Source: Aquabacter sediminis
Lineage (GTDB): Bacteria > Pseudomonadota > Alphaproteobacteria > Rhizobiales > Xanthobacteraceae
Length of the DNA stretch: 64,000 bases
NCBI RefSeq assembly: GCF_028863665.1
Contig: NZ_JARBFX010000014.1
Coordinates: forward strand, 1 to 64,000
Direction: 5' to 3'
Part shown: positions 1 through 64,000 of the stretch, piece after piece
Layout of the letters: each line of letters begins with the position of its first letter
How positions within the stretch are numbered: position 1 is the stretch's first letter
Notes under the pieces: model-generated
The model's input: the letters and a program-made list of their open reading frames with translations, nothing else
The model's database searches: none
Told to the model about the DNA's origin: nothing
Program-made: the position numbers and the translations under genes

Positions 1-987
1 CCGGCTCCGGCTGCTTCGGGCACCCGCGTGTTCGCCTCGCCGCTCGCCCGCCGCATCGCCAAGGACAAGGGCATCGACATCGCCGCCGTGGCGGGTTCCG
101 GCCCCCATGGCCGCGTGATCGCCCGCGACCTGGACAATGTGCAGCCCGGCGCCAAGCCGGCGGCCGCGCCCACTGCTGCCGCCTCGGCTCCGGCCGCTGC
201 GCCTGCCCCCGCCGCCCCGAAGGCGGCCGCCGCGCCCGTCACCGGCCCCACCGCCGATCAGGTCAAGGCTCTCTTCGAGGCCGGGACCTATGAGGAGATC
301 ATGGCCGATGGCATGCGCAAGACCATTGCGCGCCGCCTGGTGGAGAGCGAGCAGCTGACCCCGACCTTCTATCTGTCGGTGGATTGCGACCTCGACGAGC
401 TGATGGCCCTGCGCGAGACGGTGAACGGCACCGCCCCCAAGGACAAGGACGGCAAGCCCGCCTTCCGCGTCTCGGTGAACGACTTCATCATCAAGGCCAT
501 GGCGCTGGCGCTCCAGAAGGTGCCCGCCGCCAATGCGGTGTGGGCCGAGGACCGCATCCTGCGCATGAAGCATTCCGACGTCGGCGTGGCGGTGGCCATC
601 GATGGCGGGCTCTATGCGCCGGTCATCAAGAAGGCCGAGACCAAGACGCTCTCCGCCATCTCCAACGAGATGCGTGACCTTGCGCTGCGCGCCCGCAACA
701 AGAAGCTGAAGCCGGAGGAATATTCCGGCGGAAGCACCTCCATCTCCAATCTCGGCATGATGGGCATCCGCGATTTCGTCGCGATCATCAACGCGCCCCA
801 GTCCTCCATCCTGGCCATCGGCGCCAGCGAGCAGCGGGCGGTGGTGCGCGGCGGTCAGATCGTGGTCGCCACGCAGATGACCGCCACCATCACCTGCGAC
901 CATCGCGTGATGGACGGGGCGCTTGGCGCCGAGCTGCTGACCGCGTTCAAGCAGTTCGTGGAGAAGCCCTTCTCCATGCTGGTGTGA
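1..987 (+). CDS. pdhC: Pyruvate dehydrogenase E2, dihydrolipoamide acetyltransferase (5' truncated)
   Basis: Acetyltransferase core of the pyruvate dehydrogenase complex, moving acetyl groups from lipoamide to CoA in the cytoplasm. The reading frame is open from base 1, so the N-terminal lipoyl domain(s) lie outside the window. Visible are an Ala/Pro-rich linker, the E3/E1-binding domain (FASPLARRIAKDKG, then GRV and ARDL), a second Ala/Pro linker, and the catalytic domain ending with the active-site motif DHRVMDGA (His-x3-Asp-Gly). The stop is followed by a strong hairpin. A dihydrolipoyl dehydrogenase gene downstream supports a pyruvate-specific E2 rather than 2-oxoglutarate E2, though the E1 genes are not visible. 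Confidence 0.93.
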   Translation, partial: PAPAASGTRVFASPLARRIAKDKGIDIAAVAGSGPHGRVIARDLDNVQPGAKPAAAPTAAASAPAAAPAPAAPKAAAAPVTGPTADQVKALFEAGTYEEIMADGMRKTIARRLVESEQLTPTFYLSVDCDLDELMALRETVNGTAPKDKDGKPAFRVSVNDFIIKAMALALQKVPAANAVWAEDRILRMKHSDVGVAVAIDGGLYAPVIKKAETKTLSAISNEMRDLALRARNKKLKPEEYSGGSTSISNLGMMGIRDFVAIINAPQSSILAIGASEQRAVVRGGQIVVATQMTATITCDHRVMDGALGAELLTAFKQFVEKPFSMLV

Positions 988-993
988 GAGTTG

Positions 994-1023
994 GGCGCGC
1001 GGGTCTTCCCGCGCGCCGCTTTA
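994..1023 (+). terminator. Hairpin after the E2 gene
   Basis: A perfect 10-bp stem (GGCGCGCGGG, 994-1003) with a TCTT loop and its complement at 1008-1017 is followed by GCTTTA. The T-run is short, so it may attenuate rather than fully stop transcription into the following genes. Confidence 0.55.
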
Positions 1024-1138
1024 TCGGGGGGCGAAAACGCTGCGGCAGATCAAACCTTTCGCCGCGTTGAGCGTGTAGCAGGGCGGGGATGCGGCGCTTC
1101 GGCGCCGTGATCGAGCAAGCAAGAGAGCGAGACAGCCC

Positions 1139-1375
1139 ATGAGCCACACGCCCCACCAACTGGCGTCCGACTTTCCCGACTATGCGGGCAAGATCCACGA
1201 GCTGCGCCAGTCCGACGCCCATTTCGCCCATCTGGTGTCGCAATATGACGCCGTGAACGAGATCGTCCACAAGGCCGAGACCAATCTTGAGCCCATGGAC
1301 GACCTGGACCTGGAAGAAAAGCGCAAGGAACGCGTCCGCCTGAAGGACGAGATCTACGTGCTCTTGTCCCGCTGA
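1139..1375 (+). CDS. DUF465 (YdcH-like) small coiled-coil protein
   Basis: A 78-residue, very acidic and basic protein with no signal peptide or membrane segment. The pattern is a helical stretch (HELRQSDAHFAHLVSQYDAV), then LEPMDDLDLEEKRKERVRLKDEIY. This matches the DUF465/YdcH family of short helical hairpins, whose function is unknown. It sits between the E2 and E3 genes with about 150 bp on each side, so it may be transcribed with the complex. The Shine-Dalgarno site is weak. Family assignment is fairly sure; no role can be given. Confidence 0.8.
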   Translation: MSHTPHQLASDFPDYAGKIHELRQSDAHFAHLVSQYDAVNEIVHKAETNLEPMDDLDLEEKRKERVRLKDEIYVLLSR

Positions 1376-1525
1376 TCGCCAGGCCCGGTGGCGCCCGAAC
1401 GCCGCCGGGCCGGTTCATCCGCGAGGGCCGCCCGCATCTGCCGGGCCGGCCGCGTCGAGGGTGCAGGCGGGGCCTGATCGTTCCCACCACCCCCTCCCAT
1501 CGGGACGGAGGGGAGGAGACACCCC

Positions 1526-2941
1526 ATGGCTGATGCATATGATGTGATCGTGATTGGCGGCGGACCGGGCGGCTATGTGGCCGCCATTCGCGCCGCCCAG
1601 CTCGGCTTCAAGACCGCGGTGGTGGAGAAATCCCATCTCGGCGGCATCTGCCTGAACTGGGGCTGCATCCCCACCAAGGCCCTGCTGCGCTCGGCCGAAA
1701 TCTATCACTACATGCAGCACGCCAAGGATTACGGCCTCTCGGCGGACAATGTGACGTTCGATCCGGCTGCGGTGGTGAAGCGCTCGCGCGGGGTGTCGTC
1801 CCAGCTCGCGACCGGCGTCGGCTTCCTGATGAAGAAGAACAAGATCGACGTCATCTGGGGCAAGGCCAAGCTGCTCGGCGGCGGAAAGATCGAAGTGCAG
1901 GCGGCGGAGAACCCCATCAAGGGCGCGCTCAGCGGCGGCACCTATGCGGGCAAGCACATCATCGTGGCCACCGGCGCCCGCCCGCGCGCGCTGCCCGGCC
2001 TTGAGCCCGACAAGAAGCTCATCTGGACCTATTTCGAGGCCATGGTGCCCGAGAAGATGCCCAAGTCCCTGCTGGTGATGGGTTCAGGCGCCATCGGCAT
2101 CGAGTTCGCCTCCTTCTACCGCACCATGGGCGCCGAAGTGACCGTGGTGGAAGTGCTGCCCCAGATCCTCCCCGTGGAGGACGAGGAAATCGCGGCGGTC
2201 GCCCGCAAAAGGTTCGAGAAGCAGGGCATGAAGATCCTGTCGGGCGCCAAGGTGACCGGCGTCACCAAGCATGCCGACAGCCTCACCGCCCATGTGGAAG
2301 ACGCCAAGGGCGCCAAGCTTGACATCACCGTGGACCGGATGATCTCGGCCGTGGGCGTGGTGGGCAATGTGGATGGCCTCGGCCTCGAGGCGCTGGGCGT
2401 GAAGATCGAGCGCGGCATCATCTCGACCGACGGCTATGGCCGCACCAACGTGCCCGGCCTCTATGCCATCGGCGACGTGGCGGGCGCGCCCATGCTGGCC
2501 CACAAGGCCGAGCATGAGGGCGTGATCTGCGTGGAGACCATCAAGGGCCTTCACACCCACCCCATGGACAAGAACAAGATCCCCGGCTGCACCTATTGCA
2601 CGCCGCAGATCGCCTCCGTCGGCCTCACCGAGAAGAAGGCCAAGGAGCAGGGCCGCGAGATCCGCGTCGGCCGCTTCCCCTTCATCGGCAACGGCAAGGC
2701 CATCGCGCTCGGCGAGCCGGACGGCCTGGTGAAGACCATCTTCGACAAGAAGACCGGCGAATTGCTGGGTGCCCACATGGTGGGGGCTGAGGTCACCGAG
2801 CTGATCCAGGGCTTCGTGGTCGCCATGAACCTGGAGACCACCGAAGAAGAGCTGATGCACACGGTCTTCCCGCATCCCACCCTCTCGGAAATGATGCACG
2901 AGGCGGTGCTGGACGCCTATGGGAGGGTGATCCACACCTGA
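1526..2941 (+). CDS. lpdA: Dihydrolipoyl dehydrogenase (E3)
   Basis: FAD enzyme that reoxidises dihydrolipoamide with NAD+ in 2-oxoacid dehydrogenase complexes. At 471 residues it has the normal family length. Seen are the FAD-binding GGGPGG at 11-16, the redox disulfide C42-x4-C47 in [13 protein letters not shown], a second Rossmann motif (GSGAIG), the FAD motif ending in YAIGDVAG, and the C-terminal catalytic His-Glu segment HPTLSE. The start has a strong Shine-Dalgarno (GGGGAGGAG) about 7 bases upstream. Position after pdhC indicates the pyruvate dehydrogenase E3. Confidence 0.95.
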
Positions 2942-2952
2942 GGCGAAACACC

Positions 2953-2985
2953 CGACCCACGGCGGCGATCCGTGGGTCGTTCTTC
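2953..2985 (+). terminator. Rho-independent terminator after lpdA
   Basis: Ten-bp stem CGACCCACGG / CCGTGGGTCG (2953-2962 and 2970-2979) with a seven-base loop, followed by TTCTTC. It probably ends the pdh-lpdA transcript before lipA. Confidence 0.7.
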
Positions 2986-3119
2986 ATGGGGCGGATAAGC
3001 GTGCATCCGGCGCGGAGCTGGGCACCGGAAGCCGCCCTCGACGTTCGCGGCCGCGAACGCTACATCTAGGCACGATTGCACCTGCCGCCGTTGCGGCACG
3101 CGCGAAGGTCTTCTTGCTC

Positions 3120-4073
3120 ATGGTCACGGTCGTCAACACCCTGAACAGGCCCCGCCACCCCGAAAAGGCCCACCGGCCCGAGACGGAGGTGCTGCGCAAG
3201 CCCGAATGGATCCGCGTCAAGGCGCCGGGGTCCGCCGGCTGGGGCAAGACCGCCGAGATCGTGCGCGCCAATGGCCTGCACACGGTGTGCGAGGAAGCCG
3301 GCTGCCCCAATATCGGTGAGTGCTGGGAGAAGAAGCACGCCACCTTCATGATCATGGGCGACACCTGCACCCGCGCCTGCGCCTTCTGCAATGTGCGCAC
3401 GGGCCTGCCGGCGCCGCTCGACCTGGACGAGCCGCAGAAGGTGGCCGAGGCGGTGGCCAAGCTCGGGCTCTCCCATGTGGTCATCACCTCGGTGGACCGG
3501 GACGACCTGGCCGATGGCGGCGGCGCCCATTTCGCCCACACCATCCGCGCCATCCGCGCGGCGAGCCCCGGTACCACCATCGAGATCCTCACCCCCGACT
3601 TCCTGCGCAAGCCCGGCGCGCTGGAAGTGGTGGTGGAGGCTCGCCCGGACGTGTTCAACCACAATCTGGAGACGGTGCCGTCCAAGTATCTGACCGTGCG
3701 TCCCGGCGCGCGCTATTTCCATTCCCTCCGCCTGCTCCAGCAGGTGAAGGAGCTGGACCCGTCCATCTTCACCAAGTCCGGCATCATGGTGGGCCTCGGC
3801 GAAGAGCGGAACGAGGTGCTCCAGCTCATGGACGACCTGCGCTCGGCGGAGGTGGATTTCATCACCATCGGCCAGTATCTCCAGCCCACCCGCCGCCACC
3901 ACAAGGTGGAGCGGTTCGTGACCCCCGACGAGTTCAAGGGCTATGAGACGGTGGCCTATGCCAAGGGCTTCCTGATGGTCTCGGCCAGCCCGCTCACCCG
4001 CTCGTCCCATCATGCGGGCGAGGATTTCGCCCGCCTGCGGACGGCGCGCGAGGCCAAGCTCGGGCGGGCCTGA
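3120..4073 (+). CDS. lipA: Lipoyl synthase (radical SAM)
   Basis: Inserts two sulfurs into octanoyl-protein to make the lipoyl cofactor needed by the E2 encoded upstream. Counting from the ATG at 3120, the auxiliary-cluster cysteines are C57, C62 and C68 ([12 protein letters not shown]) and the radical-SAM cysteines are C83, C87 and C90 (CTRACAFC). The C-terminal R-S-S motif ([11 protein letters not shown]) is present. An in-frame TTG at 3114 is an alternative start, but AAGG at 3105-3108 is better spaced from the ATG. The next gene begins 3 bases after the stop, so the two are co-transcribed. Confidence 0.95.
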
Positions 4074-4076
4074 CAC

Positions 4077-4535
4077 GTGCCGAGCTTTTCCAGCAGCCGG
4101 GTGGTGAACCACGGCGCCGCCGACATGTTCGCGCTGGTGGCGGACGTGGAGCGCTATCCCGAATTCGTGCCGCTCTGCCAGGCCCTGCGCGTGCGGCGGC
4201 GGGCGCAGAGCGGGGAGGGCGTGGAGATATTGGTGGCCGACATGACGGTCGCCTACAAGCTCATCCGCGAGACCTTCACCTCCCGCGTGACGCTGGACCG
4301 GCCGCGCCTGACCATCCATGTGGAATATCTGGACGGCCCCTTCAGTCGCCTGGACAATCGCTGGACCTTCAAGGACATGCCACCCGCGCGCAGCGAAGTG
4401 GGCTTCTACATCTCCTACGAGTTCCGCTCGCGCACCCTGGGCCTGCTCATGGGCGCCATGTTCGACGCCGCCTTCCGCCGCTTCGCCGATGCCTTCGAGA
4501 AGCGGGCGGACGAGGTTTACGGGCGCGTCTCCTGA
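4077..4535 (+). CDS. COQ10/RatA-type SRPBCC lipid-binding protein
   Basis: A 152-residue START-like (SRPBCC) protein of the ubiquinone-binding COQ10 / RatA family. Seen are the opening segment on binding of a hydrophobic ligand (VVNHGAADMFALVADVERYPEFVPLC), the central YLDGPFSRLDNRWTF, and a helical C terminus (AFRRFADAFEKRADEVYG). It starts with GTG three bases after lipA, an arrangement common in alphaproteobacteria. The likely role is as quinone chaperone in respiration. It is also often annotated as RatA toxin, but the toxin role is established only for the E. coli homologue, and no RatB-like gene is here. Confidence 0.85.
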   Translation: MPSFSSSRVVNHGAADMFALVADVERYPEFVPLCQALRVRRRAQSGEGVEILVADMTVAYKLIRETFTSRVTLDRPRLTIHVEYLDGPFSRLDNRWTFKDMPPARSEVGFYISYEFRSRTLGLLMGAMFDAAFRRFADAFEKRADEVYGRVS

Positions 4536-4548
4536 CCTGCGCCTTGGA

Positions 4549-4568
4549 CGGCGGGGCGGACCCCGCCG
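4549..4568. terminator. Small hairpin between convergent genes
   Basis: CGGCGGGG-CGGA-CCCCGCCG, an 8-bp GC stem without a T-run, lies in the 45-bp gap between two convergent genes. It may serve both strands weakly. Confidence 0.3.
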
Positions 4569-4580
4569 CCGGATGGGACC

Positions 4581-6377
4581 TCAAGCGCTCCTCGCTTCCC
4601 CACTCTCCACATAGGCGCGGAAGCCGCCGAAGATGGTGATGTCCGTGCAGCCCTGCGTGCCGCTCGCTTCCGCCAGGAAGCCGGTCACGTGCCGCCCATC
4701 TTCCAGTTCAACCGATCCGAGGCCGAGCGGGGCGGGGATGCGGGCGAGCAGGCGGCCGATGCTCTCGACGGGAAGGGACCACACCTCGCCCTCCAGCGCC
4801 GCACCGCCCTGTGTCACCCGCAGCACGCCGGGGCGCGCCACCTCGCCCTTCAGGAGCCACATGCGATAGGCGGGCGCGGTGCGGGCCACCGCCACGAAGC
4901 GTCCGCCCAGTTCCAGGATTTCGCCGTTCAGCTTCATGCCGGACAGGTGCGCGCCGAAGACGCACACGTCCATCCGGCCTTCCTCTTTCGGGGCGGGGAG
5001 CGAGGCCATGGCAGGCGGTGGCGCGTCGCTCGATCCCAGCGGCAGCGGGGTGGCGGCGACGAAGGCGCGGGCGATGGCCGCCACCTGCCCGTCCCGTCCC
5101 GCCGGCGCCAGGAGCGTGATGCCATAGGGCACGCCATCGGCGGAAATGTGCGCGGGCACGGCGGTGCCGCACAGGTCCATGAGGTTGACGAAATTCGTGT
5201 AGGTGCCGTTGCGCGAATTCAGGCGGATATTGTCGGCCATCACCTCGTCCACGTTATAGGCCGTGGGCGCGGTGGGCAGGACGATGGCGTCGACGCTGGC
5301 AAGCACCGGCTTCACCTTGGCGGTGAGCTCCTTCAGCCGATAGAGCGCGCGGAAGGCATCCGCCGCGCTGGCGCGTCCGCCGGGCTCGGTGATGGCGCGG
5401 GTGACGGGGTGCACCTCGTCCGGCCGGGTGGTGAGGAGGGGTTCCGCCACGATCCAGCGCTCGGCCACCCACGGGCCTTCATAAAGCAGGCGGGCGGTCT
5501 CGGCGAAGGGACTAAAGTCAAACTCCACCAGGGTGGCGCCGATGCCCTTCAGGCGCTCCAGCGCCGCCTCATAGGCGGCGGCGGCTTCCGCATCGCCGAA
5601 GAATTCCCGCTGGGCGGCGGGCAGGATGCCGAGCCGCAAGGCGGGCGGGGCGGTGGTGAGGGGGGCCAGGGGCAGGGGCCGGGAATAGGCGTCCTCCGCA
5701 TCAAAGCCCGCCATCACCTCCAGGGCGGCCATGGCGTCGTCCACGGTCAGCGCGAAGACGGAGATGCAATCCAATGTCCGGCACGCGGGCACAAGCCCGG
5801 TATTGGGCACGAGGCCGAGGGAGGGCTTCACGCCCACGATGTTCTGGAGCATGGCTGGCACCCGGCCGGAGCCGGCGGTGTCCGTGCCGAGCGCGATGGG
5901 CACGAGGCCGGCCGACACCGCGCTGGCCGAACCGGACGACGAGCCGCCGGGCACCAGCTTGGCATTGAAGGCGTTGCGGGGCACGCCATAGGGCGAGCGG
6001 GTGCCCACGAGGCCGGTGGCGAACTGGTCCAGATTGGTCTTGCCGATGATCAGCGCGCCGGCCGCCTTGAGCCGCGCGACCACCGTCGCGTCCTTGGCGG
6101 GATCGTAGGCGAAAGCGGGGCAGGCGGCCGTGGTAGGCAGGCCGGCCACGTCGATATTGTCCTTCACGGCCACCGGGATGCCATAGAGCGGAAGGTCGGT
6201 ATGGCCCTTCGCCTCCAGCTCCGCCGCCTCCGTCAGCACGTCGGCCTCGGGCCGCAAGGTGATGAAGATGGCGGGGTCATCATGGGCGGCGATGCGCGCA
6301 TAGGTCGCCCGGACGGTGTCGCGCGGCGTGGCAACGCCGCTGCGATGGGCGGAAAGGAGCGAGGCAAGCGTTTCCAT
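4581..6377 (-). CDS. atzF: Allophanate hydrolase
   Basis: Hydrolyses allophanate to ammonia and CO2, the second step after urea or guanidine carboxylation or the last step of cyanuric acid breakdown. The N-terminal two thirds is an amidase-signature domain with catalytic K72, cis-Ser near 146 (PGGSSSGS) and nucleophile S170 (GTDTAGSG). The C-terminal domain (from about 470, VFGAHLSGMKLNGEI through TDITIFGGFRAYV) is the one specific to allophanate hydrolase. The start chosen, ATG at 6377, has AGGAG five bases upstream; the open frame continues 10 codons further without a better site. No urea carboxylase or transporter gene is adjacent, which is unusual. Confidence 0.92.
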   Translation of the reverse strand: METLASLLSAHRSGVATPRDTVRATYARIAAHDDPAIFITLRPEADVLTEAAELEAKGHTDLPLYGIPVAVKDNIDVAGLPTTAACPAFAYDPAKDATVVARLKAAGALIIGKTNLDQFATGLVGTRSPYGVPRNAFNAKLVPGGSSSGSASAVSAGLVPIALGTDTAGSGRVPAMLQNIVGVKPSLGLVPNTGLVPACRTLDCISVFALTVDDAMAALEVMAGFDAEDAYSRPLPLAPLTTAPPALRLGILPAAQREFFGDAEAAAAYEAALERLKGIGATLVEFDFSPFAETARLLYEGPWVAERWIVAEPLLTTRPDEVHPVTRAITEPGGRASAADAFRALYRLKELTAKVKPVLASVDAIVLPTAPTAYNVDEVMADNIRLNSRNGTYTNFVNLMDLCGTAVPAHISADGVPYGITLLAPAGRDGQVAAIARAFVAATPLPLGSSDAPPPAMASLPAPKEEGRMDVCVFGAHLSGMKLNGEILELGGRFVAVARTAPAYRMWLLKGEVARPGVLRVTQGGAALEGEVWSLPVESIGRLLARIPAPLGLGSVELEDGRHVTGFLAEASGTQGCTDITIFGGFRAYVESGEARSA

Positions 6378-6958
6378 GACAACTCCTGGCCGGACGACAG
6401 GAGGCACGCGCCGATGCCCGTCGTGAACAAGATGAGAGCGTGCGGCAGGCCGCAGCGGGTGGGGTCTCTCTAGCAGGAACCGCGCCAGGGATCGCGCACC
6501 CCTCCCGATCGCCCGAAAATGGCGTGGATACAGGGCTTTCGAGCGCGATACCGGAACGAATAGCCCGCATCGCGTTTCTCTTCCGGCGATCGAAGATGCC
6601 GATTAAATAAACAAAATGATCATACATTAATCAATATGTGCGCACTTGCATGCACCTGAGTGTATGACACATTCGCCGCTTTTGCGTGCTGCCCTGGTGA
6701 CGGCGCGTGTCGGGAGGTGTCAGGTCAGCCCCGCCATTGGCGCCCCACCCGGATTGAGCGCCGAGGGCCCCGGGAGCGCGATCACCACGATCGCGCTCTA
6801 ACGGATTGAACCTAGGCGGATTCACCGAGCGCGTCGGATCGCCATGCGACTCAATGCGCTCGGATCGCCCGTTCATCGAAATGCGTGCCGGCTCCTCGCG
6901 CATCATGCGGTTCCGGAGAAACGGAGCGCTTCCCGGCGCGCCGCCTTAGCGCTTCGCT
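6378..6958. other. Gene-poor gap with AT-rich island and palindrome
   Basis: No convincing gene. Bases 6600-6665 are strikingly AT-rich for this genome (taaataaacaaaatgatc, then catacattaatcaatatg) and probably hold the promoter of the allophanate hydrolase gene on the minus strand. A perfect 10-bp inverted repeat GAGCGCGATC-N5-GATCGCGCTC is at 6774-6798. Confidence 0.5.
6774..6798. repeat. Intergenic palindrome with GCGCGATC core
   Basis: Ten-base arms (6774-6783 and 6789-6798) with a five-base spacer, perfectly complementary. The GCGCGATC core recurs in the palindrome at 20566-20606, which hints at a dispersed intergenic element. Confidence 0.5.
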
Positions 6959-7093
6959 TCAGCGCGCGGCCGGGGCCTGCGTCGTGGCCGGCGGCTCTGA
7001 CGGCGGGCTGCGGCGCTCGGCGGTGTAATAGGAGGCGGCGAAGGCAGCCGAGAAGATGAGGGCGCCGATGAGAAGGCGGAGCTTGGGGTCCAT
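6959..7093 (-). CDS. Small single-span membrane protein, 44 residues
   Basis: A short frame with ATG at 7093: MDPKLRLLIGALIFSAAFAA, then SYYTAERR and a Pro/Ala/Thr-rich tail ending PAAR. It has a positively charged start and one hydrophobic helix (about residues 7-21), as in a membrane-anchored peptide or uncleaved signal anchor. AAGG lies about eight bases upstream. It is downstream of purU on the same strand but separated from it by a terminator. I do not recognise a family; the call rests on codon pattern and hydrophobic profile. Confidence 0.45.
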   Translation of the reverse strand: MDPKLRLLIGALIFSAAFAASYYTAERRSPPSEPPATTQAPAAR

Positions 7094-7137
7094 GATCTTA
7101 ACCTTGCGTCATCAGGCGAGGGTAATGAATCCGGCGC

Positions 7138-7169
7138 CCAAACGAAAGCGCCCGGATCTCTCCGGGCGC
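7138..7169 (-). terminator. Terminator after purU
   Basis: Read on the minus strand: GCGCCCGGA-GAGA-TCCGGGCGC followed by TTTCGTTT. The nine-bp perfect stem occupies 7148-7156 and 7161-7169. It closes the soxBDAG-purU transcription unit. Confidence 0.75.
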
Positions 7170-7197
7170 CAGCTTAGGGATCACGGGCAGTGCGACC

Positions 7198-8067
7198 TCA
7201 GTCGCGGAAGACCACCGTCTTGTGGCCATTGGGAATCACCCGGTCCTGCAGGTGCCAGGCCAGCGCCCGGGCGAGCACCCGGCGCTCGATGTCGCGACCC
7301 TTGCGGACCAGGTCATCGGGGCTGTCCTGGTGGCTGATGCGCTCCACGTCCTGCTCGATGATCGGCCCTTCATCCAGGTCCGAGGTCACATAGTGGGCGG
7401 TGGCGCCGATCAGCTTCACGCCGCGCATATGGGCCTGATGGTAGGGCTTGGCGCCCTTGAAGCCCGGCAGGAAGGAATGGTGGATGTTGATGCACTTGCC
7501 CGACAGCTTGGCGGAGAGCCCGTCGGAGAGCACCTGCATGTAGCGGGCCAACACCGCCACTTCGGAGCCGGTGGACTGGAACAGGTTCCACACCTCCGTC
7601 TCCTGCTCCAGCTTGGTCGCCTTGGTCACGGGCAGGTGATGAAAGGGGATGCCATCGAAGTCCAGGTGGGCATAGGTCTCGCGCGGATGGTTGGAGATGA
7701 TGCCGGTGATCTCCATGGGAATCTCGCCGATGCGCCAGCGATAGAGCAGGTCCGCGAGGCAATGGTCGAACTTGGAGGCGAGCAGCAGCACGCGGCGCTT
7801 CTCGGCCTTGTCGCGCAGGCTCCAGGTGAGGCCGAAAGCGTCGGCCACGGCGGCGAAGCCGTCGCGGATCTCGGCGGCGCTGGCCTCGCCGATGGCCACG
7901 TTGAACACCACGCGCATGAAGAAGCGCTTGCTCTCCGTGTCGTCGAACTGCTGCGCCTCCAGGATGTTGCAGCCCTTCTCGAACAGGAAGGTGGAGACGC
8001 CCGCGACGATGCCGGGGCGGTTGGGGCAGGACAGAGTGAGGATGAACTGGTCGGACGGATTGGTCAT
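7198..8067 (-). CDS. purU: Formyltetrahydrofolate deformylase
   Basis: Hydrolyses 10-formyl-THF to THF and formate. Of the 289 residues, the first about 85 are an ACT domain ([20 protein letters not shown]) and the remainder is a formyltransferase fold with the catalytic segment [10 protein letters not shown] and the downstream Asp in [15 protein letters not shown]. The start is the ATG at 8067; an upstream extension of the frame is out of character. It lies 74 bp downstream of the sarcosine-oxidase-type gamma subunit, as in many sarcosine or N-methyl catabolic operons, where it drains one-carbon units released as methylene-THF and later oxidised to formyl-THF. Confidence 0.93.
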
Positions 8068-8141
8068 GGCGGTTCGTGTCCTGAAGCTGGACGATCGCGA
8101 AAGGGGTGAGAGGTGCGATGGCGGCGCGCGACGCGCTGCCA

Positions 8142-8756
8142 TCAACCTCGGCCGGTGCCGATCAACTCGAAGCCCAGCGGCGCCGCGGCCGCCGTCAGCG
8201 CGCGCACGATGGCCGGGGCGAAGGAACGGGCGATAACGAAGCGATAGCGCGGGCTGCCATCCACCTGCCAGAACAGGAGCGGGATCAGCGCCACCGCCGT
8301 CGCCGCGGCCTGTCCGGGACCGAAGACGGAGGGGTGCAGGTCAACAGCCACCAGCTTTTCCAGCGCCGCACCCACCTGCGGGCCGGTGAGGTCCAGCACA
8401 AGATTGGCATCCGATTGGTCGGTCAGCGAGGCAAGGCCGGCAAAGGCTTCGCCCAGCTTGCCCAGCAGGGCGTCCCCGCTCGCGCCGGGAAGGCCGATGA
8501 GCCAGCGGTCCGGCGCGGTGCCCACGGCGATCAGGCCGCCGGCTTCAACCACACGCGGGCCGTCGGGCAATTGCAGGCCAAAGGCGCTGTGGGCCGCCGC
8601 GCGCAGGTCGCCGCTCTTGCCCTTGCGCGCGGCGAGGGTGGCGAGCGCCAGGCCCTCGACCACGGTGGCGGTCACGCCGGGAAAGCCGGCGACCGAGCCA
8701 TAGATGCCGGCGGGAACAAGCCGCGTCGGCGGAATGTGCGCCAAAAGGTCAGACAC
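8142..8756 (-). CDS. soxG: Sarcosine oxidase / N-methylglutamate dehydrogenase gamma subunit
   Basis: The 204-residue gamma subunit of the heterotetrameric flavoenzyme; it resembles a small GcvT-like domain and has no cofactor motif of its own. Start is GTG at 8756 ([10 protein letters not shown]), eight bases inside the end of the alpha-subunit gene, with AGGGGAG upstream. Seen are the [20 protein letters not shown] core and [10 protein letters not shown], which are typical of SoxG. By pathway context this may be MgdD of N-methylglutamate dehydrogenase rather than a true sarcosine oxidase subunit. Confidence 0.85.
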
Positions 8757-11712
8757 GGAGCCGCTCCCCTTCAGGATCCACGAAGCCCGGATGGCAGATT
8801 TCCACCTCGATGTCGCCGCCGCGCACCGGGTCATAGGCGCGCACGCGCTCGCCGATGCGCTCCGGGCCGCGCTTGATGAGGCCGAGGCCAATCCAGGTGT
8901 TCAGATGCGGGGAGAAGGTGACCGAGGTCATGTAGCCCTCATCATTCTCCACCTTGGCTTCGGCGCCGACCGCCAGGAAATGCGCGCCCGCGCGCAGCCG
9001 GGCGGTGGGGTCCACCGGCTTGAAGCCGATGAAGGTTGGCCGGTCGGGATCGAGGAAGGCGGGCCGCTGGGACAGGACGCGGCCGATATAGTCCTTCTTG
9101 GTGGACGCCATCTTGCCGAGCCCCAAATCGCGGGCGGAGGTCTGCCCGTTCAACTCGTTGCCGGAGACGTGGCCCTTTTCGATGCGCATCATGGCCAGCG
9201 CCTCGGTGCCATAGGGTGTGATACCGAAGGGCTCGCCCGCCGCCATCAGGGCGCGCGTGAGGGCCTCGCCCTGGCGGGCGGGCACCGCGATCTCAAACCC
9301 CAGCTCCCCGGAAAAAGAGAGGCGGAAGATGCGTGCCGTCACCCCGCCAAGCACGCTGCCCTGGAGCACGCCCATGAAGGGTAGGCCCGCATTGGAGACA
9401 TCGTGGGGGGCATCCACCACCTTGGCCAGCACCTCACGGGCGCGCGGCCCGGCAATGGAAATCTGCGCCCATTGCTCGGACACGGAGGCGAGCTGCACAT
9501 CCAGCTCCGGCCACAGCACCTGGAGGCAGAATTCCAGGTGCTGGAAGACCTTGGCTGCATTGGCCGTGGTCGTGGTCATCACATAGTGCTCGGGGCCGAG
9601 GCGGGCGGTGGTGCCGTCATCCATGACGATCCCGTCCTCGCGCAGCATGATGCCGTAGCGCGCCTTGCCCACCGCCAGGGTGGAGAAGGTGTTGATATAG
9701 ACGCGGTCGAGGAACGCGCCCACATCCGGGCCCTGCAGGTCGATCTTGCCGAAGGTGGACACGTCGATGAGGCCAACCGAACTGCGGGTCGCCTTCACCT
9801 CGCGGGTGACGGTCTCCAGCCAGTCCTTCTCGCCGGGCTTCGGGAAATACTGCGCCCGCAGCCACAGGCCCGTTTCCACGAACACCGCGCCCTGCTCCTG
9901 CGCCCAGGCATGGGTGGGGGTAGGCCGCACGGCGCGGAAGTCCTTGCCGCGATGGTGGCCCGCCAGCGCGCCCAGCGCGACCGGCGAATAAGGCGGCCGG
10001 AACATGGTGGTCCCGGTCTCGGAAATGGGCTTGCCCGTCAACTCCGCCATGATGGCGAGGCCGGTGACGTTGGACGACTTGCCCTGATCTGTGGCCATGC
10101 CCAGCGTGGTGTAGCGCTTTAACAGCTCCACCGCCCGGAAGCCTTCCTTGTGGGCGATGGCCACGTCCTTGGCGCTGACGTCGTTCTGGAAGTCGACGAA
10201 GGCGAGGCCCTTGCTGTCCTTCACATGCCAGAAGGGCGAGAGCGTGATGGGCCTGTCCTCGGCCTGGGGCACAGGGGTGGCCTGGGCGCTAAACCCGAGG
10301 TCATCAACCGCTTCCGCCGCCCGCGCGGCACCACTCGCCAATGCCCGCGCCAGGGAGAAGTCCGCCGCAGCCGCGCCCGCGACCGTCATGCCGGGCGGAT
10401 TCGTACCCGGCACGAACGCGGCGATGTCGGACCGATAGACCGGCTTGCCGCCGAAATGGCAGGTCAGGGCCACGTTGGGATTGGAGCCCCCCGACATGGC
10501 CAGCACGTCGCAGGCGATGGTTTCCGTGCCCTTGGGGCTGCGCACGCTGACGGAGGACAGCACCTTGCCGGAGGTGGCGATGATCTCGCCGCCGGTGATG
10601 ACACGCACGCCGCGCTTCTTCGCCCGCTCCATCTGGACCGCCGGCGGCTCCGCCCGCACGTCCACGATGGCCGCGATCTTGAGGCCCGCCGCTGCCGCAT
10701 CAAAGGCCGCCGACCAGGCATAGCCGTTATTGGCGAAGACCACGACGGAGGAACCGGGCGCCGCCGCATAGCGCACCGCATAGGTGCGAAGCGCCTGGGC
10801 GGACATGACGCCCGGCCGGTCATTGCCGCCGAACACGATGGGCCGGTCCAGCGCCCCGGCGCACAGCACCGCCCGCTTGGCCACGATCTTCCAATAGCGC
10901 TGGCGCGGCATGTGGGGCGCCGGCACGGCCAGATGGTCGCTCACCCGCTCAATCGCGCCATAGGTGCCGCCGTCATAGACGCCGAACACGGTGGTGCGGG
11001 GCAGGATGCGCACATTGGGAAGCGACGCCAGCTCCGCCTCCGCCGACGCCAGGAAGGCGCGGGCGGGGGCGTCGTCGATGCTGACCATCTCGGAGGTAAG
11101 GCGCCCGCCCAGGCGGAAGTCCTCGTCGGCGAGGATCACGCGGGCGCCGGAACGTCCTGCGGTCAGCGCCGCCATGAGGCCGGCGGCGCCGCCGCCGATC
11201 ACCAGGAGATCGCAGAAGGCAAAGGCCTTCTCGTAGGAATCCGGGTCCGGCAGGCCGGAGGCCGAGCCAAGGCCCGCCGCGCGGCGGATCGCCGGCTCAT
11301 ACACCTTCTCCCAGAAGGAGGCCGGCCACATGAAGGTCTTGTAGTAGAAGCCCGCGCCCAGGAAGGGGGAGAGCCACTGGTTCACCGACAGCACGTCGAA
11401 GTCGAGCGAGGGCCAGCGGTTCTGGCTGGTGGCGTCGAGCCCGTCATAAAGCTCGGCCATAGTGGCGCGGGTGTTGGGCTCGCGCCGGTTGCCCGAGCGC
11501 AGTTCCACCAGCGCGTTCGGCTCTTCCGAGCCGGCGGTGAGGATGCCGCGCGGGCGGTGATACTTGAACGAGCGGCCGACCAGGCGCACGTCATTGGCCA
11601 GCAGGGCCGAGGCCAGGGTATCGCCGGCAAAGCCCTTGAGGCTGCGGCCGTCGAACGTGAAGGAGAGCGGGCGGGAGCGGTCAATCAGCCCCCCGGTGGC
11701 AAGGCGGCTCAT
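8749..11712 (-). CDS. soxA: Sarcosine oxidase / N-methylglutamate dehydrogenase alpha subunit
   Basis: Large subunit, 987 residues. Domains in order: N-terminal ferredoxin-like domain (about 10-90), a Rossmann NAD-binding domain with VIGGGAAG (about 170), a second FAD/NAD-type region, and a C-terminal GcvT-like tetrahydrofolate-binding domain (about 600-980) which captures the oxidised methyl group as methylene-THF. ATG at 11712 overlaps the delta-subunit stop as ATGA; the longer frame upstream overlaps that gene and is rejected. Order beta-delta-alpha-gamma is that of soxBDAG and equally of mgdABCD. Substrate specificity cannot be read from sequence; neighbouring mgs and gmaS genes favour N-methylglutamate. 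Confidence 0.9.
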   Translation of the reverse strand: MSRLATGGLIDRSRPLSFTFDGRSLKGFAGDTLASALLANDVRLVGRSFKYHRPRGILTAGSEEPNALVELRSGNRREPNTRATMAELYDGLDATSQNRWPSLDFDVLSVNQWLSPFLGAGFYYKTFMWPASFWEKVYEPAIRRAAGLGSASGLPDPDSYEKAFAFCDLLVIGGGAAGLMAALTAGRSGARVILADEDFRLGGRLTSEMVSIDDAPARAFLASAEAELASLPNVRILPRTTVFGVYDGGTYGAIERVSDHLAVPAPHMPRQRYWKIVAKRAVLCAGALDRPIVFGGNDRPGVMSAQALRTYAVRYAAAPGSSVVVFANNGYAWSAAFDAAAAGLKIAAIVDVRAEPPAVQMERAKKRGVRVITGGEIIATSGKVLSSVSVRSPKGTETIACDVLAMSGGSNPNVALTCHFGGKPVYRSDIAAFVPGTNPPGMTVAGAAAADFSLARALASGAARAAEAVDDLGFSAQATPVPQAEDRPITLSPFWHVKDSKGLAFVDFQNDVSAKDVAIAHKEGFRAVELLKRYTTLGMATDQGKSSNVTGLAIMAELTGKPISETGTTMFRPPYSPVALGALAGHHRGKDFRAVRPTPTHAWAQEQGAVFVETGLWLRAQYFPKPGEKDWLETVTREVKATRSSVGLIDVSTFGKIDLQGPDVGAFLDRVYINTFSTLAVGKARYGIMLREDGIVMDDGTTARLGPEHYVMTTTTANAAKVFQHLEFCLQVLWPELDVQLASVSEQWAQISIAGPRAREVLAKVVDAPHDVSNAGLPFMGVLQGSVLGGVTARIFRLSFSGELGFEIAVPARQGEALTRALMAAGEPFGITPYGTEALAMMRIEKGHVSGNELNGQTSARDLGLGKMASTKKDYIGRVLSQRPAFLDPDRPTFIGFKPVDPTARLRAGAHFLAVGAEAKVENDEGYMTSVTFSPHLNTWIGLGLIKRGPERIGERVRAYDPVRGGDIEVEICHPGFVDPEGERLRV

Positions 11713-11996
11713 GGGGTCACCTCCGCGCTCTCCGGCGTTGCGGGCCGCGCGAATTCGGTCGCGAATATCTCGTGGGTGCGGGTGTCGCGGGTCACCACCA
11801 GCCATCGGCGGCAACCGGCGCCGTGATACCAGAGCTCGCGGTGGGGACCGGCAGGATTGTCCCGCAGATAGACATAGTCATGGAAGGCGTCGGCGGCATC
11901 CGGCGCGTTCGGGTCGGGGCGAACCGGATTGGCGTCGCCCAGATAGGAGAATTCGTGGGCGTCGCGGACGCCGCAGAAGGGGCAGGGGATGCGCAT
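11709..11996 (-). CDS. soxD: Sarcosine oxidase / N-methylglutamate dehydrogenase delta subunit
   Basis: A 95-residue zinc-binding small subunit. The metal ligands expected for the family are visible: C5 and C8 (CPFC), H58 and C62 (HGAGC). The C terminus ends in a Pro/Glu tail. It lies 17 bp after the beta-subunit gene and overlaps the alpha-subunit start by four bases, so the set is tightly co-translated. Confidence 0.92.
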   Translation of the reverse strand: MRIPCPFCGVRDAHEFSYLGDANPVRPDPNAPDAADAFHDYVYLRDNPAGPHRELWYHGAGCRRWLVVTRDTRTHEIFATEFARPATPESAEVTP

Positions 11997-12013
11997 GGTT
12001 CAGCGACCGTTCT

Positions 12014-13270
12014 TCAGTGCAGGTTCGGCTGCGCGCCGACCCCCTTTTCATCGATGATGTGGCCGGTTCGGAACCGGTCCAGCCGATAGGCGGCGTTGAA
12101 GGCGTGGGGGGCGTCTTTCGCGATGGTCCAGGCGAAGCACCAGCCCGAGGCGGGCGTCGCCTTGAACCCCCCGTAATTCCATCCGGTGTTGAGATAGAGG
12201 CCGGGCAGCGGCCCCACATCAATGATGGGCGAGCCATCCATGGACATGTCCATGACGCCGCCCCAGGTGCGCAGCACCCGCAGGCGCCCCACCAGCGGCA
12301 TCAGCGCCATTCCGGCTTCCGCCACATCCTCCACCACGGGGAGGTTGCCGCGCTGGGCATAGGAATTGTAGCCGTCAATGTCGCCGCCGAAGACGAGGCC
12401 GCCTTTGTCCGACTGGCTGACATAGAAATGGCCGGCGCCAAAGGTGATGACGCCCGGCACCAGGGGCTTCAGGCCTTCGGAGACGAAGGCGGTGAGCACA
12501 TGGCTCTCGATGGGCAGGCGCAAATCCAGATGGCGCGTGAGGCGCGAGGTGGAGCCGGCCACCGCCAGTGCCACTTTGCCGGCGCGGATGGGGCCGCGAT
12601 TGGTCTCCACCCCCACCACCTTGCCGTTCTCCCGCAGGAAGCCCACCACTTCGCAATTCTGCACGATGTCGACGCCGAGCCGGTCGGCGCCGCGGGCATA
12701 GCCCCACACCACCGCGTCATGACGCGCCGTGCCGCCACGCCGCTGCAGGAGGCCGCCCTGGATGGGGAAGCGGGAATTCTCGAAATCCAGGAAGGGCGCC
12801 ATGGCTCGCACCTGCTCGCGGTCCAGCAATTCGCTGTCTGCGCCATTGATGCGCATCGCGTTCGCGCGCCGGGCATAGGCGTCGCGCTGGGCGTCGGAAT
12901 GGCACAGATTCAACACGCCGCGCTGGCTGACCATGGCGTTGTAGTTGAAGTCCTGCTCCAGGCCCTCCCACAGCTTCATCGACCATTCGTAGAAGGGCTC
13001 GTTGCCGGGCAGGAGATAATTGGAGCGGATGATGGTGGTGTTGCGCCCGGCATTGCCGGAGCCCACATGGCCCTTTTCCAGCACCGCCACATTGCGGATG
13101 CCGTGTTCCTTGGCGAGATAATAGGCGGTGGCAAGGCCATGGCCGCCGCCGCCCACGATCACCACGTCGTAAGCGGGCTTGGGCGCCGCATCGCGCCAAG
13201 CCGGCGTCCAGCCCTTCTGGCCGGAAAACGCGTTGGCGATGAGGCTGAAGACCGAATAACCCTTTGACAT
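12014..13270 (-). CDS. soxB: Sarcosine oxidase / N-methylglutamate dehydrogenase beta subunit
   Basis: A 418-residue flavoprotein subunit that oxidises the N-methyl amine. It has the FAD Rossmann motif VGGGGHG at 39-45, the segment GNAGRNTTIIRSNY, and H184 in GGTARHDAV, which matches the His that carries covalent FMN in sarcosine oxidase beta subunits. The start is ATG at 13270; the same frame runs much further upstream, but that part is antisense to the LysR gene. It is the first gene of the soxBDAG-purU operon and is transcribed away from a LysR gene. Confidence 0.92.
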   Translation of the reverse strand: MSKGYSVFSLIANAFSGQKGWTPAWRDAAPKPAYDVVIVGGGGHGLATAYYLAKEHGIRNVAVLEKGHVGSGNAGRNTTIIRSNYLLPGNEPFYEWSMKLWEGLEQDFNYNAMVSQRGVLNLCHSDAQRDAYARRANAMRINGADSELLDREQVRAMAPFLDFENSRFPIQGGLLQRRGGTARHDAVVWGYARGADRLGVDIVQNCEVVGFLRENGKVVGVETNRGPIRAGKVALAVAGSTSRLTRHLDLRLPIESHVLTAFVSEGLKPLVPGVITFGAGHFYVSQSDKGGLVFGGDIDGYNSYAQRGNLPVVEDVAEAGMALMPLVGRLRVLRTWGGVMDMSMDGSPIIDVGPLPGLYLNTGWNYGGFKATPASGWCFAWTIAKDAPHAFNAAYRLDRFRTGHIIDEKGVGAQPNLH

Positions 13271-13347
13271 GCCCGTCGGCTCGCTCTCGGAAGGGGAGGA
13301 GTGACCCCTCGGATCAACGTAATATCTCACCCGCGTGACGGGGATGA

Positions 13348-13364
13348 TATAAATGTTACTTATA
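13348..13364. promoter_or_regulatory. Candidate LysR operator (TATAA-N7-TTATA)
   Basis: A perfect dyad TATAA-ATGTTAC-TTATA in the 135-bp divergent gap between soxB and the LysR gene, in a local AT-rich patch. Position and symmetry fit a LysR-type binding site (T-N11-A class). It is an inference with no binding data. Confidence 0.45.
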
Positions 13365-13405
13365 GTGTGACGCGTCGCGTCGTTTCGGCGCCGCTGGAGC
13401 TTGCC

Positions 13406-14380
13406 ATGGCCGTTCGGGGAGAGGCGCTGCCCTTCGATTTGCGCACCCTGGAGATCTTCCTCGCCGTGTGCGACGTGGGCGCCATGGCGGGGGCGGCGCG
13501 CCAGTTGGGGCTCACCCAGCCGGCCGTCTCCCAGGCGGTGGCGGACCTGGAGGCGAAGACCGGCGCGGTGCTGTTCGACCGCTCCGTGCGCCCCATCGGC
13601 CTCACCCCGGCCGGCGGCGTGCTGCGCCAGCGGGCGAGCGCGCTGCTCTCGGAAGCCCGGCAGATCGCGCCCATGCTGCGGGAGACGGAGAACAGCCGGT
13701 TTCCCCTGCTGCGGGCGGGGCTGGTGGATTCCCTCTCCCGCGTGCTCGCCGCGCCCTTGGGCGTGCGGCTCATGGGCCTGGCGGACGAGGTCTCGGTTCT
13801 GGCGGGGCTCACCTCCTCCCATGCCAGCGCATTGCTGACACGACAGCTGGACCTGCTGCTGGGCGTGGACGAACTGGAGGAGATTGCCGGCCTGGAGCGC
13901 TTTCCCATCATCTCTGAGCCCTACATCCTGCTTCTGCCCGCCGGCCGCCCCCGTCCCGCGCGGCTCGACGACATTGCCCGCCTGGCGCAGGACCTGCCCA
14001 TGGTGCGCTTTTCGGCGCGCTCCAAGACCGGCATCGAGGTGGAGCGCCACTTCCGGCGGCTGAAGCTGGATCTGCCGCGCCGGCTGGAATTCGACACGCC
14101 GCAAGGGGTAACGGAAGTGGTGGCGCGGGGGGAGGGGTTCGCGGTGTCCACCCCGCTCTGCATTCTGGAGGCGGGCATCGACATGGTGCGCCTCGCTTGC
14201 TGGCCCATGCCGGGGCCGGCTTTCCTGCGCGGCCTCACCTTGGTGGCGCGCCGGCAGGAGTTGGGACGCGCGCCGCGCGAACTGGCAGCCTTCTGCCGCG
14301 CAGAACTGGCCCAGCGCGCCGTGCCGGAATTGCGCGCCTGGCTGCCCTGGCTGGGCGAGGCGCTCTCCATTCAATCGTGA
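13406..14380 (+). CDS. LysR-family transcriptional regulator
   Basis: A 324-residue regulator. The N-terminal winged helix-turn-helix (about 8-66) contains LEIFLAVCDVGAMAGAARQLGLTQPAVSQAV and LFDRS; the remainder is a periplasmic-binding-like effector domain. The ATG at 13406 has GGAG seven bases upstream; the frame is open for 35 further codons but they run into the intergenic operator. Divergent from soxBDAG-purU, it is the natural candidate for controlling that operon. The effector is unknown. Confidence 0.88.
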   Translation: MAVRGEALPFDLRTLEIFLAVCDVGAMAGAARQLGLTQPAVSQAVADLEAKTGAVLFDRSVRPIGLTPAGGVLRQRASALLSEARQIAPMLRETENSRFPLLRAGLVDSLSRVLAAPLGVRLMGLADEVSVLAGLTSSHASALLTRQLDLLLGVDELEEIAGLERFPIISEPYILLLPAGRPRPARLDDIARLAQDLPMVRFSARSKTGIEVERHFRRLKLDLPRRLEFDTPQGVTEVVARGEGFAVSTPLCILEAGIDMVRLACWPMPGPAFLRGLTLVARRQELGRAPRELAAFCRAELAQRAVPELRAWLPWLGEALSIQS

Positions 14381-14427
14381 TGATGATGCCTTAGCATGGG
14401 GCAAGGATCTGCCATGAGGGGGACAAG

Positions 14428-14853
14428 ATGAGGCTGGATCGCCGCCGGTTCGTTTCGTGTGTCGTGTGCACCGCCATGGGCTATGTGGCCACCGCAGGAG
14501 AGGCCGGGGCACAAGCGGCGCCCCCCGCGGGCAGCGGGATTTCGCGGGCGGTCCTCGACAAGACCCCATTTCCCGGCGACGCCTATATGACCCTCCTGGT
14601 GACAGCGGACCTGGAGCCCGGCGCGATCATTGCCCGGCACACACATCCGGGCGTGGAGAGCGTCTATCTGGTGTCCGGAGGCGGGGTGGTGCGGTTGGAA
14701 GGGCGCCCGGAGCGCGCCATGACGGCGGGGGAGGGGCTGATCATTCCCGCCGGCCTGCCGCATCTGTTTGAGAATGGCGCGGACAAGACGCGCATCGCCA
14801 TCACTTATGTGGTGGAGAAGGACAAGCCGCTGGTGAGCCCGGCGCCGCTTTGA
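14428..14853 (+). CDS. Secreted cupin-domain protein with Tat-like signal
   Basis: A 141-residue protein. The start MRLDRRRFVSC has a twin-arginine-like motif followed by a hydrophobic stretch and a likely cleavage after AGAQA (about 30). The rest is one cupin barrel with metal-ligand pattern ARHTHPGVES (H-x-H-x4-E) and a second motif around PAGLPHLF. It has the same orientation as the LysR gene, 47 bp downstream. Probably a periplasmic metal-binding cupin; the substrate is unknown. Confidence 0.75.
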   Translation: MRLDRRRFVSCVVCTAMGYVATAGEAGAQAAPPAGSGISRAVLDKTPFPGDAYMTLLVTADLEPGAIIARHTHPGVESVYLVSGGGVVRLEGRPERAMTAGEGLIIPAGLPHLFENGADKTRIAITYVVEKDKPLVSPAPL

Positions 14854-14873
14854 AGCGGCGACGACAAACGCGA

Positions 14874-14904
14874 CCGGGGGCGGCATGGGTAATGCCGCCC
14901 CCGG
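14874..14904. terminator. Bidirectional terminator between convergent genes
   Basis: A perfect 13-bp stem (14874-14886 and 14892-14904, CCGGGGGCGGCAT) with a five-base loop lies between the cupin gene and the small membrane gene. On the minus strand it is followed by TCGCGTTTG. Confidence 0.7.
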
Positions 14905-14925
14905 AAGATCAATGTGCCGGTCGCC

Positions 14926-15126
14926 TCATTCCGCCGGAGCGGGGAGGGCCTCCGACGTGTGGTCGAGCATCTCTTCGTGCATCTCCTTCTCCATGGCGAT
15001 CTGGCGGACGATGAAGACCACGAAGAAGGCACCCGCCAGGGCCGCGAACAGATATTCGAAGCCGTGGAAGGGGTAGATCTCCGCCATTTCGGAGACCTTG
15101 GCGAGGGACGTGACACCTGTATTCAT
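14926..15126 (-). CDS. Small membrane protein downstream of the Amt gene
   Basis: A 66-residue protein: a short N-terminal segment, one hydrophobic helix (about 26-41, EYLFAALAGAFFVVFIVR), then a charged amphipathic tail rich in Met, Glu and His. ATG at 15126 has AAGGAG nine bases upstream. A second in-frame Met at codon 14 is an alternative start. It begins 34 bp after the Amt stop on the same strand, so it is almost surely co-transcribed. I do not recognise the family; a transporter accessory role is inference only. Confidence 0.7.
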   Translation of the reverse strand: MNTGVTSLAKVSEMAEIYPFHGFEYLFAALAGAFFVVFIVRQIAMEKEMHEEMLDHTSEALPAPAE

Positions 15127-15160
15127 GACACATGTCTCCTTAGATCGGGTGGCGTAAGGG

Positions 15161-16570
15161 TCAGAGCTTGGCTTCCTTGCGCTGGATTGCCTCGAAGGCG
15201 GCTTCCATGCCGGAGGCGGCGGGGTAGGTGACGGGAATGTGCTTGCCGTCGAGGCCGTGGATCTCCACGGCGGGCGCGACGCGCAGCAGGCCGGCCATCT
15301 TCAGGAGCTTGCCGATGATGAGGCCGGGGATGAGGCCGAAGCCCAGCGCAAACACCAGGGAGCCGATGATGTTGCCGATGGGCGTGACCACGGGCAGGCC
15401 CTCGGCATTGCGGCCGAACCAGCCGGCGCCTTCCGACAGGGCGATGAGCGTCCCGTCAGAGGGCATGATGGCCGGGTAGCCCCACAGGGCAAAGCCCGCC
15501 ACGATGCCGCCGAACAGGCCGCAATAGCCGTGCACGGCCACCGCGCCCACCGCATCGTCGATCTTGTACTTCCGCTCCACCCAATAGTGCAGCTTGTAGG
15601 CCATGATGGTGCCGGCGATGGCGATGATCATGGCCACCACGGGATGGTAAAGATCGTTGCCGGACGAAGCGCTGATCAGCCCGGTGAGGCCGCCGGAATA
15701 GGTCCAGTAGGCGTTGCCGTTGCTGATCAGATAGGCGGTGACCATGCCGCCGAACAGGGCCATGAGGAAGTTCATGGTCACGCCGGACAGCGTTATCGGA
15801 ACGCCATAGATGTTGGTGGCGGTCCAATAGGGCGCGGCGGCAGTGCCCACGTTCGCGATCGGGATGTGGCAGGCGGCATAGAAGCCCCAGAAGCCCACAT
15901 AGATCATGAACAGGCCGATGGTGATGAGCCAGGGATTGTGCGCCGGAATCTCGCGCGGGGTGCCATCTGGGGCGAACTTGCCGATGCGCGGGCCCACATG
16001 GATGAGGATGCCGAGCGTCGCAAAGCCGGCCACCGAGTGCAGGATTGCCGAGCAATACTGGTCATGATAGCCCAGATACTGCGCCATCCAGCCATTGCCG
16101 GCCCAGGCCCAGGCGGCGGGGATGACCCATGCGATGGCGCCCACATAGACGGCGATGATGAAGAAGCCCGAGGTCTTGGTGCGCTCGATCAGGGCGCCGG
16201 AGACAATGGAGGCCGCCGTCATGCCGAACAGCGCGAAAGCCGCCCAGAACACGCCGGAGATGCGATCGCTGAGGTTGGGCGCGATCTTCGTGGACCAGGG
16301 CTCGAAGCCCGTCTCGAAGCTGAGCGCCGTGGACGACACCGGCCAGCCCTGGAAGGCGATGTAGATCCACATGCCGAACAGGAAGAAGGCAAGACCGACC
16401 AGCGGAATCGCCATCGTGTTCTTCAAAAGCGTGTGCTGGACATTCTTAACCCGCGCCGCGCCGACTTCGTACATGCAGAAGCCGACATGGATGAAGAACA
16501 TGAGGACGACCGTCAGGAAGAAATAGAATTCCGTGAATATGGTCGTCAGGGCTGTCAATTGATCTGTCAT
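15161..16570 (-). CDS. amtB: Ammonium transporter, Amt family
   Basis: A 469-residue integral membrane protein with eleven or so hydrophobic segments. The pore twin histidines are H178 (ILHSVAG) and H347 (AVHGYCG), and SGALIER in the middle is the conserved Amt segment. The start is ATG at 16570, with GGGGA upstream; the longer frame is rejected. Around the first pore His the usual acidic/AGG context is replaced by QYCSAILH, which makes this a divergent Amt. No signal peptide-like start and no glnK gene is adjacent. A sigma-54-like promoter lies about 100 bp upstream. It probably imports ammonium or methylammonium. Confidence 0.88.
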   Translation of the reverse strand: MTDQLTALTTIFTEFYFFLTVVLMFFIHVGFCMYEVGAARVKNVQHTLLKNTMAIPLVGLAFFLFGMWIYIAFQGWPVSSTALSFETGFEPWSTKIAPNLSDRISGVFWAAFALFGMTAASIVSGALIERTKTSGFFIIAVYVGAIAWVIPAAWAWAGNGWMAQYLGYHDQYCSAILHSVAGFATLGILIHVGPRIGKFAPDGTPREIPAHNPWLITIGLFMIYVGFWGFYAACHIPIANVGTAAAPYWTATNIYGVPITLSGVTMNFLMALFGGMVTAYLISNGNAYWTYSGGLTGLISASSGNDLYHPVVAMIIAIAGTIMAYKLHYWVERKYKIDDAVGAVAVHGYCGLFGGIVAGFALWGYPAIMPSDGTLIALSEGAGWFGRNAEGLPVVTPIGNIIGSLVFALGFGLIPGLIIGKLLKMAGLLRVAPAVEIHGLDGKHIPVTYPAASGMEAAFEAIQRKEAKL

Positions 16571-16976
16571 GCTGATCCCCAAACCCGTTGCCCTCAGCCG
16601 CATGAACCGACGCCGGCAGATCCCGCTGGGGAACCACAGAGTACGGCCCATGAGCAGTTCACTGTGGAGCAACTTTTATGCCAGGGAGGTGAAGCGGGCG
16701 CGTCCGGCGCTGCGTCATGTCTCAACGGCATGACCAACGGGAATAAGCGCCTGCCTAAGTCATTCAGCCCGCGGTGGTTTCCAAGCGGGCCCGATCACCT
16801 TCGCATCCTTACGGAAAAGGCAAGAAAAAGGGCGAGCCGCCAGCCATTTCGCTGCGCGTCATATCATTTGCACAAAGAACAACCGTATCCGCTGCGAAGT
16901 GCCCGCCGAACAGGCGCCGGGCGTGGCTGCGCGCCCCTGCCGGCGGCCCCATGCGGCTAAAGGGGAAGGCGCTGCT
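16571..16976. other. Regulatory gap upstream of the Amt gene
   Basis: About 400 bp without a credible gene. It holds a sigma-54-type promoter (16668-16684, minus strand). An AT-richer stretch near 16855-16885 (with TTTGCACAAA) may be an upstream activator region, but I could not find a full NtrC dyad. Confidence 0.45.
16668..16684 (-). promoter_or_regulatory. Sigma-54 promoter for the Amt gene
   Basis: On the minus strand the sequence reads CTGGCATAAAAGTTGCT, against the consensus YTGGCACG-N4-TTGCW. The invariant GG and GC are separated by exactly 10 bases. It implies nitrogen (NtrC-type) control of the transporter and its small partner. Confidence 0.75.
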
Positions 16977-17864
16977 TCAATCGTCGTCGAGGGAGAAGAT
17001 GCGGGCGGGCGCCGCGCGCAGGAATCCCCGGAAGGCGTAAGGCGTGGTGGCGTCATAGGTGGGAAGCGGCATGTCCTGGGCGGTCAGCGTGAGCTGGTCC
17101 CCGAACACGCCGCGAATGTCCACATGACAGTGGCGGGCCAGAACCACTTCGCTTGGCCCGTCATCGGTCTCCAGGTCGAAAATATCCCGGTCCGGCACCG
17201 ATGTGAGGGCCACGTCGACCGTCGCGCTGCGCGTGATGTGAAGCGAACTGCTGCTCAGATTGAGGCCGTCTTCCGCGGGCGAGACGACGCGCAGACGCTC
17301 CAGGCTCACCTGCGAATTGGTGAGGTCGAAGCCATCATCCCCCGAATGGTAGCTGCGCACTTCCCTGACCGTCCATTCCTGCGGGCCCACGCCCATGAGG
17401 GACACGCCATCCCGATCGTCCTGTCGCGGGTCGTCCTTGCCATTCTGCGGATCGCCGTGGCCCAGATAATAGCCGGCGATGAGATCCGCGCTGAACGCGG
17501 AAGGCTCGACGTGGGGCGCCGGCGCCACCACAAGTCCGTCCTTCGTGGCGGGATGATGGGTGCCGCAGAACCAGACCCCGCCATTGTCCGCCACACGCAC
17601 CGCCCGAAAGCGGTCATCGCAGGCTTTCAGAAACAGGCGCCCCGCCTGGAGCCGCGCGCCGGGCTCGAAGATCAGCGCCGCCCGCCGAAGGGTGCCTGAG
17701 CGGCGGGTTCCATTCTGAATGAGGATGGTCGTCCCATCCTCGGCCGCCAGCATGGCCCCAGCCTTGACGCGCACTTCGCTGGCCACAGCATAGGGCCGCT
17801 CGGCCGTCAGCCGCCGGACACCCGTGATCGGTCCTTCCAGGAGCTCGAAGCGCTGCTCAGTCAT
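16977..17864 (-). CDS. Right-handed beta-helix-like protein of unknown function
   Basis: A 295-residue protein without a visible signal peptide. The middle and C-terminal parts show stacked short strands with Asn/Ser/Asp turns (GDDGFDLTNSQVSLERL, EDGLNLSSSSLHITRS), as in parallel beta-helix proteins. No catalytic motif is evident. Its start overlaps the stop of the preceding DUF4239-type gene by four bases (ATGA), so it is translated with it. I do not recognise a closer family. Confidence 0.7.
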   Translation of the reverse strand: MTEQRFELLEGPITGVRRLTAERPYAVASEVRVKAGAMLAAEDGTTILIQNGTRRSGTLRRAALIFEPGARLQAGRLFLKACDDRFRAVRVADNGGVWFCGTHHPATKDGLVVAPAPHVEPSAFSADLIAGYYLGHGDPQNGKDDPRQDDRDGVSLMGVGPQEWTVREVRSYHSGDDGFDLTNSQVSLERLRVVSPAEDGLNLSSSSLHITRSATVDVALTSVPDRDIFDLETDDGPSEVVLARHCHVDIRGVFGDQLTLTAQDMPLPTYDATTPYAFRGFLRAAPARIFSLDDD

Positions 17865-18682
17865 GGCTGTTTTCCGGTGGGGTGCAGGATGGGATCCTGG
17901 CTGCGCAAGCTGTCATAAACGGCGGTGATGCTATCGTCGGAGATGCTGGTGTCGCCCAGATAGGGCAGATCGACGATGGCGATGGCGCCCAGCATGAGCG
18001 TCAGCATGATGAGCTGCACCGTCAGCGTGACCACGCGCATCAGGCTCGCCTCCATGAGGCGCAGCGCGCAGATGATGATGACGCCGGCAATGCTGATGAC
18101 GCTCACCGTGTAGAACATGGTGGGCAAGGTGTTGGAGATGTTCATGAGCCGGTCGTTGCGCGCCTGTGCCACCTGGTCGGCAGCCACCAGGATGCGGCCG
18201 AAGACTGTGTTGGTCTTCGGCGATTGCGGATCGATCCGGTCGATCTCGCGGAACACATTGGTCAGTGCGGCGGAGGTGCGCTCGCTGCCATGGCCGAAGC
18301 GCAGGCCGGGCCACTCGTCGGTCAGGATCGACCCGGTATAGGCGATGAGCGCCTCCCGCGCTTTCAACGCCGGTGCTGTTTGATCGAGGATGAGAAGGCG
18401 GTTGAGGCTCTTGATGGCCTGGGCCTCCTGCGAAACCTTGTCGTCCATGCCGGAGGCCGTGGTCATGACCAAGGCGAGCACGAAGCCGAGGACCACGTAG
18501 CCCCCGGACATGGTGTTCTGCGTCGCGGTGTCGATGATGTCCGTGTCGTACTGAAGGCACTGGAACTTCCGGTTCACGGCCTGCAGCACCAGCGTCACCA
18601 GCCCCAGGATCAGGCAGGACACGATCGGAAACAGGACCAGAAGCTGCGTGTCCGTCAGTCGTTCGATGAGGAGGGCGTACAT
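17861..18682 (-). CDS. DUF4239-type (bestrophin-like) membrane protein
   Basis: A 273-residue protein with four likely membrane helices: about 12-35, 57-77, 185-206 and 212-236. Between helices 2 and 3 is a cytoplasm-type helical domain (DDKVSQEAQAIKSLNRLL and FREIDRID). The layout matches the DUF4239 bestrophin-like family, whose function is unknown. It is the middle gene of a three-gene minus-strand operon, 30 bp after the TAXI-type gene. Confidence 0.7.
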   Translation of the reverse strand: MYALLIERLTDTQLLVLFPIVSCLILGLVTLVLQAVNRKFQCLQYDTDIIDTATQNTMSGGYVVLGFVLALVMTTASGMDDKVSQEAQAIKSLNRLLILDQTAPALKAREALIAYTGSILTDEWPGLRFGHGSERTSAALTNVFREIDRIDPQSPKTNTVFGRILVAADQVAQARNDRLMNISNTLPTMFYTVSVISIAGVIIICALRLMEASLMRVVTLTVQLIMLTLMLGAIAIVDLPYLGDTSISDDSITAVYDSLRSQDPILHPTGKQP

Positions 18683-18712
18683 CCCGCTGCCGCTTTCTCT
18701 AGGATGTGGAGT

Positions 18713-20089
18713 CTAGGAGGGTTGCTCCAGCGTGGAGCGCTTCTTCCGGGCGTCCTGAAGCGTGCCGCTGATGGTGCGTCGCAGGTTGAAATAGTGGCGC
18801 AACTGGTCGTCGGCGACCCAGGTGGTGGCCACCGTGTGATCCAGTTGCTGGAGCCCGGCAATCACCACATCCACCTGACCAGCCGTGCCGGCGGCGCCCA
18901 GCTCGTCTTCCAGGTAGCGAAGCTCCCAGAAATGCAGCCAGAGCAGCCGCTGCGAGGCAAAGCTGCGATAACCGAACAGCTTCTTGAAAGCCGGCAGGGC
19001 GAGCAGGAACAGGGCCAGCAGCACCACCCAGACATTCTCCACCATGGCGGCCAGCCAGAACGGCAGGTAGCTGAAAAAGACGGGCACGCCGGTGGTGTAG
19101 AAGCGCAGGCCCACCGGGCTCAGGGGGAAGCCCTGATCCTTGTAGCGGGGGAGGGTGTCAGCGGCGGGGAAGAAGTTGTTGGTCTTCAGGTTGGTGTCCC
19201 GTGCCGCCATCAGGAAGGCCCATTGCACCGTGGGGTGCGTGTCCTTTTCCACCAGGAGGTTCACGCCCGAGGCCAGCAGCGCCACATCGGCCCGCGGACG
19301 GATCTCGGCAATGTCCAGCGCGCCGCGCGGCACGGTCACCTTCTGCAGGAAGGGCAGGCGGCGTGCATAGGCATCGGCGAGCGGGAAGTTCATCAGCTGG
19401 ATCTGCGGCGCGTTCAGCAGTTTCTGAACCAGCGTGGAGCGGAAGCCGTCGACGATGAAGAGCGCGTCGATCTGGCCGGCAAGCAGGCGCTCTACCGCCT
19501 CCTCATGGGGGAGCTTCAGGAAATTGGGCCTGTCGCCCGTGCCGGGATTGTTCATCTCCATCAGCGTGGCGAAAAGCTTCTGGCTCACCGTGCCGGGCGC
19601 TCCCACGGCCACGACCTTGTCCTTGATCTCCTGGAACGGGTCGTCCGCGGCCACGGGGTCGCCCCGATAGAACAGCCACAGCGGCGCCAGCGCCACATTG
19701 CCCAGCGAGACGAGATCGGGATAGGCGGCAGGCGATCCCGCGCCCGAAATCACGAAGCTCGCATTGATGCGAGACTTGGGATCCCGCAACTCCTTCTCGA
19801 TCTCGTTCAGCCCCATCCGGTTTTCGACCTGGAGGGAGAGGCCTTGGCGCTGGAAATAGGCCTGGAAGGCTTCGCCGAGCTTGTCCGTCAAGGTGTCGCG
19901 CTGGCCCGTCGCTAGGTAGGTGGCGCGCCCCGGCATCGGATTGATATAAAAGAGCACGGCGAGCGCAGCCAAGGCGAGCGCGGCTGCAACCGGCACGTAA
20001 TAGATGCTGATCCGGCTCAGCGTCGAAATTTCGCGCGCCAGATCATGGCGCGCGTACATGCGGATATAGGCGAGAAGACTTTTGAACAT
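18713..20089 (-). CDS. Membrane-anchored TAXI-family solute-binding-like protein
   Basis: A 458-residue protein. An N-terminal membrane anchor (about 29-49) follows a basic cytoplasmic start. Residues about 55-345 form a TAXI-type binding domain (YLATGQ near the start, ISGAGSPAAYPDL, VGAPGTVSQKLF, VDGFRSTLVQ). A second membrane span (about 360-382) and a 70-residue helical cytoplasmic tail follow. No TRAP permease gene is nearby, so it may act as a sensor or as partner of the DUF4239 protein rather than in transport. The start at 20089 has a promoter immediately upstream. Confidence 0.8.
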   Translation of the reverse strand: MFKSLLAYIRMYARHDLAREISTLSRISIYYVPVAAALALAALAVLFYINPMPGRATYLATGQRDTLTDKLGEAFQAYFQRQGLSLQVENRMGLNEIEKELRDPKSRINASFVISGAGSPAAYPDLVSLGNVALAPLWLFYRGDPVAADDPFQEIKDKVVAVGAPGTVSQKLFATLMEMNNPGTGDRPNFLKLPHEEAVERLLAGQIDALFIVDGFRSTLVQKLLNAPQIQLMNFPLADAYARRLPFLQKVTVPRGALDIAEIRPRADVALLASGVNLLVEKDTHPTVQWAFLMAARDTNLKTNNFFPAADTLPRYKDQGFPLSPVGLRFYTTGVPVFFSYLPFWLAAMVENVWVVLLALFLLALPAFKKLFGYRSFASQRLLWLHFWELRYLEDELGAAGTAGQVDVVIAGLQQLDHTVATTWVADDQLRHYFNLRRTISGTLQDARKKRSTLEQPS

Positions 20090-20096
20090 CCTCGAT

Positions 20097-20125
20097 CATA
20101 TGAAAGAGGTTCATATACGGGTCAA
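20097..20125 (-). promoter_or_regulatory. Sigma-70-like promoter with operator-like dyad
   Basis: On the minus strand TTGACC (20120-20125) and CATATG (20097-20102) are 17 bases apart, very close to the start at 20089, giving a near-leaderless transcript. An inverted repeat TATGAA-AGAGG-TTCATA (20099-20115) sits in the spacer and could bind a repressor. Confidence 0.45.
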
Positions 20126-20281
20126 GCGCCGAAAATAATTGCACGGGCAAACCAAGTATTGCTCGGGGCGGGTGGTTGTGCCTTTGCTTGGCCTGCTTCA
20201 GGTAGATTTAAAATATTGGTGTCTATTGGCCCGCTACCACCCGGCTGGCCGCAAGGAAATGGAATTTGGCGAGGAGGTATA

Positions 20282-20383
20282 ATGAGCCCCTCGTTCCGCA
20301 ATGGCCGGGTTCGCGGGGCGGCCGGTCTGGCAAATGGAAAGCGGAGAATTGTCTCTTGTCCAAGCGCGGGAAAAATGACGTGA
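20282..20383 (+). CDS. Possible 33-residue peptide with perfect Shine-Dalgarno
   Basis: ATG at 20282 is preceded by GAGGAGG with four bases between, the strongest ribosome site in this gap. The peptide (MSPSFRNGRVRG, ending AGKMT) is basic and unlike anything I know. It could be a spurious frame; the call rests only on the ribosome site. Confidence 0.2.
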   Translation: MSPSFRNGRVRGAAGLANGKRRIVSCPSAGKMT

Positions 20384-20565
20384 GGCACGTCGCAGGCGGC
20401 GGTGGCTTTCACTCGCGCGCTGCAGTCTCAGGATTGGAAATATTCTAGGGAGGCTTTGGCGCCCGAAGCCTAAAGCGACTGGCCCCTGCGCGCCGCGGCA
20501 GGCGGGCGGCCTGCAGGAAGGCGATCTTGAGCGCGGCAGACAAGGCGCGATTTCAACGCCAGAGG

Positions 20566-20606
20566 GCGCGATCCGCTGAGATGGACGACATCCGAGCGGA
20601 TCGCGC
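20566..20606. repeat. Long intergenic palindrome
   Basis: Twelve-base perfect arms GCGCGATCCGCT (20566-20577) and AGCGGATCGCGC (20595-20606) with a 17-base spacer. It shares the GCGCGATC core with the element at 6774-6798. Confidence 0.5.
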
Positions 20607-20700
20607 TCCCCGGAGCGCGCACCACATGGGGCATTGCCAGGCACTTGGCACTGCCTGTGCGCGCCGCAGTGCCCGAAGAGGGGCGAAGCGATTCTGCGCT

Positions 20701-22056
20701 TCAGATATCCAGCGTGTTGTCACGCTCCCACTGGGTCAGGTGGCGGGAATAGGCGTTCCATTCCTCGCCCTTGAGCTTGAGGTAGCCGGAAACGAAGCTC
20801 TCGCCGAGGCTGTCCTTCAGCACCTTGGAGCGATCCAGAGCGCGCATGGCATCCAGCATGTTAAGCGGCAGCTTCTTGGCGCCCTTCACCTTGTGGCCGT
20901 CCGTGTACATGTTGATGTCGAGGCGCTTGCCGGGATCGCGGCTATTGGTGATGCCGTCGAGGCCCGCCGCCAGGACGCCCGCCTGTAGCAGATAAGGGTT
21001 CGCCGCGCCATCGGCGAGGCGGAACTCGAAGCGCCCCGCATCGGGAATGCGGATCATGTGGGTGCGGTTATTGCCCGTATAGGTCACCGTATTGGGCGCC
21101 CATGTGGCGCCCGAAATGGTGCGGGGGGCGTTGATGCGCTTGTAGGAATTCACCGTGGGATTGGTGATGGCGCACAGCGCGTCCGCATTGTGGATGAGGC
21201 CGCCGATGAAATTGTAGCCGAGCGAAGAAACCCCCAGCTCGCCCTTGGGATCGGAGAAGGCGTTCTTGCCGTTGTTCCAGAGCGAGACATGCACGTGGCA
21301 GCCCGAGCCCGTCAGGTTGATGAAGGGCTTGGGCATGAAGGTGGCGCGCAGGCCATGCTTCTCGGCGATGGACTTGACCATGAACTTGAAGAAGACGTGC
21401 CGGTCGGCGGTCAGGAGGGCCGCGTCATAGTTCCAGTTCATCTCGAACTGGCCGTTGGCGTCCTCGTGGTCGTTCTGGTAGGCACCCCAGCCCAGGGTGA
21501 GCATGGCATCGCAGATTTCCTTGATGACCTCGTAGCGGCGCATCAAGGCGGACTGGTCGTAGCACGGCTTCTCGGCGCGGTCGGAGCCGTCCGAGATGGC
21601 GGTGCCGTCGGCGGAGATGAGGAAGTATTCGCACTCCACGCCGGTCTTCATCTCGTAGCCGAGGCTCGCGGCAGCGGCGAGCTGCTTCTTCAGCACCGTG
21701 CGCGGCGCCTGCGCCACCTCCGTGCCGTCCATGTAGAGATCGGAGGCGAGCCACCCGATTTCCGGCTTCCAGGGCAGCTGGATGAGGGAGGAGGCGTCCG
21801 GAACCGCGAACAGGTCGGGATCGGCCGGGCTCATGTCGAGCCAGGTGGCAAAGCCCGCAAAGCCCGCGCCGGCCTTCTGCATGTCGCCGATGGCTGATGC
21901 GGGGACGAGCTTGGCGCGCAGGCCGCCGAACAGGTCCACATAGGAAATGAGGAAATATTTGATGCCCTTCTCCTGCGCGACCTTCTCAAGGTCGGCGGAG
22001 GCGGCGATGGAGGCGCGGCCTTCGGCTTCGCGCGGCAGGTCGAACGAACGGGTCAT
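20701..22056 (-). CDS. gmaS: GlnT-type glutamine synthetase, probable gamma-glutamylmethylamide synthetase
   Basis: A 451-residue ATP-dependent ligase of the GlnT (type III glutamate-ammonia ligase) family. Visible are the metal-binding acidic residues in ECEYF and NDHEDANGQFEMNW, the CHVHVSLW active-site strand, and the ATP/phosphate segment GNNRTHMIRIP with RFEFRLADG. Sequence alone cannot separate GlnT from GmaS, which joins methylamine to glutamate. The adjacent glutamate-synthase-like genes and the Mgd/Sox set nearby favour GmaS. AGGGGA lies upstream of the ATG. It lies 76 bp after mgsC on the same strand. Confidence 0.75.
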   Translation of the reverse strand: MTRSFDLPREAEGRASIAASADLEKVAQEKGIKYFLISYVDLFGGLRAKLVPASAIGDMQKAGAGFAGFATWLDMSPADPDLFAVPDASSLIQLPWKPEIGWLASDLYMDGTEVAQAPRTVLKKQLAAAASLGYEMKTGVECEYFLISADGTAISDGSDRAEKPCYDQSALMRRYEVIKEICDAMLTLGWGAYQNDHEDANGQFEMNWNYDAALLTADRHVFFKFMVKSIAEKHGLRATFMPKPFINLTGSGCHVHVSLWNNGKNAFSDPKGELGVSSLGYNFIGGLIHNADALCAITNPTVNSYKRINAPRTISGATWAPNTVTYTGNNRTHMIRIPDAGRFEFRLADGAANPYLLQAGVLAAGLDGITNSRDPGKRLDINMYTDGHKVKGAKKLPLNMLDAMRALDRSKVLKDSLGESFVSGYLKLKGEEWNAYSRHLTQWERDNTLDI

Positions 22057-22132
22057 GTGCTGTCCCCTGGAAGGTCTTCGTTTTCGTTAGGCGAGATCGC
22101 GCCGGTTGTGCCCGGCGCGATGAAAGCTGTGG

Positions 22133-23467
22133 TCAGAAGCCGGTGCGGCCCGGGATCCAGTTGGTGCCCGCCAGCGGCACCCCGGCCATGGCGGCGGCCT
22201 CGATGGTGAGGGACACCAGATCCTCCGGCTCCAGATTGTGCAGGTGGCTCTTGCCACAGGCGCGGGCGATGGTCTGGGCTTCCAGGGTCATCACGCCCAG
22301 ATAATTGGCCAGACGCCGGCCGGCCTTGATGGGATCGAGGCGGGACCACAGCTCGGGATCCTGGGTGGTGATGCCCGCCGGGTCGCGGCCCTCGTGCCAG
22401 TCGTCATAGGCACCCGCCGTGGTGCCCAGAGCCTGGTACTCGTCCTCATATTGCGGATCATTGTCGCCCAGCGCCACCAGTGCCGCCGTGCCAATGGCCA
22501 CCGCGTCGGCGCCGAGCGCCAGGGCTTTGGCCACGTCCGCGCCATTGCGGATGCCGCCGGAGACGATGAGCTGCACCTTACGATGCATTCCGAGATCCTG
22601 GAGCGCCTGCACCGCCGGGCGGATGGCGGAGAGGATCGGGATGCCCACATGCTCGATGAACACGTCCTGCGTCGCCGCCGTGCCGCCCTGCATGCCGTCC
22701 AGCACCACCACGTCGGCGCCCGACTTCACGGCGAGGGAGATGTCGTAATAGGGGCGGGAGGCGCCGACCTTCACATAGATGGGCTTTTCCCAGTCCGTGA
22801 TCTCGCGCAGCTCCTCGATCTTGATTTCCAGGTCGTCCGGTCCGGTCCAGTCGGGATGGCGGCAGGCGGAGCGCTGGTCGATGCCCTTGGGCAAGGTGCG
22901 CATGGCGGCCACGCGGTCGGAGATCTTCTGGCCGAGCAGCATGCCGCCGCCGCCGGGCTTGGCGCCCTGGCCGATCACCACCTCAATGGCGTCCGCCTTG
23001 CGCAGGTCGTCCGGGTTCATGCCGTAGCGGGACGGGAGATACTGGTAGACGAGGGTGGAGGAATGGCCGCGCTCCTCAGGCGTCATGCCGCCATCGCCCG
23101 TGGTGGTGGAGGTCCCCATGGCCGAGGCGCCACGCCCCAGCGCTTCCTTGGCGGGAGCGGAGAGGGCGCCGAAGCTCATGCCGGCAATGGTCACAGGCGT
23201 CTTCAGGTGGATGGGCTTCTTGGCGAAGCGGGTGCCCAGCACCACGTCGGTGCCGCACTTCTCGCGATAGCCTTCCAGCGGATAGCGCGAGACCGAGGCG
23301 CCCAAGAACAAGAGGTCGTCGAAATGGGGCAGCTTGCGCTTGGTGCCGCCGCCGCGAATGTCATAGATGCCGGTGGCCGCGGCGCGACGGATTTCGGCCA
23401 GTGTGTGCGGATCGAAGGTGGACGAGAAGCGCGGCAGGGTGCGCGGGACATTGGTGTGGGAGGTCAT
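22133..23467 (-). CDS. mgsC: Glutamate-synthase-like FMN protein, probable N-methylglutamate synthase subunit C
   Basis: A 444-residue FMN-binding TIM-barrel of the GltB central-domain family. Seen are ITIAGMSFGALS-type start of the barrel, GQGAKPGGGGMLLG, DGMQGGTAATQ and the FMN phosphate site VSGGIRNGADVAKALALGADAV. Only three scattered cysteines occur, and the place of the usual CPxG iron-sulfur motif reads DPAGITTQ, so the [3Fe-4S] cluster ligands appear absent. It resembles MgsC/GlxD. It follows mgsB by 77 bp; GAGG precedes the ATG. Confidence 0.82.
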   Translation of the reverse strand: MTSHTNVPRTLPRFSSTFDPHTLAEIRRAAATGIYDIRGGGTKRKLPHFDDLLFLGASVSRYPLEGYREKCGTDVVLGTRFAKKPIHLKTPVTIAGMSFGALSAPAKEALGRGASAMGTSTTTGDGGMTPEERGHSSTLVYQYLPSRYGMNPDDLRKADAIEVVIGQGAKPGGGGMLLGQKISDRVAAMRTLPKGIDQRSACRHPDWTGPDDLEIKIEELREITDWEKPIYVKVGASRPYYDISLAVKSGADVVVLDGMQGGTAATQDVFIEHVGIPILSAIRPAVQALQDLGMHRKVQLIVSGGIRNGADVAKALALGADAVAIGTAALVALGDNDPQYEDEYQALGTTAGAYDDWHEGRDPAGITTQDPELWSRLDPIKAGRRLANYLGVMTLEAQTIARACGKSHLHNLEPEDLVSLTIEAAAMAGVPLAGTNWIPGRTGF

Positions 23468-23544
23468 CTGATCCTCACGCGAGAAAAGACGTTTGACGGG
23501 GCGCGGCGGGCGTCCTCTCCCGCAGTCGGGAGAGGGAAGAGCGC

Positions 23545-24252
23545 TCAGTAGGCGCCGGCATTGTCGATGTGGAAGTTGTAGAGCTGGCGGGCCGAGCCGT
23601 AGCGCTTGAACTCGGACACATCCACTGTGCCCGCGAGGCCCGCGGCGGTGAGCTTCTCGTGCAGATGCTGCTTGTGCTCGTCGCGCAGCTCCTTCTCGAT
23701 GCAGTCGGCACCGAGGCTCTTCACCGAGCCGCGCACGAAGAGCTTGGCCTCATAGAGACTGTCGCCCAGCGCATCGCCCGCATCACCGAACACGATCAGC
23801 GAGCCGGCCTGGCCCATGAAGGCGCTCATATGGCCCACCGAGCCCTGGACGATGATGTCGATGCCCTTCATGGAGATGCCGCAGCGGGCCGAGGCATTGC
23901 CGTCGATGCGCAGCATGCCGCCATGGGCGGTGGCCCCCGCCGACTGACTGGCATCGCCGCGCACATGGACGAAGCCGCTCATCATGTTCTCGGCCACGCC
24001 CACCCCGGCATTGCCGTGGATGATGACGTTGGCCTGCTGGTTCATGCCGGCGCAGTAATAGCCCACATGGCCGTCCACCTCGATGGTGAGGGGCGCCTTG
24101 ACGCCGGCGGCGAGGGCATGGCGGCCATTGGGATTCAGCACCCGCCAGTGCCGGGTATTGCTTTCGCCTGTGGCCTTGTGGAGCGCGGCGTTCAGTTCGC
24201 GCAGGGGGGTCTCTGCGAGGTCGAACGTGACGTCGGGATTGAAGGCGTTCAT
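23545..24252 (-). CDS. mgsB: GXGXG-domain protein, probable N-methylglutamate synthase subunit B
   Basis: A 235-residue protein equivalent to the C-terminal GXGXG beta-helix domain of GltB. Repeated turns with Gly are visible (IHGNAGVGVAENM, VRGDASQSAGATAHGG, IDGNASARCGISMKG, FGDAGDALGDSL). It begins inside the stop of mgsA (ATGA). Together with the amidotransferase and FMN subunits it reconstitutes a split glutamate-synthase-like enzyme. Confidence 0.85.
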   Translation of the reverse strand: MNAFNPDVTFDLAETPLRELNAALHKATGESNTRHWRVLNPNGRHALAAGVKAPLTIEVDGHVGYYCAGMNQQANVIIHGNAGVGVAENMMSGFVHVRGDASQSAGATAHGGMLRIDGNASARCGISMKGIDIIVQGSVGHMSAFMGQAGSLIVFGDAGDALGDSLYEAKLFVRGSVKSLGADCIEKELRDEHKQHLHEKLTAAGLAGTVDVSEFKRYGSARQLYNFHIDNAGAY

Positions 24253-25148
24253 GCGGCGCGGTCCCAGAAATAGACGGTGGCGGGTTCGGGCTCGAAGACG
24301 CGGGCCTTGGAGATGCCCGGCAGATCCACGAGCGCGCGGTATTCGGAGCCGAAGGCGACATATTGGTCGGTCTCGGCCATCACGGCGGGCTTGCAGGCGA
24401 TGGGGTCGCGCAGGACGCCGAAGCCGCTTTCCGTGCCCACCACGAAGGTGAAGAAGCCGTCGAGGTCGCCAAGGCCGGCTTCCAGCGCCTCGCCCAGGGA
24501 CTTGCCCTGCTGCATGCGCCAGGTCAGGTAGCCGGCCGCCACTTCGCTGTCATTCTCGGTGGCGAACGAGATGCCCTCGCGGCGCAGGTTGCGGCGCAGG
24601 TCGTTGTGGTTGGACAGCGAGCCATTGTGCACCAGGCACTGGTCGGCGCCGGTGGAGAAGGGATGGGCGCCGGCGGTGGTCACCGCGCTCTCGGTGGCCA
24701 TGCGGGTATGGCCGATGCCGTGGGTGCCGGCCATGCCCGGCAGGTCGAAGCGCTCGGCGACCGCACGGGGCAGGCCCACTTCCTTGAAGATTTCCATGCG
24801 CGAGCCGGTGCCCACGATAGCGACCTCGGGGTGGCGCTCGGCGAGCGCGGCACGCACCTGGCCCTCATGGGCCTTGGGCACCTCGATCACCGCATGGGTG
24901 GAGCGCACCACCAGCTTGGGCGCGCCGCTGGAGGTCAGCGAGATGGAATTGGCGAGCGCCTCGAAATCATAGCCTTCGACCGCGCGGAGGGAGAGCTTCA
25001 CATGGTCCTTCTCGCCCGACCCGTAGATGGCGAAGCCGGCGCTGTCCGGCCCGCGATCCGTCATGACGCAGAGCATGGAAGAGAGCATGGCGCCGAGGTC
25101 CGGCTCCAGCTTGGGGTCCTTAAGGAAGATACCAACGATGCCACACAT
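24249..25148 (-). CDS. mgsA: Class II glutamine amidotransferase, probable N-methylglutamate synthase subunit A
   Basis: A 299-residue Ntn-type amidotransferase. The catalytic nucleophile is C2 (MCGIVGIF) and the substrate-binding segments are GIGHTRMATES and VHNGSLSNHNDLR. In a split glutamate synthase this domain hydrolyses the gamma-amide; here gamma-glutamylmethylamide would yield methylamine for N-methylglutamate synthesis. First gene of the mgsABC-gmaS operon, behind a 113-bp gap holding an operator-like dyad. Confidence 0.85.
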   Translation of the reverse strand: MCGIVGIFLKDPKLEPDLGAMLSSMLCVMTDRGPDSAGFAIYGSGEKDHVKLSLRAVEGYDFEALANSISLTSSGAPKLVVRSTHAVIEVPKAHEGQVRAALAERHPEVAIVGTGSRMEIFKEVGLPRAVAERFDLPGMAGTHGIGHTRMATESAVTTAGAHPFSTGADQCLVHNGSLSNHNDLRRNLRREGISFATENDSEVAAGYLTWRMQQGKSLGEALEAGLGDLDGFFTFVVGTESGFGVLRDPIACKPAVMAETDQYVAFGSEYRALVDLPGISKARVFEPEPATVYFWDRAA

Positions 25149-25218
25149 GGCGCACTCCGGGCCGGTCAGAAACCTTGACCAAAGTGGTACGCCGCCCAGC
25201 GCCTCCCGTCAACGATCT

Positions 25219-25234
25219 AGAATAAAATTTTCTT
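25219..25234. promoter_or_regulatory. AT-rich dyad upstream of mgsA
   Basis: AGAATAAAATTTTCTT, an imperfect palindrome centred on AATT, stands out in a GC-rich background within the gap between the XRE-cupin gene and mgsA. It is a candidate binding site for that regulator. Confidence 0.35.
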
Positions 25235-25261
25235 GGCAGGAAAAGATAGTGGCGAACGCTC

Positions 25262-25918
25262 TCAGCGGGTGTCGCGGGCGTAGACGATGACGGACAGGTA
25301 GGTCATGGGCCGGACGATGAGTTCCTCGGGGCCGTGGGCGGCGCCGGAATCGAACATCAGTGAGTCGCCGGGGCGCAGGTGATAGGTGCGGTCGGCGTGG
25401 CGATACATGACCTCGCCCGACAGCATGTAGAGGAACTCGACCCCCGCATGGCGGAAGCCCGTATAAGGCGTCGCCTCTTCCGACAGGGTGATGAGATAGG
25501 GCTCCACCACGATATCACCGCCCAGGCCGTGGCCGAGCAACTCGTACTGGTGGCCGACCTTGGTTCCCCGCCGCTCGATGATGACGCCCTGGTGCGCGCG
25601 CACGAAGGAGCAGTCGCGCCGCTCCTCGAAGGCGGAAAACAGCGTGGTGATGGGAACATTCAGCGCCTTGGCGATGGATTGCAGCGTCGCCAGGGAGGGG
25701 GAGATCTGACCGTTCTCGATCTTGGAGAGCATGCCCACCGAGATGCTGGCCGCGCCCGCAAGGTCGGAGACGGTGAGATCGAGCTGCCGGCGGATGGAGC
25801 GCACCTGCACGCCGAGGGCATGTTCCAGGGTGCTCGCGCTTGCGGCCGGTGCGTTCGATCCGGTCACATAATCGACCGCCTCGCTCTGGTCCGCGACCTT
25901 CGCCTTGCGCTCCGCCAC
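25262..25918 (-). CDS. XRE-family regulator with C-terminal cupin domain
   Basis: A 218-residue regulator. The helix-turn-helix (about 37-90) includes LDLTVSDLAGAASISVGMLSKIENGQISPSL; the C-terminal half (about 140-215) is a cupin sensor domain (TGFRHAGVEFLYMLSGE, HLRPGDSLMFDS). GTG at 25918 is chosen because GGGGAGGG lies upstream at good spacing; ATG at 25945 is possible. Regulators of this architecture often control amine or amino-acid catabolism, and this one lies immediately upstream of mgsABC-gmaS on the same strand. Confidence 0.85.
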   Translation of the reverse strand: MAERKAKVADQSEAVDYVTGSNAPAASASTLEHALGVQVRSIRRQLDLTVSDLAGAASISVGMLSKIENGQISPSLATLQSIAKALNVPITTLFSAFEERRDCSFVRAHQGVIIERRGTKVGHQYELLGHGLGGDIVVEPYLITLSEEATPYTGFRHAGVEFLYMLSGEVMYRHADRTYHLRPGDSLMFDSGAAHGPEELIVRPMTYLSVIVYARDTR

Positions 25919-26024
25919 CCCTGACCCTCCCCGGTGAAATCCCATGGGCCAGCTTGCCAGTTTCTGGAGAAGAAAAAAGCCCCTTTCGCGCCAGTCCATG
26001 CGACGAAAGGCGGATTTGGCGCGC

Positions 26025-27278
26025 TCAGGCGGTTTTCTCCTCTCCGGAGAGGTGGTCGAGGTGCATTCGGATGTGCGCGGCCTCGGCCGGGGTGCGCGCG
26101 AGGGCGATGGCACGCAAAAAAGCCTCCCGGGCTTCGGCCGTGCGTCCCAGCTGCTTCAGGAAGGCGCCCTTCACTCCGAAGAAATGGAAGTAGCCCGAGA
26201 GGGGGCTCGCCAGCGGCTCGATGAGGGCCAGGGCCGCTTCGGGACCCGACACCTTCGACACCGCCACGGCCCGGTTGAGGGTGATGACGGGCGAGGGTTG
26301 CATGCGTTCCAGCGCGCCATAGAGGAAGGCGATCTGGGGCCAGTCGGTCTCGGCCGGGGTGGTGGCGCGGGCATGCAGGGCGGCGATGGCCGCCTGCACC
26401 TGGTAGGCACCCGGCACCTTGTGGCGCATGGCCTTGTCCATGAGCGCCAGGCCCTCGGCGATCATGGGTTTGTTCCAAAGGGTTCGGTCCTGGTCCTCCA
26501 GCAGCACGGTGCTGCCATCGGCGGAAAAGCGGGCAGGGGCCCGGGCGTGCTGGAGCAGCATCAGGGCGGCGAGGCCCATGATTTCCGGCTCGGCGGGATA
26601 GAGGCGCAGCAGGAGACGGGCAAGGCGGATTGCCTCGTCGCACAGCGACCCGCGCCCTGCGCTTTCGGAAGGGCCGGCGGAATAGCCCTCATTGAACAAG
26701 AGATAGACCATGGCCGCCACCGCCCCGAGGCGTTCTGCCCGCTCCACGGGGCCGGGCGGCTCAAACGGGACGCCGGCCCCCGCCACCTTGCCCTTGGCGC
26801 GGGTGATGCGCTGCTCCATGGCGCTGTCCGAGACCAGGAAGGCGCGGGCGATTTGCGGCACGCTCATGCCGCACACCACCCGCAGCGCCAGCGCGATCTG
26901 CTGGGTGGCCGGAAGCTCGGGATGGCAGCAAATGAAGAGCAGCCGCAGGATGTCGTCGCGATAATCGGCCCCATCGAGCCGCTCTGCCATGCGCGCCTCG
27001 GCATCCTCGAGATCCGAGACCTCCTCCTCCGGCGGCAGCTCGGCCTGCCGGCTGCGGCGCCGCACATGGTCCAAGGCGGCATTGCGCCCCACCAGGATCA
27101 GCCAGGCGGCGGGATCACGCGGCGGGCCGTTCTTGGGCCAGTGGGAAAGCGCCCGGAGCGAGGCTTCCTGGAACGCCTCCTCGGCCAGATCCAGGTCGCG
27201 AAAATAGCGCAGGAGGGCCGCCACCGCCTGCGGCCGCGCTCCGGCGAGCGTGGAGGCGATGAAGTCCAGGTCGCTCAC
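26025..27278 (-). CDS. ECF42-type RNA polymerase sigma factor
   Basis: A 417-residue protein. The N-terminal sigma-70 regions 2 and 4 (about 1-170; RYFRDLDLAEEAFQEA, then AFLVSDSAMEQRITRAK) are followed by a long helical, TPR-like C-terminal extension (about 180-417) with AEGLALMDKAM and FLRAIALARTPAEAAHI. This is the ECF42 (DUF6596) architecture. It overlaps its upstream partner by four bases. No anti-sigma gene is present, in line with the family, where the DGPF protein and the C-terminal extension are thought to regulate it. Confidence 0.9.
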   Translation of the reverse strand: MSDLDFIASTLAGARPQAVAALLRYFRDLDLAEEAFQEASLRALSHWPKNGPPRDPAAWLILVGRNAALDHVRRRSRQAELPPEEEVSDLEDAEARMAERLDGADYRDDILRLLFICCHPELPATQQIALALRVVCGMSVPQIARAFLVSDSAMEQRITRAKGKVAGAGVPFEPPGPVERAERLGAVAAMVYLLFNEGYSAGPSESAGRGSLCDEAIRLARLLLRLYPAEPEIMGLAALMLLQHARAPARFSADGSTVLLEDQDRTLWNKPMIAEGLALMDKAMRHKVPGAYQVQAAIAALHARATTPAETDWPQIAFLYGALERMQPSPVITLNRAVAVSKVSGPEAALALIEPLASPLSGYFHFFGVKGAFLKQLGRTAEAREAFLRAIALARTPAEAAHIRMHLDHLSGEEKTA

Positions 27279-27646
27279 GCCGATGCGCCGCCAGGGTAGA
27301 AAAGCCCGATGGGCCGGATCTCATAGGAGCCGCCCGGATTGGCCTTTCCCAGCGCCCGGGCGATGTCGAGGGCTTCCTCCAGGTCCTTGCAATCGACCAC
27401 ATAGAAGCCGAGCAATTGCTCCTTGGTTTCTGCGAACGGTCCGTCAAGCACGAGGGGCGGGTCACGATCCTTGCGCAAGGTGGTGGCGGCGGTGGTTGGC
27501 AGGAGGCGGGCCACGGGCCCGAGCTTGCCGGCGCGGATCAATTCCTCCTGGACCACGGCGAGGCGCGCCATCACAGCGTCGTCCTCCTCCTTGGACCAGG
27601 CACAGACCACATCCTCCTGATGGTAGCAAAGGATGGCATATTGCAT
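27275..27646 (-). CDS. YCII-related DGPF-domain protein
   Basis: A 123-residue protein with the defining motif LDGPFAETKEQLLGF and the YCII ferredoxin-like fold (MQYAILCYHQED at the start, GGSYEIRPIGLF at the end). It is translationally coupled to the ECF42 sigma factor by an ATGA overlap, which is the standard genomic pairing. Its biochemical role is not established. Confidence 0.9.
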   Translation of the reverse strand: MQYAILCYHQEDVVCAWSKEEDDAVMARLAVVQEELIRAGKLGPVARLLPTTAATTLRKDRDPPLVLDGPFAETKEQLLGFYVVDCKDLEEALDIARALGKANPGGSYEIRPIGLFYPGGASA

Positions 27647-27760
27647 GGGCGTCCCTCTCCCGTGATCTGGCCGGTCACGCCGAAGGAACGCGCGGCGCGT
27701 AAGCTTGCCGACAGCCGGCCGTAATTTTTTCGGCGCCCGCCAGGACCACCCGGCTTCCGG

Positions 27761-29149
27761 TCACACCGGCAGGCGCAAGGTGGCGCGAAGGCCGCCCATG
27801 GGGCTGTCCGCCAGGATGATGTCGCCGCCGTGGGCGCGGGCGATGTCGCGGGCGATGGACAGGCCAAGCCCCGAGCCACCCGCATCCTGGTTGCGCGCAT
27901 CGTCCAGGCGCAGGAACGGGCGGAACACCTCGTCCCGCTTCTCGGCGGGAATGCCGGGGCCGTCATCATCCACGTTGACGATCAGCCAGCGGGCATCCCG
28001 GGTGCCGGAAATCTCCAGGCTCTTGGCATAGCGCACCGCATTGCCCACCAGATTGCCGATGCAGCGGCGAAGCGAATCCGCTTTCACCTCCACCAGGGGC
28101 GGGCCCAGGAAGCTCGCCCGCGCCACCGCGCCCGAGCGCTCCGCATTGGCACGCAAATCCTCGATGAGCTGGGCCATGTCGGTGAGCGCCGACTGCTCGC
28201 CGGGATCACCGCGCGCGAAGGCGAGATAGGCTTCCAGCATGCCCTGCAACTCGTCGACGTCCTTGCGCAGCGCATCCACTTCCGGTCCCTCGGGCAGGAA
28301 GGCCAGTTCCAGGCGGAAGCGGGTGAGGATGGTGCGCATGTCGTGGGAGACGCCCGCCAGCATGGTGGTGCGCTGCTCGATCTGCCGTTCGATGCGCCGC
28401 TTCATCTCCAGGAAGGCCACCGCCGCCCGGCGCACCTCGCGCGCGCCGCGCGGGCGGAAATTCTCCACGTCGCGCCCTTTGCCGAAGGCTTCTGCCGCGT
28501 CCGCCAGCATCACGATGGGCCGGATCTGGTTGCGCAGGAACAGGATGGCAACCGCAAGCAGCACAAGCGAGGTGCCCACCATCCAGAGCAGGAAGATGTG
28601 GGAATTGGAGGCATAGGCGAGCCCGCGCGAGGCAAAGACCCGCAGCACCGCATTGGGCATCTTGATGCGCACTTCGAGCAGGTCGGAGCGGCCCACCGTG
28701 TCCATCCAGTACGGCTGCTTCAGCCGCCGGCTGAGCTCGCGCGAGAGCACGCCGTCCAGGATGGAGAAGAAGGGCCGGGCGCTGGGGGCGGGCAGGGGAT
28801 CGGGCGGCAGCACGTCCACGGTGAGCTGTAGGTTCTGCCAGGCAATGCGACGCAGGACGGTGGCGTCCTTCTCCGTCGGAAAGGCTGAATAGAGCGCCAC
28901 CACGGCGGCGATGTCCTGGCTGACGGCGGCGGACAGGCGGCGCGTGACCGAATTGTAGTGGCGCTCCATGAACACGAACGCCACGACCGACTGCAGCAGC
29001 ACCATGGGCATGACGATGATGAGCAGCGAGCGCGGATAGAGCCCCTTGGGGGTGATGCTGTTGAACCAGGCCCCGAAGCGGCTGTTCACCGCTCCGAGCC
29101 GCGAGAGGAAACCCCGCATCCCGGAGCGGCCCGCCGCCATCATGGTCAT
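27761..29149 (-). CDS. EnvZ-like sensor histidine kinase
   Basis: A 462-residue kinase in the inner membrane. Two membrane spans (about 40-61 and 185-207) flank a periplasmic sensor, followed by HAMP (about 208-260), the phosphoacceptor H269 in SHDMRTILTRFRLEL and an HATPase domain with NLVGNAVRYA and DDDGPGIP. The usual Pro after the H-box Arg-Thr is replaced by Ile. ATGA overlap with the response-regulator gene upstream shows it is its partner. Confidence 0.9.
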   Translation of the reverse strand: MTMMAAGRSGMRGFLSRLGAVNSRFGAWFNSITPKGLYPRSLLIIVMPMVLLQSVVAFVFMERHYNSVTRRLSAAVSQDIAAVVALYSAFPTEKDATVLRRIAWQNLQLTVDVLPPDPLPAPSARPFFSILDGVLSRELSRRLKQPYWMDTVGRSDLLEVRIKMPNAVLRVFASRGLAYASNSHIFLLWMVGTSLVLLAVAILFLRNQIRPIVMLADAAEAFGKGRDVENFRPRGAREVRRAAVAFLEMKRRIERQIEQRTTMLAGVSHDMRTILTRFRLELAFLPEGPEVDALRKDVDELQGMLEAYLAFARGDPGEQSALTDMAQLIEDLRANAERSGAVARASFLGPPLVEVKADSLRRCIGNLVGNAVRYAKSLEISGTRDARWLIVNVDDDGPGIPAEKRDEVFRPFLRLDDARNQDAGGSGLGLSIARDIARAHGGDIILADSPMGGLRATLRLPV

Positions 29150-29868
29150 GGCGTCACCACGAGCCGGTAACCCACCCCGCGCACCGTCTGCACATAGATG
29201 GGATTGGCGGGGTCGCGCTCCACTTTCCGGCGCAGGCGGTTCACCTGCACGTCCACCGCCCGCTCGCTCGCCGCCCCGTTGCCGGCGAGCGCGAGCCGCG
29301 GCACGGTCTCGCCCGGCTCCTCGGCCAGGATGCGCAGCATGTCGCGCTCACGCTCGGTGATGCGCACGATCTCCCCGCCCTTGGCCAGTTCTCCCCGGCC
29401 GAGATGGAAGACGAAATCGCCGAAGCGCACTTCCTCGATGGCCTTGGGCGGCGGCGGCGCGGCGCGCTTGAGAATGGAGCCCACCCGCAGCAGCAATTCG
29501 CGCGGCTCGAAGGGCTTGCCCAGATAGTCGTCCACACCGGCCTCCAGGCCGGCGATGCGGTCGGGCGTATCCGAACGGGCCGTGAGCATGAGGATGGGCA
29601 CGGGATTGGTGCGGCGGATGTCGCGGGCCAGATCCAGGCCCGACTCGCCGGGCATCATCACGTCGAGGATGAGCAGGTCGAAGGTGAGCCCCTCCATGCG
29701 GCTGCGCGCATCCGCTGCCGAGGCGGCCATGGTGATGCGGTAGCCGTGCCCGGTGAGGAAGCGCGAGAGCAGCGTGCGGATGCGGCTGTCGTCGTCCACC
29801 ACCAGGAGATGGGGGGCATCGTCCGGGACGGAGGCGGGGGGCAGGTCGGTGGCGGTCTCGGGGCTCAT
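29146..29868 (-). CDS. OmpR-family response regulator (PetR-like)
   Basis: A 240-residue regulator with receiver domain (acidic D25-D27, phosphoacceptor D69, K in GKPF) and C-terminal winged-helix DNA-binding domain (RAVDVQVNRLRRKVERDP, VRGVGYRLV). It lies between a MarR gene and an EnvZ-like kinase gene. MarR plus OmpR pairs of this kind resemble PetP/PetR of Rhodobacter, whose targets are cytochrome genes; that link is by analogy only. Confidence 0.88.
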   Translation of the reverse strand: MSPETATDLPPASVPDDAPHLLVVDDDSRIRTLLSRFLTGHGYRITMAASAADARSRMEGLTFDLLILDVMMPGESGLDLARDIRRTNPVPILMLTARSDTPDRIAGLEAGVDDYLGKPFEPRELLLRVGSILKRAAPPPPKAIEEVRFGDFVFHLGRGELAKGGEIVRITERERDMLRILAEEPGETVPRLALAGNGAASERAVDVQVNRLRRKVERDPANPIYVQTVRGVGYRLVVTP

Positions 29869-29907
29869 GGTGTGGCCGTCTGCGGTCGGAGAAGGGAAGG
29901 CAAGGGG

Positions 29908-30447
29908 TCAGGCGGAGCGACCGCGCTCGGCCCTATGGATCAGGTTTTCCACCTCGGCGCGATCTTCCGGGTCGATCATGGCGACAAGAAAGCGGCGCAC
30001 CGTCTCGCGCGAGCCGGGCCCGCAAGCCTGCAATGCCTTGTGGATCCGGCGGCTTTGCACCGCCATGAAGGCCCGCGCCAAAGCCTCGCCCTTGGGGGTG
30101 GGATAGAGCAGGCGCTGGCGGCGGTCGGACGCGCCAGCCCGGCTGTCCACGAAGCCCTCGTCCACCAGTTCGCGCAGCACCCGGCCCAGCGATTGCTTGG
30201 TGATGCGCAGGATGTCGAGCAGGTCGGTGACGCGCATGCCGGGATGGCGGTTCACGAAATGGAGAACGCGATGGTGCGCGCGACCGAAGCCGAGGGGCGC
30301 CAGCGCCTCGTCGGGATCGGCGACGAAATCCCGATAAGCGAAGAAAAACAACTCGATGAGGTCCACCATGGGGGGACCTTCCGCCGGAGCGGCGGGGGAA
30401 TGCGCATCTGCCAGAGGCGGCGCAATGAGAGGATTTATGTCAGCCAT
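29908..30447 (-). CDS. MarR-family regulator (PetP-like)
   Basis: A winged-helix protein of about 179 residues. Visible are FGRAHHRVLHFVNRHPG, the recognition helix segment LRITKQSLGRVLRELVDEG and the wing DRRQRLLYPTPKG. Two in-frame starts, 30447 and 30471, are possible; neither has a convincing Shine-Dalgarno. It is 39 bp upstream of the response-regulator gene on the same strand and divergent from ilvE, so it may regulate that gap. Confidence 0.83.
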   Translation of the reverse strand: MADINPLIAPPLADAHSPAAPAEGPPMVDLIELFFFAYRDFVADPDEALAPLGFGRAHHRVLHFVNRHPGMRVTDLLDILRITKQSLGRVLRELVDEGFVDSRAGASDRRQRLLYPTPKGEALARAFMAVQSRRIHKALQACGPGSRETVRRFLVAMIDPEDRAEVENLIHRAERGRSA

Positions 30448-30543
30448 GTTGACTTTTTTCGATCCGATCATTACTCACACAGTCGCGGTGGCGAAAGGAT
30501 CGGTCTCGAACCGAGGTTCTGGAGTTCGATCATTGCGCTCTTG

Positions 30544-30568
30544 CCGTCTGTGACCATATTTCAGACGG
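30544..30568. promoter_or_regulatory. 25-bp dyad between the MarR gene and ilvE
   Basis: CCGTCTG-N11-CAGACGG, seven-base perfect arms, about 90 bp upstream of the ilvE start. Candidate MarR operator, or an RNA hairpin in the ilvE leader. Confidence 0.45.
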
Positions 30569-30657
30569 AAAGTAACCGTACCGGGCATGGCTGCAAAGTC
30601 GCGGCCGCCAGGGAGGCAAGGCCGTCTTAAAGGAACGGCCGCATAGGAGTGAAGACA

Positions 30658-31548
30658 ATGAGTGGTGGAGAGCCTTTCGACAAACGTGACGGGTGGATCT
30701 GGTATGACGGGGCCATGGTGCCCTGGCAGGACGCCAAGGTGCACGTACTCTCCCACGGTCTTCATTATGCCAGCTGCGTGTTCGAAGGCGAGCGCGCTTA
30801 TGGCGGTCGCATCTTCAAGAGCGCGGCCCATTCCGAGCGCCTGCGTCTCTCCGCCGAGATGCTGGACTTCACCCTTCCCTATTCCATTGAGGAAATCTGC
30901 GCGGCCAAGCAGCAGACCCTTGAGAAGAATGGTCTGGTGGACGCCTATGTGCGCCCCGTTGCCTGGCGCGGCAGCGAGATGATGGGCGTCTCCGCCCAGA
31001 ACAACAAGATCCACCTCGCCATCGCGGTGTGGGAGTGGCCGAGCTATTTCGACCCCGAGCAGCGCCTGAAGGGCCTGCGCCTCGACCTTGCGGAGTTCCG
31101 TCGCCCCGACCCGGCGACCATCCCTTGCAAGGCGAAGGCGTCCGGCCTCTACATGATCTGCACCATCTCCAAGCACAAGGCGGAGCGCCGCGGCTACGCC
31201 GATGCGCTGATGCTGGACTATCGGGGCCTGGTGGCCGAGTGCACGGGTGCCAACATCTTCTTCGTGAAGGATGGCGTCATCCACACTCCGAAGCCCGACT
31301 GCTTCCTGGACGGCATCACCCGCCGCACCGTGATCGACCTCGCCCGCCGCCATGGCCTTGAGGTGGTCGAGCGGGCCATCAAGCCCGAGGAGCTGGCTGA
31401 CTTCACCGAGTGCTTCATCACCGGCACCGCCGCCGAGGTGACGCCCGTTGGCCAGATCGCCGACTGGCACTTCGCCCCGTCGGGCATCACCCATCAGCTG
31501 ATGGATGCCTACACCGCCGAGGTGCAGCCGAAGCAGGCCGCCGCCTGA
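30658..31548 (+). CDS. ilvE: Branched-chain amino acid aminotransferase
   Basis: A PLP class IV aminotransferase of 296 residues, catalysing the last step of Val, Leu and Ile synthesis. The PLP lysine lies in CKAKASGLY; other family segments are LVAECTGANIFFV and LDGITRRTVIDLA. ATG at 30658 has AGGAG eight bases upstream; the GTG nine bases earlier overlaps that site. It is followed by a strong terminator. D-amino acid aminotransferase or aminodeoxychorismate lyase are related but shorter and less similar at these motifs. Confidence 0.92.
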   Translation: MSGGEPFDKRDGWIWYDGAMVPWQDAKVHVLSHGLHYASCVFEGERAYGGRIFKSAAHSERLRLSAEMLDFTLPYSIEEICAAKQQTLEKNGLVDAYVRPVAWRGSEMMGVSAQNNKIHLAIAVWEWPSYFDPEQRLKGLRLDLAEFRRPDPATIPCKAKASGLYMICTISKHKAERRGYADALMLDYRGLVAECTGANIFFVKDGVIHTPKPDCFLDGITRRTVIDLARRHGLEVVERAIKPEELADFTECFITGTAAEVTPVGQIADWHFAPSGITHQLMDAYTAEVQPKQAAA

Positions 31549-31575
31549 TCGCTGCCGCACAGGCTTTGAAATCGC

Positions 31576-31610
31576 GGGCGCCGGCCGGAAGGTCGGCGCC
31601 CGTTTTCTTT
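31576..31610 (+). terminator. Terminator after ilvE
   Basis: Eleven-bp stem GGGCGCCGGCC / GGTCGGCGCCC (one G-T pair) with GGAA loop, then GTTTTCTTT. Confidence 0.85.
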
Positions 31611-31786
31611 GGCGCGGGGGCCGGGAAAGCGGGGTTGGACCATCCCTTTCGAGGCCCGGGCGGCGGCGGCGCTGCCGCGCTTACGCAGAAAATCGCGTTG
31701 CACCGCCGAAGCCGTTGTTTTTCCGTGACGTGCGCCCTCTAATGTCCCCGGAGTGGCAATAACTTACCTTGCGTCATGGGGGCAGG

Positions 31787-33076
31787 ATGCGTCGTCCGCT
31801 TTACAAGATCCTCTATGTGCAGGTCCTGGCGGCGGTCGCACTTGGAGTGGTGGTCGGCACCCTCTTCCCCCATCTGGGCGAGGCCATGAAGCCGCTGGGC
31901 GACGGCTTCATCAAGCTGATCAAGATGATCATCGCGCCAGTCGTGTTCTGCACCGTGGTGGTGGGCATCGCCAATATGGGCGACGTCAAGCGCGTGGGCC
32001 GGGTCGGCGGCAAGGCGCTCCTCTATTTCGAGGTGGTGTCCACCTTCGCTTTGGTGATCGGCCTCATGGTCGGCAAGGTTCTCCAGCCGGGCGCGGGCTT
32101 CAATGTGGATCCCGCCACGCTCAATGCGGCGTCGGTGACCCAGTTCGCCACTGCTGCCAAGCACACCTCCATGGTGGACTTTCTCCTCAACATCATTCCC
32201 GACACGCTGGTGGGGGCGCTGGCCAAGGGGGAGATCCTCCAGGTCCTGTTCGTCGCCATCATCACCGGCTTCGCGCTCTCCGCCCTCGGCCCGCGCGGCG
32301 AGCCCATCCTTGAAGCGATCCGCAAGGTGGAGGAACTGGTCTTTTCCATCGTGGCCATCGTCATGCGCGCGGCGCCGGTGGGCGCCTTTGGCGCCATGGC
32401 CTTCACCATCGGCGCCTATGGCCTCGCCGCCATCGGCAACCTGCTGGAATTGATTGCCACCTTCTATCTCACGGCGACTCTGTTCGTGCTGCTCGTGCTC
32501 GGCACCATCGCGCGCCTTGCCGGGTTCAGCATCTTGAAGCTCCTGCGATACATCCGCGAGGACCTCCTGATCGTGCTCGGCACCTCGTCATCGGAGAGCG
32601 CGCTGCCGAGCCTCATGCGCAAGCTGGAGGCGGCCGGCGCGTCTCGTGGGGTGGTCTCGCTGGTGGTGCCCACCGGCTATTCCTTCAATCTGGACGGCAC
32701 CAACATCTACATGACCCTGGCGACGCTCTTCATCGCCCAGGCCACCAACACCCCTCTCACCTGGGGCCATGAGCTGACCATCCTGGCGGTGGCCATGCTC
32801 ACCTCCAAGGGGGCAGGCGCTGTCACCGGGGGCGGTTTCATCACCCTGGCGGCGACGCTGGAAGTGGTGCCGGAAATCCCCATTGCCGGCATGGCGCTGC
32901 TGCTGGGCGTCGACCGCTTCATGTCTGAGTGCCGCTCGCTGACCAATTTCGTCGGCAATGCGGTGGCGACCTTGGTGATCGCCCGGTGGGAAGGCGAACT
33001 CGACCGGCCGCGACTGGCCCGGGTGCTGGATGGCGAGACCGACGCTCCCGCCACCGAGCCCGCCCGCGTCAACTGA
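31787..33076 (+). CDS. dctA: C4-dicarboxylate/H+(Na+) symporter, DctA family (paralogue 1)
   Basis: A 429-residue transporter of the DAACS family. Conserved core motifs are intact: serine-rich hairpin [20 protein letters not shown] on TM7, hairpin 2 [14 protein letters not shown], and [12 protein letters not shown] on TM8. The start is ATG at 31787; an in-frame TTG six codons earlier exists. First of three tandem paralogues. The canonical motifs make it the best candidate for true succinate/fumarate/malate uptake. No dctB/dctD pair is nearby. Confidence 0.9.
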
Positions 33077-33079
33077 TCC

Positions 33080-34381
33080 ATGGCCATGCTCCGCCACACG
33101 CTGGCGCACACCAGCGCCAGCCGGACGCCCCGCTGGCGCAGCCTGCCGGTTCTGGTGCTCATCGGTGCGGTGGCGGGTGCGCTCACGGGCGCACTGGTTC
33201 CCGGTTTCGGCGCCGCGCTCGGCCCCTTGGCCGAACTGTTCGTGCGCCTGCTGCACCTGGTGGTGGCGCCGGTGGTGTTCTGCACCTTGACGCTGGGCAT
33301 TGCGGACCTGGGAGACGGACGCCGCGTAGGGCGGCTCGGCGGCGGAGCGCTGCTTTATTTCGAAGCCATGTCCACCCTGGCGCTGATTCTCGGCCTTGCG
33401 GCCGGCCTTCTGCTGCGGCCGGGGGAGGGGTTGCACATTCATGCCGCTTCCCTCGATCCGGCCTTGGTCCGTGACTTCGCCGCGCAAGCCAAGGCCACCG
33501 GGCCGGAAGCCTTCCTCCTGGGCATCATCCCCGACACGCTGGTGGGCGCGCTGACCCAGGGCAGCATGCTCCAGGTCCTGTTTGTCGCGCTGCTCAGCGG
33601 CTTCGCTTTGTCCCGCCTCGGCGAGGCGGGCGCTCCCATCTTGCGCGGGCTGCGCCATCTCCAGGACCTTGTCTTCCAGCTGGTGACCCTGGTGATGCGG
33701 GTGGCGCCGCTGGGAGCGTTCGGCGCCATGGCCCTCGTCGTGGGCAAATATGGCATCGGCGTCCTCGTGCCGTTCCTGTGGCTGGCCGCCGCCATGTATG
33801 GAACCCAGGCCCTGTTCGTTCTGGGGGTGTGTGGCGCCGTGGCCTGGGCGTCGGGCTTCAGCCTGCTGGCGCTGCTGCGGCTGCTGAAGGAGGAGCTGTT
33901 CGTGGTTCTCGGCACGGCGTGTTCGGAAAGCGCGCTGCCGGGCACCATGCGCCGGCTGGAGGAGGCGGGCCTCTCCAAGGGGGTGGTGAGCCTGGTGGTG
34001 CCGGCGGGCTATTCCTTCAACCTGGACGGCACGAACATCTATATGACGCTGGCCATCCTCTTCATCGCCCAGGCCACCGACACGGTGCTCACCACCGGCC
34101 AGATGGTCGCCCTGCTCGCCACCGCCATGCTCACCACGCGAGGCATGCCGGGCATTCCCGGCTCGGTCTTCATCGCCCTTGCCGCCACCTTCGCCATCGT
34201 GCCGGCGGTGCCGGCTGCCGGGATCGCTCTCCTGCTGGGCGTGGACCGGTTTCTGAACACCGGCCGCTCGCTGACCAATGTCATCGGCAACGCGGTGGGG
34301 GCTGTGGTGGTGGCGCGCTGGGATGGCGGCTACGAACCGGCCCGCTTCGCCGATACGCTCGGCCGCGGAAGCCGCCCATGA
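33080..34381 (+). CDS. DctA-family transporter, divergent (paralogue 2)
   Basis: A 433-residue DAACS transporter starting four bases after paralogue 1. It keeps [10 protein letters not shown] but changes elsewhere: hairpin 1 GTACSESALP, hairpin 2 LTTRGMPGIPGSVF in place of LTSKGAG, and TM8 DRFLNTGRSLTN in place of DRFMSECR. These residues line the substrate site in structures of the family, so substrate or coupling ion may differ. The stop overlaps the next start as ATGA. Confidence 0.88.
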   Translation: MAMLRHTLAHTSASRTPRWRSLPVLVLIGAVAGALTGALVPGFGAALGPLAELFVRLLHLVVAPVVFCTLTLGIADLGDGRRVGRLGGGALLYFEAMSTLALILGLAAGLLLRPGEGLHIHAASLDPALVRDFAAQAKATGPEAFLLGIIPDTLVGALTQGSMLQVLFVALLSGFALSRLGEAGAPILRGLRHLQDLVFQLVTLVMRVAPLGAFGAMALVVGKYGIGVLVPFLWLAAAMYGTQALFVLGVCGAVAWASGFSLLALLRLLKEELFVVLGTACSESALPGTMRRLEEAGLSKGVVSLVVPAGYSFNLDGTNIYMTLAILFIAQATDTVLTTGQMVALLATAMLTTRGMPGIPGSVFIALAATFAIVPAVPAAGIALLLGVDRFLNTGRSLTNVIGNAVGAVVVARWDGGYEPARFADTLGRGSRP

Positions 34382-35694
34382 CCGCGCCCGCAGCCGTTCC
34401 GCCCCGCAAGGGCTGGTACCGTTCGCTTTACATGCAGGTGCTCGTCGGCGCGCTGCTGGGCGCCGGCGTCGGGCTGGCGGCGCCCGCCTTTGGTGCCGCG
34501 CTGGAACCGCTGGGGCAGGCTTTCATCAAGCTGGTCCGGATGATCATCGACCCGCTGGTCTTCTGTACCTTGGTGGTGGGCATCGCCGGTAGCCGGAGCG
34601 AGGTCGCCATGGGCCGCATCGGCGGCAAGGCCCTGCTTTATTTCGAGGTCATGTCGACGCTGGCCCTGTTCATCGGGCTAGCCGTCGGCCTGCTGGTGCA
34701 GCCGGGGGCAGGATTCCAGGTGGATCCACGCACCATCGACATGGCGGAGGTGGCGCCCTACGTGGACAAAGGTGCCCAGCACACCGTGTCTGGCTTCCTC
34801 CTGGGCATCATCCCCGACACGCTGGTGGGCGCCTTCACCTCCGGCGACATGGTGCAGGTGCTGTTCGTTTCGCTGCTCACCGCCTTTGCCTTGCTGCGGC
34901 TGGGGCCGGCGGGCGAACCACTGCTGCGGGCCATGGAGAAGCTGGAGGGCTTTATCTTCGCTTTCGCGCGCCTCGTCATGCTGTCGGCCCCCCTGGGGGC
35001 GTTCGGGGCCATGGCTTTCGTGGTGGGCAAGTTCGGCTGGCACGCCATTGGCAGCCTGTTGCTGCTCATCGGCACGCTCTATCTGGCGGAGATCGCCTTC
35101 GTGGTGCTGGTGCTCGGCACCGTGGCGCGGCTGTGCGGTTTTTCCATCTTCAAGCTGCTGCGCTACATCAAGGACGAGATCCTGCTGGTGATCGGCACCT
35201 CCTGCGCCGAAAGCGCGCTGCCGGGGCTCATCCCCAAGCTGGAACAGGCGGGCGCGCGGCCGGCAGTGGTGCGCCTGGTGGTGCCCGGCGGCTATGCCTT
35301 CAATTCCGACGGCACCAACATCTATCTCACCCTCGCCATCCTCTTTATCGCGCAAGCGACGGGCACGCACCTTTCGTTCGGCCAGCTCGCCGGACTGCTT
35401 GCGGTGGCCATGCTCACCTCCAAGGGGGCGGGCGGGGTGAGCGGGTCGAGCTTCATCGCGCTCGCCGCCACCTTGAGCGTGGTGCCGGACCTGCCACTGG
35501 CGGGCATCGCCCTCATTCTCGGCATCGACCGCTTCTTGTCCGAGGCGCGCTCCACCACCAACATGATCGGCAATGCGGTGGCGACCCTGGTGGTCGCCAA
35601 GTGGGAAGGCGCCCTCGACATGGAGCGCCTCAGGGCGGCGCTGGACGGGGAGAGGCGCGCGCCCGGCCGATCGGCCGGGGTCACGCCGGCCTGA
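34378..35694 (+). CDS. DctA-family transporter (paralogue 3)
   Basis: A 438-residue DAACS transporter with hairpin 1 GTSCAESALP, hairpin 2 [14 protein letters not shown] and TM8 DRFLSEARSTTN. On TM7 the usual NLDGT or NMDGT is NSDGT. ATG at 34378 overlaps the preceding stop; the far longer open frame upstream is antisense-free overlap with paralogue 2 and is rejected. It ends 4 bp from the convergent moaE gene. Confidence 0.88.
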   Translation: MTAPAAVPPRKGWYRSLYMQVLVGALLGAGVGLAAPAFGAALEPLGQAFIKLVRMIIDPLVFCTLVVGIAGSRSEVAMGRIGGKALLYFEVMSTLALFIGLAVGLLVQPGAGFQVDPRTIDMAEVAPYVDKGAQHTVSGFLLGIIPDTLVGAFTSGDMVQVLFVSLLTAFALLRLGPAGEPLLRAMEKLEGFIFAFARLVMLSAPLGAFGAMAFVVGKFGWHAIGSLLLLIGTLYLAEIAFVVLVLGTVARLCGFSIFKLLRYIKDEILLVIGTSCAESALPGLIPKLEQAGARPAVVRLVVPGGYAFNSDGTNIYLTLAILFIAQATGTHLSFGQLAGLLAVAMLTSKGAGGVSGSSFIALAATLSVVPDLPLAGIALILGIDRFLSEARSTTNMIGNAVATLVVAKWEGALDMERLRAALDGERRAPGRSAGVTPA

Positions 35695-35698
35695 CGGC

Positions 35699-36175
35699 CT
35701 ATTTCCAGCGCGCAGCCGCCGTGTCGTCGCTGGCCTTGGCCGCCACCCAATCTCCGGCAACGCCCCGTTCTTCCTTCTTCCAGAAGGGGGCGTCGGTCTT
35801 CAGCCAGTCCATGAGGAAGGCGGCGGCGTTGAAGGCGGCCTCGCGATGGGCGGAGGCGGTCACCACGAGCACGATCTGCTCACCCGGCACGATGCGGCCA
35901 AAGCGGTGGATCACCCGCGCGCCCTGGAGCGGCCAGCGGGTTCGCGCTTCTTCCACATGACGGGCGATCTCATCTTCCGCCATGCCCGGATAGTGCTCCA
36001 GCACCAGGGCGGTCAGCGGCGCGCCGGCCGTGGCATCCGGCGGATCGGCGCGGCACAGGCCGGTGAAGGACACCACCGCACCCACCTCGCCCGTGCCGGA
36101 AAGCGCAGCGATCTCCGCCGCCACGTCGAACGGCTCGGCCTGGATGGCGACGGAAAAGGGCAGGGGCGAGGTCAC
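35699..36175 (-). CDS. moaE: Molybdopterin synthase catalytic subunit
   Basis: A 158-residue protein that transfers sulfur from MoaD thiocarboxylate to precursor Z (cPMP). Seen are VSFTGLCR, LEHYPGMAE, VIHRFGRI, and the active-site region LKTDAPFWKKE with conserved Lys. GTG start with GGAGG eight bases upstream, four bases after moaD. Confidence 0.93.
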   Translation of the reverse strand: MTSPLPFSVAIQAEPFDVAAEIAALSGTGEVGAVVSFTGLCRADPPDATAGAPLTALVLEHYPGMAEDEIARHVEEARTRWPLQGARVIHRFGRIVPGEQIVLVVTASAHREAAFNAAAFLMDWLKTDAPFWKKEERGVAGDWVAAKASDDTAAARWK

Positions 36176-36179
36176 GGGG

Positions 36180-36431
36180 TCAGCCTCCGGTCATGGGCGG
36201 GAAGAAGGCAATCTCCTGCGCCGTGCCGAGCAGCGTGTCCGGCTTCACATGCCGCCGGTCGATGGCCGCGCGGACCACGTCGGGCTTCTCGAAGGCATGG
36301 GCATGGGCTTCGTCGCGCCCCGCCAGCCAGCGGGCAAGATCCGCCACGGTGCGGACCTCCGGCGGAGGGGTGACCTCCTCCTGCGCCAGTCCCACCCGCT
36401 CGCGCAGCCAGGCAAAATAGAGGATCTTCAC
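36180..36431 (-). CDS. moaD: Molybdopterin synthase sulfur carrier subunit
   Basis: An 83-residue ubiquitin-fold protein ending in Gly-Gly (PPMTGG), the site of thiocarboxylation. GTG start overlaps the pgsA stop as GTGA. The segment FAWLRERVGLAQEEV is typical. It works with MoaE encoded downstream. Confidence 0.92.
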   Translation of the reverse strand: MKILYFAWLRERVGLAQEEVTPPPEVRTVADLARWLAGRDEAHAHAFEKPDVVRAAIDRRHVKPDTLLGTAQEIAFFPPMTGG

Positions 36432-37066
36432 GCGTCATCCTCCACCAGGTGCCGGGCGCCGGCGCGGAAATAGTCATAGCCGGTATAAAGCGTCAGTACG
36501 GCCGAGACCCACAGCAGGCCCAAGCCCACATAGCTGACGCCAGGAAGAATCGCATCGCCCGCCGGCCCCGCCAGCAGGAAGCCGACCGCCACCAATTGCA
36601 GCGTCGTCTTCCACTTGGCGAGCCGCGACACGGGCACGGACACCCGCAGCTCCGCCAGGAATTCCCGCAGGCCCGAGACCAGGATCTCGCGGCACAAGAT
36701 CACGACCGCCGCCCACAACGACCATCCCCTGATGGTGCCGTCGGAGGCGAGCATCAGGAGCGAGGTGGAGACCAGCAGCTTGTCGGCGATGGGGTCGAGC
36801 ATGCGCCCGATGGCCGATTGCTGCGACCAGGCGCGGGCGAGATAGCCATCGAAGAAGTCGGTCACCGCCGCGGCGATGAACAGGCCCAGCGCCACCCAGC
36901 GCAGCCATTCCCCGCCATGAAAGATGTCCGACCAGAACAGGCAGGCCGCCACCATGGGCACGGCGGCGCAGCGGGCATAGGTGAGGATATTCGGCAGCGA
37001 CAGGGCCAGCCGGCGCTCGTTGCGGGGCTTGGGGGTGCCAGAGGGGCGGGTTGCGGCTTCGGCCAT
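36428..37066 (-). CDS. pgsA: CDP-diacylglycerol-glycerol-3-phosphate 3-phosphatidyltransferase
   Basis: First step of phosphatidylglycerol synthesis, in the inner membrane. A 212-residue protein with four to five hydrophobic segments and the CDP-alcohol phosphotransferase motif D-G-x2-A-R-x8-G-x3-D-x3-D (DGYLAR, GRMLDPIAD). The start, ATG at 37066 (MAEAATRPSG), is chosen over an upstream extension. Overlaps moaD; uvrC lies 91 bp upstream, an order frequent in alphaproteobacteria. Confidence 0.93.
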   Translation of the reverse strand: MAEAATRPSGTPKPRNERRLALSLPNILTYARCAAVPMVAACLFWSDIFHGGEWLRWVALGLFIAAAVTDFFDGYLARAWSQQSAIGRMLDPIADKLLVSTSLLMLASDGTIRGWSLWAAVVILCREILVSGLREFLAELRVSVPVSRLAKWKTTLQLVAVGFLLAGPAGDAILPGVSYVGLGLLWVSAVLTLYTGYDYFRAGARHLVEDDA

Positions 37067-37157
37067 GGCAATCAGTCTTCTGGCGGTCAAAGGGGCTGCG
37101 GCAGGATCGCGGCGGGCCGGACCATGCCGAAGAAAACGGGCGGGGTCGAGGCGTGCG

Positions 37158-39197
37158 TCACGGCTGCGGCTGCTCGTGGAAATAGCCGTAGATGGCCAGT
37201 GCCGTCGAGGCGTTGATTCCATCCACCTGCTCGAGATCGGCGAGCGAGGCCCGCTCGATGGCCTTCAAGGTCCCGAAATGGCGCAGCAAAGCGCGCTTCC
37301 GGGTGGGGCCGACGCCCGGTATGGCCTGGAGGCCCGCATCGGTGATGTCCTTCTTGCGCCGCGCCCGGTGCGAGCCGATGGCAAAGCGGTGGGCTTCGTC
37401 CCGCAGGCGCTGGATGAAATAGAGCACCGGGTCGCGGGGCTCCATGCGGAAGGGCGGCAGGCCCTCCACGAAGAACTGCTCGCGCCCCGCCTCCCGGTCG
37501 ACGCCCTTGGCGATTCCCACCATGGGCACATCGGTGATGCCAAGTTCCGCCATCACGGCGCGGGCGGCGCTCATCTGGCCCTGCCCGCCATCGATAAGCA
37601 CCAGATCGGGCCAGGGGGAGGTATCTTCCGCGGCCGAGGGCTCCGGGGCGACATCCATGCCGGTGGTCGTGTCGGGCACGGGCGCGGCGGACCGGGGCGC
37701 TTCCTTCAGCAGGCGGGAGAATCGCCGGGTCAGCACCTCCCGCATCATGCCGAAATCGTCGCCCGGGGTGATGTCTGCCGACTTGATGTTGAACTTGCGG
37801 TACTGGCTTTTCAGAAAGCCTTCCGGCCCCGCCACGATCATGCCGCCCACCGCATTGGTGCCCATGATGTGGGAATTGTCATAGACCTCGATGCGCCGGG
37901 GCGGGCCGGGCAGGCGGAAGGCGGCGGCGACGCCTTCCAGGAGGCGGGTCTGGGTGGCGGTCTCCGACAGCTTGCGGCCCAGCGCCTCGCGGGCATTCTG
38001 CAAGGCGTGGTCGATGAGGTCCTTCTTCTCGCCACGCCGGGGGCAGGCCACCTCCACCTTGAAGCCGGACTTTTCCGACAGGGCCTGGGCGATGAGCGCC
38101 TGCTCCTCCACCTCGTGGCTGATGAGCACGAGGCGGGGGCAGGGCTTGTCGTCATAGAATTGCGAGAGGAAGGCGCCGAGCACCTCGGCCTCCGTGAGCG
38201 AGCGGTCGGCGCGGGGATAATAGGCGCGATTGCCCCAGTTCTGCCCGGTGCGGAAGAAGAAGACCTCGATGCAGGTGGCGCCCCCCTCCTGATGGCAGGC
38301 GAAAACGTCCGCCTCTTCCACCGAGCGGGGATTGATTCCCTGGCTGCCCTGTACCGCCGACAGCGCGGCGAGGCGGTCGCGCAGCCGGGCGGCGCGCTCG
38401 AACTCCAGCGCCTCGGCGGCCGCCTCCATCTCGTGGGCGAGCTGCTCCTTCACAGCGCGGGAGCGGCCGGCGAGGAAGGCGCGAGCCTCGTCCACCAGCA
38501 CCTTGTAGTCGGCCGGCGCGATCTCATCCGTGCAGGGGCCGGCGCATCTCTTGATCTGGAACAGCAGGCACGGGCGGGTGCGATTCTCATAATAGCTGTC
38601 GGAGCAGGAGCGCAGCAGGAAGGCGCGCTGGAGCGCATTGATGGTGCGGTCCACCGCCCAGACGCTGGCGAAGGGCCCGTAATAGGCGCCCGGCCGGTTG
38701 CGCGCGCCGCGATGCTTGAGGATCTGCGGCGCCTCGTGGTCGGCGCTGATGAAGATGTAGGGGAAGGACTTGTCGTCCCGCAGCAGCACGTTGAAGCGCG
38801 GCTTCAACTGCTTGATGAGGTTGGCCTCCAGCAGCAGCGCTTCCGGCTCGGTGCGGGTGGAGACGAACTCCATGGTCTCGGTCGCAGCGATCATGCGGGC
38901 GATGCGATTCGTATGACCCACCGGGCGCGTGTAGCTGAGCACGCGCTTCTTGATGCTCTTGGCCTTGCCCACATAGAGCACCGCGCCGTCCGAGCCGATC
39001 ATGCGATAGACGCCCGGTCCCGTGGGTGCGTGGCGCACGGCTGCCAGGATCGCCGCCCGACCGGTGGCCAGCGGACCCTCGGCCACCTCCTCCTCGGGTT
39101 CGGAAGACAGGGCAAGCAGCGCCTCCTCTTCCATGTCCTCAGGCGTGACGAGGTCGGGGGGCGTGTCGGGCAGCTCTTTTGCGGGGCGCGGGCTCAT
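37158..39197 (-). CDS. uvrC: Excinuclease ABC subunit C
   Basis: Makes both incisions in UvrABC nucleotide excision repair. Of about 679 residues, the order is a GIY-YIG domain ([17 protein letters not shown]), a Cys-rich strand ([15 protein letters not shown]), UvrB-binding UVR domain, RNase H-like nuclease ([21 protein letters not shown]) and C-terminal helix-hairpin-helix ([28 protein letters not shown]). A Pro/Ala-rich insert of about 30 residues precedes [13 protein letters not shown] at 39197 or 39215 are both possible; neither has a clear Shine-Dalgarno. The N-terminal 50 residues before the GIY-YIG domain are extra compared with E. coli. Confidence 0.92.
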
Positions 39198-39442
39198 GGC
39201 CGGGAAGTTAGGCATTCGGAAGCGCCGGGGCCAGGGGGCAAGCGCAGTGCGGTGCGGAAGGACGGGACCACGAGGACAGGAATCGCCATGTCCAAGCGCG
39301 CCCGCCTGTTTCACTGTTCATTGACCATCTTCAACAATTGCAAGGGGTCGCGCGGGAGCTGCCAGACTTCGTTTGTCATTTCCTCCTAGTGGAAGAGACA
39401 GCGCGCAGCCACGGCTGCGGCAGCGAGCGAGGAGTGTTGAGG

Positions 39443-40081
39443 ATGAAGATCCAGGCCATTGCGGGTTCTGCCATTGCGGGTTCTGCCGTGGCAGGTCTCG
39501 CCATGCTGGGCGCCCTCGTGGTGCCTGCGGGCGCCGCAGACATGAATTCGGGCTACGGCTATGGCTATGCGGCAGCGCAGGCGCCCATGTCGTGGACCGG
39601 ATTCTATATCGGCGCCAATGCGGGTTGGGGATGGGGAAGCTCCGGTTCCTATTCCCCGAGCGGTTTCGTGGGTGGCCTCCAGGCCGGCTACAACTGGCAG
39701 TTCGCCGGTTCGCCGTTCGTGGTGGGCATCGAGACCGATTTTGACTGGGCGGGGGTGAGTGCGGGTGCCTACAGCACCACGTATCTTGGCACCGTCCGGG
39801 CGCGTGCGGGCTTCGCCTTCGAACGTATACTGGCCTACGGAACCTTGGGTTTCGCCTACGGGCAAGGTCAATATGAAGTTTGGGGGCTGAGCAACAGCCA
39901 GACTCAGACGGGCTGGACAATTGGAGCAGGCGCGGAATATGCGCTTGATCGCAATTGGAGTGCCCGTGCCGAGTATCTTTATGTGGACATGGGTAGTTCT
40001 ACTTACTCCTCCCTGCTTGGTCCCGCCACTCTTGGGTTTGACGGGAGCATCGTCAGGGCAGGAATGAACTATCGTTTCTGA
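39443..40081 (+). CDS. Outer-membrane beta-barrel protein (Omp25/31-like), paralogue 1
   Basis: A 212-residue secreted barrel protein. Signal peptide about 1-32 (cleavage near AGAAD). Family segments: SWTGFYIGANAGWGWG, GGLQAGYNWQF, GTVRARAGFAF, the strand EYLYVDMG, and terminal aromatic Phe after MNYR. The signal peptide carries a duplicated GSAIA module from a 15-bp tandem repeat. The last third is less GC-rich than its neighbours. GAGG precedes the ATG. Confidence 0.85.
   Translation: MKIQAIAGSAIAGSAVAGLAMLGALVVPAGAADMNSGYGYGYAAAQAPMSWTGFYIGANAGWGWGSSGSYSPSGFVGGLQAGYNWQFAGSPFVVGIETDFDWAGVSAGAYSTTYLGTVRARAGFAFERILAYGTLGFAYGQGQYEVWGLSNSQTQTGWTIGAGAEYALDRNWSARAEYLYVDMGSSTYSSLLGPATLGFDGSIVRAGMNYRF
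39456..39485 (+). repeat. 15-bp tandem repeat in a signal peptide
   Basis: CCATTGCGGGTTCTG occurs twice head to tail (39456-39470, 39471-39485), adding five residues (A-I-A-G-S) to the signal peptide. In-frame, so copy changes would vary signal length without frameshift. Confidence 0.8.
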
Positions 40082-40287
40082 AGTGTTAAGCTGCGTCGGG
40101 GCGGTAAAAGCCTTGTGATCTCGTCCGAGCCACGGAACTTGTCTCTAATTGTGTTCCGATGTAGGCTCAACGTCACAATCTCGCCGGGTTTTCTTTCGGC
40201 GGTGTTGCAGACGGGTTACAGACGGGCCCCCTGTCCCGATGTATGGTCCCGGTCATTGAGTTTTGTATCGCAACAAAGGGTGTAACC

Positions 40288-40983
40288 ATGTTGAAGCGCG
40301 CTCTCGCCGGGGTCTCTGCCCTGGCTCTCCTCGGCGGCGCCGCCTCTGCGGCCGATCTCGCCACCAAGTACCCGGTCAAGGCCGTGGCTCCCGTCGTCCC
40401 GGTGTTCTCCTGGACCGGCTTCTACATCGGTGGCAACATCGGCTGGGGCTGGGCTGACAGCTCCCTGAACGTCTCCCCGATCTACGGCGCCACCCCGACC
40501 TCCATCGGCGTCGGCAGCGCGAACGGCTTCATCGGCGGTCTGCAGGCTGGCTACAACTACCAGTTCGCCAACAACGTCGTGCTCGGCCTCGAGGCTGACA
40601 TCGACTGGACGAGCATGGGCTCCAACACCGTCGTGATCTCCAACACGGGCGGCGCTGGCGAGGCTTCGCTCGACTATGTCGGCACGATCCGCGCCCGCCT
40701 CGGCTACGCCTTCGACCGCGTGCTGCCCTACATCACCGGTGGTGCGGCTTACGCCAACACCAACTACGGCACGATCTACGGCGTCTCCACCTCCCAGACC
40801 AACTGGGGCTGGACCATCGGCGCTGGCGTCGAGTACGCCTTCACCCAGAACTGGACTGCCAAGATCGAGTACCTGTACGTCGATCTGCAGGGCAACTCCT
40901 ACACCATCCCGGCCACCCTGGGTTCGGTCAACGCCGACACCAACCTGAACCTGCTCAAGCTGGGCGTGAACTACAAGTTCTGA
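40288..40983 (+). CDS. Outer-membrane beta-barrel protein (Omp25/31-like), paralogue 2
   Basis: A 231-residue barrel with signal peptide about 1-22 (cleaved near SAADL). Motifs FSWTGFYIGGNIGWGW, GGLQAGYNYQF, LDYVGTIRARLGY and terminal F after GVNYK match the other two copies. Codon use is strongly biased to C-ending codons (aac, tac, atc, acc), suggesting very high expression. AAAGGG precedes the ATG; a strong terminator follows. Confidence 0.88.
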   Translation: MLKRALAGVSALALLGGAASAADLATKYPVKAVAPVVPVFSWTGFYIGGNIGWGWADSSLNVSPIYGATPTSIGVGSANGFIGGLQAGYNYQFANNVVLGLEADIDWTSMGSNTVVISNTGGAGEASLDYVGTIRARLGYAFDRVLPYITGGAAYANTNYGTIYGVSTSQTNWGWTIGAGVEYAFTQNWTAKIEYLYVDLQGNSYTIPATLGSVNADTNLNLLKLGVNYKF

Positions 40984-41683
40984 TCTTCCGATCAGGACGG
41001 TTCCTGGAAGGCCCCGGGCGCAAGCCCGGGGCTTTTCTGTTTTTGGGCGGGTCGCATTGGTTGGGCCAGTTGCTTGAGGCAATCCCGACATGTCCGTCCC
41101 TGTGCGGCGCCCTCGCTCCCCGCCGCCTTGGCCTGTCGCTCCGCCCCGCCGGGCGTCTGCCCCAGTCGCCGCTGGAATTGGCGGTGGGCCATGCCACAGC
41201 CAGTGAGGTACCCAAGCGTCCGATCTGATCCGGAGCGACTGTTTCATCCTCCCATGACACCCCCCAAATGGGCCGGGACTGAGGAGCGCCGGAGGAATTC
41301 CAATGGCGAGGGCGGAGCCGTGCCGCCAGGGTGGAAGCACCTCATCGGCCGACGGGCGTGTCGTTCCGTTAACGGCTTTCAACCCATTGAAAATCCATAA
41401 TTTTCCTAGCGGAATGCCGGTGCGTGACGGGTGTCCGCCGTGCCATTGAGACACCCCAGGCATGCCATGGGATTGCCTTTTCTCGGTCACCGGCTGGCCT
41501 GTCTTCGGCGTCACATTCCGCTCGATCAGGAACGCATGCGGGGCTTCCGTCATTGGAACCGCAGGCAGCCTGTGTGGGTGTTCGTGGGTCCCTGGGCCCG
41601 GACGCCCGAGGCCGCGCCGGCCCAGGGTGAGGCAGTGCCTCCGCCTTGGTCGCCCGGCCCCGAGTTAAGTGAGGTGGACGAAT
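40984..41683. other. Intergenic gap between porins 2 and 3
   Basis: Apart from the terminator at 41011-41045, I see no gene. An AT-richer stretch near 41370-41410 (aaaatccataattttcctag) could hold a promoter for porin 3, but it is about 280 bp from the start. Confidence 0.4.
41011..41045 (+). terminator. Terminator after porin 2
   Basis: GCCCCGGGC-GCAA-GCCCGGGGC followed by TTTTCTGTTTTT. Confidence 0.9.
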
Positions 41684-42322
41684 ATGAAGTCGGTTCTCAT
41701 TTCCGGCGCCCTGCTGGGCGCGATGGTGGCAGCACCTGCCATGGCTGCGGACCTCTCAAGGCCGCAAACCTATCCGGTGAAGGCCCAGGTCGCCGCTCCG
41801 CCCCCCGTCTTCTCCTGGACTGGCTTCTATATCGGCGCCAATGCCGGCTATGCGTGGGGCTCCGGCAAGGGCGCCGCCGACTATTATGGCGTCTCGCCGG
41901 ACGGTTGGTTCGGTGGTGGCCAGGTGGGCTACAACTACCAGTTCCAGAACAACATGCTGGTGGGTGTCGAGGCCGATCTCCAGGGCAGTGACATCTCCGG
42001 CAACGCCAATGGCGTGAACAGCAAGCTGGACTATTTTGGCACCGTACGTGCACGCGTCGGCTACGCCTATGACCGATTCCTGCCGTACGTCACCGGTGGT
42101 CTTGCCTATGGCAAGAACACCATCAACGATTTCGGCTACTCCGATTCCAACACCCATGTGGGTTGGACTGTGGGTGGTGGCCTGGAATACGCCATCACCA
42201 ACAACTGGACCGCCCGCGCCGAATATCTCTACGTGGATCTCGGCAAGAAGACCTACGACAATATCGGCGATGCCGGCATCGCGGCCAGCACCGCCCGGGT
42301 CGGCGTGAACTACAAGTTCTGA
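41684..42322 (+). CDS. Outer-membrane beta-barrel protein (Omp25/31-like), paralogue 3
   Basis: A 212-residue barrel with signal peptide about 1-22 (cleaved near AMAADL). Family motifs FSWTGFYIGANAGYAWG, GGGQVGYNYQF, GTVRARVGYAYDRFLPYVTGG, EYLYVDLG and terminal GVNYKF are present. GAGG lies about eight bases upstream of the ATG. A terminator follows. Confidence 0.87.
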   Translation: MKSVLISGALLGAMVAAPAMAADLSRPQTYPVKAQVAAPPPVFSWTGFYIGANAGYAWGSGKGAADYYGVSPDGWFGGGQVGYNYQFQNNMLVGVEADLQGSDISGNANGVNSKLDYFGTVRARVGYAYDRFLPYVTGGLAYGKNTINDFGYSDSNTHVGWTVGGGLEYAITNNWTARAEYLYVDLGKKTYDNIGDAGIAASTARVGVNYKF

Positions 42323-42367
42323 CGCAGACCGTCTTGGTCCCGTCCGTTACGGGATCACCAGACGTAA

Positions 42368-42402
42368 ACGCGCGGGCGCCGTGAAGGGCCCGCGCGTTTT
42401 GT
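42368..42402 (+). terminator. Terminator after porin 3
   Basis: Ten-bp perfect stem ACGCGCGGGC / GCCCGCGCGT (42368-42377, 42388-42397) with TTTTGT. Confidence 0.85.
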
Positions 42403-42550
42403 ATGTGCACCTATAAAGGGTGCTTCGGCCAAGCCGTAATATGGCGACGCAATTGTTGAAGGCGGGGAGGTAGGCGGCTCTTCCCGCCGCCTCGCATCCG
42501 CCCCATCTCCCGTGATAGACGCGTCGTCGCACATCAGGAGTGAGGCTCAA

Positions 42551-43543
42551 ATGGCGCACGATTCGGCTTCGCTGGATCGCCCCCCGGTGCGGATCGGGGT
42601 GACGGGCATCGGCATCATGGGATCCAACCACGCCCGCGTTCTCTCCCAGCTTGCTGGCGTGGAGCTTGTGGCGGTGGCTGATCCCGACCAGGCCCAGGCG
42701 GAGCGGGTGGCGGGGTTTCTCGGCTGCAAGGCGGTGGGCGACCATCGCGCGCTGCTGGACCTCGGTCTTGACGCCGTGATTGTGGCGGCGCCCACCCATC
42801 TGCACCACCCGGTGGCCCTCGACGTCATCAATGCCGGCGTGTCCGTGCTGGTGGAAAAGCCGGTGGCCTCCACCGTGGCGGAAGGGCGCGAAATCGTGTC
42901 GGCCGCCCGCGCCAAGGGTGTCACCCTCATGGTCGGCCATGTGGAACGTTTCAATCCGGCCGTGCAGACGGTCAAGAACGCCATCCGTGACGAGGAATTG
43001 CTCTCCATCGCCATTACGCGGGTGGGTCCTTTCCCGCCCCGCATGTCCAATGTGGGTGTGGTGATCGATCTCGCCGTGCATGACATCGATCTCATCCGCT
43101 GGTTCACGGGCTCCGACATTGTCGAAGTGCAGCCACAGACCTCCAGCGCCATGGCCGAGCGCGAGGACATCGCGCTCCTTCAGTTCCGCACCGCCTCCGG
43201 CGTGCTCGCCCACATCAACACCAACTGGCTGACGCCCTTCAAGGCGCGCACGGTGCATGTGGCCACCCGCAAGAAATATGTGATGGGCGACCTGCTCACC
43301 CGCCAGGTGACCGAGTGCTTCGACTATCGCCCCGACGGCTCCTATTCCATGCGCCACTTGCCGGTGGCCTATTCCGAGCCGCTGCGCTCGGAGCTGGAGA
43401 ATTTCGTCGAGGCCGTGCGCACCAAGAAGCCGCCCATGGTGTCGGGCGACGAGGGCGTCGCCAGCCTGGAAATCGCCATTCAGTGCCTGGCCGAGCGCGC
43501 CGAGGCCACCTTGCGCGCCGACCGCCTGCGGGCGGCGAGCTGA
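42551..43543 (+). CDS. Gfo/Idh/MocA oxidoreductase, GnnA-like
   Basis: A 330-residue NAD-dependent sugar oxidoreductase. The Rossmann motif is GVTGIGIMGSNHARV (about 18-32), with the family EKPVA motif (about 115-119) and the catalytic region GVVIDLAVHDIDLIRWF. It is followed 22 bp later by a DegT-type aminotransferase. That pairing matches GnnA/GnnB, which turn UDP-GlcNAc into UDP-2,3-diamino sugar for lipid A; WbpB/WbpE (O-antigen) is the alternative. GAGG precedes the ATG. Confidence 0.78.
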   Translation: MAHDSASLDRPPVRIGVTGIGIMGSNHARVLSQLAGVELVAVADPDQAQAERVAGFLGCKAVGDHRALLDLGLDAVIVAAPTHLHHPVALDVINAGVSVLVEKPVASTVAEGREIVSAARAKGVTLMVGHVERFNPAVQTVKNAIRDEELLSIAITRVGPFPPRMSNVGVVIDLAVHDIDLIRWFTGSDIVEVQPQTSSAMAEREDIALLQFRTASGVLAHINTNWLTPFKARTVHVATRKKYVMGDLLTRQVTECFDYRPDGSYSMRHLPVAYSEPLRSELENFVEAVRTKKPPMVSGDEGVASLEIAIQCLAERAEATLRADRLRAAS

Positions 43544-43565
43544 CAGCCATTTCAAGGGACATTTC

Positions 43566-44714
43566 ATGACCACCCACGTGACCTCGCAGATGGCTCCCAT
43601 TCCCTTCATCGACGTGGCCGCCCAGCGGGCCCGACTCGGTGCGCGCATTGACCGCGCGGTCTCCACCGTGCTGGAGAGCTGCCGTTTCATCAATGGGCCG
43701 GAAGTGGCGATGCTGGAGGAACAGCTCGCCGCCTTCGCCGGCGCCAAATATGCGGTCTCCTGCTCCAGCGGCACGGATGCGCTGGCCATGCTGCTGATGG
43801 CCTGGGGCGTGAAGGCGGGCGACGCGGTGTTCTGCCCGGCCTTCACCTTCTGCGCCACCGCCGAAGTGGTGCCGTGGGTGGGCGCCACCGCCGTGTTCGT
43901 GGACGTGCTGCCCGACACCTTCAACATGGACGCGGCTTCCCTGGAGCGCGCCATCGCGATCGCCAAGGCCAAGGGCCTGACCCCCAAGGTGGTCATTCCG
44001 GTGGACCTGTTCGGCCAGGCGGCGGACTATGACGCCATCCTGCCGGTGGCTGAGGCTCATGGCCTGAAGGTGCTGTGTGACACGGCCCAGGGCTTCGGCG
44101 CCACCTGGCGTGGCCAGCGCACGGGTAGCATCGGCCATGCCACCGCCACCTCCTTCTTCCCGGCCAAGCCGCTCGGCTGCTACGGCGACGGGGGCGCCAT
44201 CTTCACTGATGACGCCGACCTCGTGGCTGTGCTCAAGAGCGTGCGCGAGCACGGGCAGGGGACGGACAAGTATGAGAATGTCCGCATCGGCATGACCGCC
44301 CGCCTCGACACCATCCAGGCGGCGGTTCTGATCGAGAAACTGGACATCTTCGAGGACGAGATCGCCGCCCGCGACCGCATCGCCGCTCGCTATAACGAGA
44401 TGCTGGGCGATGTGGCGACCGTGCCCGTGGTGGACCCCCGTGCCACGTCCATCTGGGCGCAATACACCATCCGCCTGGCGCCCGGCCGGCGCGATGGCCT
44501 GGCCGATACGCTCAAGAAGGACGGCATCCCCACCGCCGTCTATTACCGCATCCCCATGCACCGCCAGCCGGCCTACAGCCACTTCCCGAGCGATGCCGCT
44601 CCCGTTGCGGAGGCGCTTTGTCCCGAAGTCATCAGCCTGCCCATGCATGCCTATCTGGACGAGGCGACGCAGGATCGCATCGTCACCGCGGTGCGTCGCG
44701 CGCTCGCGGCCTGA
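43566..44714 (+). CDS. DegT/DnrJ/EryC1 aminotransferase, GnnB-like
   Basis: A 382-residue PLP sugar aminotransferase. Seen are the start FIDVAAQRA, CSSGTDAL (PLP phosphate), LCDTAQGFG, the PLP lysine in SFFPAKPLGCYGDGGA and the tail HRQPAY. Together with the preceding dehydrogenase it would oxidise and transaminate a nucleotide sugar at C3. The context beside murJ (envelope) supports lipid A or polysaccharide work. Terminator follows. Confidence 0.85.
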   Translation: MTTHVTSQMAPIPFIDVAAQRARLGARIDRAVSTVLESCRFINGPEVAMLEEQLAAFAGAKYAVSCSSGTDALAMLLMAWGVKAGDAVFCPAFTFCATAEVVPWVGATAVFVDVLPDTFNMDAASLERAIAIAKAKGLTPKVVIPVDLFGQAADYDAILPVAEAHGLKVLCDTAQGFGATWRGQRTGSIGHATATSFFPAKPLGCYGDGGAIFTDDADLVAVLKSVREHGQGTDKYENVRIGMTARLDTIQAAVLIEKLDIFEDEIAARDRIAARYNEMLGDVATVPVVDPRATSIWAQYTIRLAPGRRDGLADTLKKDGIPTAVYYRIPMHRQPAYSHFPSDAAPVAEALCPEVISLPMHAYLDEATQDRIVTAVRRALAA

Positions 44715-44745
44715 GCCGCTACGCCGGCCACATTCAAGGGTGAGG

Positions 44746-44778
44746 AAAAGGGCCGTCCCGAAACGGGCGGCCCTTTTT
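44746..44778 (+). terminator. Terminator after the aminotransferase
   Basis: AAGGGCCGTCCCG-AAA-CGGGCGGCCCTT with one bulged base, then TTT. Confidence 0.8.
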
Positions 44779-44920
44779 CATGGGGGCGGTCCCGCAGCGC
44801 GAGGCGCGGGGTGCGCAATGGGGCAGGGGAGGCTTCCAAACAGCCCTGCCTTCAGATTGCGATACAATCGCGCCTGAACGTGCCATAGCCTGCGGCCAGA
44901 CGCGGCGATTCAGCGGACCC

Positions 44921-46483
44921 ATGTTCAAGAGCATCCTTTCCGTCGGCGGGCTCACCTTGCTTTCGCGCCTCGCCGGCTTCGTGCGGGACGTGGTGATGGC
45001 GGCCGTGCTCGGCGCCGGGCCCGTGGCCGATGCCTTCCTGGTGGCGTTCCGCCTGCCCAATCATTTCCGCGCCATCTTCGCCGAGGGCGCGTTCAACGCC
45101 GCCTTCGTGCCCACCTATTCGCGGCTGCGGGAGCAGGGGGGCATCGCCACCGCGCGGGAATTTTCCAACGAGATCCTCACCGCCATGGCGCTGGTCCATG
45201 CGGTGCTGCTGGCGCTGGCGCTGGGCTTTACCGCCGATTTCGTCGGCCTGCTGGCGCCGGGCCTCAAGGAGGACCCCGAGCGGTTCCAGCTCGCGGTCTC
45301 GCTCACCCGCATCACCTTTCCCTATTTGGCGCTTATCTCCGTCGCCACCCTCATTTCCGGCGCGCTCAACGCGTCCAACCGCTTTGCCATGGCGGCGGCC
45401 TCGCCCATCCTGCTGAATGTGTGCATGGTTGGCACCCTGCTTTCGGCGGCGGCCTTCCCCACTGCCGGCCACGCCGCCGCGTGGGGCGTGCTGCTCTCGG
45501 GCATCGGGCAGGTGATCCTGGTGGGGTGGGATGCGGAGCGCAGTGGCATCGGCTTGCGATTCTCCCGGCCCCGCCTCAACCCCGGCACGCGGCAATTCCT
45601 GAAGGCGCTGGGGCCGGCCATCATCGGCTCGGCGGGCGTGCAGATCGCGCTTTTTGCGGACACCATCATCGCCACCTTCCTGCCGTCGGGCGCGCTGTCC
45701 GCGCTTTATTATGCTGATCGCATCAACCAGCTTCCCATCGGGGTCGTGGGCATTGCCATCGGCACGGTGCTGCTGCCGGAAATGTCGCGCCGCCTTGCGG
45801 CAGGCGATGATTCGGGCGCGGCGCATGCGCAGGCACGCTCCATCGAGTTCGCGGTCCTGCTCTCGCTGCCCTTCGTGGTGGCAGCCCTCCTCATTCCGGA
45901 CCTGACCATGCGCGCGCTGTTTGCGCGCGGCGCCTTCACGCGCGGCGATGCGGCCGAAGCGGCGGCCACTCTCCAGGCCTATGGGGTGGGGCTCATCGCC
46001 TTCGTGGTGCTGCGCGCCTTCATCGCCCCGTTCCATGCGCGTGGCGACACGACGACGCCCATGATTGCGTCCCTGACCGCCGTCGCCATCAATGTGGCGC
46101 TCAAGTTCGCGCTCATGGGCGCTCTGGCCCAGGTGGGGCTGGCGCTCGCCACGGCGCTCGGCGGCTGGATCAATCTCGGCCTTCTCATTTTCTTCGCCCG
46201 CCGGCGCGGCCTGCCGCTGGGTGATGCACGCCTGCCCAACAATCTGTTGCGGCTGCTGGTCTGCGGCCTCGTGCTGGCGGGCGTTCTGGTGGGCGCCGAT
46301 CCGCTCGCCCGCGCGCTGACGGCGCATCTCGCCGTGGCGCGGGAGGAACTTGTCTTCCTCCTGGTGGTGATGGCCGGCGGCCTGGCCTACCTGGCCATGG
46401 TGGTGACTTTCTTCGGGAAGCGCTTCCTGGCGCCGCTGCTGCGCCGCCGAGGCGGCCCGCCCGCTCCACCCCCGGCGACGTGA
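44921..46483 (+). CDS. murJ: Lipid II flippase MurJ
   Basis: A 520-residue membrane protein of the MOP superfamily with about 14 helices; flips lipid II across the inner membrane for peptidoglycan. Start signature MFKSILSVGGLTLLSRLAGFVRD, then AFRLPNHFRAIFAEGAFNAAFVP, which carries the conserved Arg and Glu of MurJ. The ATG at 44921 is chosen over an upstream frame by the family start; its Shine-Dalgarno is poor. Confidence 0.95.
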   Translation: MFKSILSVGGLTLLSRLAGFVRDVVMAAVLGAGPVADAFLVAFRLPNHFRAIFAEGAFNAAFVPTYSRLREQGGIATAREFSNEILTAMALVHAVLLALALGFTADFVGLLAPGLKEDPERFQLAVSLTRITFPYLALISVATLISGALNASNRFAMAAASPILLNVCMVGTLLSAAAFPTAGHAAAWGVLLSGIGQVILVGWDAERSGIGLRFSRPRLNPGTRQFLKALGPAIIGSAGVQIALFADTIIATFLPSGALSALYYADRINQLPIGVVGIAIGTVLLPEMSRRLAAGDDSGAAHAQARSIEFAVLLSLPFVVAALLIPDLTMRALFARGAFTRGDAAEAAATLQAYGVGLIAFVVLRAFIAPFHARGDTTTPMIASLTAVAINVALKFALMGALAQVGLALATALGGWINLGLLIFFARRRGLPLGDARLPNNLLRLLVCGLVLAGVLVGADPLARALTAHLAVAREELVFLLVVMAGGLAYLAMVVTFFGKRFLAPLLRRRGGPPAPPPAT

Positions 46484-46785
46484 GGAGACCGAACGGACCG
46501 CCGGACAGCAGATGACAAAGGCGTGAGCATCGCTGAGACCGCCTCGCCGCTTCTCGCTTTCTCTGGCCCACGGCGCGGAGCGTGTGCCTGACAGATCGGG
46601 TCAGCAGCTTCGATCCCGACTTAAAGCTGCGATTCCTGCGCCCCCACGTGCCGTAAGGGATTTTGCATTGCACACGTCTGTGCTATGCGAGCGGCTGTGG
46701 CAAACGGCTCGTCGGTTGCGGGAAGCGCCGTTCTTCGCCCTGACAATGAAATGGCGCGCCTCAAGTCGCCCTGTCGGAGCACTCT
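46484..46785. other. Gap upstream of the RND operon
   Basis: About 300 bp without a gene. It contains TTGCAT and TATGCG with about 15 bases between, and a GCACA-CGTC-TGTGC dyad near 46672-46685 that could bind a repressor. No regulator gene is adjacent. Confidence 0.35.
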
Positions 46786-47961
46786 ATGTCCGTCCAGCCG
46801 CATCGCTTCGCGATCAGTGCCCTTGCCCTGTCTGCCGCTCTTGCCCTCGCCGCGTGCGGGCAGCCGCAGCAACAGCAGCAACAGGCCGCGCCCCCGCCGC
46901 CCACCGTCACGGTGGCCAAGCCCCAGACGCGCACCATCACCGACTATGACGAATATGTCGGCCGTTTCGCCGCCATCAACCGGGTGTCGGTGAATGCCCG
47001 CGTGAACGGCTATCTGGACAAGATCAGCTTCACCGACGGCCAGTTGGTCAAGGAGGGCGATCTGCTCTTCACCATCGACCCGCGGCCCTACAAGATCACG
47101 CTCCAGCAGGCGGAGGCGAACCTCGCCCAGGCGAAGGCCAATCTCGACTACGCCACCACGGACCTCGAGCGCGCCCGCACGCTGATCGAGGACAAGACGT
47201 CAAACGCCATTTCCAAGCAGACCTTCGACCAGCGCACCCAGACCCAGCGCACCGCGGCGGCCACCGTCCAGGCGCAGGAAGCAGCTGTGGCCCAGGCCAA
47301 GCTCGACCTGCAATTCACCGAATTGCGGGCGCCCATCTCCGGCCGTATCGGCGATCGCCAGGTGTCGGTGGGCAATTATGTGGTGGGCGGCTCGGGTGCC
47401 TCGCCGACCCTGCTCGCCATCATCGTCTCCACCGATCCCATCTATTTCGAGTTCACCTTCGACGAGGCCTCGTTCCTGCGCTACCAGCGCCTCTTGAACG
47501 GGGCGGACTCCAGCGGCTCCACCGTCGACCTCAAGCTGATCGACGACAAGGGCTGGCCTTATCACGGCAAGATGGACTTCCTGAACAACGTAGTGGACCG
47601 GGCCACCGGCACCATTCGCGGCCGCGCCGTGTTCGAGAATGCCAATGACCTGTTCCGCCCCGGCATGTTCGGCCGGGTGCGCGTGGCCTCGTCGGCGCCC
47701 TACCAGGCGCTGACCGTGCCCGACACCGCCATCGGCAGCGAGCAGACCCAGAAGTTCGTGTATGTGGTGGGCCCGGAGAATGTGGTGCAGGTGCGCCCGG
47801 TGGTGCTCGGCCCGCTGGAAGGCCCGCTGCGCGTCATCAAGTCCGGCCTGAAGCCCGACGACGTCGTGGTGGTCAACGGCCTGATGCGCGTGCGCCCGGG
47901 CGTGAAGGTCACCCCCCAGGAGGAAAAGCCAGCCGCGGCACCCTCGGCCCAGGCCAAGTGA
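46786..47961 (+). CDS. RND efflux periplasmic adaptor lipoprotein
   Basis: A 391-residue membrane-fusion protein linking the inner-membrane pump to an outer-membrane channel. Lipobox LAAC with acylated C24, then a poly-Gln run, a barrel/lipoyl half (VNGYLDKISFTDGQLVKEGDLLF), a coiled-coil hairpin (about 95-155) and LRAPISGRIG. GGAG seven bases before the ATG. Pump gene starts 13 bp after. No outer-membrane factor gene follows, so a shared TolC-type channel is likely. Confidence 0.93.
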   Translation: MSVQPHRFAISALALSAALALAACGQPQQQQQQAAPPPPTVTVAKPQTRTITDYDEYVGRFAAINRVSVNARVNGYLDKISFTDGQLVKEGDLLFTIDPRPYKITLQQAEANLAQAKANLDYATTDLERARTLIEDKTSNAISKQTFDQRTQTQRTAAATVQAQEAAVAQAKLDLQFTELRAPISGRIGDRQVSVGNYVVGGSGASPTLLAIIVSTDPIYFEFTFDEASFLRYQRLLNGADSSGSTVDLKLIDDKGWPYHGKMDFLNNVVDRATGTIRGRAVFENANDLFRPGMFGRVRVASSAPYQALTVPDTAIGSEQTQKFVYVVGPENVVQVRPVVLGPLEGPLRVIKSGLKPDDVVVVNGLMRVRPGVKVTPQEEKPAAAPSAQAK

Positions 47962-47974
47962 GGGGGACCGCACC

Positions 47975-50900
47975 ATGCGCTTGTCCCATTTCTTCATCGA
48001 CCGCCCGATCTTTGCCTGGGTGGTCTCCATCGTCGTCGTGATCCTCGGCGCGGTCACCTATCTGCGCCTTCCGGTGGCGCAATATCCGGAAATCGCCCCT
48101 CCGGTCATCAACGTCACCGGCCAGTATCCCGGCGCCAGCGCCGAGACGGTGGCCGAGACCGTGGTGGCGCCCATCGAGCAGCAGATCAACGGTGTCGAGG
48201 GGATGATCTACATCTCCTCCAATTCCACCGCCGATGGCCGCTTCTCCATTTCGGTGACCTTCGATCTGGGCACCAACCTGGACATCGCCCAGGTGCAGGT
48301 TCAGAATCGCGTCGCCATCGCCACCCCGCGTTTGCCCTCCGAGGTGCAGCAGGTGGGCGTGGTCACGTCCAAGTCCTCGCCGGACCTGATGCTGGTCGTC
48401 AGCCTCTATTCCCCGGATGGCTCCCGCGACCCGCTGTTCCTGTCCCACGTGGCCAATGTCCAGATCAAGGACGTGCTGTCGCGCATCGATGGCGTCGGCT
48501 CCATCACGGTGTTCGGCAGCCGCGAATATGCCATGCAGGTCTGGCTCGACCCGACCCGGCTCCAGGAACTCAACCTGACGGCCGGCGATGTGGTCAGCGC
48601 CTTGCGGGCCCAGAACGTCCAGGTGGCCTCGGGCGTCCTGAACCAGCCGCCGGTCCCGGAGCAGCGCGCCTTCCAGGTGGCGGTGCGCACCTTGGGCCGA
48701 TTGTCGGACCCGGAACAGTTCGGCAACGTGGTCATCAAGCAGAGCGAAACCGCCCTGGTGCGCCTGAAGGACGTGGCCCGGGTTGAAATTTCGGCGCAGG
48801 ACTATTCGTCCACCTCTTACCTGGACAAGGACCTGTCCATCTCGCTTGGCGTGTTCCAGCGGCCGGGCTCCAACGCGCTGGCCACCGGCAACGCCATCGT
48901 CAAGGAGATGCAGCAGCTCGGCAAGCAACTGCCGAGCGGCGTGAAGTACGCCATCTATTACAACCCCACCGAATTCATCCAGCAGTCGGTGGAGGCGGTG
49001 ATCCACACCATCCTTGAGGCCATCGTCCTCGTGGTGCTCGTGGTGATCCTGTTCCTGCAGACCTGGCGGGCGGCCATCATCCCCATCCTGGCCATTCCGA
49101 TCTCGCTGGTGGGCACCTTCTTCTTCATGTCCCTGTTCGGCTTCTCGCTGAACAACCTGTCCTTGTTCGGACTGGTGCTCGCCATCGGCATCGTGGTCGA
49201 CGACGCCATCGTGGTGGTGGAGAATGTGGAGCGCAACATCGCGGCCGGACTGTCGCCCCGCGACGCGGCCTACCGCACCATGGACGAAGTGGGCGGGGCG
49301 CTGATCGCCATCTCGCTGGTGCTGGCCTCGGTGTTCATTCCCACCGCCTTCATCACGGGCATCTCCGGCCAGTTCTACCGCCAGTTCGGCCTCACCATTG
49401 CGGGCTCCACCCTGATCTCGCTGCTGGTGTCGCTGACCCTGTCGCCGGCCATGTGCGCAGTGCTGCTCAAGCCCCATCGCGGGGACCACAAGGTGGCTTG
49501 GTATGCCCGGCCCCTGCATGGCTTCTTCCGCATCTTCAATCGCGGCTTCGAGGGGCTGGGCAATGGTTATGCCTGGCTGACCGCCCGCCTCGTGCGGTTC
49601 GTGGCGGTGGTGCTGGTGGTCTATGCGGGCATCCTGGCCTTTGGCGGCCACCTGTTCGTCTCCACGCCGCAGGGCTTCATCCCGCAGCAGGATCGCGGCT
49701 ACCTCATCGTGGTCGCGCAATTGCCGCCGGGTGCCGCCATGCAGCGCACGGAAGAGGTGATGCAGCGGGCCGCCGATCTGGTGCTGGGCACGCCCGGCGT
49801 CGGCCATATCGTCAACATTGCCGGCTTCTCGGGCGCCACCTTCACCAACGCGCCGAATGCGGGCGCCATGTTCGTCATCCTGGAGCCGTTCAGCGCGCGC
49901 GAGAATGACCCGGGACGTTCGGCGGGGGCGGTGCAGCGGCAATTGTTCGGCAAGCTCGCCTCGATCCAGGAAGCCATGATGATCGTGGTGCAGCCGCCGC
50001 CCGTGCAGGGCATCGGCAATGCCGGCGGCTTCCGCATGATGGTGGAGGACCGCACGGGCGCTGGCTACAAGGCGCTCCAGAACGCCACCTATGCCATGAT
50101 GGGTGCGGCGGCCCAGACGCCGGGGCTGATGCAGGTCTATTCGCTGTTCGAGACTTCCACCCCCCAGATGTATCTCGACATCGACCGGGCGAAGGCGCAG
50201 CTCCTGCAGGTGGACATCGCCAATGTGTTCGCCGCCCTCCAGACCTATATCGGCTCGAGCTATGTGAACGACTTCAACCTCTTCACCCGCACCTTCCGGG
50301 TGCAGGTGCAGGCGGATGCGGCGTTCCGCATGGACCCGAACGACATCCTGAAGATCCGGGTGCGCAATGCCACCGGCGAGACCGTGCCCCTCGGTTCGTT
50401 CACGACCATGCACGACCTCACCGGCCCCTATCGCGTGGCCCGCTACAATCTTTATCCGGCGGCGGAGCTCGATGGCTCGCCGGCGCCGGGCTATTCCCAG
50501 GGCCAGGCCATGCAGATCATGCAGGGTCTCGCCGCCCAGGTGCTGCCGCAGGGCTTCGCCTACGAATGGACGGCGCTCGCCTACCAGCAGCAGCGGGCCG
50601 GCAACACCGCCATCTTTGCCTTCGCGCTCGGCGTGGTGTTCGTCTTCCTGGTGCTGGCGGCCCAATATGAGAGCCTGACCTTGCCATTGGCGGTCATTCT
50701 CATCGTGCCCATGTGCCTGGTGGCCGCCTTGGGCGGGGTGATCCTGCGCGGCATGGACAACAACATCCTCACCCAGGTGGGCTTCGTGGTGCTCATCGGC
50801 CTGGCGGCCAAAAACGCGATCCTGATCGTGGAATTCGCCAAGCAGCTGGAGGACCAGGGGCAGGGGCGGCGGGAAGCGGCGGTGGAGGCGGCGCGTCTGC

Positions 50901-51175
50901 GCCTGCGTCCCATCGTCATGACCTCGCTGGCCTTCATCCTGGGCGTGGTGCCCCTCGTCTGGGCGGTGGGCGCGGGCGCAGAGCTGCGTCAGGCGCTGGG
51001 AACGGCGGTGTTCTCCGGCATGATCGGGGTGACCATCTTCGGCCTCATCTTCACGCCCGTCTTCTATGTGTTCGCCCGCTGGATCGCGTCCTTCGGCAAG
51101 CGCAAGGAGAAGCCGGAAGGCAAGCCCGACGATGACCACCGCCCGCAAGGCGACTATGTCGCCCCGGCGGAATAG
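47975..51175 (+). CDS. RND multidrug efflux transporter (HAE1 family)
   Basis: A 1066-residue, twelve-helix inner-membrane proton antiporter of the AcrB/MexB class. Proton-relay acids D409-D410 (VVDDAIVVVENV) and the TM10 lysine in GLAAKNAILIVEFAK are present. The N-terminal IDRPIFAWV start is typical. Likely exports hydrophobic drugs or solvents. A terminator follows. Substrate range cannot be predicted. Confidence 0.95.
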   Translation: MRLSHFFIDRPIFAWVVSIVVVILGAVTYLRLPVAQYPEIAPPVINVTGQYPGASAETVAETVVAPIEQQINGVEGMIYISSNSTADGRFSISVTFDLGTNLDIAQVQVQNRVAIATPRLPSEVQQVGVVTSKSSPDLMLVVSLYSPDGSRDPLFLSHVANVQIKDVLSRIDGVGSITVFGSREYAMQVWLDPTRLQELNLTAGDVVSALRAQNVQVASGVLNQPPVPEQRAFQVAVRTLGRLSDPEQFGNVVIKQSETALVRLKDVARVEISAQDYSSTSYLDKDLSISLGVFQRPGSNALATGNAIVKEMQQLGKQLPSGVKYAIYYNPTEFIQQSVEAVIHTILEAIVLVVLVVILFLQTWRAAIIPILAIPISLVGTFFFMSLFGFSLNNLSLFGLVLAIGIVVDDAIVVVENVERNIAAGLSPRDAAYRTMDEVGGALIAISLVLASVFIPTAFITGISGQFYRQFGLTIAGSTLISLLVSLTLSPAMCAVLLKPHRGDHKVAWYARPLHGFFRIFNRGFEGLGNGYAWLTARLVRFVAVVLVVYAGILAFGGHLFVSTPQGFIPQQDRGYLIVVAQLPPGAAMQRTEEVMQRAADLVLGTPGVGHIVNIAGFSGATFTNAPNAGAMFVILEPFSARENDPGRSAGAVQRQLFGKLASIQEAMMIVVQPPPVQGIGNAGGFRMMVEDRTGAGYKALQNATYAMMGAAAQTPGLMQVYSLFETSTPQMYLDIDRAKAQLLQVDIANVFAALQTYIGSSYVNDFNLFTRTFRVQVQADAAFRMDPNDILKIRVRNATGETVPLGSFTTMHDLTGPYRVARYNLYPAAELDGSPAPGYSQGQAMQIMQGLAAQVLPQGFAYEWTALAYQQQRAGNTAIFAFALGVVFVFLVLAAQYESLTLPLAVILIVPMCLVAALGGVILRGMDNNILTQVGFVVLIGLAAKNAILIVEFAKQLEDQGQGRREAAVEAARLRLRPIVMTSLAFILGVVPLVWAVGAGAELRQALGTAVFSGMIGVTIFGLIFTPVFYVFARWIASFGKRKEKPEGKPDDDHRPQGDYVAPAE

Positions 51176-51199
51176 CCGGGACGAACGATCCTGACGCTC

Positions 51200-51236
51200 A
51201 CGTCCCGTCCCGGCCTCCGGGGCGGGACGTTTGCTT
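51200..51236 (+). terminator. Terminator after the RND operon
   Basis: Fourteen-bp stem (51200-51213 and 51217-51230, one G-T pair) with a CCT loop, then TTGCTTT. Confidence 0.85.
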
Positions 51237-51339
51237 TCAAGGGCCCGACTTGACCCGCGCGGGGACGCGGTGCAGTTCTCCCGCCCAATCCTTGCGCGCG
51301 CCCCCGCGCGCCCCCACGACCCCGCTTGCGAGTCCTTCC

Positions 51340-52374
51340 ATGTCCCTCCCGCCGAACGCGTCCGGTCTTCCCTTCGACGATATCCGCAACCTCGTCGCCA
51401 CCATGCCGGGGCCGGACATCGGCGCCCGGGTGCTCGCGGAGGACCGCCAGTCGCAGCTTCTCAAGCCGCCGGGCGCACTGGGGCGGCTGGAGGAGATCGC
51501 CATTCACCTCGCCACCTGGCAGGGCAAGGGCATTCCCACCGCCGACCGCCCCATGGTGGCCGTGTTTGCCGGAACCCACGGGGTCACCGCCCACGGGGTC
51601 TCGCCCTATCCCTCCGCCGTGACGCGGCAGATGTTGGATGCCTTCACGGCCGGCAAGGCGGCGGTGAACCAGATCTGCGCCACCTTCGATGCGGGCCTGC
51701 GCGTGTTCGACTTGGCGCTTGACCTGCCCACAGGCGACATCACCCGCGAGGCGGCCCTCGACGAGCGGGCCTGCGCCGCCACCATGGCCTTCGGGATGCA
51801 GGCCATTGCCGGCGGGGCGGATGTGCTGATCCTCGGCGAGATGGGCATCGGCAACACCACGGTGGCCGCCGCCATCTGCCATGCGCTCTATGGCGGCACG
51901 GCGCAGGATTGGGTGGGCGCCGGCACCGGCGCCACCGGCGCGGTGCTGGAGCGCAAGATCGAGGCGGTGCGTACCGCTGTCGCTCTTCACGGCCCCGCCA
52001 GCGGCGGCGATCCGCTGGAGGTGCTGCGGCGCCTGGGCGGGCGCGAACTGGCCGCCATTGCCGGCGCCATCCTCGCGGCCCGCCATGAGCGGGTGCCGGT
52101 CATCCTGGACGGCTATGTGGTGACCGCCGCCGCCGCCATTCTCCAGGGTCTCGATCCCGGGGCCCTGGACCATTGCCTGGCCGGGCATGTATCCGACGAG
52201 AAGGCCCACCGGGCGCTGCTCGACCATCTGGGCCTGCGCCCGCTTTTGGATTTCGGCATGCGTCTGGGCGAAGGCTCGGGCGGCGCGCTGGCGGTGGGGC
52301 TCATCAAGGCGGCGGTGGCCTGCCACAAGGGCATGGGCACCTTCGCGGACGCCGGCGTCTCCGACAAGGACTGA
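51340..52374 (+). CDS. cobT: Nicotinate-nucleotide-dimethylbenzimidazole phosphoribosyltransferase
   Basis: Activates the lower ligand dimethylbenzimidazole for cobalamin assembly. 344 residues with the family segments QLLKPPGALGRLEEIA, FAGTHGVTAHGVSPYP, GEMGIGNTT and the C-terminal RLGEGSGGALA, which contains the catalytic Glu. ATG at 51340 is chosen over a longer frame. No B12 riboswitch-like sequence is seen in the 100 bp upstream. No other cob gene is in the window. Confidence 0.93.
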   Translation: MSLPPNASGLPFDDIRNLVATMPGPDIGARVLAEDRQSQLLKPPGALGRLEEIAIHLATWQGKGIPTADRPMVAVFAGTHGVTAHGVSPYPSAVTRQMLDAFTAGKAAVNQICATFDAGLRVFDLALDLPTGDITREAALDERACAATMAFGMQAIAGGADVLILGEMGIGNTTVAAAICHALYGGTAQDWVGAGTGATGAVLERKIEAVRTAVALHGPASGGDPLEVLRRLGGRELAAIAGAILAARHERVPVILDGYVVTAAAAILQGLDPGALDHCLAGHVSDEKAHRALLDHLGLRPLLDFGMRLGEGSGGALAVGLIKAAVACHKGMGTFADAGVSDKD

Positions 52375-52378
52375 GGCC

Positions 52379-53449
52379 TCACGCTCCCGCGCGCGGCGGA
52401 AGCCGGCGGGCGGCGGGAAAGGCGACCTCGGCCCGCGTGCCGCCCTCGGCGCGCCGGCTGAGCGCGAGCCGCGCCGCGTGGAGGTCCGACAAACCCCGCA
52501 CGATGGCAAGCCCCAGCCCCGCGCCACGCCCGCTTACCGGATCGGTGGCGCTCTCGCGTGGGCGAGCGGCACCGGGCAAAGGGAGCTCGGCATCACCTAT
52601 GCCCGGACCGGTATCGTCCACGCACACATAGGGCGCCCCGGATGGGGTGACACCAGCGGTAAGTCGCACCTGCCCGCCGGCGGGGGTGAACTTCACCGCA
52701 TTGGCCAGCAGGTTCAGCGTGATCTGCCGCATGGCCCGCTCGTCGGCCCACAGACGGGGGGCATTCTCAAGATCGCCGACGGACAGCGAAACGCCGCGTT
52801 CCGCTGCCGAAAGGCGCATCATGTGGGCGCAATCCGCAAGCAGGGGGCCGAGGGCGACGGCGGTCTCCAGCAAGGTGCGGTGGCCGGTCTCGATGCGGGC
52901 AAGATCGAGAATGTCGTCGGCGAGCGCCAGGAGGTGGCGTCCCGACGTGTGAATGTCGCGGGCATATCCTTGGTAGGCCGGCACGGAATGGGCGCCGAGC
53001 ACGGCCTCCGCCATCATTTCCGAAAAGCCGATCACGGAATTGAGCGGGGTGCGCAATTCGTGGCTCATCTCGGCCAGGAAACGCGACTTGGCGGCATTCT
53101 CGCCCTCCGCCTGCCGCAAGGCGGACAGCGCCGCTTCCGATTCCCGCCGTCGCACTTCCACCTCCGCTGCCAGGACGGCAACCCGGCGGCGCAGGCGATG
53201 CAGCGCGGTGGCGGCCACGCCCAAGGCGCCGGAGGCGCATCCGAGCAGCATCCGCGCACCCGATTCCGCCTCCACGCCAAGCGCGGTAACGGCACATGCC
53301 GCGGCGGCGGCCCACAAGGCGGGCAGCAGGAGGGGCGAGAGCAGGGCGGGCAGGGAGGTCACCGGCAGGTCGAATCCTGGATCCTGCGCCCGTGCCGCCG
53401 GTTCGGGGGGCAGGGCGTGCCGGTCGCCAGAGGGAAAGGGTCGGTCCAT
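52379..53449 (-). CDS. Membrane histidine kinase, PleC/DivJ-type
   Basis: A 356-residue kinase. Two hydrophobic segments (about 32-57 and 67-84) anchor it, followed by a coiled coil (about 86-118), H-box with H130 (EMSHELRTPLNSVIGFSEMM) and HATPase domain (NLLANAVKF, DDTGPGIG, GAGLGLAI). The H-box with FSEMM and the strand YARDIHTSGRHLL are typical of the alphaproteobacterial cell-cycle kinase class. The ATP lid lacks the usual FEPF box. No response regulator is adjacent, so it is an orphan. The long upstream frame is rejected as non-coding. Confidence 0.85.
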   Translation of the reverse strand: MDRPFPSGDRHALPPEPAARAQDPGFDLPVTSLPALLSPLLLPALWAAAAACAVTALGVEAESGARMLLGCASGALGVAATALHRLRRRVAVLAAEVEVRRRESEAALSALRQAEGENAAKSRFLAEMSHELRTPLNSVIGFSEMMAEAVLGAHSVPAYQGYARDIHTSGRHLLALADDILDLARIETGHRTLLETAVALGPLLADCAHMMRLSAAERGVSLSVGDLENAPRLWADERAMRQITLNLLANAVKFTPAGGQVRLTAGVTPSGAPYVCVDDTGPGIGDAELPLPGAARPRESATDPVSGRGAGLGLAIVRGLSDLHAARLALSRRAEGGTRAEVAFPAARRLPPRAGA

Positions 53450-53666
53450 GGCCCTTGCAGTCCGCGCCCAAGCGGAAGGGTGAGTCCCTCCGCATGAGGA
53501 TGGGATCGACTCCTGCGGCAAGAGGGTTAGCAGAAGGTTAACGGGCGGCGAAGCCAAGTGCCGCCAGCGTTTGCGTGCCCAGGAATCTCGGCCCTGGGTG
53601 GCTTGGGCGCCACGCTTGGTGCGTCGAAGATTGCATACATCCCGGAAGGATGGCACCTGATCGGGC

Positions 53667-54170
53667 ATGTCCCTCCGTGACCTCCTTACCGCCATCCTCA
53701 TTCTTGCGGCCCTGTCGGGGCTCGCGCGCTTCCTGACGCGCGGCGATGAGGCCATTGGTCCGGCGCGGGCGGTGGATGGCGACACGCTGGAGATTCTCGG
53801 CCAGCGGGTGCGCCTGTCCGGCGTCGACGCGCCGGAACTGGCCCAGACCTGTGGCACGGATATGGCCCTGTGGCCCTGCGGCGCCGAGGCCCGCACCAAA
53901 CTCGCGAGCCTCGTTCGAATGCATATCGTCTCCTGCCGGGGGAACCGGCATGATGGCTATGGACGCCTGCTCGCGGTGTGCTCGGTGGGGCAGGGGGACA
54001 CGGCGCGGGACCTTGCCGCCGAAATGGTGACCTCTGGCCTTGCCATCGCCGCCAGCGGGCGCGGCTACAAGACCTTGCAGTCGGAAGCCCAGGCACGGGG
54101 GCGGGGCATCTGGTCCGGCCCGTTCCAGCGGCCGGCGGACTGGCGCTCGGCCCACGCCACGGGCCCCTGA
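53667..54170 (+). CDS. Thermonuclease-family (SNase-like) protein
   Basis: A 167-residue protein with N-terminal hydrophobic anchor (about 5-22). SNase motifs: VDGDTLEILGQRVRLSGVDAPE (first catalytic Arg and Asp), DGYGRLLAVC and TSGLAIAA. Two extra cysteine pairs suggest an exported, disulfide-bonded protein. Probably a membrane-anchored or secreted nuclease. Confidence 0.82.
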   Translation: MSLRDLLTAILILAALSGLARFLTRGDEAIGPARAVDGDTLEILGQRVRLSGVDAPELAQTCGTDMALWPCGAEARTKLASLVRMHIVSCRGNRHDGYGRLLAVCSVGQGDTARDLAAEMVTSGLAIAASGRGYKTLQSEAQARGRGIWSGPFQRPADWRSAHATGP

Positions 54171-54245
54171 CGCGTACTGTCGGCGCCTTGACGCGGCAGG
54201 CGGGCCATGGTCTGTCCACTGCAAAATGCGAGGAGACGCCGCACC

Positions 54246-54863
54246 ATGAAGCTCTTTCTCTCCGCCCGCTCGCCCAATCCCCGCCGCGTGCAGTTCTTCC
54301 TCGCCGAAAAGGGCATCTCCGTGCCCGAGGTGATGGTGGACCTCGCAGGGAAGGAACACATGGGTGAGGCCTTCCTGCGCATCAATCCGCGCGCCAAGGT
54401 GCCGGTGCTGGAGCTGGACGACGGCACCCACATTTCCGAATCCATTGCCATCTGCCGCTATTTCGAGGCGATTCAGCCAGAGCCGAACCTGTTCGGCGCC
54501 ACGCCGCGCGAGCAGGGCCTGGTGGAGATGTGGCAGCGGCAGGTGGAAATCGAGCTGATGCTGGCGGTGCAGTTCGCCTTCCGCCATCTCCATCCCGCCA
54601 TGGCCGAGCGGGAGGTGCCGCAGGTCAAGGAATGGGGCGAGGCCAACAAGGCCAAGGTGATGAACTTCCTCGGCTATCTGGATCGCCACCTGGCCGACCA
54701 GGCCTATATCGCCCTTGACCGCTTCACGGTGGCCGACATCACCGCCGTCGTCGCCATCGACTTCATGCGCGCGGCCCGGATCACCGCGCCCGAGGAGATG
54801 GTCCATCTGGCGCGGTGGCGGGCGCAGGTGTCCGCCCGCCCTGCGGCAAAAGCGGGAGCCTGA
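54246..54863 (+). CDS. Glutathione S-transferase family protein
   Basis: A 205-residue protein with N-terminal thioredoxin fold (SARSPNPRRVQFFLAEKGI, KVPVLELDDGTHISESIAICRYFE, with the ES of the glutathione site) and helical C-terminal domain (RFTVADITAVVAIDF). GAGGAG lies 10 bases upstream of the ATG. Cytosolic; substrate unknown. Confidence 0.9.
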   Translation: MKLFLSARSPNPRRVQFFLAEKGISVPEVMVDLAGKEHMGEAFLRINPRAKVPVLELDDGTHISESIAICRYFEAIQPEPNLFGATPREQGLVEMWQRQVEIELMLAVQFAFRHLHPAMAEREVPQVKEWGEANKAKVMNFLGYLDRHLADQAYIALDRFTVADITAVVAIDFMRAARITAPEEMVHLARWRAQVSARPAAKAGA

Positions 54864-54866
54864 CGC

Positions 54867-55610
54867 ATGCGCCTGACGGTGGTGGGATCGGGGGACGCCT
54901 TCTGCTCCGGTGGGCGGGGCACCACCTGTTTTCATGTGGAGGCCGACGGCTTCCGCATGGCCATCGACTATGGCGGCAGTGCGCAATTGGGCTGCAAGAG
55001 CCTCGGCTTGCCCGTGGAGGAGATCGACGCCGTCGTGCTCTCCCATCTCCATGGCGACCATTTCGGCGGGCTGCCCTTCCTCATCCTCGACGGCCAGTTG
55101 GGCACCCGCCGCGAGAAGCCGTTGCGCGTCTTCGGCCCTCCGGGCACGACGGCACGCCTCCATGTGCTGATGGAAGCCCTCTATCCCGGCATCAGCGGCA
55201 ATCGCTGGCGATTCGACTGGTCGGTGGAGGAGGTGGCGCCCGGCACGCCGGGGCAGGTGGGGCCGTTCTCGCTTCTGACCACCGAGGTGCTGCATTCTTC
55301 CGGCGCCCCCTCCACGGCGGTGCGCTTCGAGGGCTTGGGCAAGACGCTCGCTTATTCCGGCGACACAGCCTGGACGCCCGCGCTGTTCGAGGTGGCGCGG
55401 GAGGCGGATCTGTTCATCTGCGAATGCTATCGCTTCGACGGCGCGCCCACCGGCCATATGGCCTATGAGACCCTCGCCGCCAATCGCGATGGCTTTTCGC
55501 CCCGCCGCATGCTGCTCACCCATATGAGCGACGACATGTGGTCCCATGTCGGCGATGTGGATGCCAGCCGGTTCCTGGTGGCGCGGGACGGCCTCGTCCT
55601 TGATGTCTGA
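54867..55610 (+). CDS. Metallo-beta-lactamase-fold hydrolase
   Basis: A 247-residue protein with metal motif H60-x-H62-x-D64-H65 (HLHGDHFGG), plus later ligands in VLHSSG, YSGDT and LTHMSDD, in RNase Z/ribonuclease-type order. Overlaps the next gene by eight bases. Substrate unknown; beta-lactamase activity is not implied. Confidence 0.88.
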   Translation: MRLTVVGSGDAFCSGGRGTTCFHVEADGFRMAIDYGGSAQLGCKSLGLPVEEIDAVVLSHLHGDHFGGLPFLILDGQLGTRREKPLRVFGPPGTTARLHVLMEALYPGISGNRWRFDWSVEEVAPGTPGQVGPFSLLTTEVLHSSGAPSTAVRFEGLGKTLAYSGDTAWTPALFEVAREADLFICECYRFDGAPTGHMAYETLAANRDGFSPRRMLLTHMSDDMWSHVGDVDASRFLVARDGLVLDV

Positions 55611-56277
55611 GGACGCGAGGCGGCACGGGGACGCGCGGCTGGAGGAACTGGTCGCGGCGATCCGGGCCTGCCGCACCTGCGTCGAGGCGCCTCTGGGGGC
55701 GCCCATGCCCCACGCGCCGCGCCCCGTGCTGCGGGTGTCCGCAACCGCCCGCATCCTGGTGGCGAGCCAGGCGCCGGGCACCAAGGTTCATCTGTCGGGT
55801 CTGCCCTTCACCGATGCGTCGGGCGATCGCCTGCGGGCCTGGATGGGGGTCGACAAACCCGTCTTCTATGACGAAGCGCGCATCGCCATCGCCCCCATGG
55901 GCTTCTGCTTTCCCGGCCAGGACGCGGCGGGCGGCGACCTGCCGCCGCGCCGGGAATGCGCCCTTCTCTGGCACGACCGCTTGTTCACCGCTCTGCCGCC
56001 CTTCGACCTGGTGCTGGCCATCGGGCGGCCGGCGCAGGCCTATCATCTCAAGCGGTTGGGCCTTGGCCATCTCCTCGGCAAGGGGCTGACCGAGACGGTG
56101 GCCAACTGGCGAGCGGTGCGGGAGGCCGGCGGCACGCGGGTCTATGCCTTGCCCCATCCCTCCTGGCGCAACACCGGCTGGCTGAAGCGCCATCCCTGGT
56201 TCGACGCGGAACTGGTGCCGGAGCTTCAGGCCGATATGCGCAGATTTCTTCGCCCCCGCGGCGAAGAGCCGGCCTGA
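55603..56277 (+). CDS. Uracil-DNA glycosylase family protein
   Basis: A 224-residue protein of the UDG superfamily. Segments RILVASQAPGTKVHLSG-like (GEAPG-type region), AIAPMGFCFPG, LVLAIGRPAQAYHL and LPHPSWRN (the C-terminal His-Pro motif) are seen. Start at 55603 overlaps the MBL gene stop. Whether it removes uracil or is a divergent relative cannot be told. Confidence 0.78.
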   Translation: MSEDARRHGDARLEELVAAIRACRTCVEAPLGAPMPHAPRPVLRVSATARILVASQAPGTKVHLSGLPFTDASGDRLRAWMGVDKPVFYDEARIAIAPMGFCFPGQDAAGGDLPPRRECALLWHDRLFTALPPFDLVLAIGRPAQAYHLKRLGLGHLLGKGLTETVANWRAVREAGGTRVYALPHPSWRNTGWLKRHPWFDAELVPELQADMRRFLRPRGEEPA

Positions 56278-56331
56278 GGCCGATACATCCGCGCGGCGCG
56301 TTCTATAATGCGTGCGCACCGGAGCCTTGAG

Positions 56332-57024
56332 ATGCACGCCACGTCCGCCTGCGTGTTCGACGCCTATGGCACCTTGTTCGATCTGCGCTCGGCGCTGAAG
56401 CATCATTTGACGGTGCTCGGCGCGCCTGCCGATCGCTTTCTGGAGGTGTGGCGCACCAAGCAACTGGAATATGCCTGGACCAGCAGCCTGATGGGGCTCG
56501 ACAAAGACTTTCTCGCTGTGACGCGTCAGGCGCTCGACTATGCGCTGCGGGTGTGTGGCATCGCCGATGATTCCGGCGGGGCTCTGGTGGACGAAATCGC
56601 CGAGGCCTTCATGGTGCTCGATCCGTTTCCCGATGTGGCCCCCGCCTTGGCGCAACTGCGCGAGGCGGGGCGCCGCATCGTCATCCTGTCCAACGGCACG
56701 CTGGAGATGGTGACCACGGCGGTGGAGCGCGGCGGCCTCTCCGCGCTGGTGGACGACGTCCTCAGCTGCGAGGAGGTGCACACCTTCAAGCCCGATCCCA
56801 GAGGCTATGACCTGGCCTGCAACCGCCTTCAGCTGACGCCGGAAGACATCATGTTCGTCGCCTCCAACACCTGGGACGTGGCGGGGGCCACCGCCTTCGG
56901 CTTCCGAACCGTGTGGGTCAATCGCGGCGCCGAACCGGCGGAATATCCCGCGCTTTCCCCGCGGGCCACGGTGTCCAACCTCATCGACCTGCGCACCCTG
57001 CTGGAGCAGGTGGAGGCCAGATGA
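56332..57024 (+). CDS. Haloacid dehalogenase type II
   Basis: A 230-residue HAD hydrolase of the L-2-haloacid dehalogenase group. Catalytic set visible: nucleophile D10 (FDAYGTLFD), R41 (VWRTKQLEY), S120-N121, K153 (FKPDPRGYD), S178-N179 and D182 (ASNTWDVAGA). Several of these (the Arg and the SN-x2-D) are specific to dehalogenases. ATG at 56332 has GGAG upstream. It resembles the DhlB enzyme of Xanthobacter autotrophicus, as I recall it. Confidence 0.88.
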   Translation: MHATSACVFDAYGTLFDLRSALKHHLTVLGAPADRFLEVWRTKQLEYAWTSSLMGLDKDFLAVTRQALDYALRVCGIADDSGGALVDEIAEAFMVLDPFPDVAPALAQLREAGRRIVILSNGTLEMVTTAVERGGLSALVDDVLSCEEVHTFKPDPRGYDLACNRLQLTPEDIMFVASNTWDVAGATAFGFRTVWVNRGAEPAEYPALSPRATVSNLIDLRTLLEQVEAR

Positions 57025-57106
57025 GGCCTTCCTCGCCGCCGCCGCCCGTGCGAAAGGAGACGCTCGGGCGAAGGCGCCTGTTCGGGGATGGAGTGGAGAC
57101 GGCCGG

Positions 57107-58240
57107 ATGAGCGATGTGACCGAAAGCGGCGTGCGCGAGGCCCTGGCGAAGGTGCGAACCCCTGATGGGGTGCCGCTGTCCGCATCCCCTGCCTTGTCCG
57201 GCATCGTGGTCACCAGCGGCAAGGTCTATCTCTCCATCAATGTCGATGCCGCCCAGGCGCGGGCCTGGGAGCCGGTGCGGGTCGCGGCCGAGGAGGTGGT
57301 GCGGGCGTTGCCGGGCGTTGCCTCCGCGCTGGTGGCGCTCACCGCCGAGCGCAAGATGGCTGGCCGGCCGGGTGGCGCGCCGCAAGGTGGGGCTCCGGCT
57401 CCAGGTGGGGCACCTCAAGGGGGCGGCAAGGCCATCGAGGTGCCCGGTGTCGGCGCCATCATTGCGGTGGCCTCGGGCAAGGGCGGCGTCGGCAAGTCGA
57501 CCTTGTCCATCAATCTGGCGCTGGGCCTGCGCGACCTCGGCCTGAAGGTCGGCCTGCTCGACGCAGACATTTACGGACCCTCCGTTCCGCGCCTGTCCGG
57601 CGTGCACGGCAAGCCGGAGACCATTGACGGGCGCATGATGGTGCCGCTGGAGAATTTCGGCCTTCAGCTCATGTCCATCGGCTTCCTGGTGGACGAGGCG
57701 ACCCCCATGATCTGGCGCGGGCCCATGGTCATGTCGGCGCTCACCCAGATGCTGCGCGAGGTGAAGTGGGGGCCGCTCGACGTGCTGGTGGTGGACATGC
57801 CCCCCGGCACGGGCGATGCGCAGCTCACCATGGCCCAGCAGGTCAACCTCGCCGGCGCCGTCATCGTCTCGACGCCCCAGGACCTGGCGCTGATCGATGC
57901 CCGGCGCGGCATCGCCATGTTCCAGCGGGTCAACGTGCCGATTCTCGGCGTGGTCGAAAACATGTCCTATTTCATGTGCCCCCATTGCGGGGAGCGCTCG
58001 GACATTTTCGGCCATGGCGGGGCGCGGCACGAGGCGGAGGAGATCGGCGTGCCTTTCCTCGGCGAAGTGCCGCTGCACATGCGCATCCGCGAGATGTCGG
58101 ACGCCGGCTTGCCCATTCTGGTCTCCGATCCGCAAAGCCCGCAGGCGGAGGTCTATCGCAATATCGCCCGCGCGGTTCAGGCCTCCATGGGCCGGGCCGG
58201 GGCCTCGGCGCGCAAGGCGCCGCGCATCGTGATCGAATAG
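57107..58240 (+). CDS. mrp: Mrp/ApbC iron-sulfur cluster carrier ATPase
   Basis: A 377-residue P-loop ATPase. N-terminal MIP18/DUF59 domain (about 1-84), a Gly/Pro/Ala-rich linker (about 85-107), then deviant Walker A GKGGVGKST at 124-132 and cluster-binding C291-x2-C294 (CPHC). Carries Fe-S clusters to apoproteins. It is 82 bp after the dehalogenase gene and not obviously linked to it. Confidence 0.93.
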   Translation: MSDVTESGVREALAKVRTPDGVPLSASPALSGIVVTSGKVYLSINVDAAQARAWEPVRVAAEEVVRALPGVASALVALTAERKMAGRPGGAPQGGAPAPGGAPQGGGKAIEVPGVGAIIAVASGKGGVGKSTLSINLALGLRDLGLKVGLLDADIYGPSVPRLSGVHGKPETIDGRMMVPLENFGLQLMSIGFLVDEATPMIWRGPMVMSALTQMLREVKWGPLDVLVVDMPPGTGDAQLTMAQQVNLAGAVIVSTPQDLALIDARRGIAMFQRVNVPILGVVENMSYFMCPHCGERSDIFGHGGARHEAEEIGVPFLGEVPLHMRIREMSDAGLPILVSDPQSPQAEVYRNIARAVQASMGRAGASARKAPRIVIE

Positions 58241-58375
58241 CGCGGCGTCTACGCCTTTAGTACCATAGGGGGGCGGTCGCCATTGCAACCGGCTTCCGGT
58301 ACAAGAATGCGGGGCGTTCCGCCGGCCGGCCTGCCGCAGCGGGATGCCAGAAGAATTTCATAGGGAGTCTCATCC

Positions 58376-59467
58376 ATGAAACGCCGTGAGTTCCTGACTG
58401 CCGCCGGCGCCGGTGTCGCCGCGTCCACCGCCGTCGCCATGCCGGCGATCGCGCAGTCCCAGCCCGAGATCAAGTGGCGCTGCACGTCGTCCTTCCCCAA
58501 GTCCCTCGACACCATCTATGGCGCCGCCGAGCTGATGGCCAAGAACGTGGCCGAGGCGACCGACGGCAAGTTCCAGATCCAGGTCTTCGCAGCGGGCGAA
58601 ATCGTCCCCGGCCTCCAGGCGCTCGACGCGACGCAGAACAAGACCGTCGAGATGTGCCATACGGCTTCTTATTACTATGTGGGCAAGGATCCGAGCTTCG
58701 CGTTCGGCTCGGCGTTCCCGTTCGGCCTCAATGCCCGCCAGCTGAATTCCTGGTTCTACCATGGCGGCGGCCTCCAGGTGCTGGCTGAGTTCTACAAGAA
58801 GTACAACGTCGTAATGCTGCCGGGCGGCAATACGGGCTGCCAGATGGGCGGCTGGTTCCGCAAGGAGATCAAGTCGGTCCAGGACCTGCAGGGTCTGAAG
58901 TTCCGCATCGCCGGCATTGCCGGCCAGATCTTCTCCAAGCTCGGCGCGGTGCCGCAGCAGCTCGCCGGCGGCGACATCTATCCCGCGCTGGAAAAGGGCA
59001 CCATCGACGGCGCCGAGTGGGTCGGCCCCTATGACGATGAGAAGCTCGGCCTCTACAAGGTGGCGCAGTACTACTACTATCCCGGTTGGTGGGAAGGCAG
59101 CGCCGGCCTGACCTTCTTCTACAATCAGGACAAGTGGAACGAGCTGCCCAAGGCCTATCAGGCGGTGCTGACTTCCGCCGCGGCCCAGGCCAATGGCGAC
59201 ATGCTGGCCAATTACGACGCCAAGAATCCGGGCGCCGTGCAGCGTCTCGTGAAGGCCGGCACCCAGCTGCGCCGCTACCCGAACGACGTCATGGACGCCT
59301 GCTTCAAGGTGGCGACCGAGATGTATGACGAGATCGGCTCCAAGAATCCGGACTTCAAGAAGATCTACGAATCGGCTCGTCCGTTCCGGAACGAGAGCTA
59401 TCTGTGGTGGCAGATCGCCGAATACAATTACGACGACTACATGATCCGCGCCCGCAGCCGCGGCTGA
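58376..59467 (+). CDS. TRAP transporter solute-binding protein (DctP family, TakP-like)
   Basis: A 363-residue periplasmic protein. Tat signal MKRREFLTAAG, cleavage near AIAQ (about 27). DctP segments include AAGEIVPGLQALDATQNKTVEM, FRIAGIAGQIFSKLGAV and IDGAEWVGPYDDEKLG, the last of which is typical of 2-oxo-acid-binding TakP-like members. No DctQ/DctM genes are adjacent. GGGAG nine bases upstream. A terminator follows directly. Confidence 0.9.
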   Translation: MKRREFLTAAGAGVAASTAVAMPAIAQSQPEIKWRCTSSFPKSLDTIYGAAELMAKNVAEATDGKFQIQVFAAGEIVPGLQALDATQNKTVEMCHTASYYYVGKDPSFAFGSAFPFGLNARQLNSWFYHGGGLQVLAEFYKKYNVVMLPGGNTGCQMGGWFRKEIKSVQDLQGLKFRIAGIAGQIFSKLGAVPQQLAGGDIYPALEKGTIDGAEWVGPYDDEKLGLYKVAQYYYYPGWWEGSAGLTFFYNQDKWNELPKAYQAVLTSAAAQANGDMLANYDAKNPGAVQRLVKAGTQLRRYPNDVMDACFKVATEMYDEIGSKNPDFKKIYESARPFRNESYLWWQIAEYNYDDYMIRARSRG

Positions 59468-59508
59468 GGATCGACGCAGACGCCGCGCCCCAAGGGTGTC
59501 GGCACAAG

Positions 59509-59540
59509 AAAGGCCCCGGAGCGATCCGGGGCCTTTTTTC
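59509..59540 (+). terminator. Terminator after the TRAP binding protein
   Basis: AAAGGCCCCGGA-GCGA-TCCGGGGCCTTT, twelve-bp perfect stem, followed by TTT. Confidence 0.92.
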
Positions 59541-59624
59541 ATGGACCATCAGGAGTACCGCGCCGTGCGGGCCGCACATCCCTCCGGGAAAGAGGCGATC
59601 ACGCCGCTCGCAAGCCGCGCCCGA

Positions 59625-60038
59625 TCAGCGCGTGCCGCCGGGCGTTGCCTGGGTGCGGCCGCCTTCCTGCGCCGGGCCCTTATGGGTGTCCTGGCCGGGG
59701 GCCACGCCGCTGCGCGGGGTCGAGGGCACCGAGCCCGTGGTGTCCATCGAGCCGCCGCTGCCGCCGGGGGTCGCCTGGGTGCGGCCGCCCTGCTGGGCGG
59801 GTCCGGCCTGGGTGTTCTGGCCGGGCGCGACGCCGCTATTGGGGGTCGGCTTGGCGGCATTGTCATTGCGGTTCACGGTGCCCGAGCCGGAGGCGCCGGG
59901 TGTCATGTTCGTCCGGCCGCCTTCCTGGGCCGGGCCAGCCTGGGTGTTGGGGGCAGGGGCGATGCCGCTCTGGGCCGCAGCGCCGAAGGTGGACAGCGCC
60001 AGGGCGGCGGCGGTGAGAAGGGGAAGCGTCTTGTTCAT
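59625..60038 (-). CDS. Secreted low-complexity protein with three repeats
   Basis: A 137-residue protein with a signal peptide (about 1-21, cleaved near AAAQS). The mature part has three imperfect repeats of about 25 residues: SG(I/V)AP-x2-NTQAGPAQ-x-GGRT-x-TPG, spaced by Ser/Gly/Thr linkers. No domain, Cys or charged core; likely an unstructured surface or matrix protein. AAGGAG lies six bases upstream of the ATG. Not recognised as a named family. Confidence 0.78.
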   Translation of the reverse strand: MNKTLPLLTAAALALSTFGAAAQSGIAPAPNTQAGPAQEGGRTNMTPGASGSGTVNRNDNAAKPTPNSGVAPGQNTQAGPAQQGGRTQATPGGSGGSMDTTGSVPSTPRSGVAPGQDTHKGPAQEGGRTQATPGGTR

Positions 60039-60245
60039 TGATATCTCCTTTGTCGTCCCGCTCGCTCGTTGCAACGCCCTCACGGCGCCCCGGTTCAATC
60101 ACGCCGGCGTGTTCAAGGCGATCATCGGGCGGCGCATGGGGAGGAGGCCCGCGGCGCAGAACGTATGGCGTTGCAATGTGATCGGCGCCTGCTCTAGTGT
60201 CCGCGCGCGTTTCGACCCCCTCTTCCAGCTGCCGGAAGGCTGCCC

Positions 60246-61175
60246 ATGATCGACCCCTCGCTGCCCGCCCACATGCGCCCCGACCATTCCTTCCAGGGAT
60301 TGCTGCTGACCCTTCAGCGCTTCTGGGCGGATCAGGGCTGCGTGGTCCTGCAGCCCTATGACATGGAAGTGGGCGCGGGCACCTTCCATCCGGCCACCAC
60401 GCTCCGGGCGCTTGGTCCCCGCCATTGGCGCGCCGCCTATGTGCAGCCCTCGCGCCGGCCGAAGGACGGGCGCTATGGCGAGAACCCCAATCGGCTCCAG
60501 CACTATTATCAGTTCCAGGTGATCCTGAAGCCCTCGCCGGACAACCTGCAGGAGCTCTACCTCGCCTCCCTCGATGCCATTGGCATCGACACGCGCCTGC
60601 ATGACGTGCGCTTCGTGGAGGACGACTGGGAGAGCCCGACGCTGGGCGCCTGGGGGCTGGGCTGGGAATGCTGGTGCGACGGCATGGAGGTCTCGCAATT
60701 CACCTACTTCCAGCAGGTGGCCGGTTTCGAGTGCTCGCCGGTCTCGGGCGAGCTGACCTATGGCCTGGAGCGCCTCGCCATGTATGTGCAGGGCGTGGAG
60801 AACGTCTACGACCTGAACTTCAACGGCCGTGAGGGCGCCGAGAAGGTCACCTATGGCGATGTCTTCCTGCAGGCCGAGCAGGAATATTCCCGGCACAATT
60901 TCGAATATGCCGACACCGACATGCTGCTGGAGCAGTTCCGCATGGCCGAGGCCGCCTGCACCAAATATCTGGCGGCGGGCGACCGGGGCGAGAGGCACCT
61001 GATGGCGCTGCCGGCCTATGACCAGTGCATCAAGGCCTCCCACGTCTTCAATCTGCTGGATGCCCGCGGCGTCATCTCGGTGACCGAGCGGCAGAGCTAC
61101 ATCCTGCGGGTGCGCGAGCTGGCCAAGGCCTGCGGCGCGGCCTTCCTGAAGACCGAAGCCGGCGGCGCCGGCTGA
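60246..61175 (+). CDS. glyQ: Glycine-tRNA ligase alpha subunit
   Basis: Catalytic subunit of the bacterial tetrameric glycyl-tRNA synthetase. 309 residues with class II motifs [35 protein letters not shown] and [26 protein letters not shown]. Glycine activation uses these. The beta subunit gene is 1.4 kb downstream, beyond an MFS gene. Confidence 0.97.
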
Positions 61176-61195
61176 CCGGGGAGGGGCGGGGGCCC

Positions 61196-62500
61196 ATGGA
61201 CGAGCACGCTGGGCGCGCCATGCGCCTGCCCTGGAAGACGGTGGCCGCTGGCGCCGCCGGCAATGTGCTCGAATGGTACGACTTCGCGGTCTACGGCTTC
61301 TTCGCCACGGTTTTCGCCAAGGTCTTCTTTCCCTTGAGCTCGCCTTTCGTGGGCTTGCTCTCGGCCTTCGCGGTGTTCGCAGCCTCCTTCCTCATGCGCC
61401 CCCTGGGTGCGGTGGTGTTCGGCACCCTGGGCGACCGGCTGGGGCGCTCTCGGGCCCTCGTCCTGTCCGCCGGTCTGATGACCGCCTCCACCGTCTCCAT
61501 CGGCCTCCTGCCCAGCTTCGACATGGTGGGGATCGCCGCCCCGGTGCTGCTTTTGCTCATGCGCCTCGTCCAGGGGGGGTGCATCGGCGGCGAATACACC
61601 ACCTCCGCCGTCTTCCTGGCCGAGCACGCGGCGCCGGGCCGGCGGGGCTTTGCCACTTCTTTTTCGGCCGCCGGGGTGAGTGGGGGCACGCTGATCGGCT
61701 CGGGGGTCGCCGCCATCGTGGCCGGGACGCTGAGTTCGGACCAGCTTCTCGCCTGGGGCTGGCGCGTGCCCTTCCTGCTTGGCGTGGTGCTGGGGCTGCT
61801 CTCGCTCTATCTGCGGCGCACGGCCCTTCAGGAGACGCCGCCGGTCTCCGACGGCAGGCTGCCCTTGCTCGACACCTTGCGTCACGATCTGCCAGACCTC
61901 GTGCGGGCGGTGATCCTCTCCTTCCAGGCGGGCGTCGCCTATTATCTTCTGTTCGTCTACCTTGCGACCTATCTCCAGCAGCAGGACGGGCTCTCCGTCA
62001 GCTTCACCTTGCGTCTGAACACCGTGTGCCTGGCCGTGACCATGGTGCTGGTGCCCATCTGCGCCATCATCAGCGACAAGGTGGGACGCCGGCTCGTGGT
62101 GCTGATCGGCATGGCCGGGCTCACGCTGCTGACCTGGCCGCTCTTCACTTTGTTCGGGCGTGACGACATCCGGCTGGTCATTTCCGGCCAGATCGCCCTC
62201 GCCATGCTGCTACCGCTGGCCAATGCGCCTCTCGCGGCTCTGCTGGTGGAAATGTTTCCGCGCCGACGCCGGTGCTCGGCCGTCGCCTTCGCCTGGAACC
62301 TGGGGGTCGGCATTGGCGGGGGAACCGCCCCCATGGTGGCCACCTATCTGGTGGGCGACCTCAGCAACAAGATGGCGCCGGCGCTCTATCTTGCCGTCGT
62401 CTCCGGCATCGCGGCGCTGGCCGTGATGACGGTGAAGGACCGCCACCTGGGTCCGCTCGATCCCGATCCCACCCAGCCGGCATCTCGACGCGCTGGCTGA
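61196..62500 (+). CDS. MFS transporter, metabolite:H+ symporter type
   Basis: A 434-residue, twelve-helix transporter. The start AAGNVLEWYDFAVYGFFA and the loop GDRLGRSRAL and RLVQGGCIGGEY are signatures of the MHS (ProP/KgtP-like) group. ATG at 61196 is 20 bp after the glyQ stop, so it is probably co-transcribed. It lies between the two glycyl-tRNA synthetase genes. Substrate unknown (osmolytes or dicarboxylates in relatives). Confidence 0.88.
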   Translation: MDEHAGRAMRLPWKTVAAGAAGNVLEWYDFAVYGFFATVFAKVFFPLSSPFVGLLSAFAVFAASFLMRPLGAVVFGTLGDRLGRSRALVLSAGLMTASTVSIGLLPSFDMVGIAAPVLLLLMRLVQGGCIGGEYTTSAVFLAEHAAPGRRGFATSFSAAGVSGGTLIGSGVAAIVAGTLSSDQLLAWGWRVPFLLGVVLGLLSLYLRRTALQETPPVSDGRLPLLDTLRHDLPDLVRAVILSFQAGVAYYLLFVYLATYLQQQDGLSVSFTLRLNTVCLAVTMVLVPICAIISDKVGRRLVVLIGMAGLTLLTWPLFTLFGRDDIRLVISGQIALAMLLPLANAPLAALLVEMFPRRRRCSAVAFAWNLGVGIGGGTAPMVATYLVGDLSNKMAPALYLAVVSGIAALAVMTVKDRHLGPLDPDPTQPASRRAG

Positions 62501-62513
62501 AACAGAATAGACG

Positions 62514-62550
62514 CGGGGGCAGCCGGCCCGTCTGGTCCGCCCCCGTTTTC
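62514..62550 (+). terminator. Terminator between the MFS gene and glyS
   Basis: Stem CGGGGGC (62514-62520) and GCCCCCG (62539-62545) with an 18-base loop, then TTTTC. It would separate glyS from glyQ-MFS, or allow readthrough. Confidence 0.6.
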
Positions 62551-62602
62551 TCCTCCGCCAACCCGCCCGGCGCGTCTGCTCGGGCAGGAAGAGCCAGATC
62601 CG

Positions 62603-64000
62603 ATGCCCGACCTGTTTCTTGAACTGTTCAGCGAAGAAATCCCCGCCCGCATGCAGGCCCAGGCCGCCGAGGCGCTGCGCAAGCTGGTGACGGACGCTTT
62701 GGTTGAGCGCGGCCTGCTCTATGAAGGCGCGAAGGCCTTCGTGACCCCGCGCCGCCTGGCGCTGGCGGTGCATGGCCTGCCCGGCCGGCAGGCGGACAGC
62801 AAGGAAGAGCGCAAGGGCCCGCGCGTGGGCGCGCCGGACGGCGCCATCCAGGGCTTCCTCAAGGCGGCGGGGCTCGCCTCCATCGACCAGGCCACCATTC
62901 AGAGCGATCCCAAGAAGGGCGACTTCTATGTGGCCGTGGTGGAGCGGCCGGGCCGCCCCACCGCCGAAGTGATTGCCGAGATCGTGCCGCAGATCATCCG
63001 AGCTTTTCCCTGGCCGAAATCCATGCGCTGGGGCACGGGCAGCATGCGCTGGGTGCGCCCGCTCCATTCCATCGTCTGCACCTTCGGCACCGACATCGAA
63101 GAGGTGGAGGTCATCCGCTTCGAGGTGGAGGGCATCACCTCGTCCAACGTCACCTATGGCCACCGCTTCCTGGCGCCCGGCGCCATCGAGGTGAAGCGCC
63201 TGGACGACTGGCTGACCAAGCTGGAGGTCGCCAAGGTGGTGGCCGACCGGGACCGTCGCAAGTCCATCATCCTCTCCGATGCCAAGGACCTCGCCCTCGT
63301 CCACGGGCTGGAGCTGGTGGAGGATGAAGGACTGCTGGAGGAGGTGGCCGGCCTCGTGGAATGGCCGGTGGTGCTCATCGGCTCCTTCGATGCCGCCTTC
63401 CTAGACATTCCCGACGAGGTGATCCGCGCCACCATCCGCGCCAACCAGAAGTGCTTCGTGCTGAAGGACCCCAAGACCGGGCGCCTCGCCAACCGCTTCA
63501 TCCTGATCTCGAATCTGGCCGCCACCGACCAGGGCGCCGCGATCGTGGCCGGCAATGGCCGCGTCATCCGCGCCCGCCTGTCGGACGCCAAGTTCTTCTG
63601 GGACACCGACCGCCGCACGGCGCTGGAGGACCGGCTTCCCAAGTTCGACCAGATCACCTTCCATGAGAAGCTGGGCAGCCAGAGCGAGCGCATCGCCCGC
63701 ATATCGCGCCTTGCCGCCGAGATTGCCCCGCAGGTGGGTGCCGATCCCGAGCTCGCCGCCCGCGCCGCCCGCATCGCCAAGGCTGACCTGCTCACCGAGG
63801 TGGTGGGCGAGTTCCCCGAACTGCAGGGCCTCATGGGCCGCTATTATGCCGAGCACGAGAAGTTGCCGGCGGAGATCGCGGCAGCCTGCGAGGATCATTA
63901 CAAGCCCCAGGGTCCCTCCGATCGCGTGCCCACCGCGCCCGTCTCCGTCGCGGTGGCCCTGGCCGACAAGATCGACACCCTGGTGGGCTTCTGGGTCATC
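62603..64000 (+). CDS. glyS: Glycine-tRNA ligase beta subunit (3' truncated)
   Basis: Start ATG at 62603, reading [17 protein letters not shown], the conserved opening of GlyS. The first 466 codons are in the window and run to the last base. Segments [22 protein letters not shown] and [10 protein letters not shown] are characteristic, with the HD-like part beginning near residue 340. No frame break is seen. Confidence 0.95.

Follow-up and report, generated by a model that had tools for sequence, protein, structure and literature searches.

In the stretch of Aquabacter sediminis DNA analysed here (the window, 64,000 nucleotides of contig NZ_JARBFX010000014.1), three minus-strand genes encode a TAXI-like protein (18713–20089, 458 aa), a DUF4239 protein (17861–18682, 273 aa) and a beta-helix protein, BH (16977–17864, 295 aa), and the order TAXI–DUF4239–BH is identical in all eight loci found with a close TAXI homologue. 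Since the three genes occur together at unrelated genome sites, our working hypothesis, held with some reserve, is that the TAXI and DUF4239 proteins and a cytosolic BH may form one receptor complex that acts independently of a TRAP permease. All three ORFs are present as an earlier, preliminary description of this DNA gave them.

The eight module loci span three families and six flanking contexts. Among 198 family genomes, close homologues of the TAXI and DUF4239 genes and BH were all found in the same five (5/198 by close TAXI), and the module is rare. The preliminary description had treated the genes as one cluster, and the comparison across genomes bears this out, the three standing together, in order, at every locus rather than apart. 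All three reading frames are intact in seven of the eight loci, dN/dS lies between 0.105 and 0.316 in the 14 gene pairs listed, and gene order is preserved although identity to the window is 59–75%. The exception is MAG 12-68-15, in which BH is broken; BH may therefore be dispensable. TAXI patterns matched nowhere in viral contigs, in 18 plasmid records with a distant TAXI gene neither BH nor the DUF4239 of the window was matched at E≤1e-5, nothing on plasmids matches the stretch between gmaS and TAXI, and none of the three proteins was matched by PADLOC at E≤0.01.

The window's TAXI protein matches NMT1_3 at 28.9 bits, above the cut-off of 27, and TIGR02122 at 23.3 bits, under its cut-off of 84.35; all seven members of alignment A6 match both at E≤0.1. 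Hydropathy places membrane spans at residues 29–47 (19949–20005, minus strand) and 346–364 (18998–19054, minus strand), so that a TAXI-type binding domain with two spans, as first described, is upheld. Besides having two hydrophobic spans, the protein contains no cysteine, and hence no lipobox. It shares the TAXI domain with the TAXI-TRAP transporters (VcGluP/VcGluQM, PMC11574862; review, PMC5812351), but their SBP is soluble or lipid-anchored and they have a fused DctQM, whereas the module protein is anchored by two spans and has no DctQM linked to it. Conservation among the eight loci is uneven: mean identity is 45% in the first span, 75% in the periplasmic part, 82% in the second span and 96% in the core of the cytoplasmic tail (residues 375–397; 18899–18967, minus strand), where 21 of 23 positions are invariant and which is the most conserved of all 23-residue segments of the protein. 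The ligand sensing or gating proposed in the preliminary description is compatible with such a tail.

The residues that serve glutamate in VcGluP (key Gln Q93 and key Tyr Y45; PMC11574862) provide a further point of comparison, the module TAXI differing from the TAXI-TRAP proteins in that the Gln is replaced and the Tyr probably is too. Residue 114 (19748–19750, minus strand), which by motif rather than structural alignment occupies the position of the key Gln in glutamate-binding TAXI proteins, is Val or Ile in 8/8 module members, and Gln is retained in 20 of 24 distant homologues. Residue 91 (19817–19819, minus strand) is Arg in every module member and Thr or Ser in all 24 distant homologues. 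Residue 68 is Thr or Ser in the eight module proteins; as the column of the key Tyr it is less certain, because Tyr is found there in just 14 of the 24. The replacement of the key Gln throughout the module suggests, from sequence, that the ligand is probably something other than glutamate.

The DUF4239 protein matches PF14023 ('Bestrophin-like') at 97 bits (cut-off 32) across profile positions 43–231 of 232, and this is the sole Pfam family found at E≤1. Hydropathy gives four or five spans. The predicted structure, with a mean pLDDT of 43, is unusable, and a 'channel' function consequently rests on the family name. By its match the module protein is a member of the family, but it differs from distant members in its company: in 25 of 25 distant DUF4239 loci examined (from 60 distant places), neither the TAXI of the window nor BH was matched within about 1.5 kb. 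DctQ was considered as the identity of the four-span partner and rejected, there being no DctQ Pfam match at E≤1.

BH has no Pfam family at E≤1, and TIGR03805 (beta_helix_1) scores 22.1 bits, well under the cut-off of 141.5. It is predicted to be soluble, as hydropathy finds no hydrophobic segment, N-terminal or other. The structural model (pTM 0.63, mean pLDDT 57.8, 117 of 295 residues below 50) is a right-handed beta-helix at modest confidence, and fold comparison recovers parallel coils, with 211 of 265 chains at Z≥5 and a best Z of 12.8 across 228 residues, in agreement with what had been proposed for this protein; Foldseek returned nothing at E≤0.001. In fold, therefore, BH resembles the right-handed parallel beta-helix proteins (pectate lyases, AlgG, NosD, tailspikes; Z up to 12.8), but it differs from them in having neither a sequence family nor a signal peptide. 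NosD and the beta-helix enzymes function outside the cytoplasm. The fold relatives are many and unspecific, so we claim no enzyme activity, and a family missing from their list is no test of its absence. A BH-like match in genome G201 (53 residues, E 3.4e-4) contains an internal stop and was set aside as chance.

That no TRAP permease is linked to the module, as first noted, holds over a wider field: the 113.6 kb contig has no DctM match, and six DctM queries found nothing either in the window or in 39 loci (of eight queries, L066 and L164 were judged by eye not to be DctM, and their hits in L037 and L042 were left out). The host genome encodes about 15 TRAP permeases, and one of these may act in trans with the module TAXI. 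The distant TAXI homologues examined, from alpha- and betaproteobacteria, comprise 13 from the family search (22 distant places, less nine weak or partial ones: G130 three times, G161, G009, G027, G033, G012 and G003), five of the 18 plasmid records with a distant TAXI and all six distant loci of a genome scan; L058 is truncated at a contig end. All 24 have the span–TAXI–span–tail plan, and in this they are like the module protein. They differ from it, besides retaining Gln in most cases, in their neighbours: a DUF4239 gene lies beside one of the 24, on Roseovarius plasmids, where the pair is convergent rather than one operon, the other 23 loci showed no DUF4239 match within stretches of 3.4–19.9 kb, and BH was found in none of the 24 stretches searched. 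As distant TAXI genes occur without DUF4239 and distant DUF4239 genes without TAXI, neither requires the other in general. Membrane-anchored TAXI proteins were reportedly the subject of work by Roden et al. in 2023.

The nearest precedent for the module is the TAXI-GltS pair of Bordetella pertussis (BP0403/BP0402), proposed as a TAXI protein serving a non-TRAP carrier, although according to its authors the coupling awaits experimental proof (PMC12344293). In both cases a TAXI-type protein without a TRAP permease is gene-coupled to another membrane protein. However, BP0403 is a predicted lipoprotein and dimer with an extra N-terminal domain that binds L-glutamate via Tyr and Gln (PMC12344293), whereas the module TAXI has two spans and a cytoplasmic tail and has lost the Gln and probably also the Tyr to other residues. 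The partner of BP0403 is a full carrier; that of the module is a four-span DUF4239 protein, the next gene after TAXI in 8/8 loci, together with a beta-helix protein.

In the receptor complex that we favour, the TAXI domain would lie in the periplasm, held by its two spans, and would close around a ligand, probably an anion other than glutamate. The second span and the invariant juxtamembrane tail could then pass this movement on to the four-span DUF4239 protein, and that protein might open a path for ions or anions or change state in some other way. Soluble BH would dock from the cytoplasm, serving as scaffold or effector. The module would work autonomously, its position behind gmaS reflecting insertion rather than pathway membership. 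A bolder version, which we think unlikely, makes TAXI a two-span Venus-flytrap receptor gating a bestrophin-like DUF4239 channel with BH as adaptor, and counts the orphan TAXI proteins with two anchors as a wide receptor class that shares this descent.

An alternative explanation is binding-protein-dependent uptake, in which the DUF4239 protein is a carrier receiving ligand from TAXI, as proposed for TAXI/GltS. TAXI is elsewhere a transport protein, the B. pertussis pair suggests that it can feed a non-TRAP carrier (PMC12344293; coupling still to be proven) and the module lacks a linked TRAP permease; however, some four spans are few for an elevator carrier, delivering a ligand takes neither a double anchor nor a cytoplasmic tail that is invariant, and BH is left without a role, so that we regard uptake as a possible but rather unlikely function. 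A role in envelope or lipid homeostasis, TAXI sensing an anionic lipid or a nucleotide-lipid breakdown product and CDP-diacylglycerol pyrophosphatase (CDH) being the original fourth gene, seems to us distinctly unlikely. A CDH gene (PF02611) does follow BH in four of the eight loci, as the sole match to the CDH query in each of the four genomes, and alpha/beta-hydrolase-like genes lie near the module in G625 (under the Pfam cut-off) and in Kaistia dalseonensis. Against this, the TAXI tree groups the four loci with CDH in a single clade, so the association may be one event; both K. dalseonensis and the genome of the window carry CDH away from the module, none was found in K. hirudinis or the 82%-complete MAG 12-68-15, and CDH is likewise present in G018, a module-free relative of the same genus.

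The preliminary description had placed the cluster within the methylamine locus, but a role in methylamine use is not sustained by the wider comparison. The module comes directly after gmaS in both the window and MAG 12-68-15, and mgsC is found in all five family genomes with the module against 52 of 198 overall, as would suit an accessory of the N-methylglutamate pathway that senses or moves methylamine, gamma-glutamylmethylamide or N-methylglutamate. Yet the other six of the eight loci lie elsewhere, G018 has the methylamine locus without the module, K. hirudinis has the module with a single mgsC-like match at 34% plus short fragments, and three of the five module-bearing family genomes belong to genus g22, of which 11 sampled genomes have mgsC. 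The module was matched in none of ten other N-methylglutamate pathway loci and is not a constant part of that locus across genomes; it is probably not tied to the adjacent methylamine genes, and we consider an accessory role very improbable. Relative to the empty site in G018, the stretch without BLAST match spans 16697–20700 and starts right behind the gmaS stop codon; a weak local alignment extends to about 16782, and the inner end may therefore be there. The two 400-base ends of this stretch share no 11-base word, direct or inverted. Its absence from that site, its rarity and the broken BH of MAG 12-68-15 might also be read as signs of a remnant or drifting islet with no present function, but the open frames, the dN/dS values and the order maintained at the identities given above argue against this, and we disfavour it as the least probable explanation of all.

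TAXI proteins carry the label of TRAP-transporter subunits, and the double-anchored group has no linked permease. The constant membrane and soluble partners in one branch suggest that the TAXI fold has been recruited beyond TRAP transport, as proposed for TAXI-GltS, and DUF4239 gains a first candidate partner and a route to testing ion conduction.

The tight coupling originally described from an ATGA stands for the window, where DUF4239 and BH overlap, but is not general: in the seven other loci the two genes are separated by 1–2 bp (chosen ATG starts). The single promoter also proposed was not recovered, a sigma-70 scan of 16500–20800 giving one site, on the opposite strand. Between gmaS and TAXI lies a terminator-like hairpin (20377–20391, minus strand), weak evidence since the region holds five such hairpins against 3.0 expected from shuffles. 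A by-eye reading finds a weak promoter-like element, TTGACC-17-CATATG, upstream of TAXI (20097–20125, minus strand), and its TTGAC occurs in the same register in both the window and MAG 12-68-15.

The TAXI-like binding protein gene (TAXI; 18713–20089), the DUF4239 gene (17861–18682) and the beta-helix protein gene (BH; 16977–17864), all on the minus strand and encoding proteins of 458, 273 and 295 aa, form a unit. Analysis of the window sequence bears out the preliminary description on reading frames, coordinates and ATGA overlap, and the three genes also occur together in other genomes: TAXI, DUF4239 and BH share one order and strand in 8/8 distinct loci, a figure which says that the genes stay together and nothing on their abundance, and for which TAXI or BH itself served to find the loci. 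These are the loci of Aquabacter sediminis (the window), the Rhizobiales MAG 12-68-15, Xanthobacteraceae 501b, Ancylobacter polymorphus, A. vacuolatus, Kaistia dalseonensis, K. hirudinis and a further genome, G625. The family sample of 198 genomes contains five with close TAXI (at least 672 bits; next best 205), five with close DUF4239 (at least 514 bits; next best 63.5) and five with BH, and the three sets of five coincide. Two TAXI peptide patterns, scanned against 84,980 species genomes, gave six close TAXI loci, four of them already in the family set, and six distant ones; BH was found in four of 397 genomes of the order, G625 being the one new locus, with no further convincing BH among 385 genomes of the class. 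BH is intact in 7/8 loci, the broken copy being that of MAG 12-68-15 (L028:8383–8972), in which an internal stretch is lost and the frame changed, with TAXI and DUF4239 open. For the 14 gene pairs listed, dN/dS was 0.105 to 0.316 at dS 0.35–0.80 (NG86). The identity matrices of the three proteins are correlated (0.87, 0.78 and 0.74), as expected from joint inheritance of the genes. No description of this set was found in the literature searched.

The DUF4239 assignment is clear (97 bits), and the window TAXI matches NMT1_3 at 28.9 bits against a cut-off of 27 and TIGR02122 weakly; both families are matched at E≤0.1 by all seven members of the TAXI alignment. No Pfam family was found for the window BH, one of the six members of the BH alignment has a weak Pfam match (E 0.017), and the BH match to TIGR03805 is weak. 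The BH model, built from six sequences, is a beta-helix (mean pLDDT 57.8, pTM 0.63, 117/295 residues under 50), for which fold comparison gave a best Z of 12.8 and Foldseek a best E-value of 0.11. The DUF4239 model (seven sequences) was all helix with a mean pLDDT of 43 and was not usable.

The window TAXI has two membrane spans (residues 29–47 and 346–364), and its two presumed cytoplasmic parts carry a slight excess of basic over acidic residues (5 to 2 and 12 to 10). Four of the eight module TAXI proteins, the window's among them, contain no cysteine; the other four have one to three each. Across the eight, identity is 45% in the first span, 75% in the periplasmic part and 82% in the second span. 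The tail core, residues 375–397, is 96% identical with 21/23 positions invariant and ranks top of all 23-residue windows (next separate window 234–256, 92%). One of the two scan patterns sits in this core and so may have selected the two Kaistia loci, not the others. The same span–TAXI–span–tail plan is present in 24/24 distant homologues examined, drawn from the family search (13 of 22 distant places), the genome scan (all six distant loci) and the plasmid records (5 of 18); in a tree of 32 sequences a long branch leads to a single clade of the module TAXI proteins (support 1.0). TAXI proteins that combine two spans with a cytoplasmic tail make up an orphan group (L032–L044, L054–L059, L144–L148), and the three annotated members (L145, L146 and L147) are all labelled as TRAP transporter subunits.

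For VcGluP, Tyr45 and Gln93 are reported as the main glutamate determinants (PMC11574862), and BP0403 uses an equivalent Tyr/Gln pair (PMC12344293). In a motif-based rather than structural alignment, the Gln column holds Q in 20/24 distant TAXI proteins but V or I in 8/8 module proteins, and the putative Tyr column, the less certain of the two, holds Y in 14/24 but T or S in 8/8. A further column is T or S in all 24 distant proteins and R in all eight module proteins. Two membrane spans, a tail core that is invariant and lies next to the second of them, an altered pocket and a membrane partner that is always the same suggest that the module may act as a receptor. A role as a transporter has the better precedent, in TAXI–GltS, but leaves the tail and BH unexplained.

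A DUF4239 profile that combined window, module and distant sequences matched 7/7 module loci (six used for building, G625 not) and 25/25 distant DUF4239 loci (all used for building). The profile found DUF4239 at 1/24 distant TAXI loci, as the next, convergent gene on a plasmid of Roseovarius THAF8 (PF14023, 59.8 bits); as the TAXI/DUF4239 copies in THAF27 and THAF9 are near-identical, the Roseovarius neighbours count as one independent case. One direct neighbour among 24 loci is unlikely but possible by chance (we estimate about 1%). On the Roseovarius plasmids (L146:5929–8269) a PAS/GAF histidine kinase gene comes after the double-anchored TAXI gene and its direct, convergent DUF4239 neighbour. 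BH was found at none of the 24 distant TAXI loci, and no match to the window TAXI or BH lay within about 1.5 kb at the 25 distant DUF4239 loci (of 60 distant places).

DctM gave 16 matches in the window's genome, corresponding to about 15 genes, and the window's contig carries none of them. Four of these loci were inspected: in three (two with a fused permease, one with its subunits separate) the permease adjoins a binding protein that by eye reads as DctP-type, and the fourth had no binding protein within the stretch taken. NMT1_3 was above cut-off in the window TAXI and only one other protein of those searched.

Flanking genes, several named by eye, are a methylamine locus in the window and MAG 12-68-15, polar amino-acid ABC genes in A. 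vacuolatus, transposase-like and ABC genes in 501b, a DUF892 gene and the contig end in A. polymorphus, a cadmium-transporter gene in both Kaistia species, and dehydrogenases with an alpha/beta-hydrolase-like gene in G625. A CDP-diacylglycerol pyrophosphatase is the fourth gene, 3' of BH, in 4/8 loci (e.g. L029:12507–13424 and L154:10813–11694); among nine genomes searched, K. dalseonensis and the window's genome have it at a site apart from the module, G018, a module-free genome of the window's genus, has it too, and none was found in K. hirudinis or MAG 12-68-15.

The window neighbours match type III glutamine synthetase (gmaS), glutamate-synthase-like proteins and a sarcosine-oxidase-like subunit, presumably genes of the N-methylglutamate (NMG) pathway. 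The NMG-associated mgsC occurs in 52/198 family genomes, including all five with the module, three of which belong to one genus; it is present in K. dalseonensis (86%) and absent from K. hirudinis (best match 34%). G018 has the same locus without the module (protein identity 87–99.8%, taking the best piece for each gene compared), with gmaS and amt about 410 bp apart. Window–G018 BLAST similarity breaks off at 20701, at the stop codon of gmaS, and starts again at 16696, a weaker local alignment extending to about 16782. By eye, G018 has a hairpin and T run directly 3' of gmaS (region L134:14048–14458) that were not seen in the window. The module was missing from all ten further NMG loci fetched. 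We conclude that its place in the methylamine locus stems from insertion. In MAG 12-68-15 the module likewise lies 3' of gmaS, and a 149-bp copy of a LysR gene end (88%) is found on both sides of it (L028:5655–5803 and 8984–9132), perhaps a trace of its insertion after gmaS.
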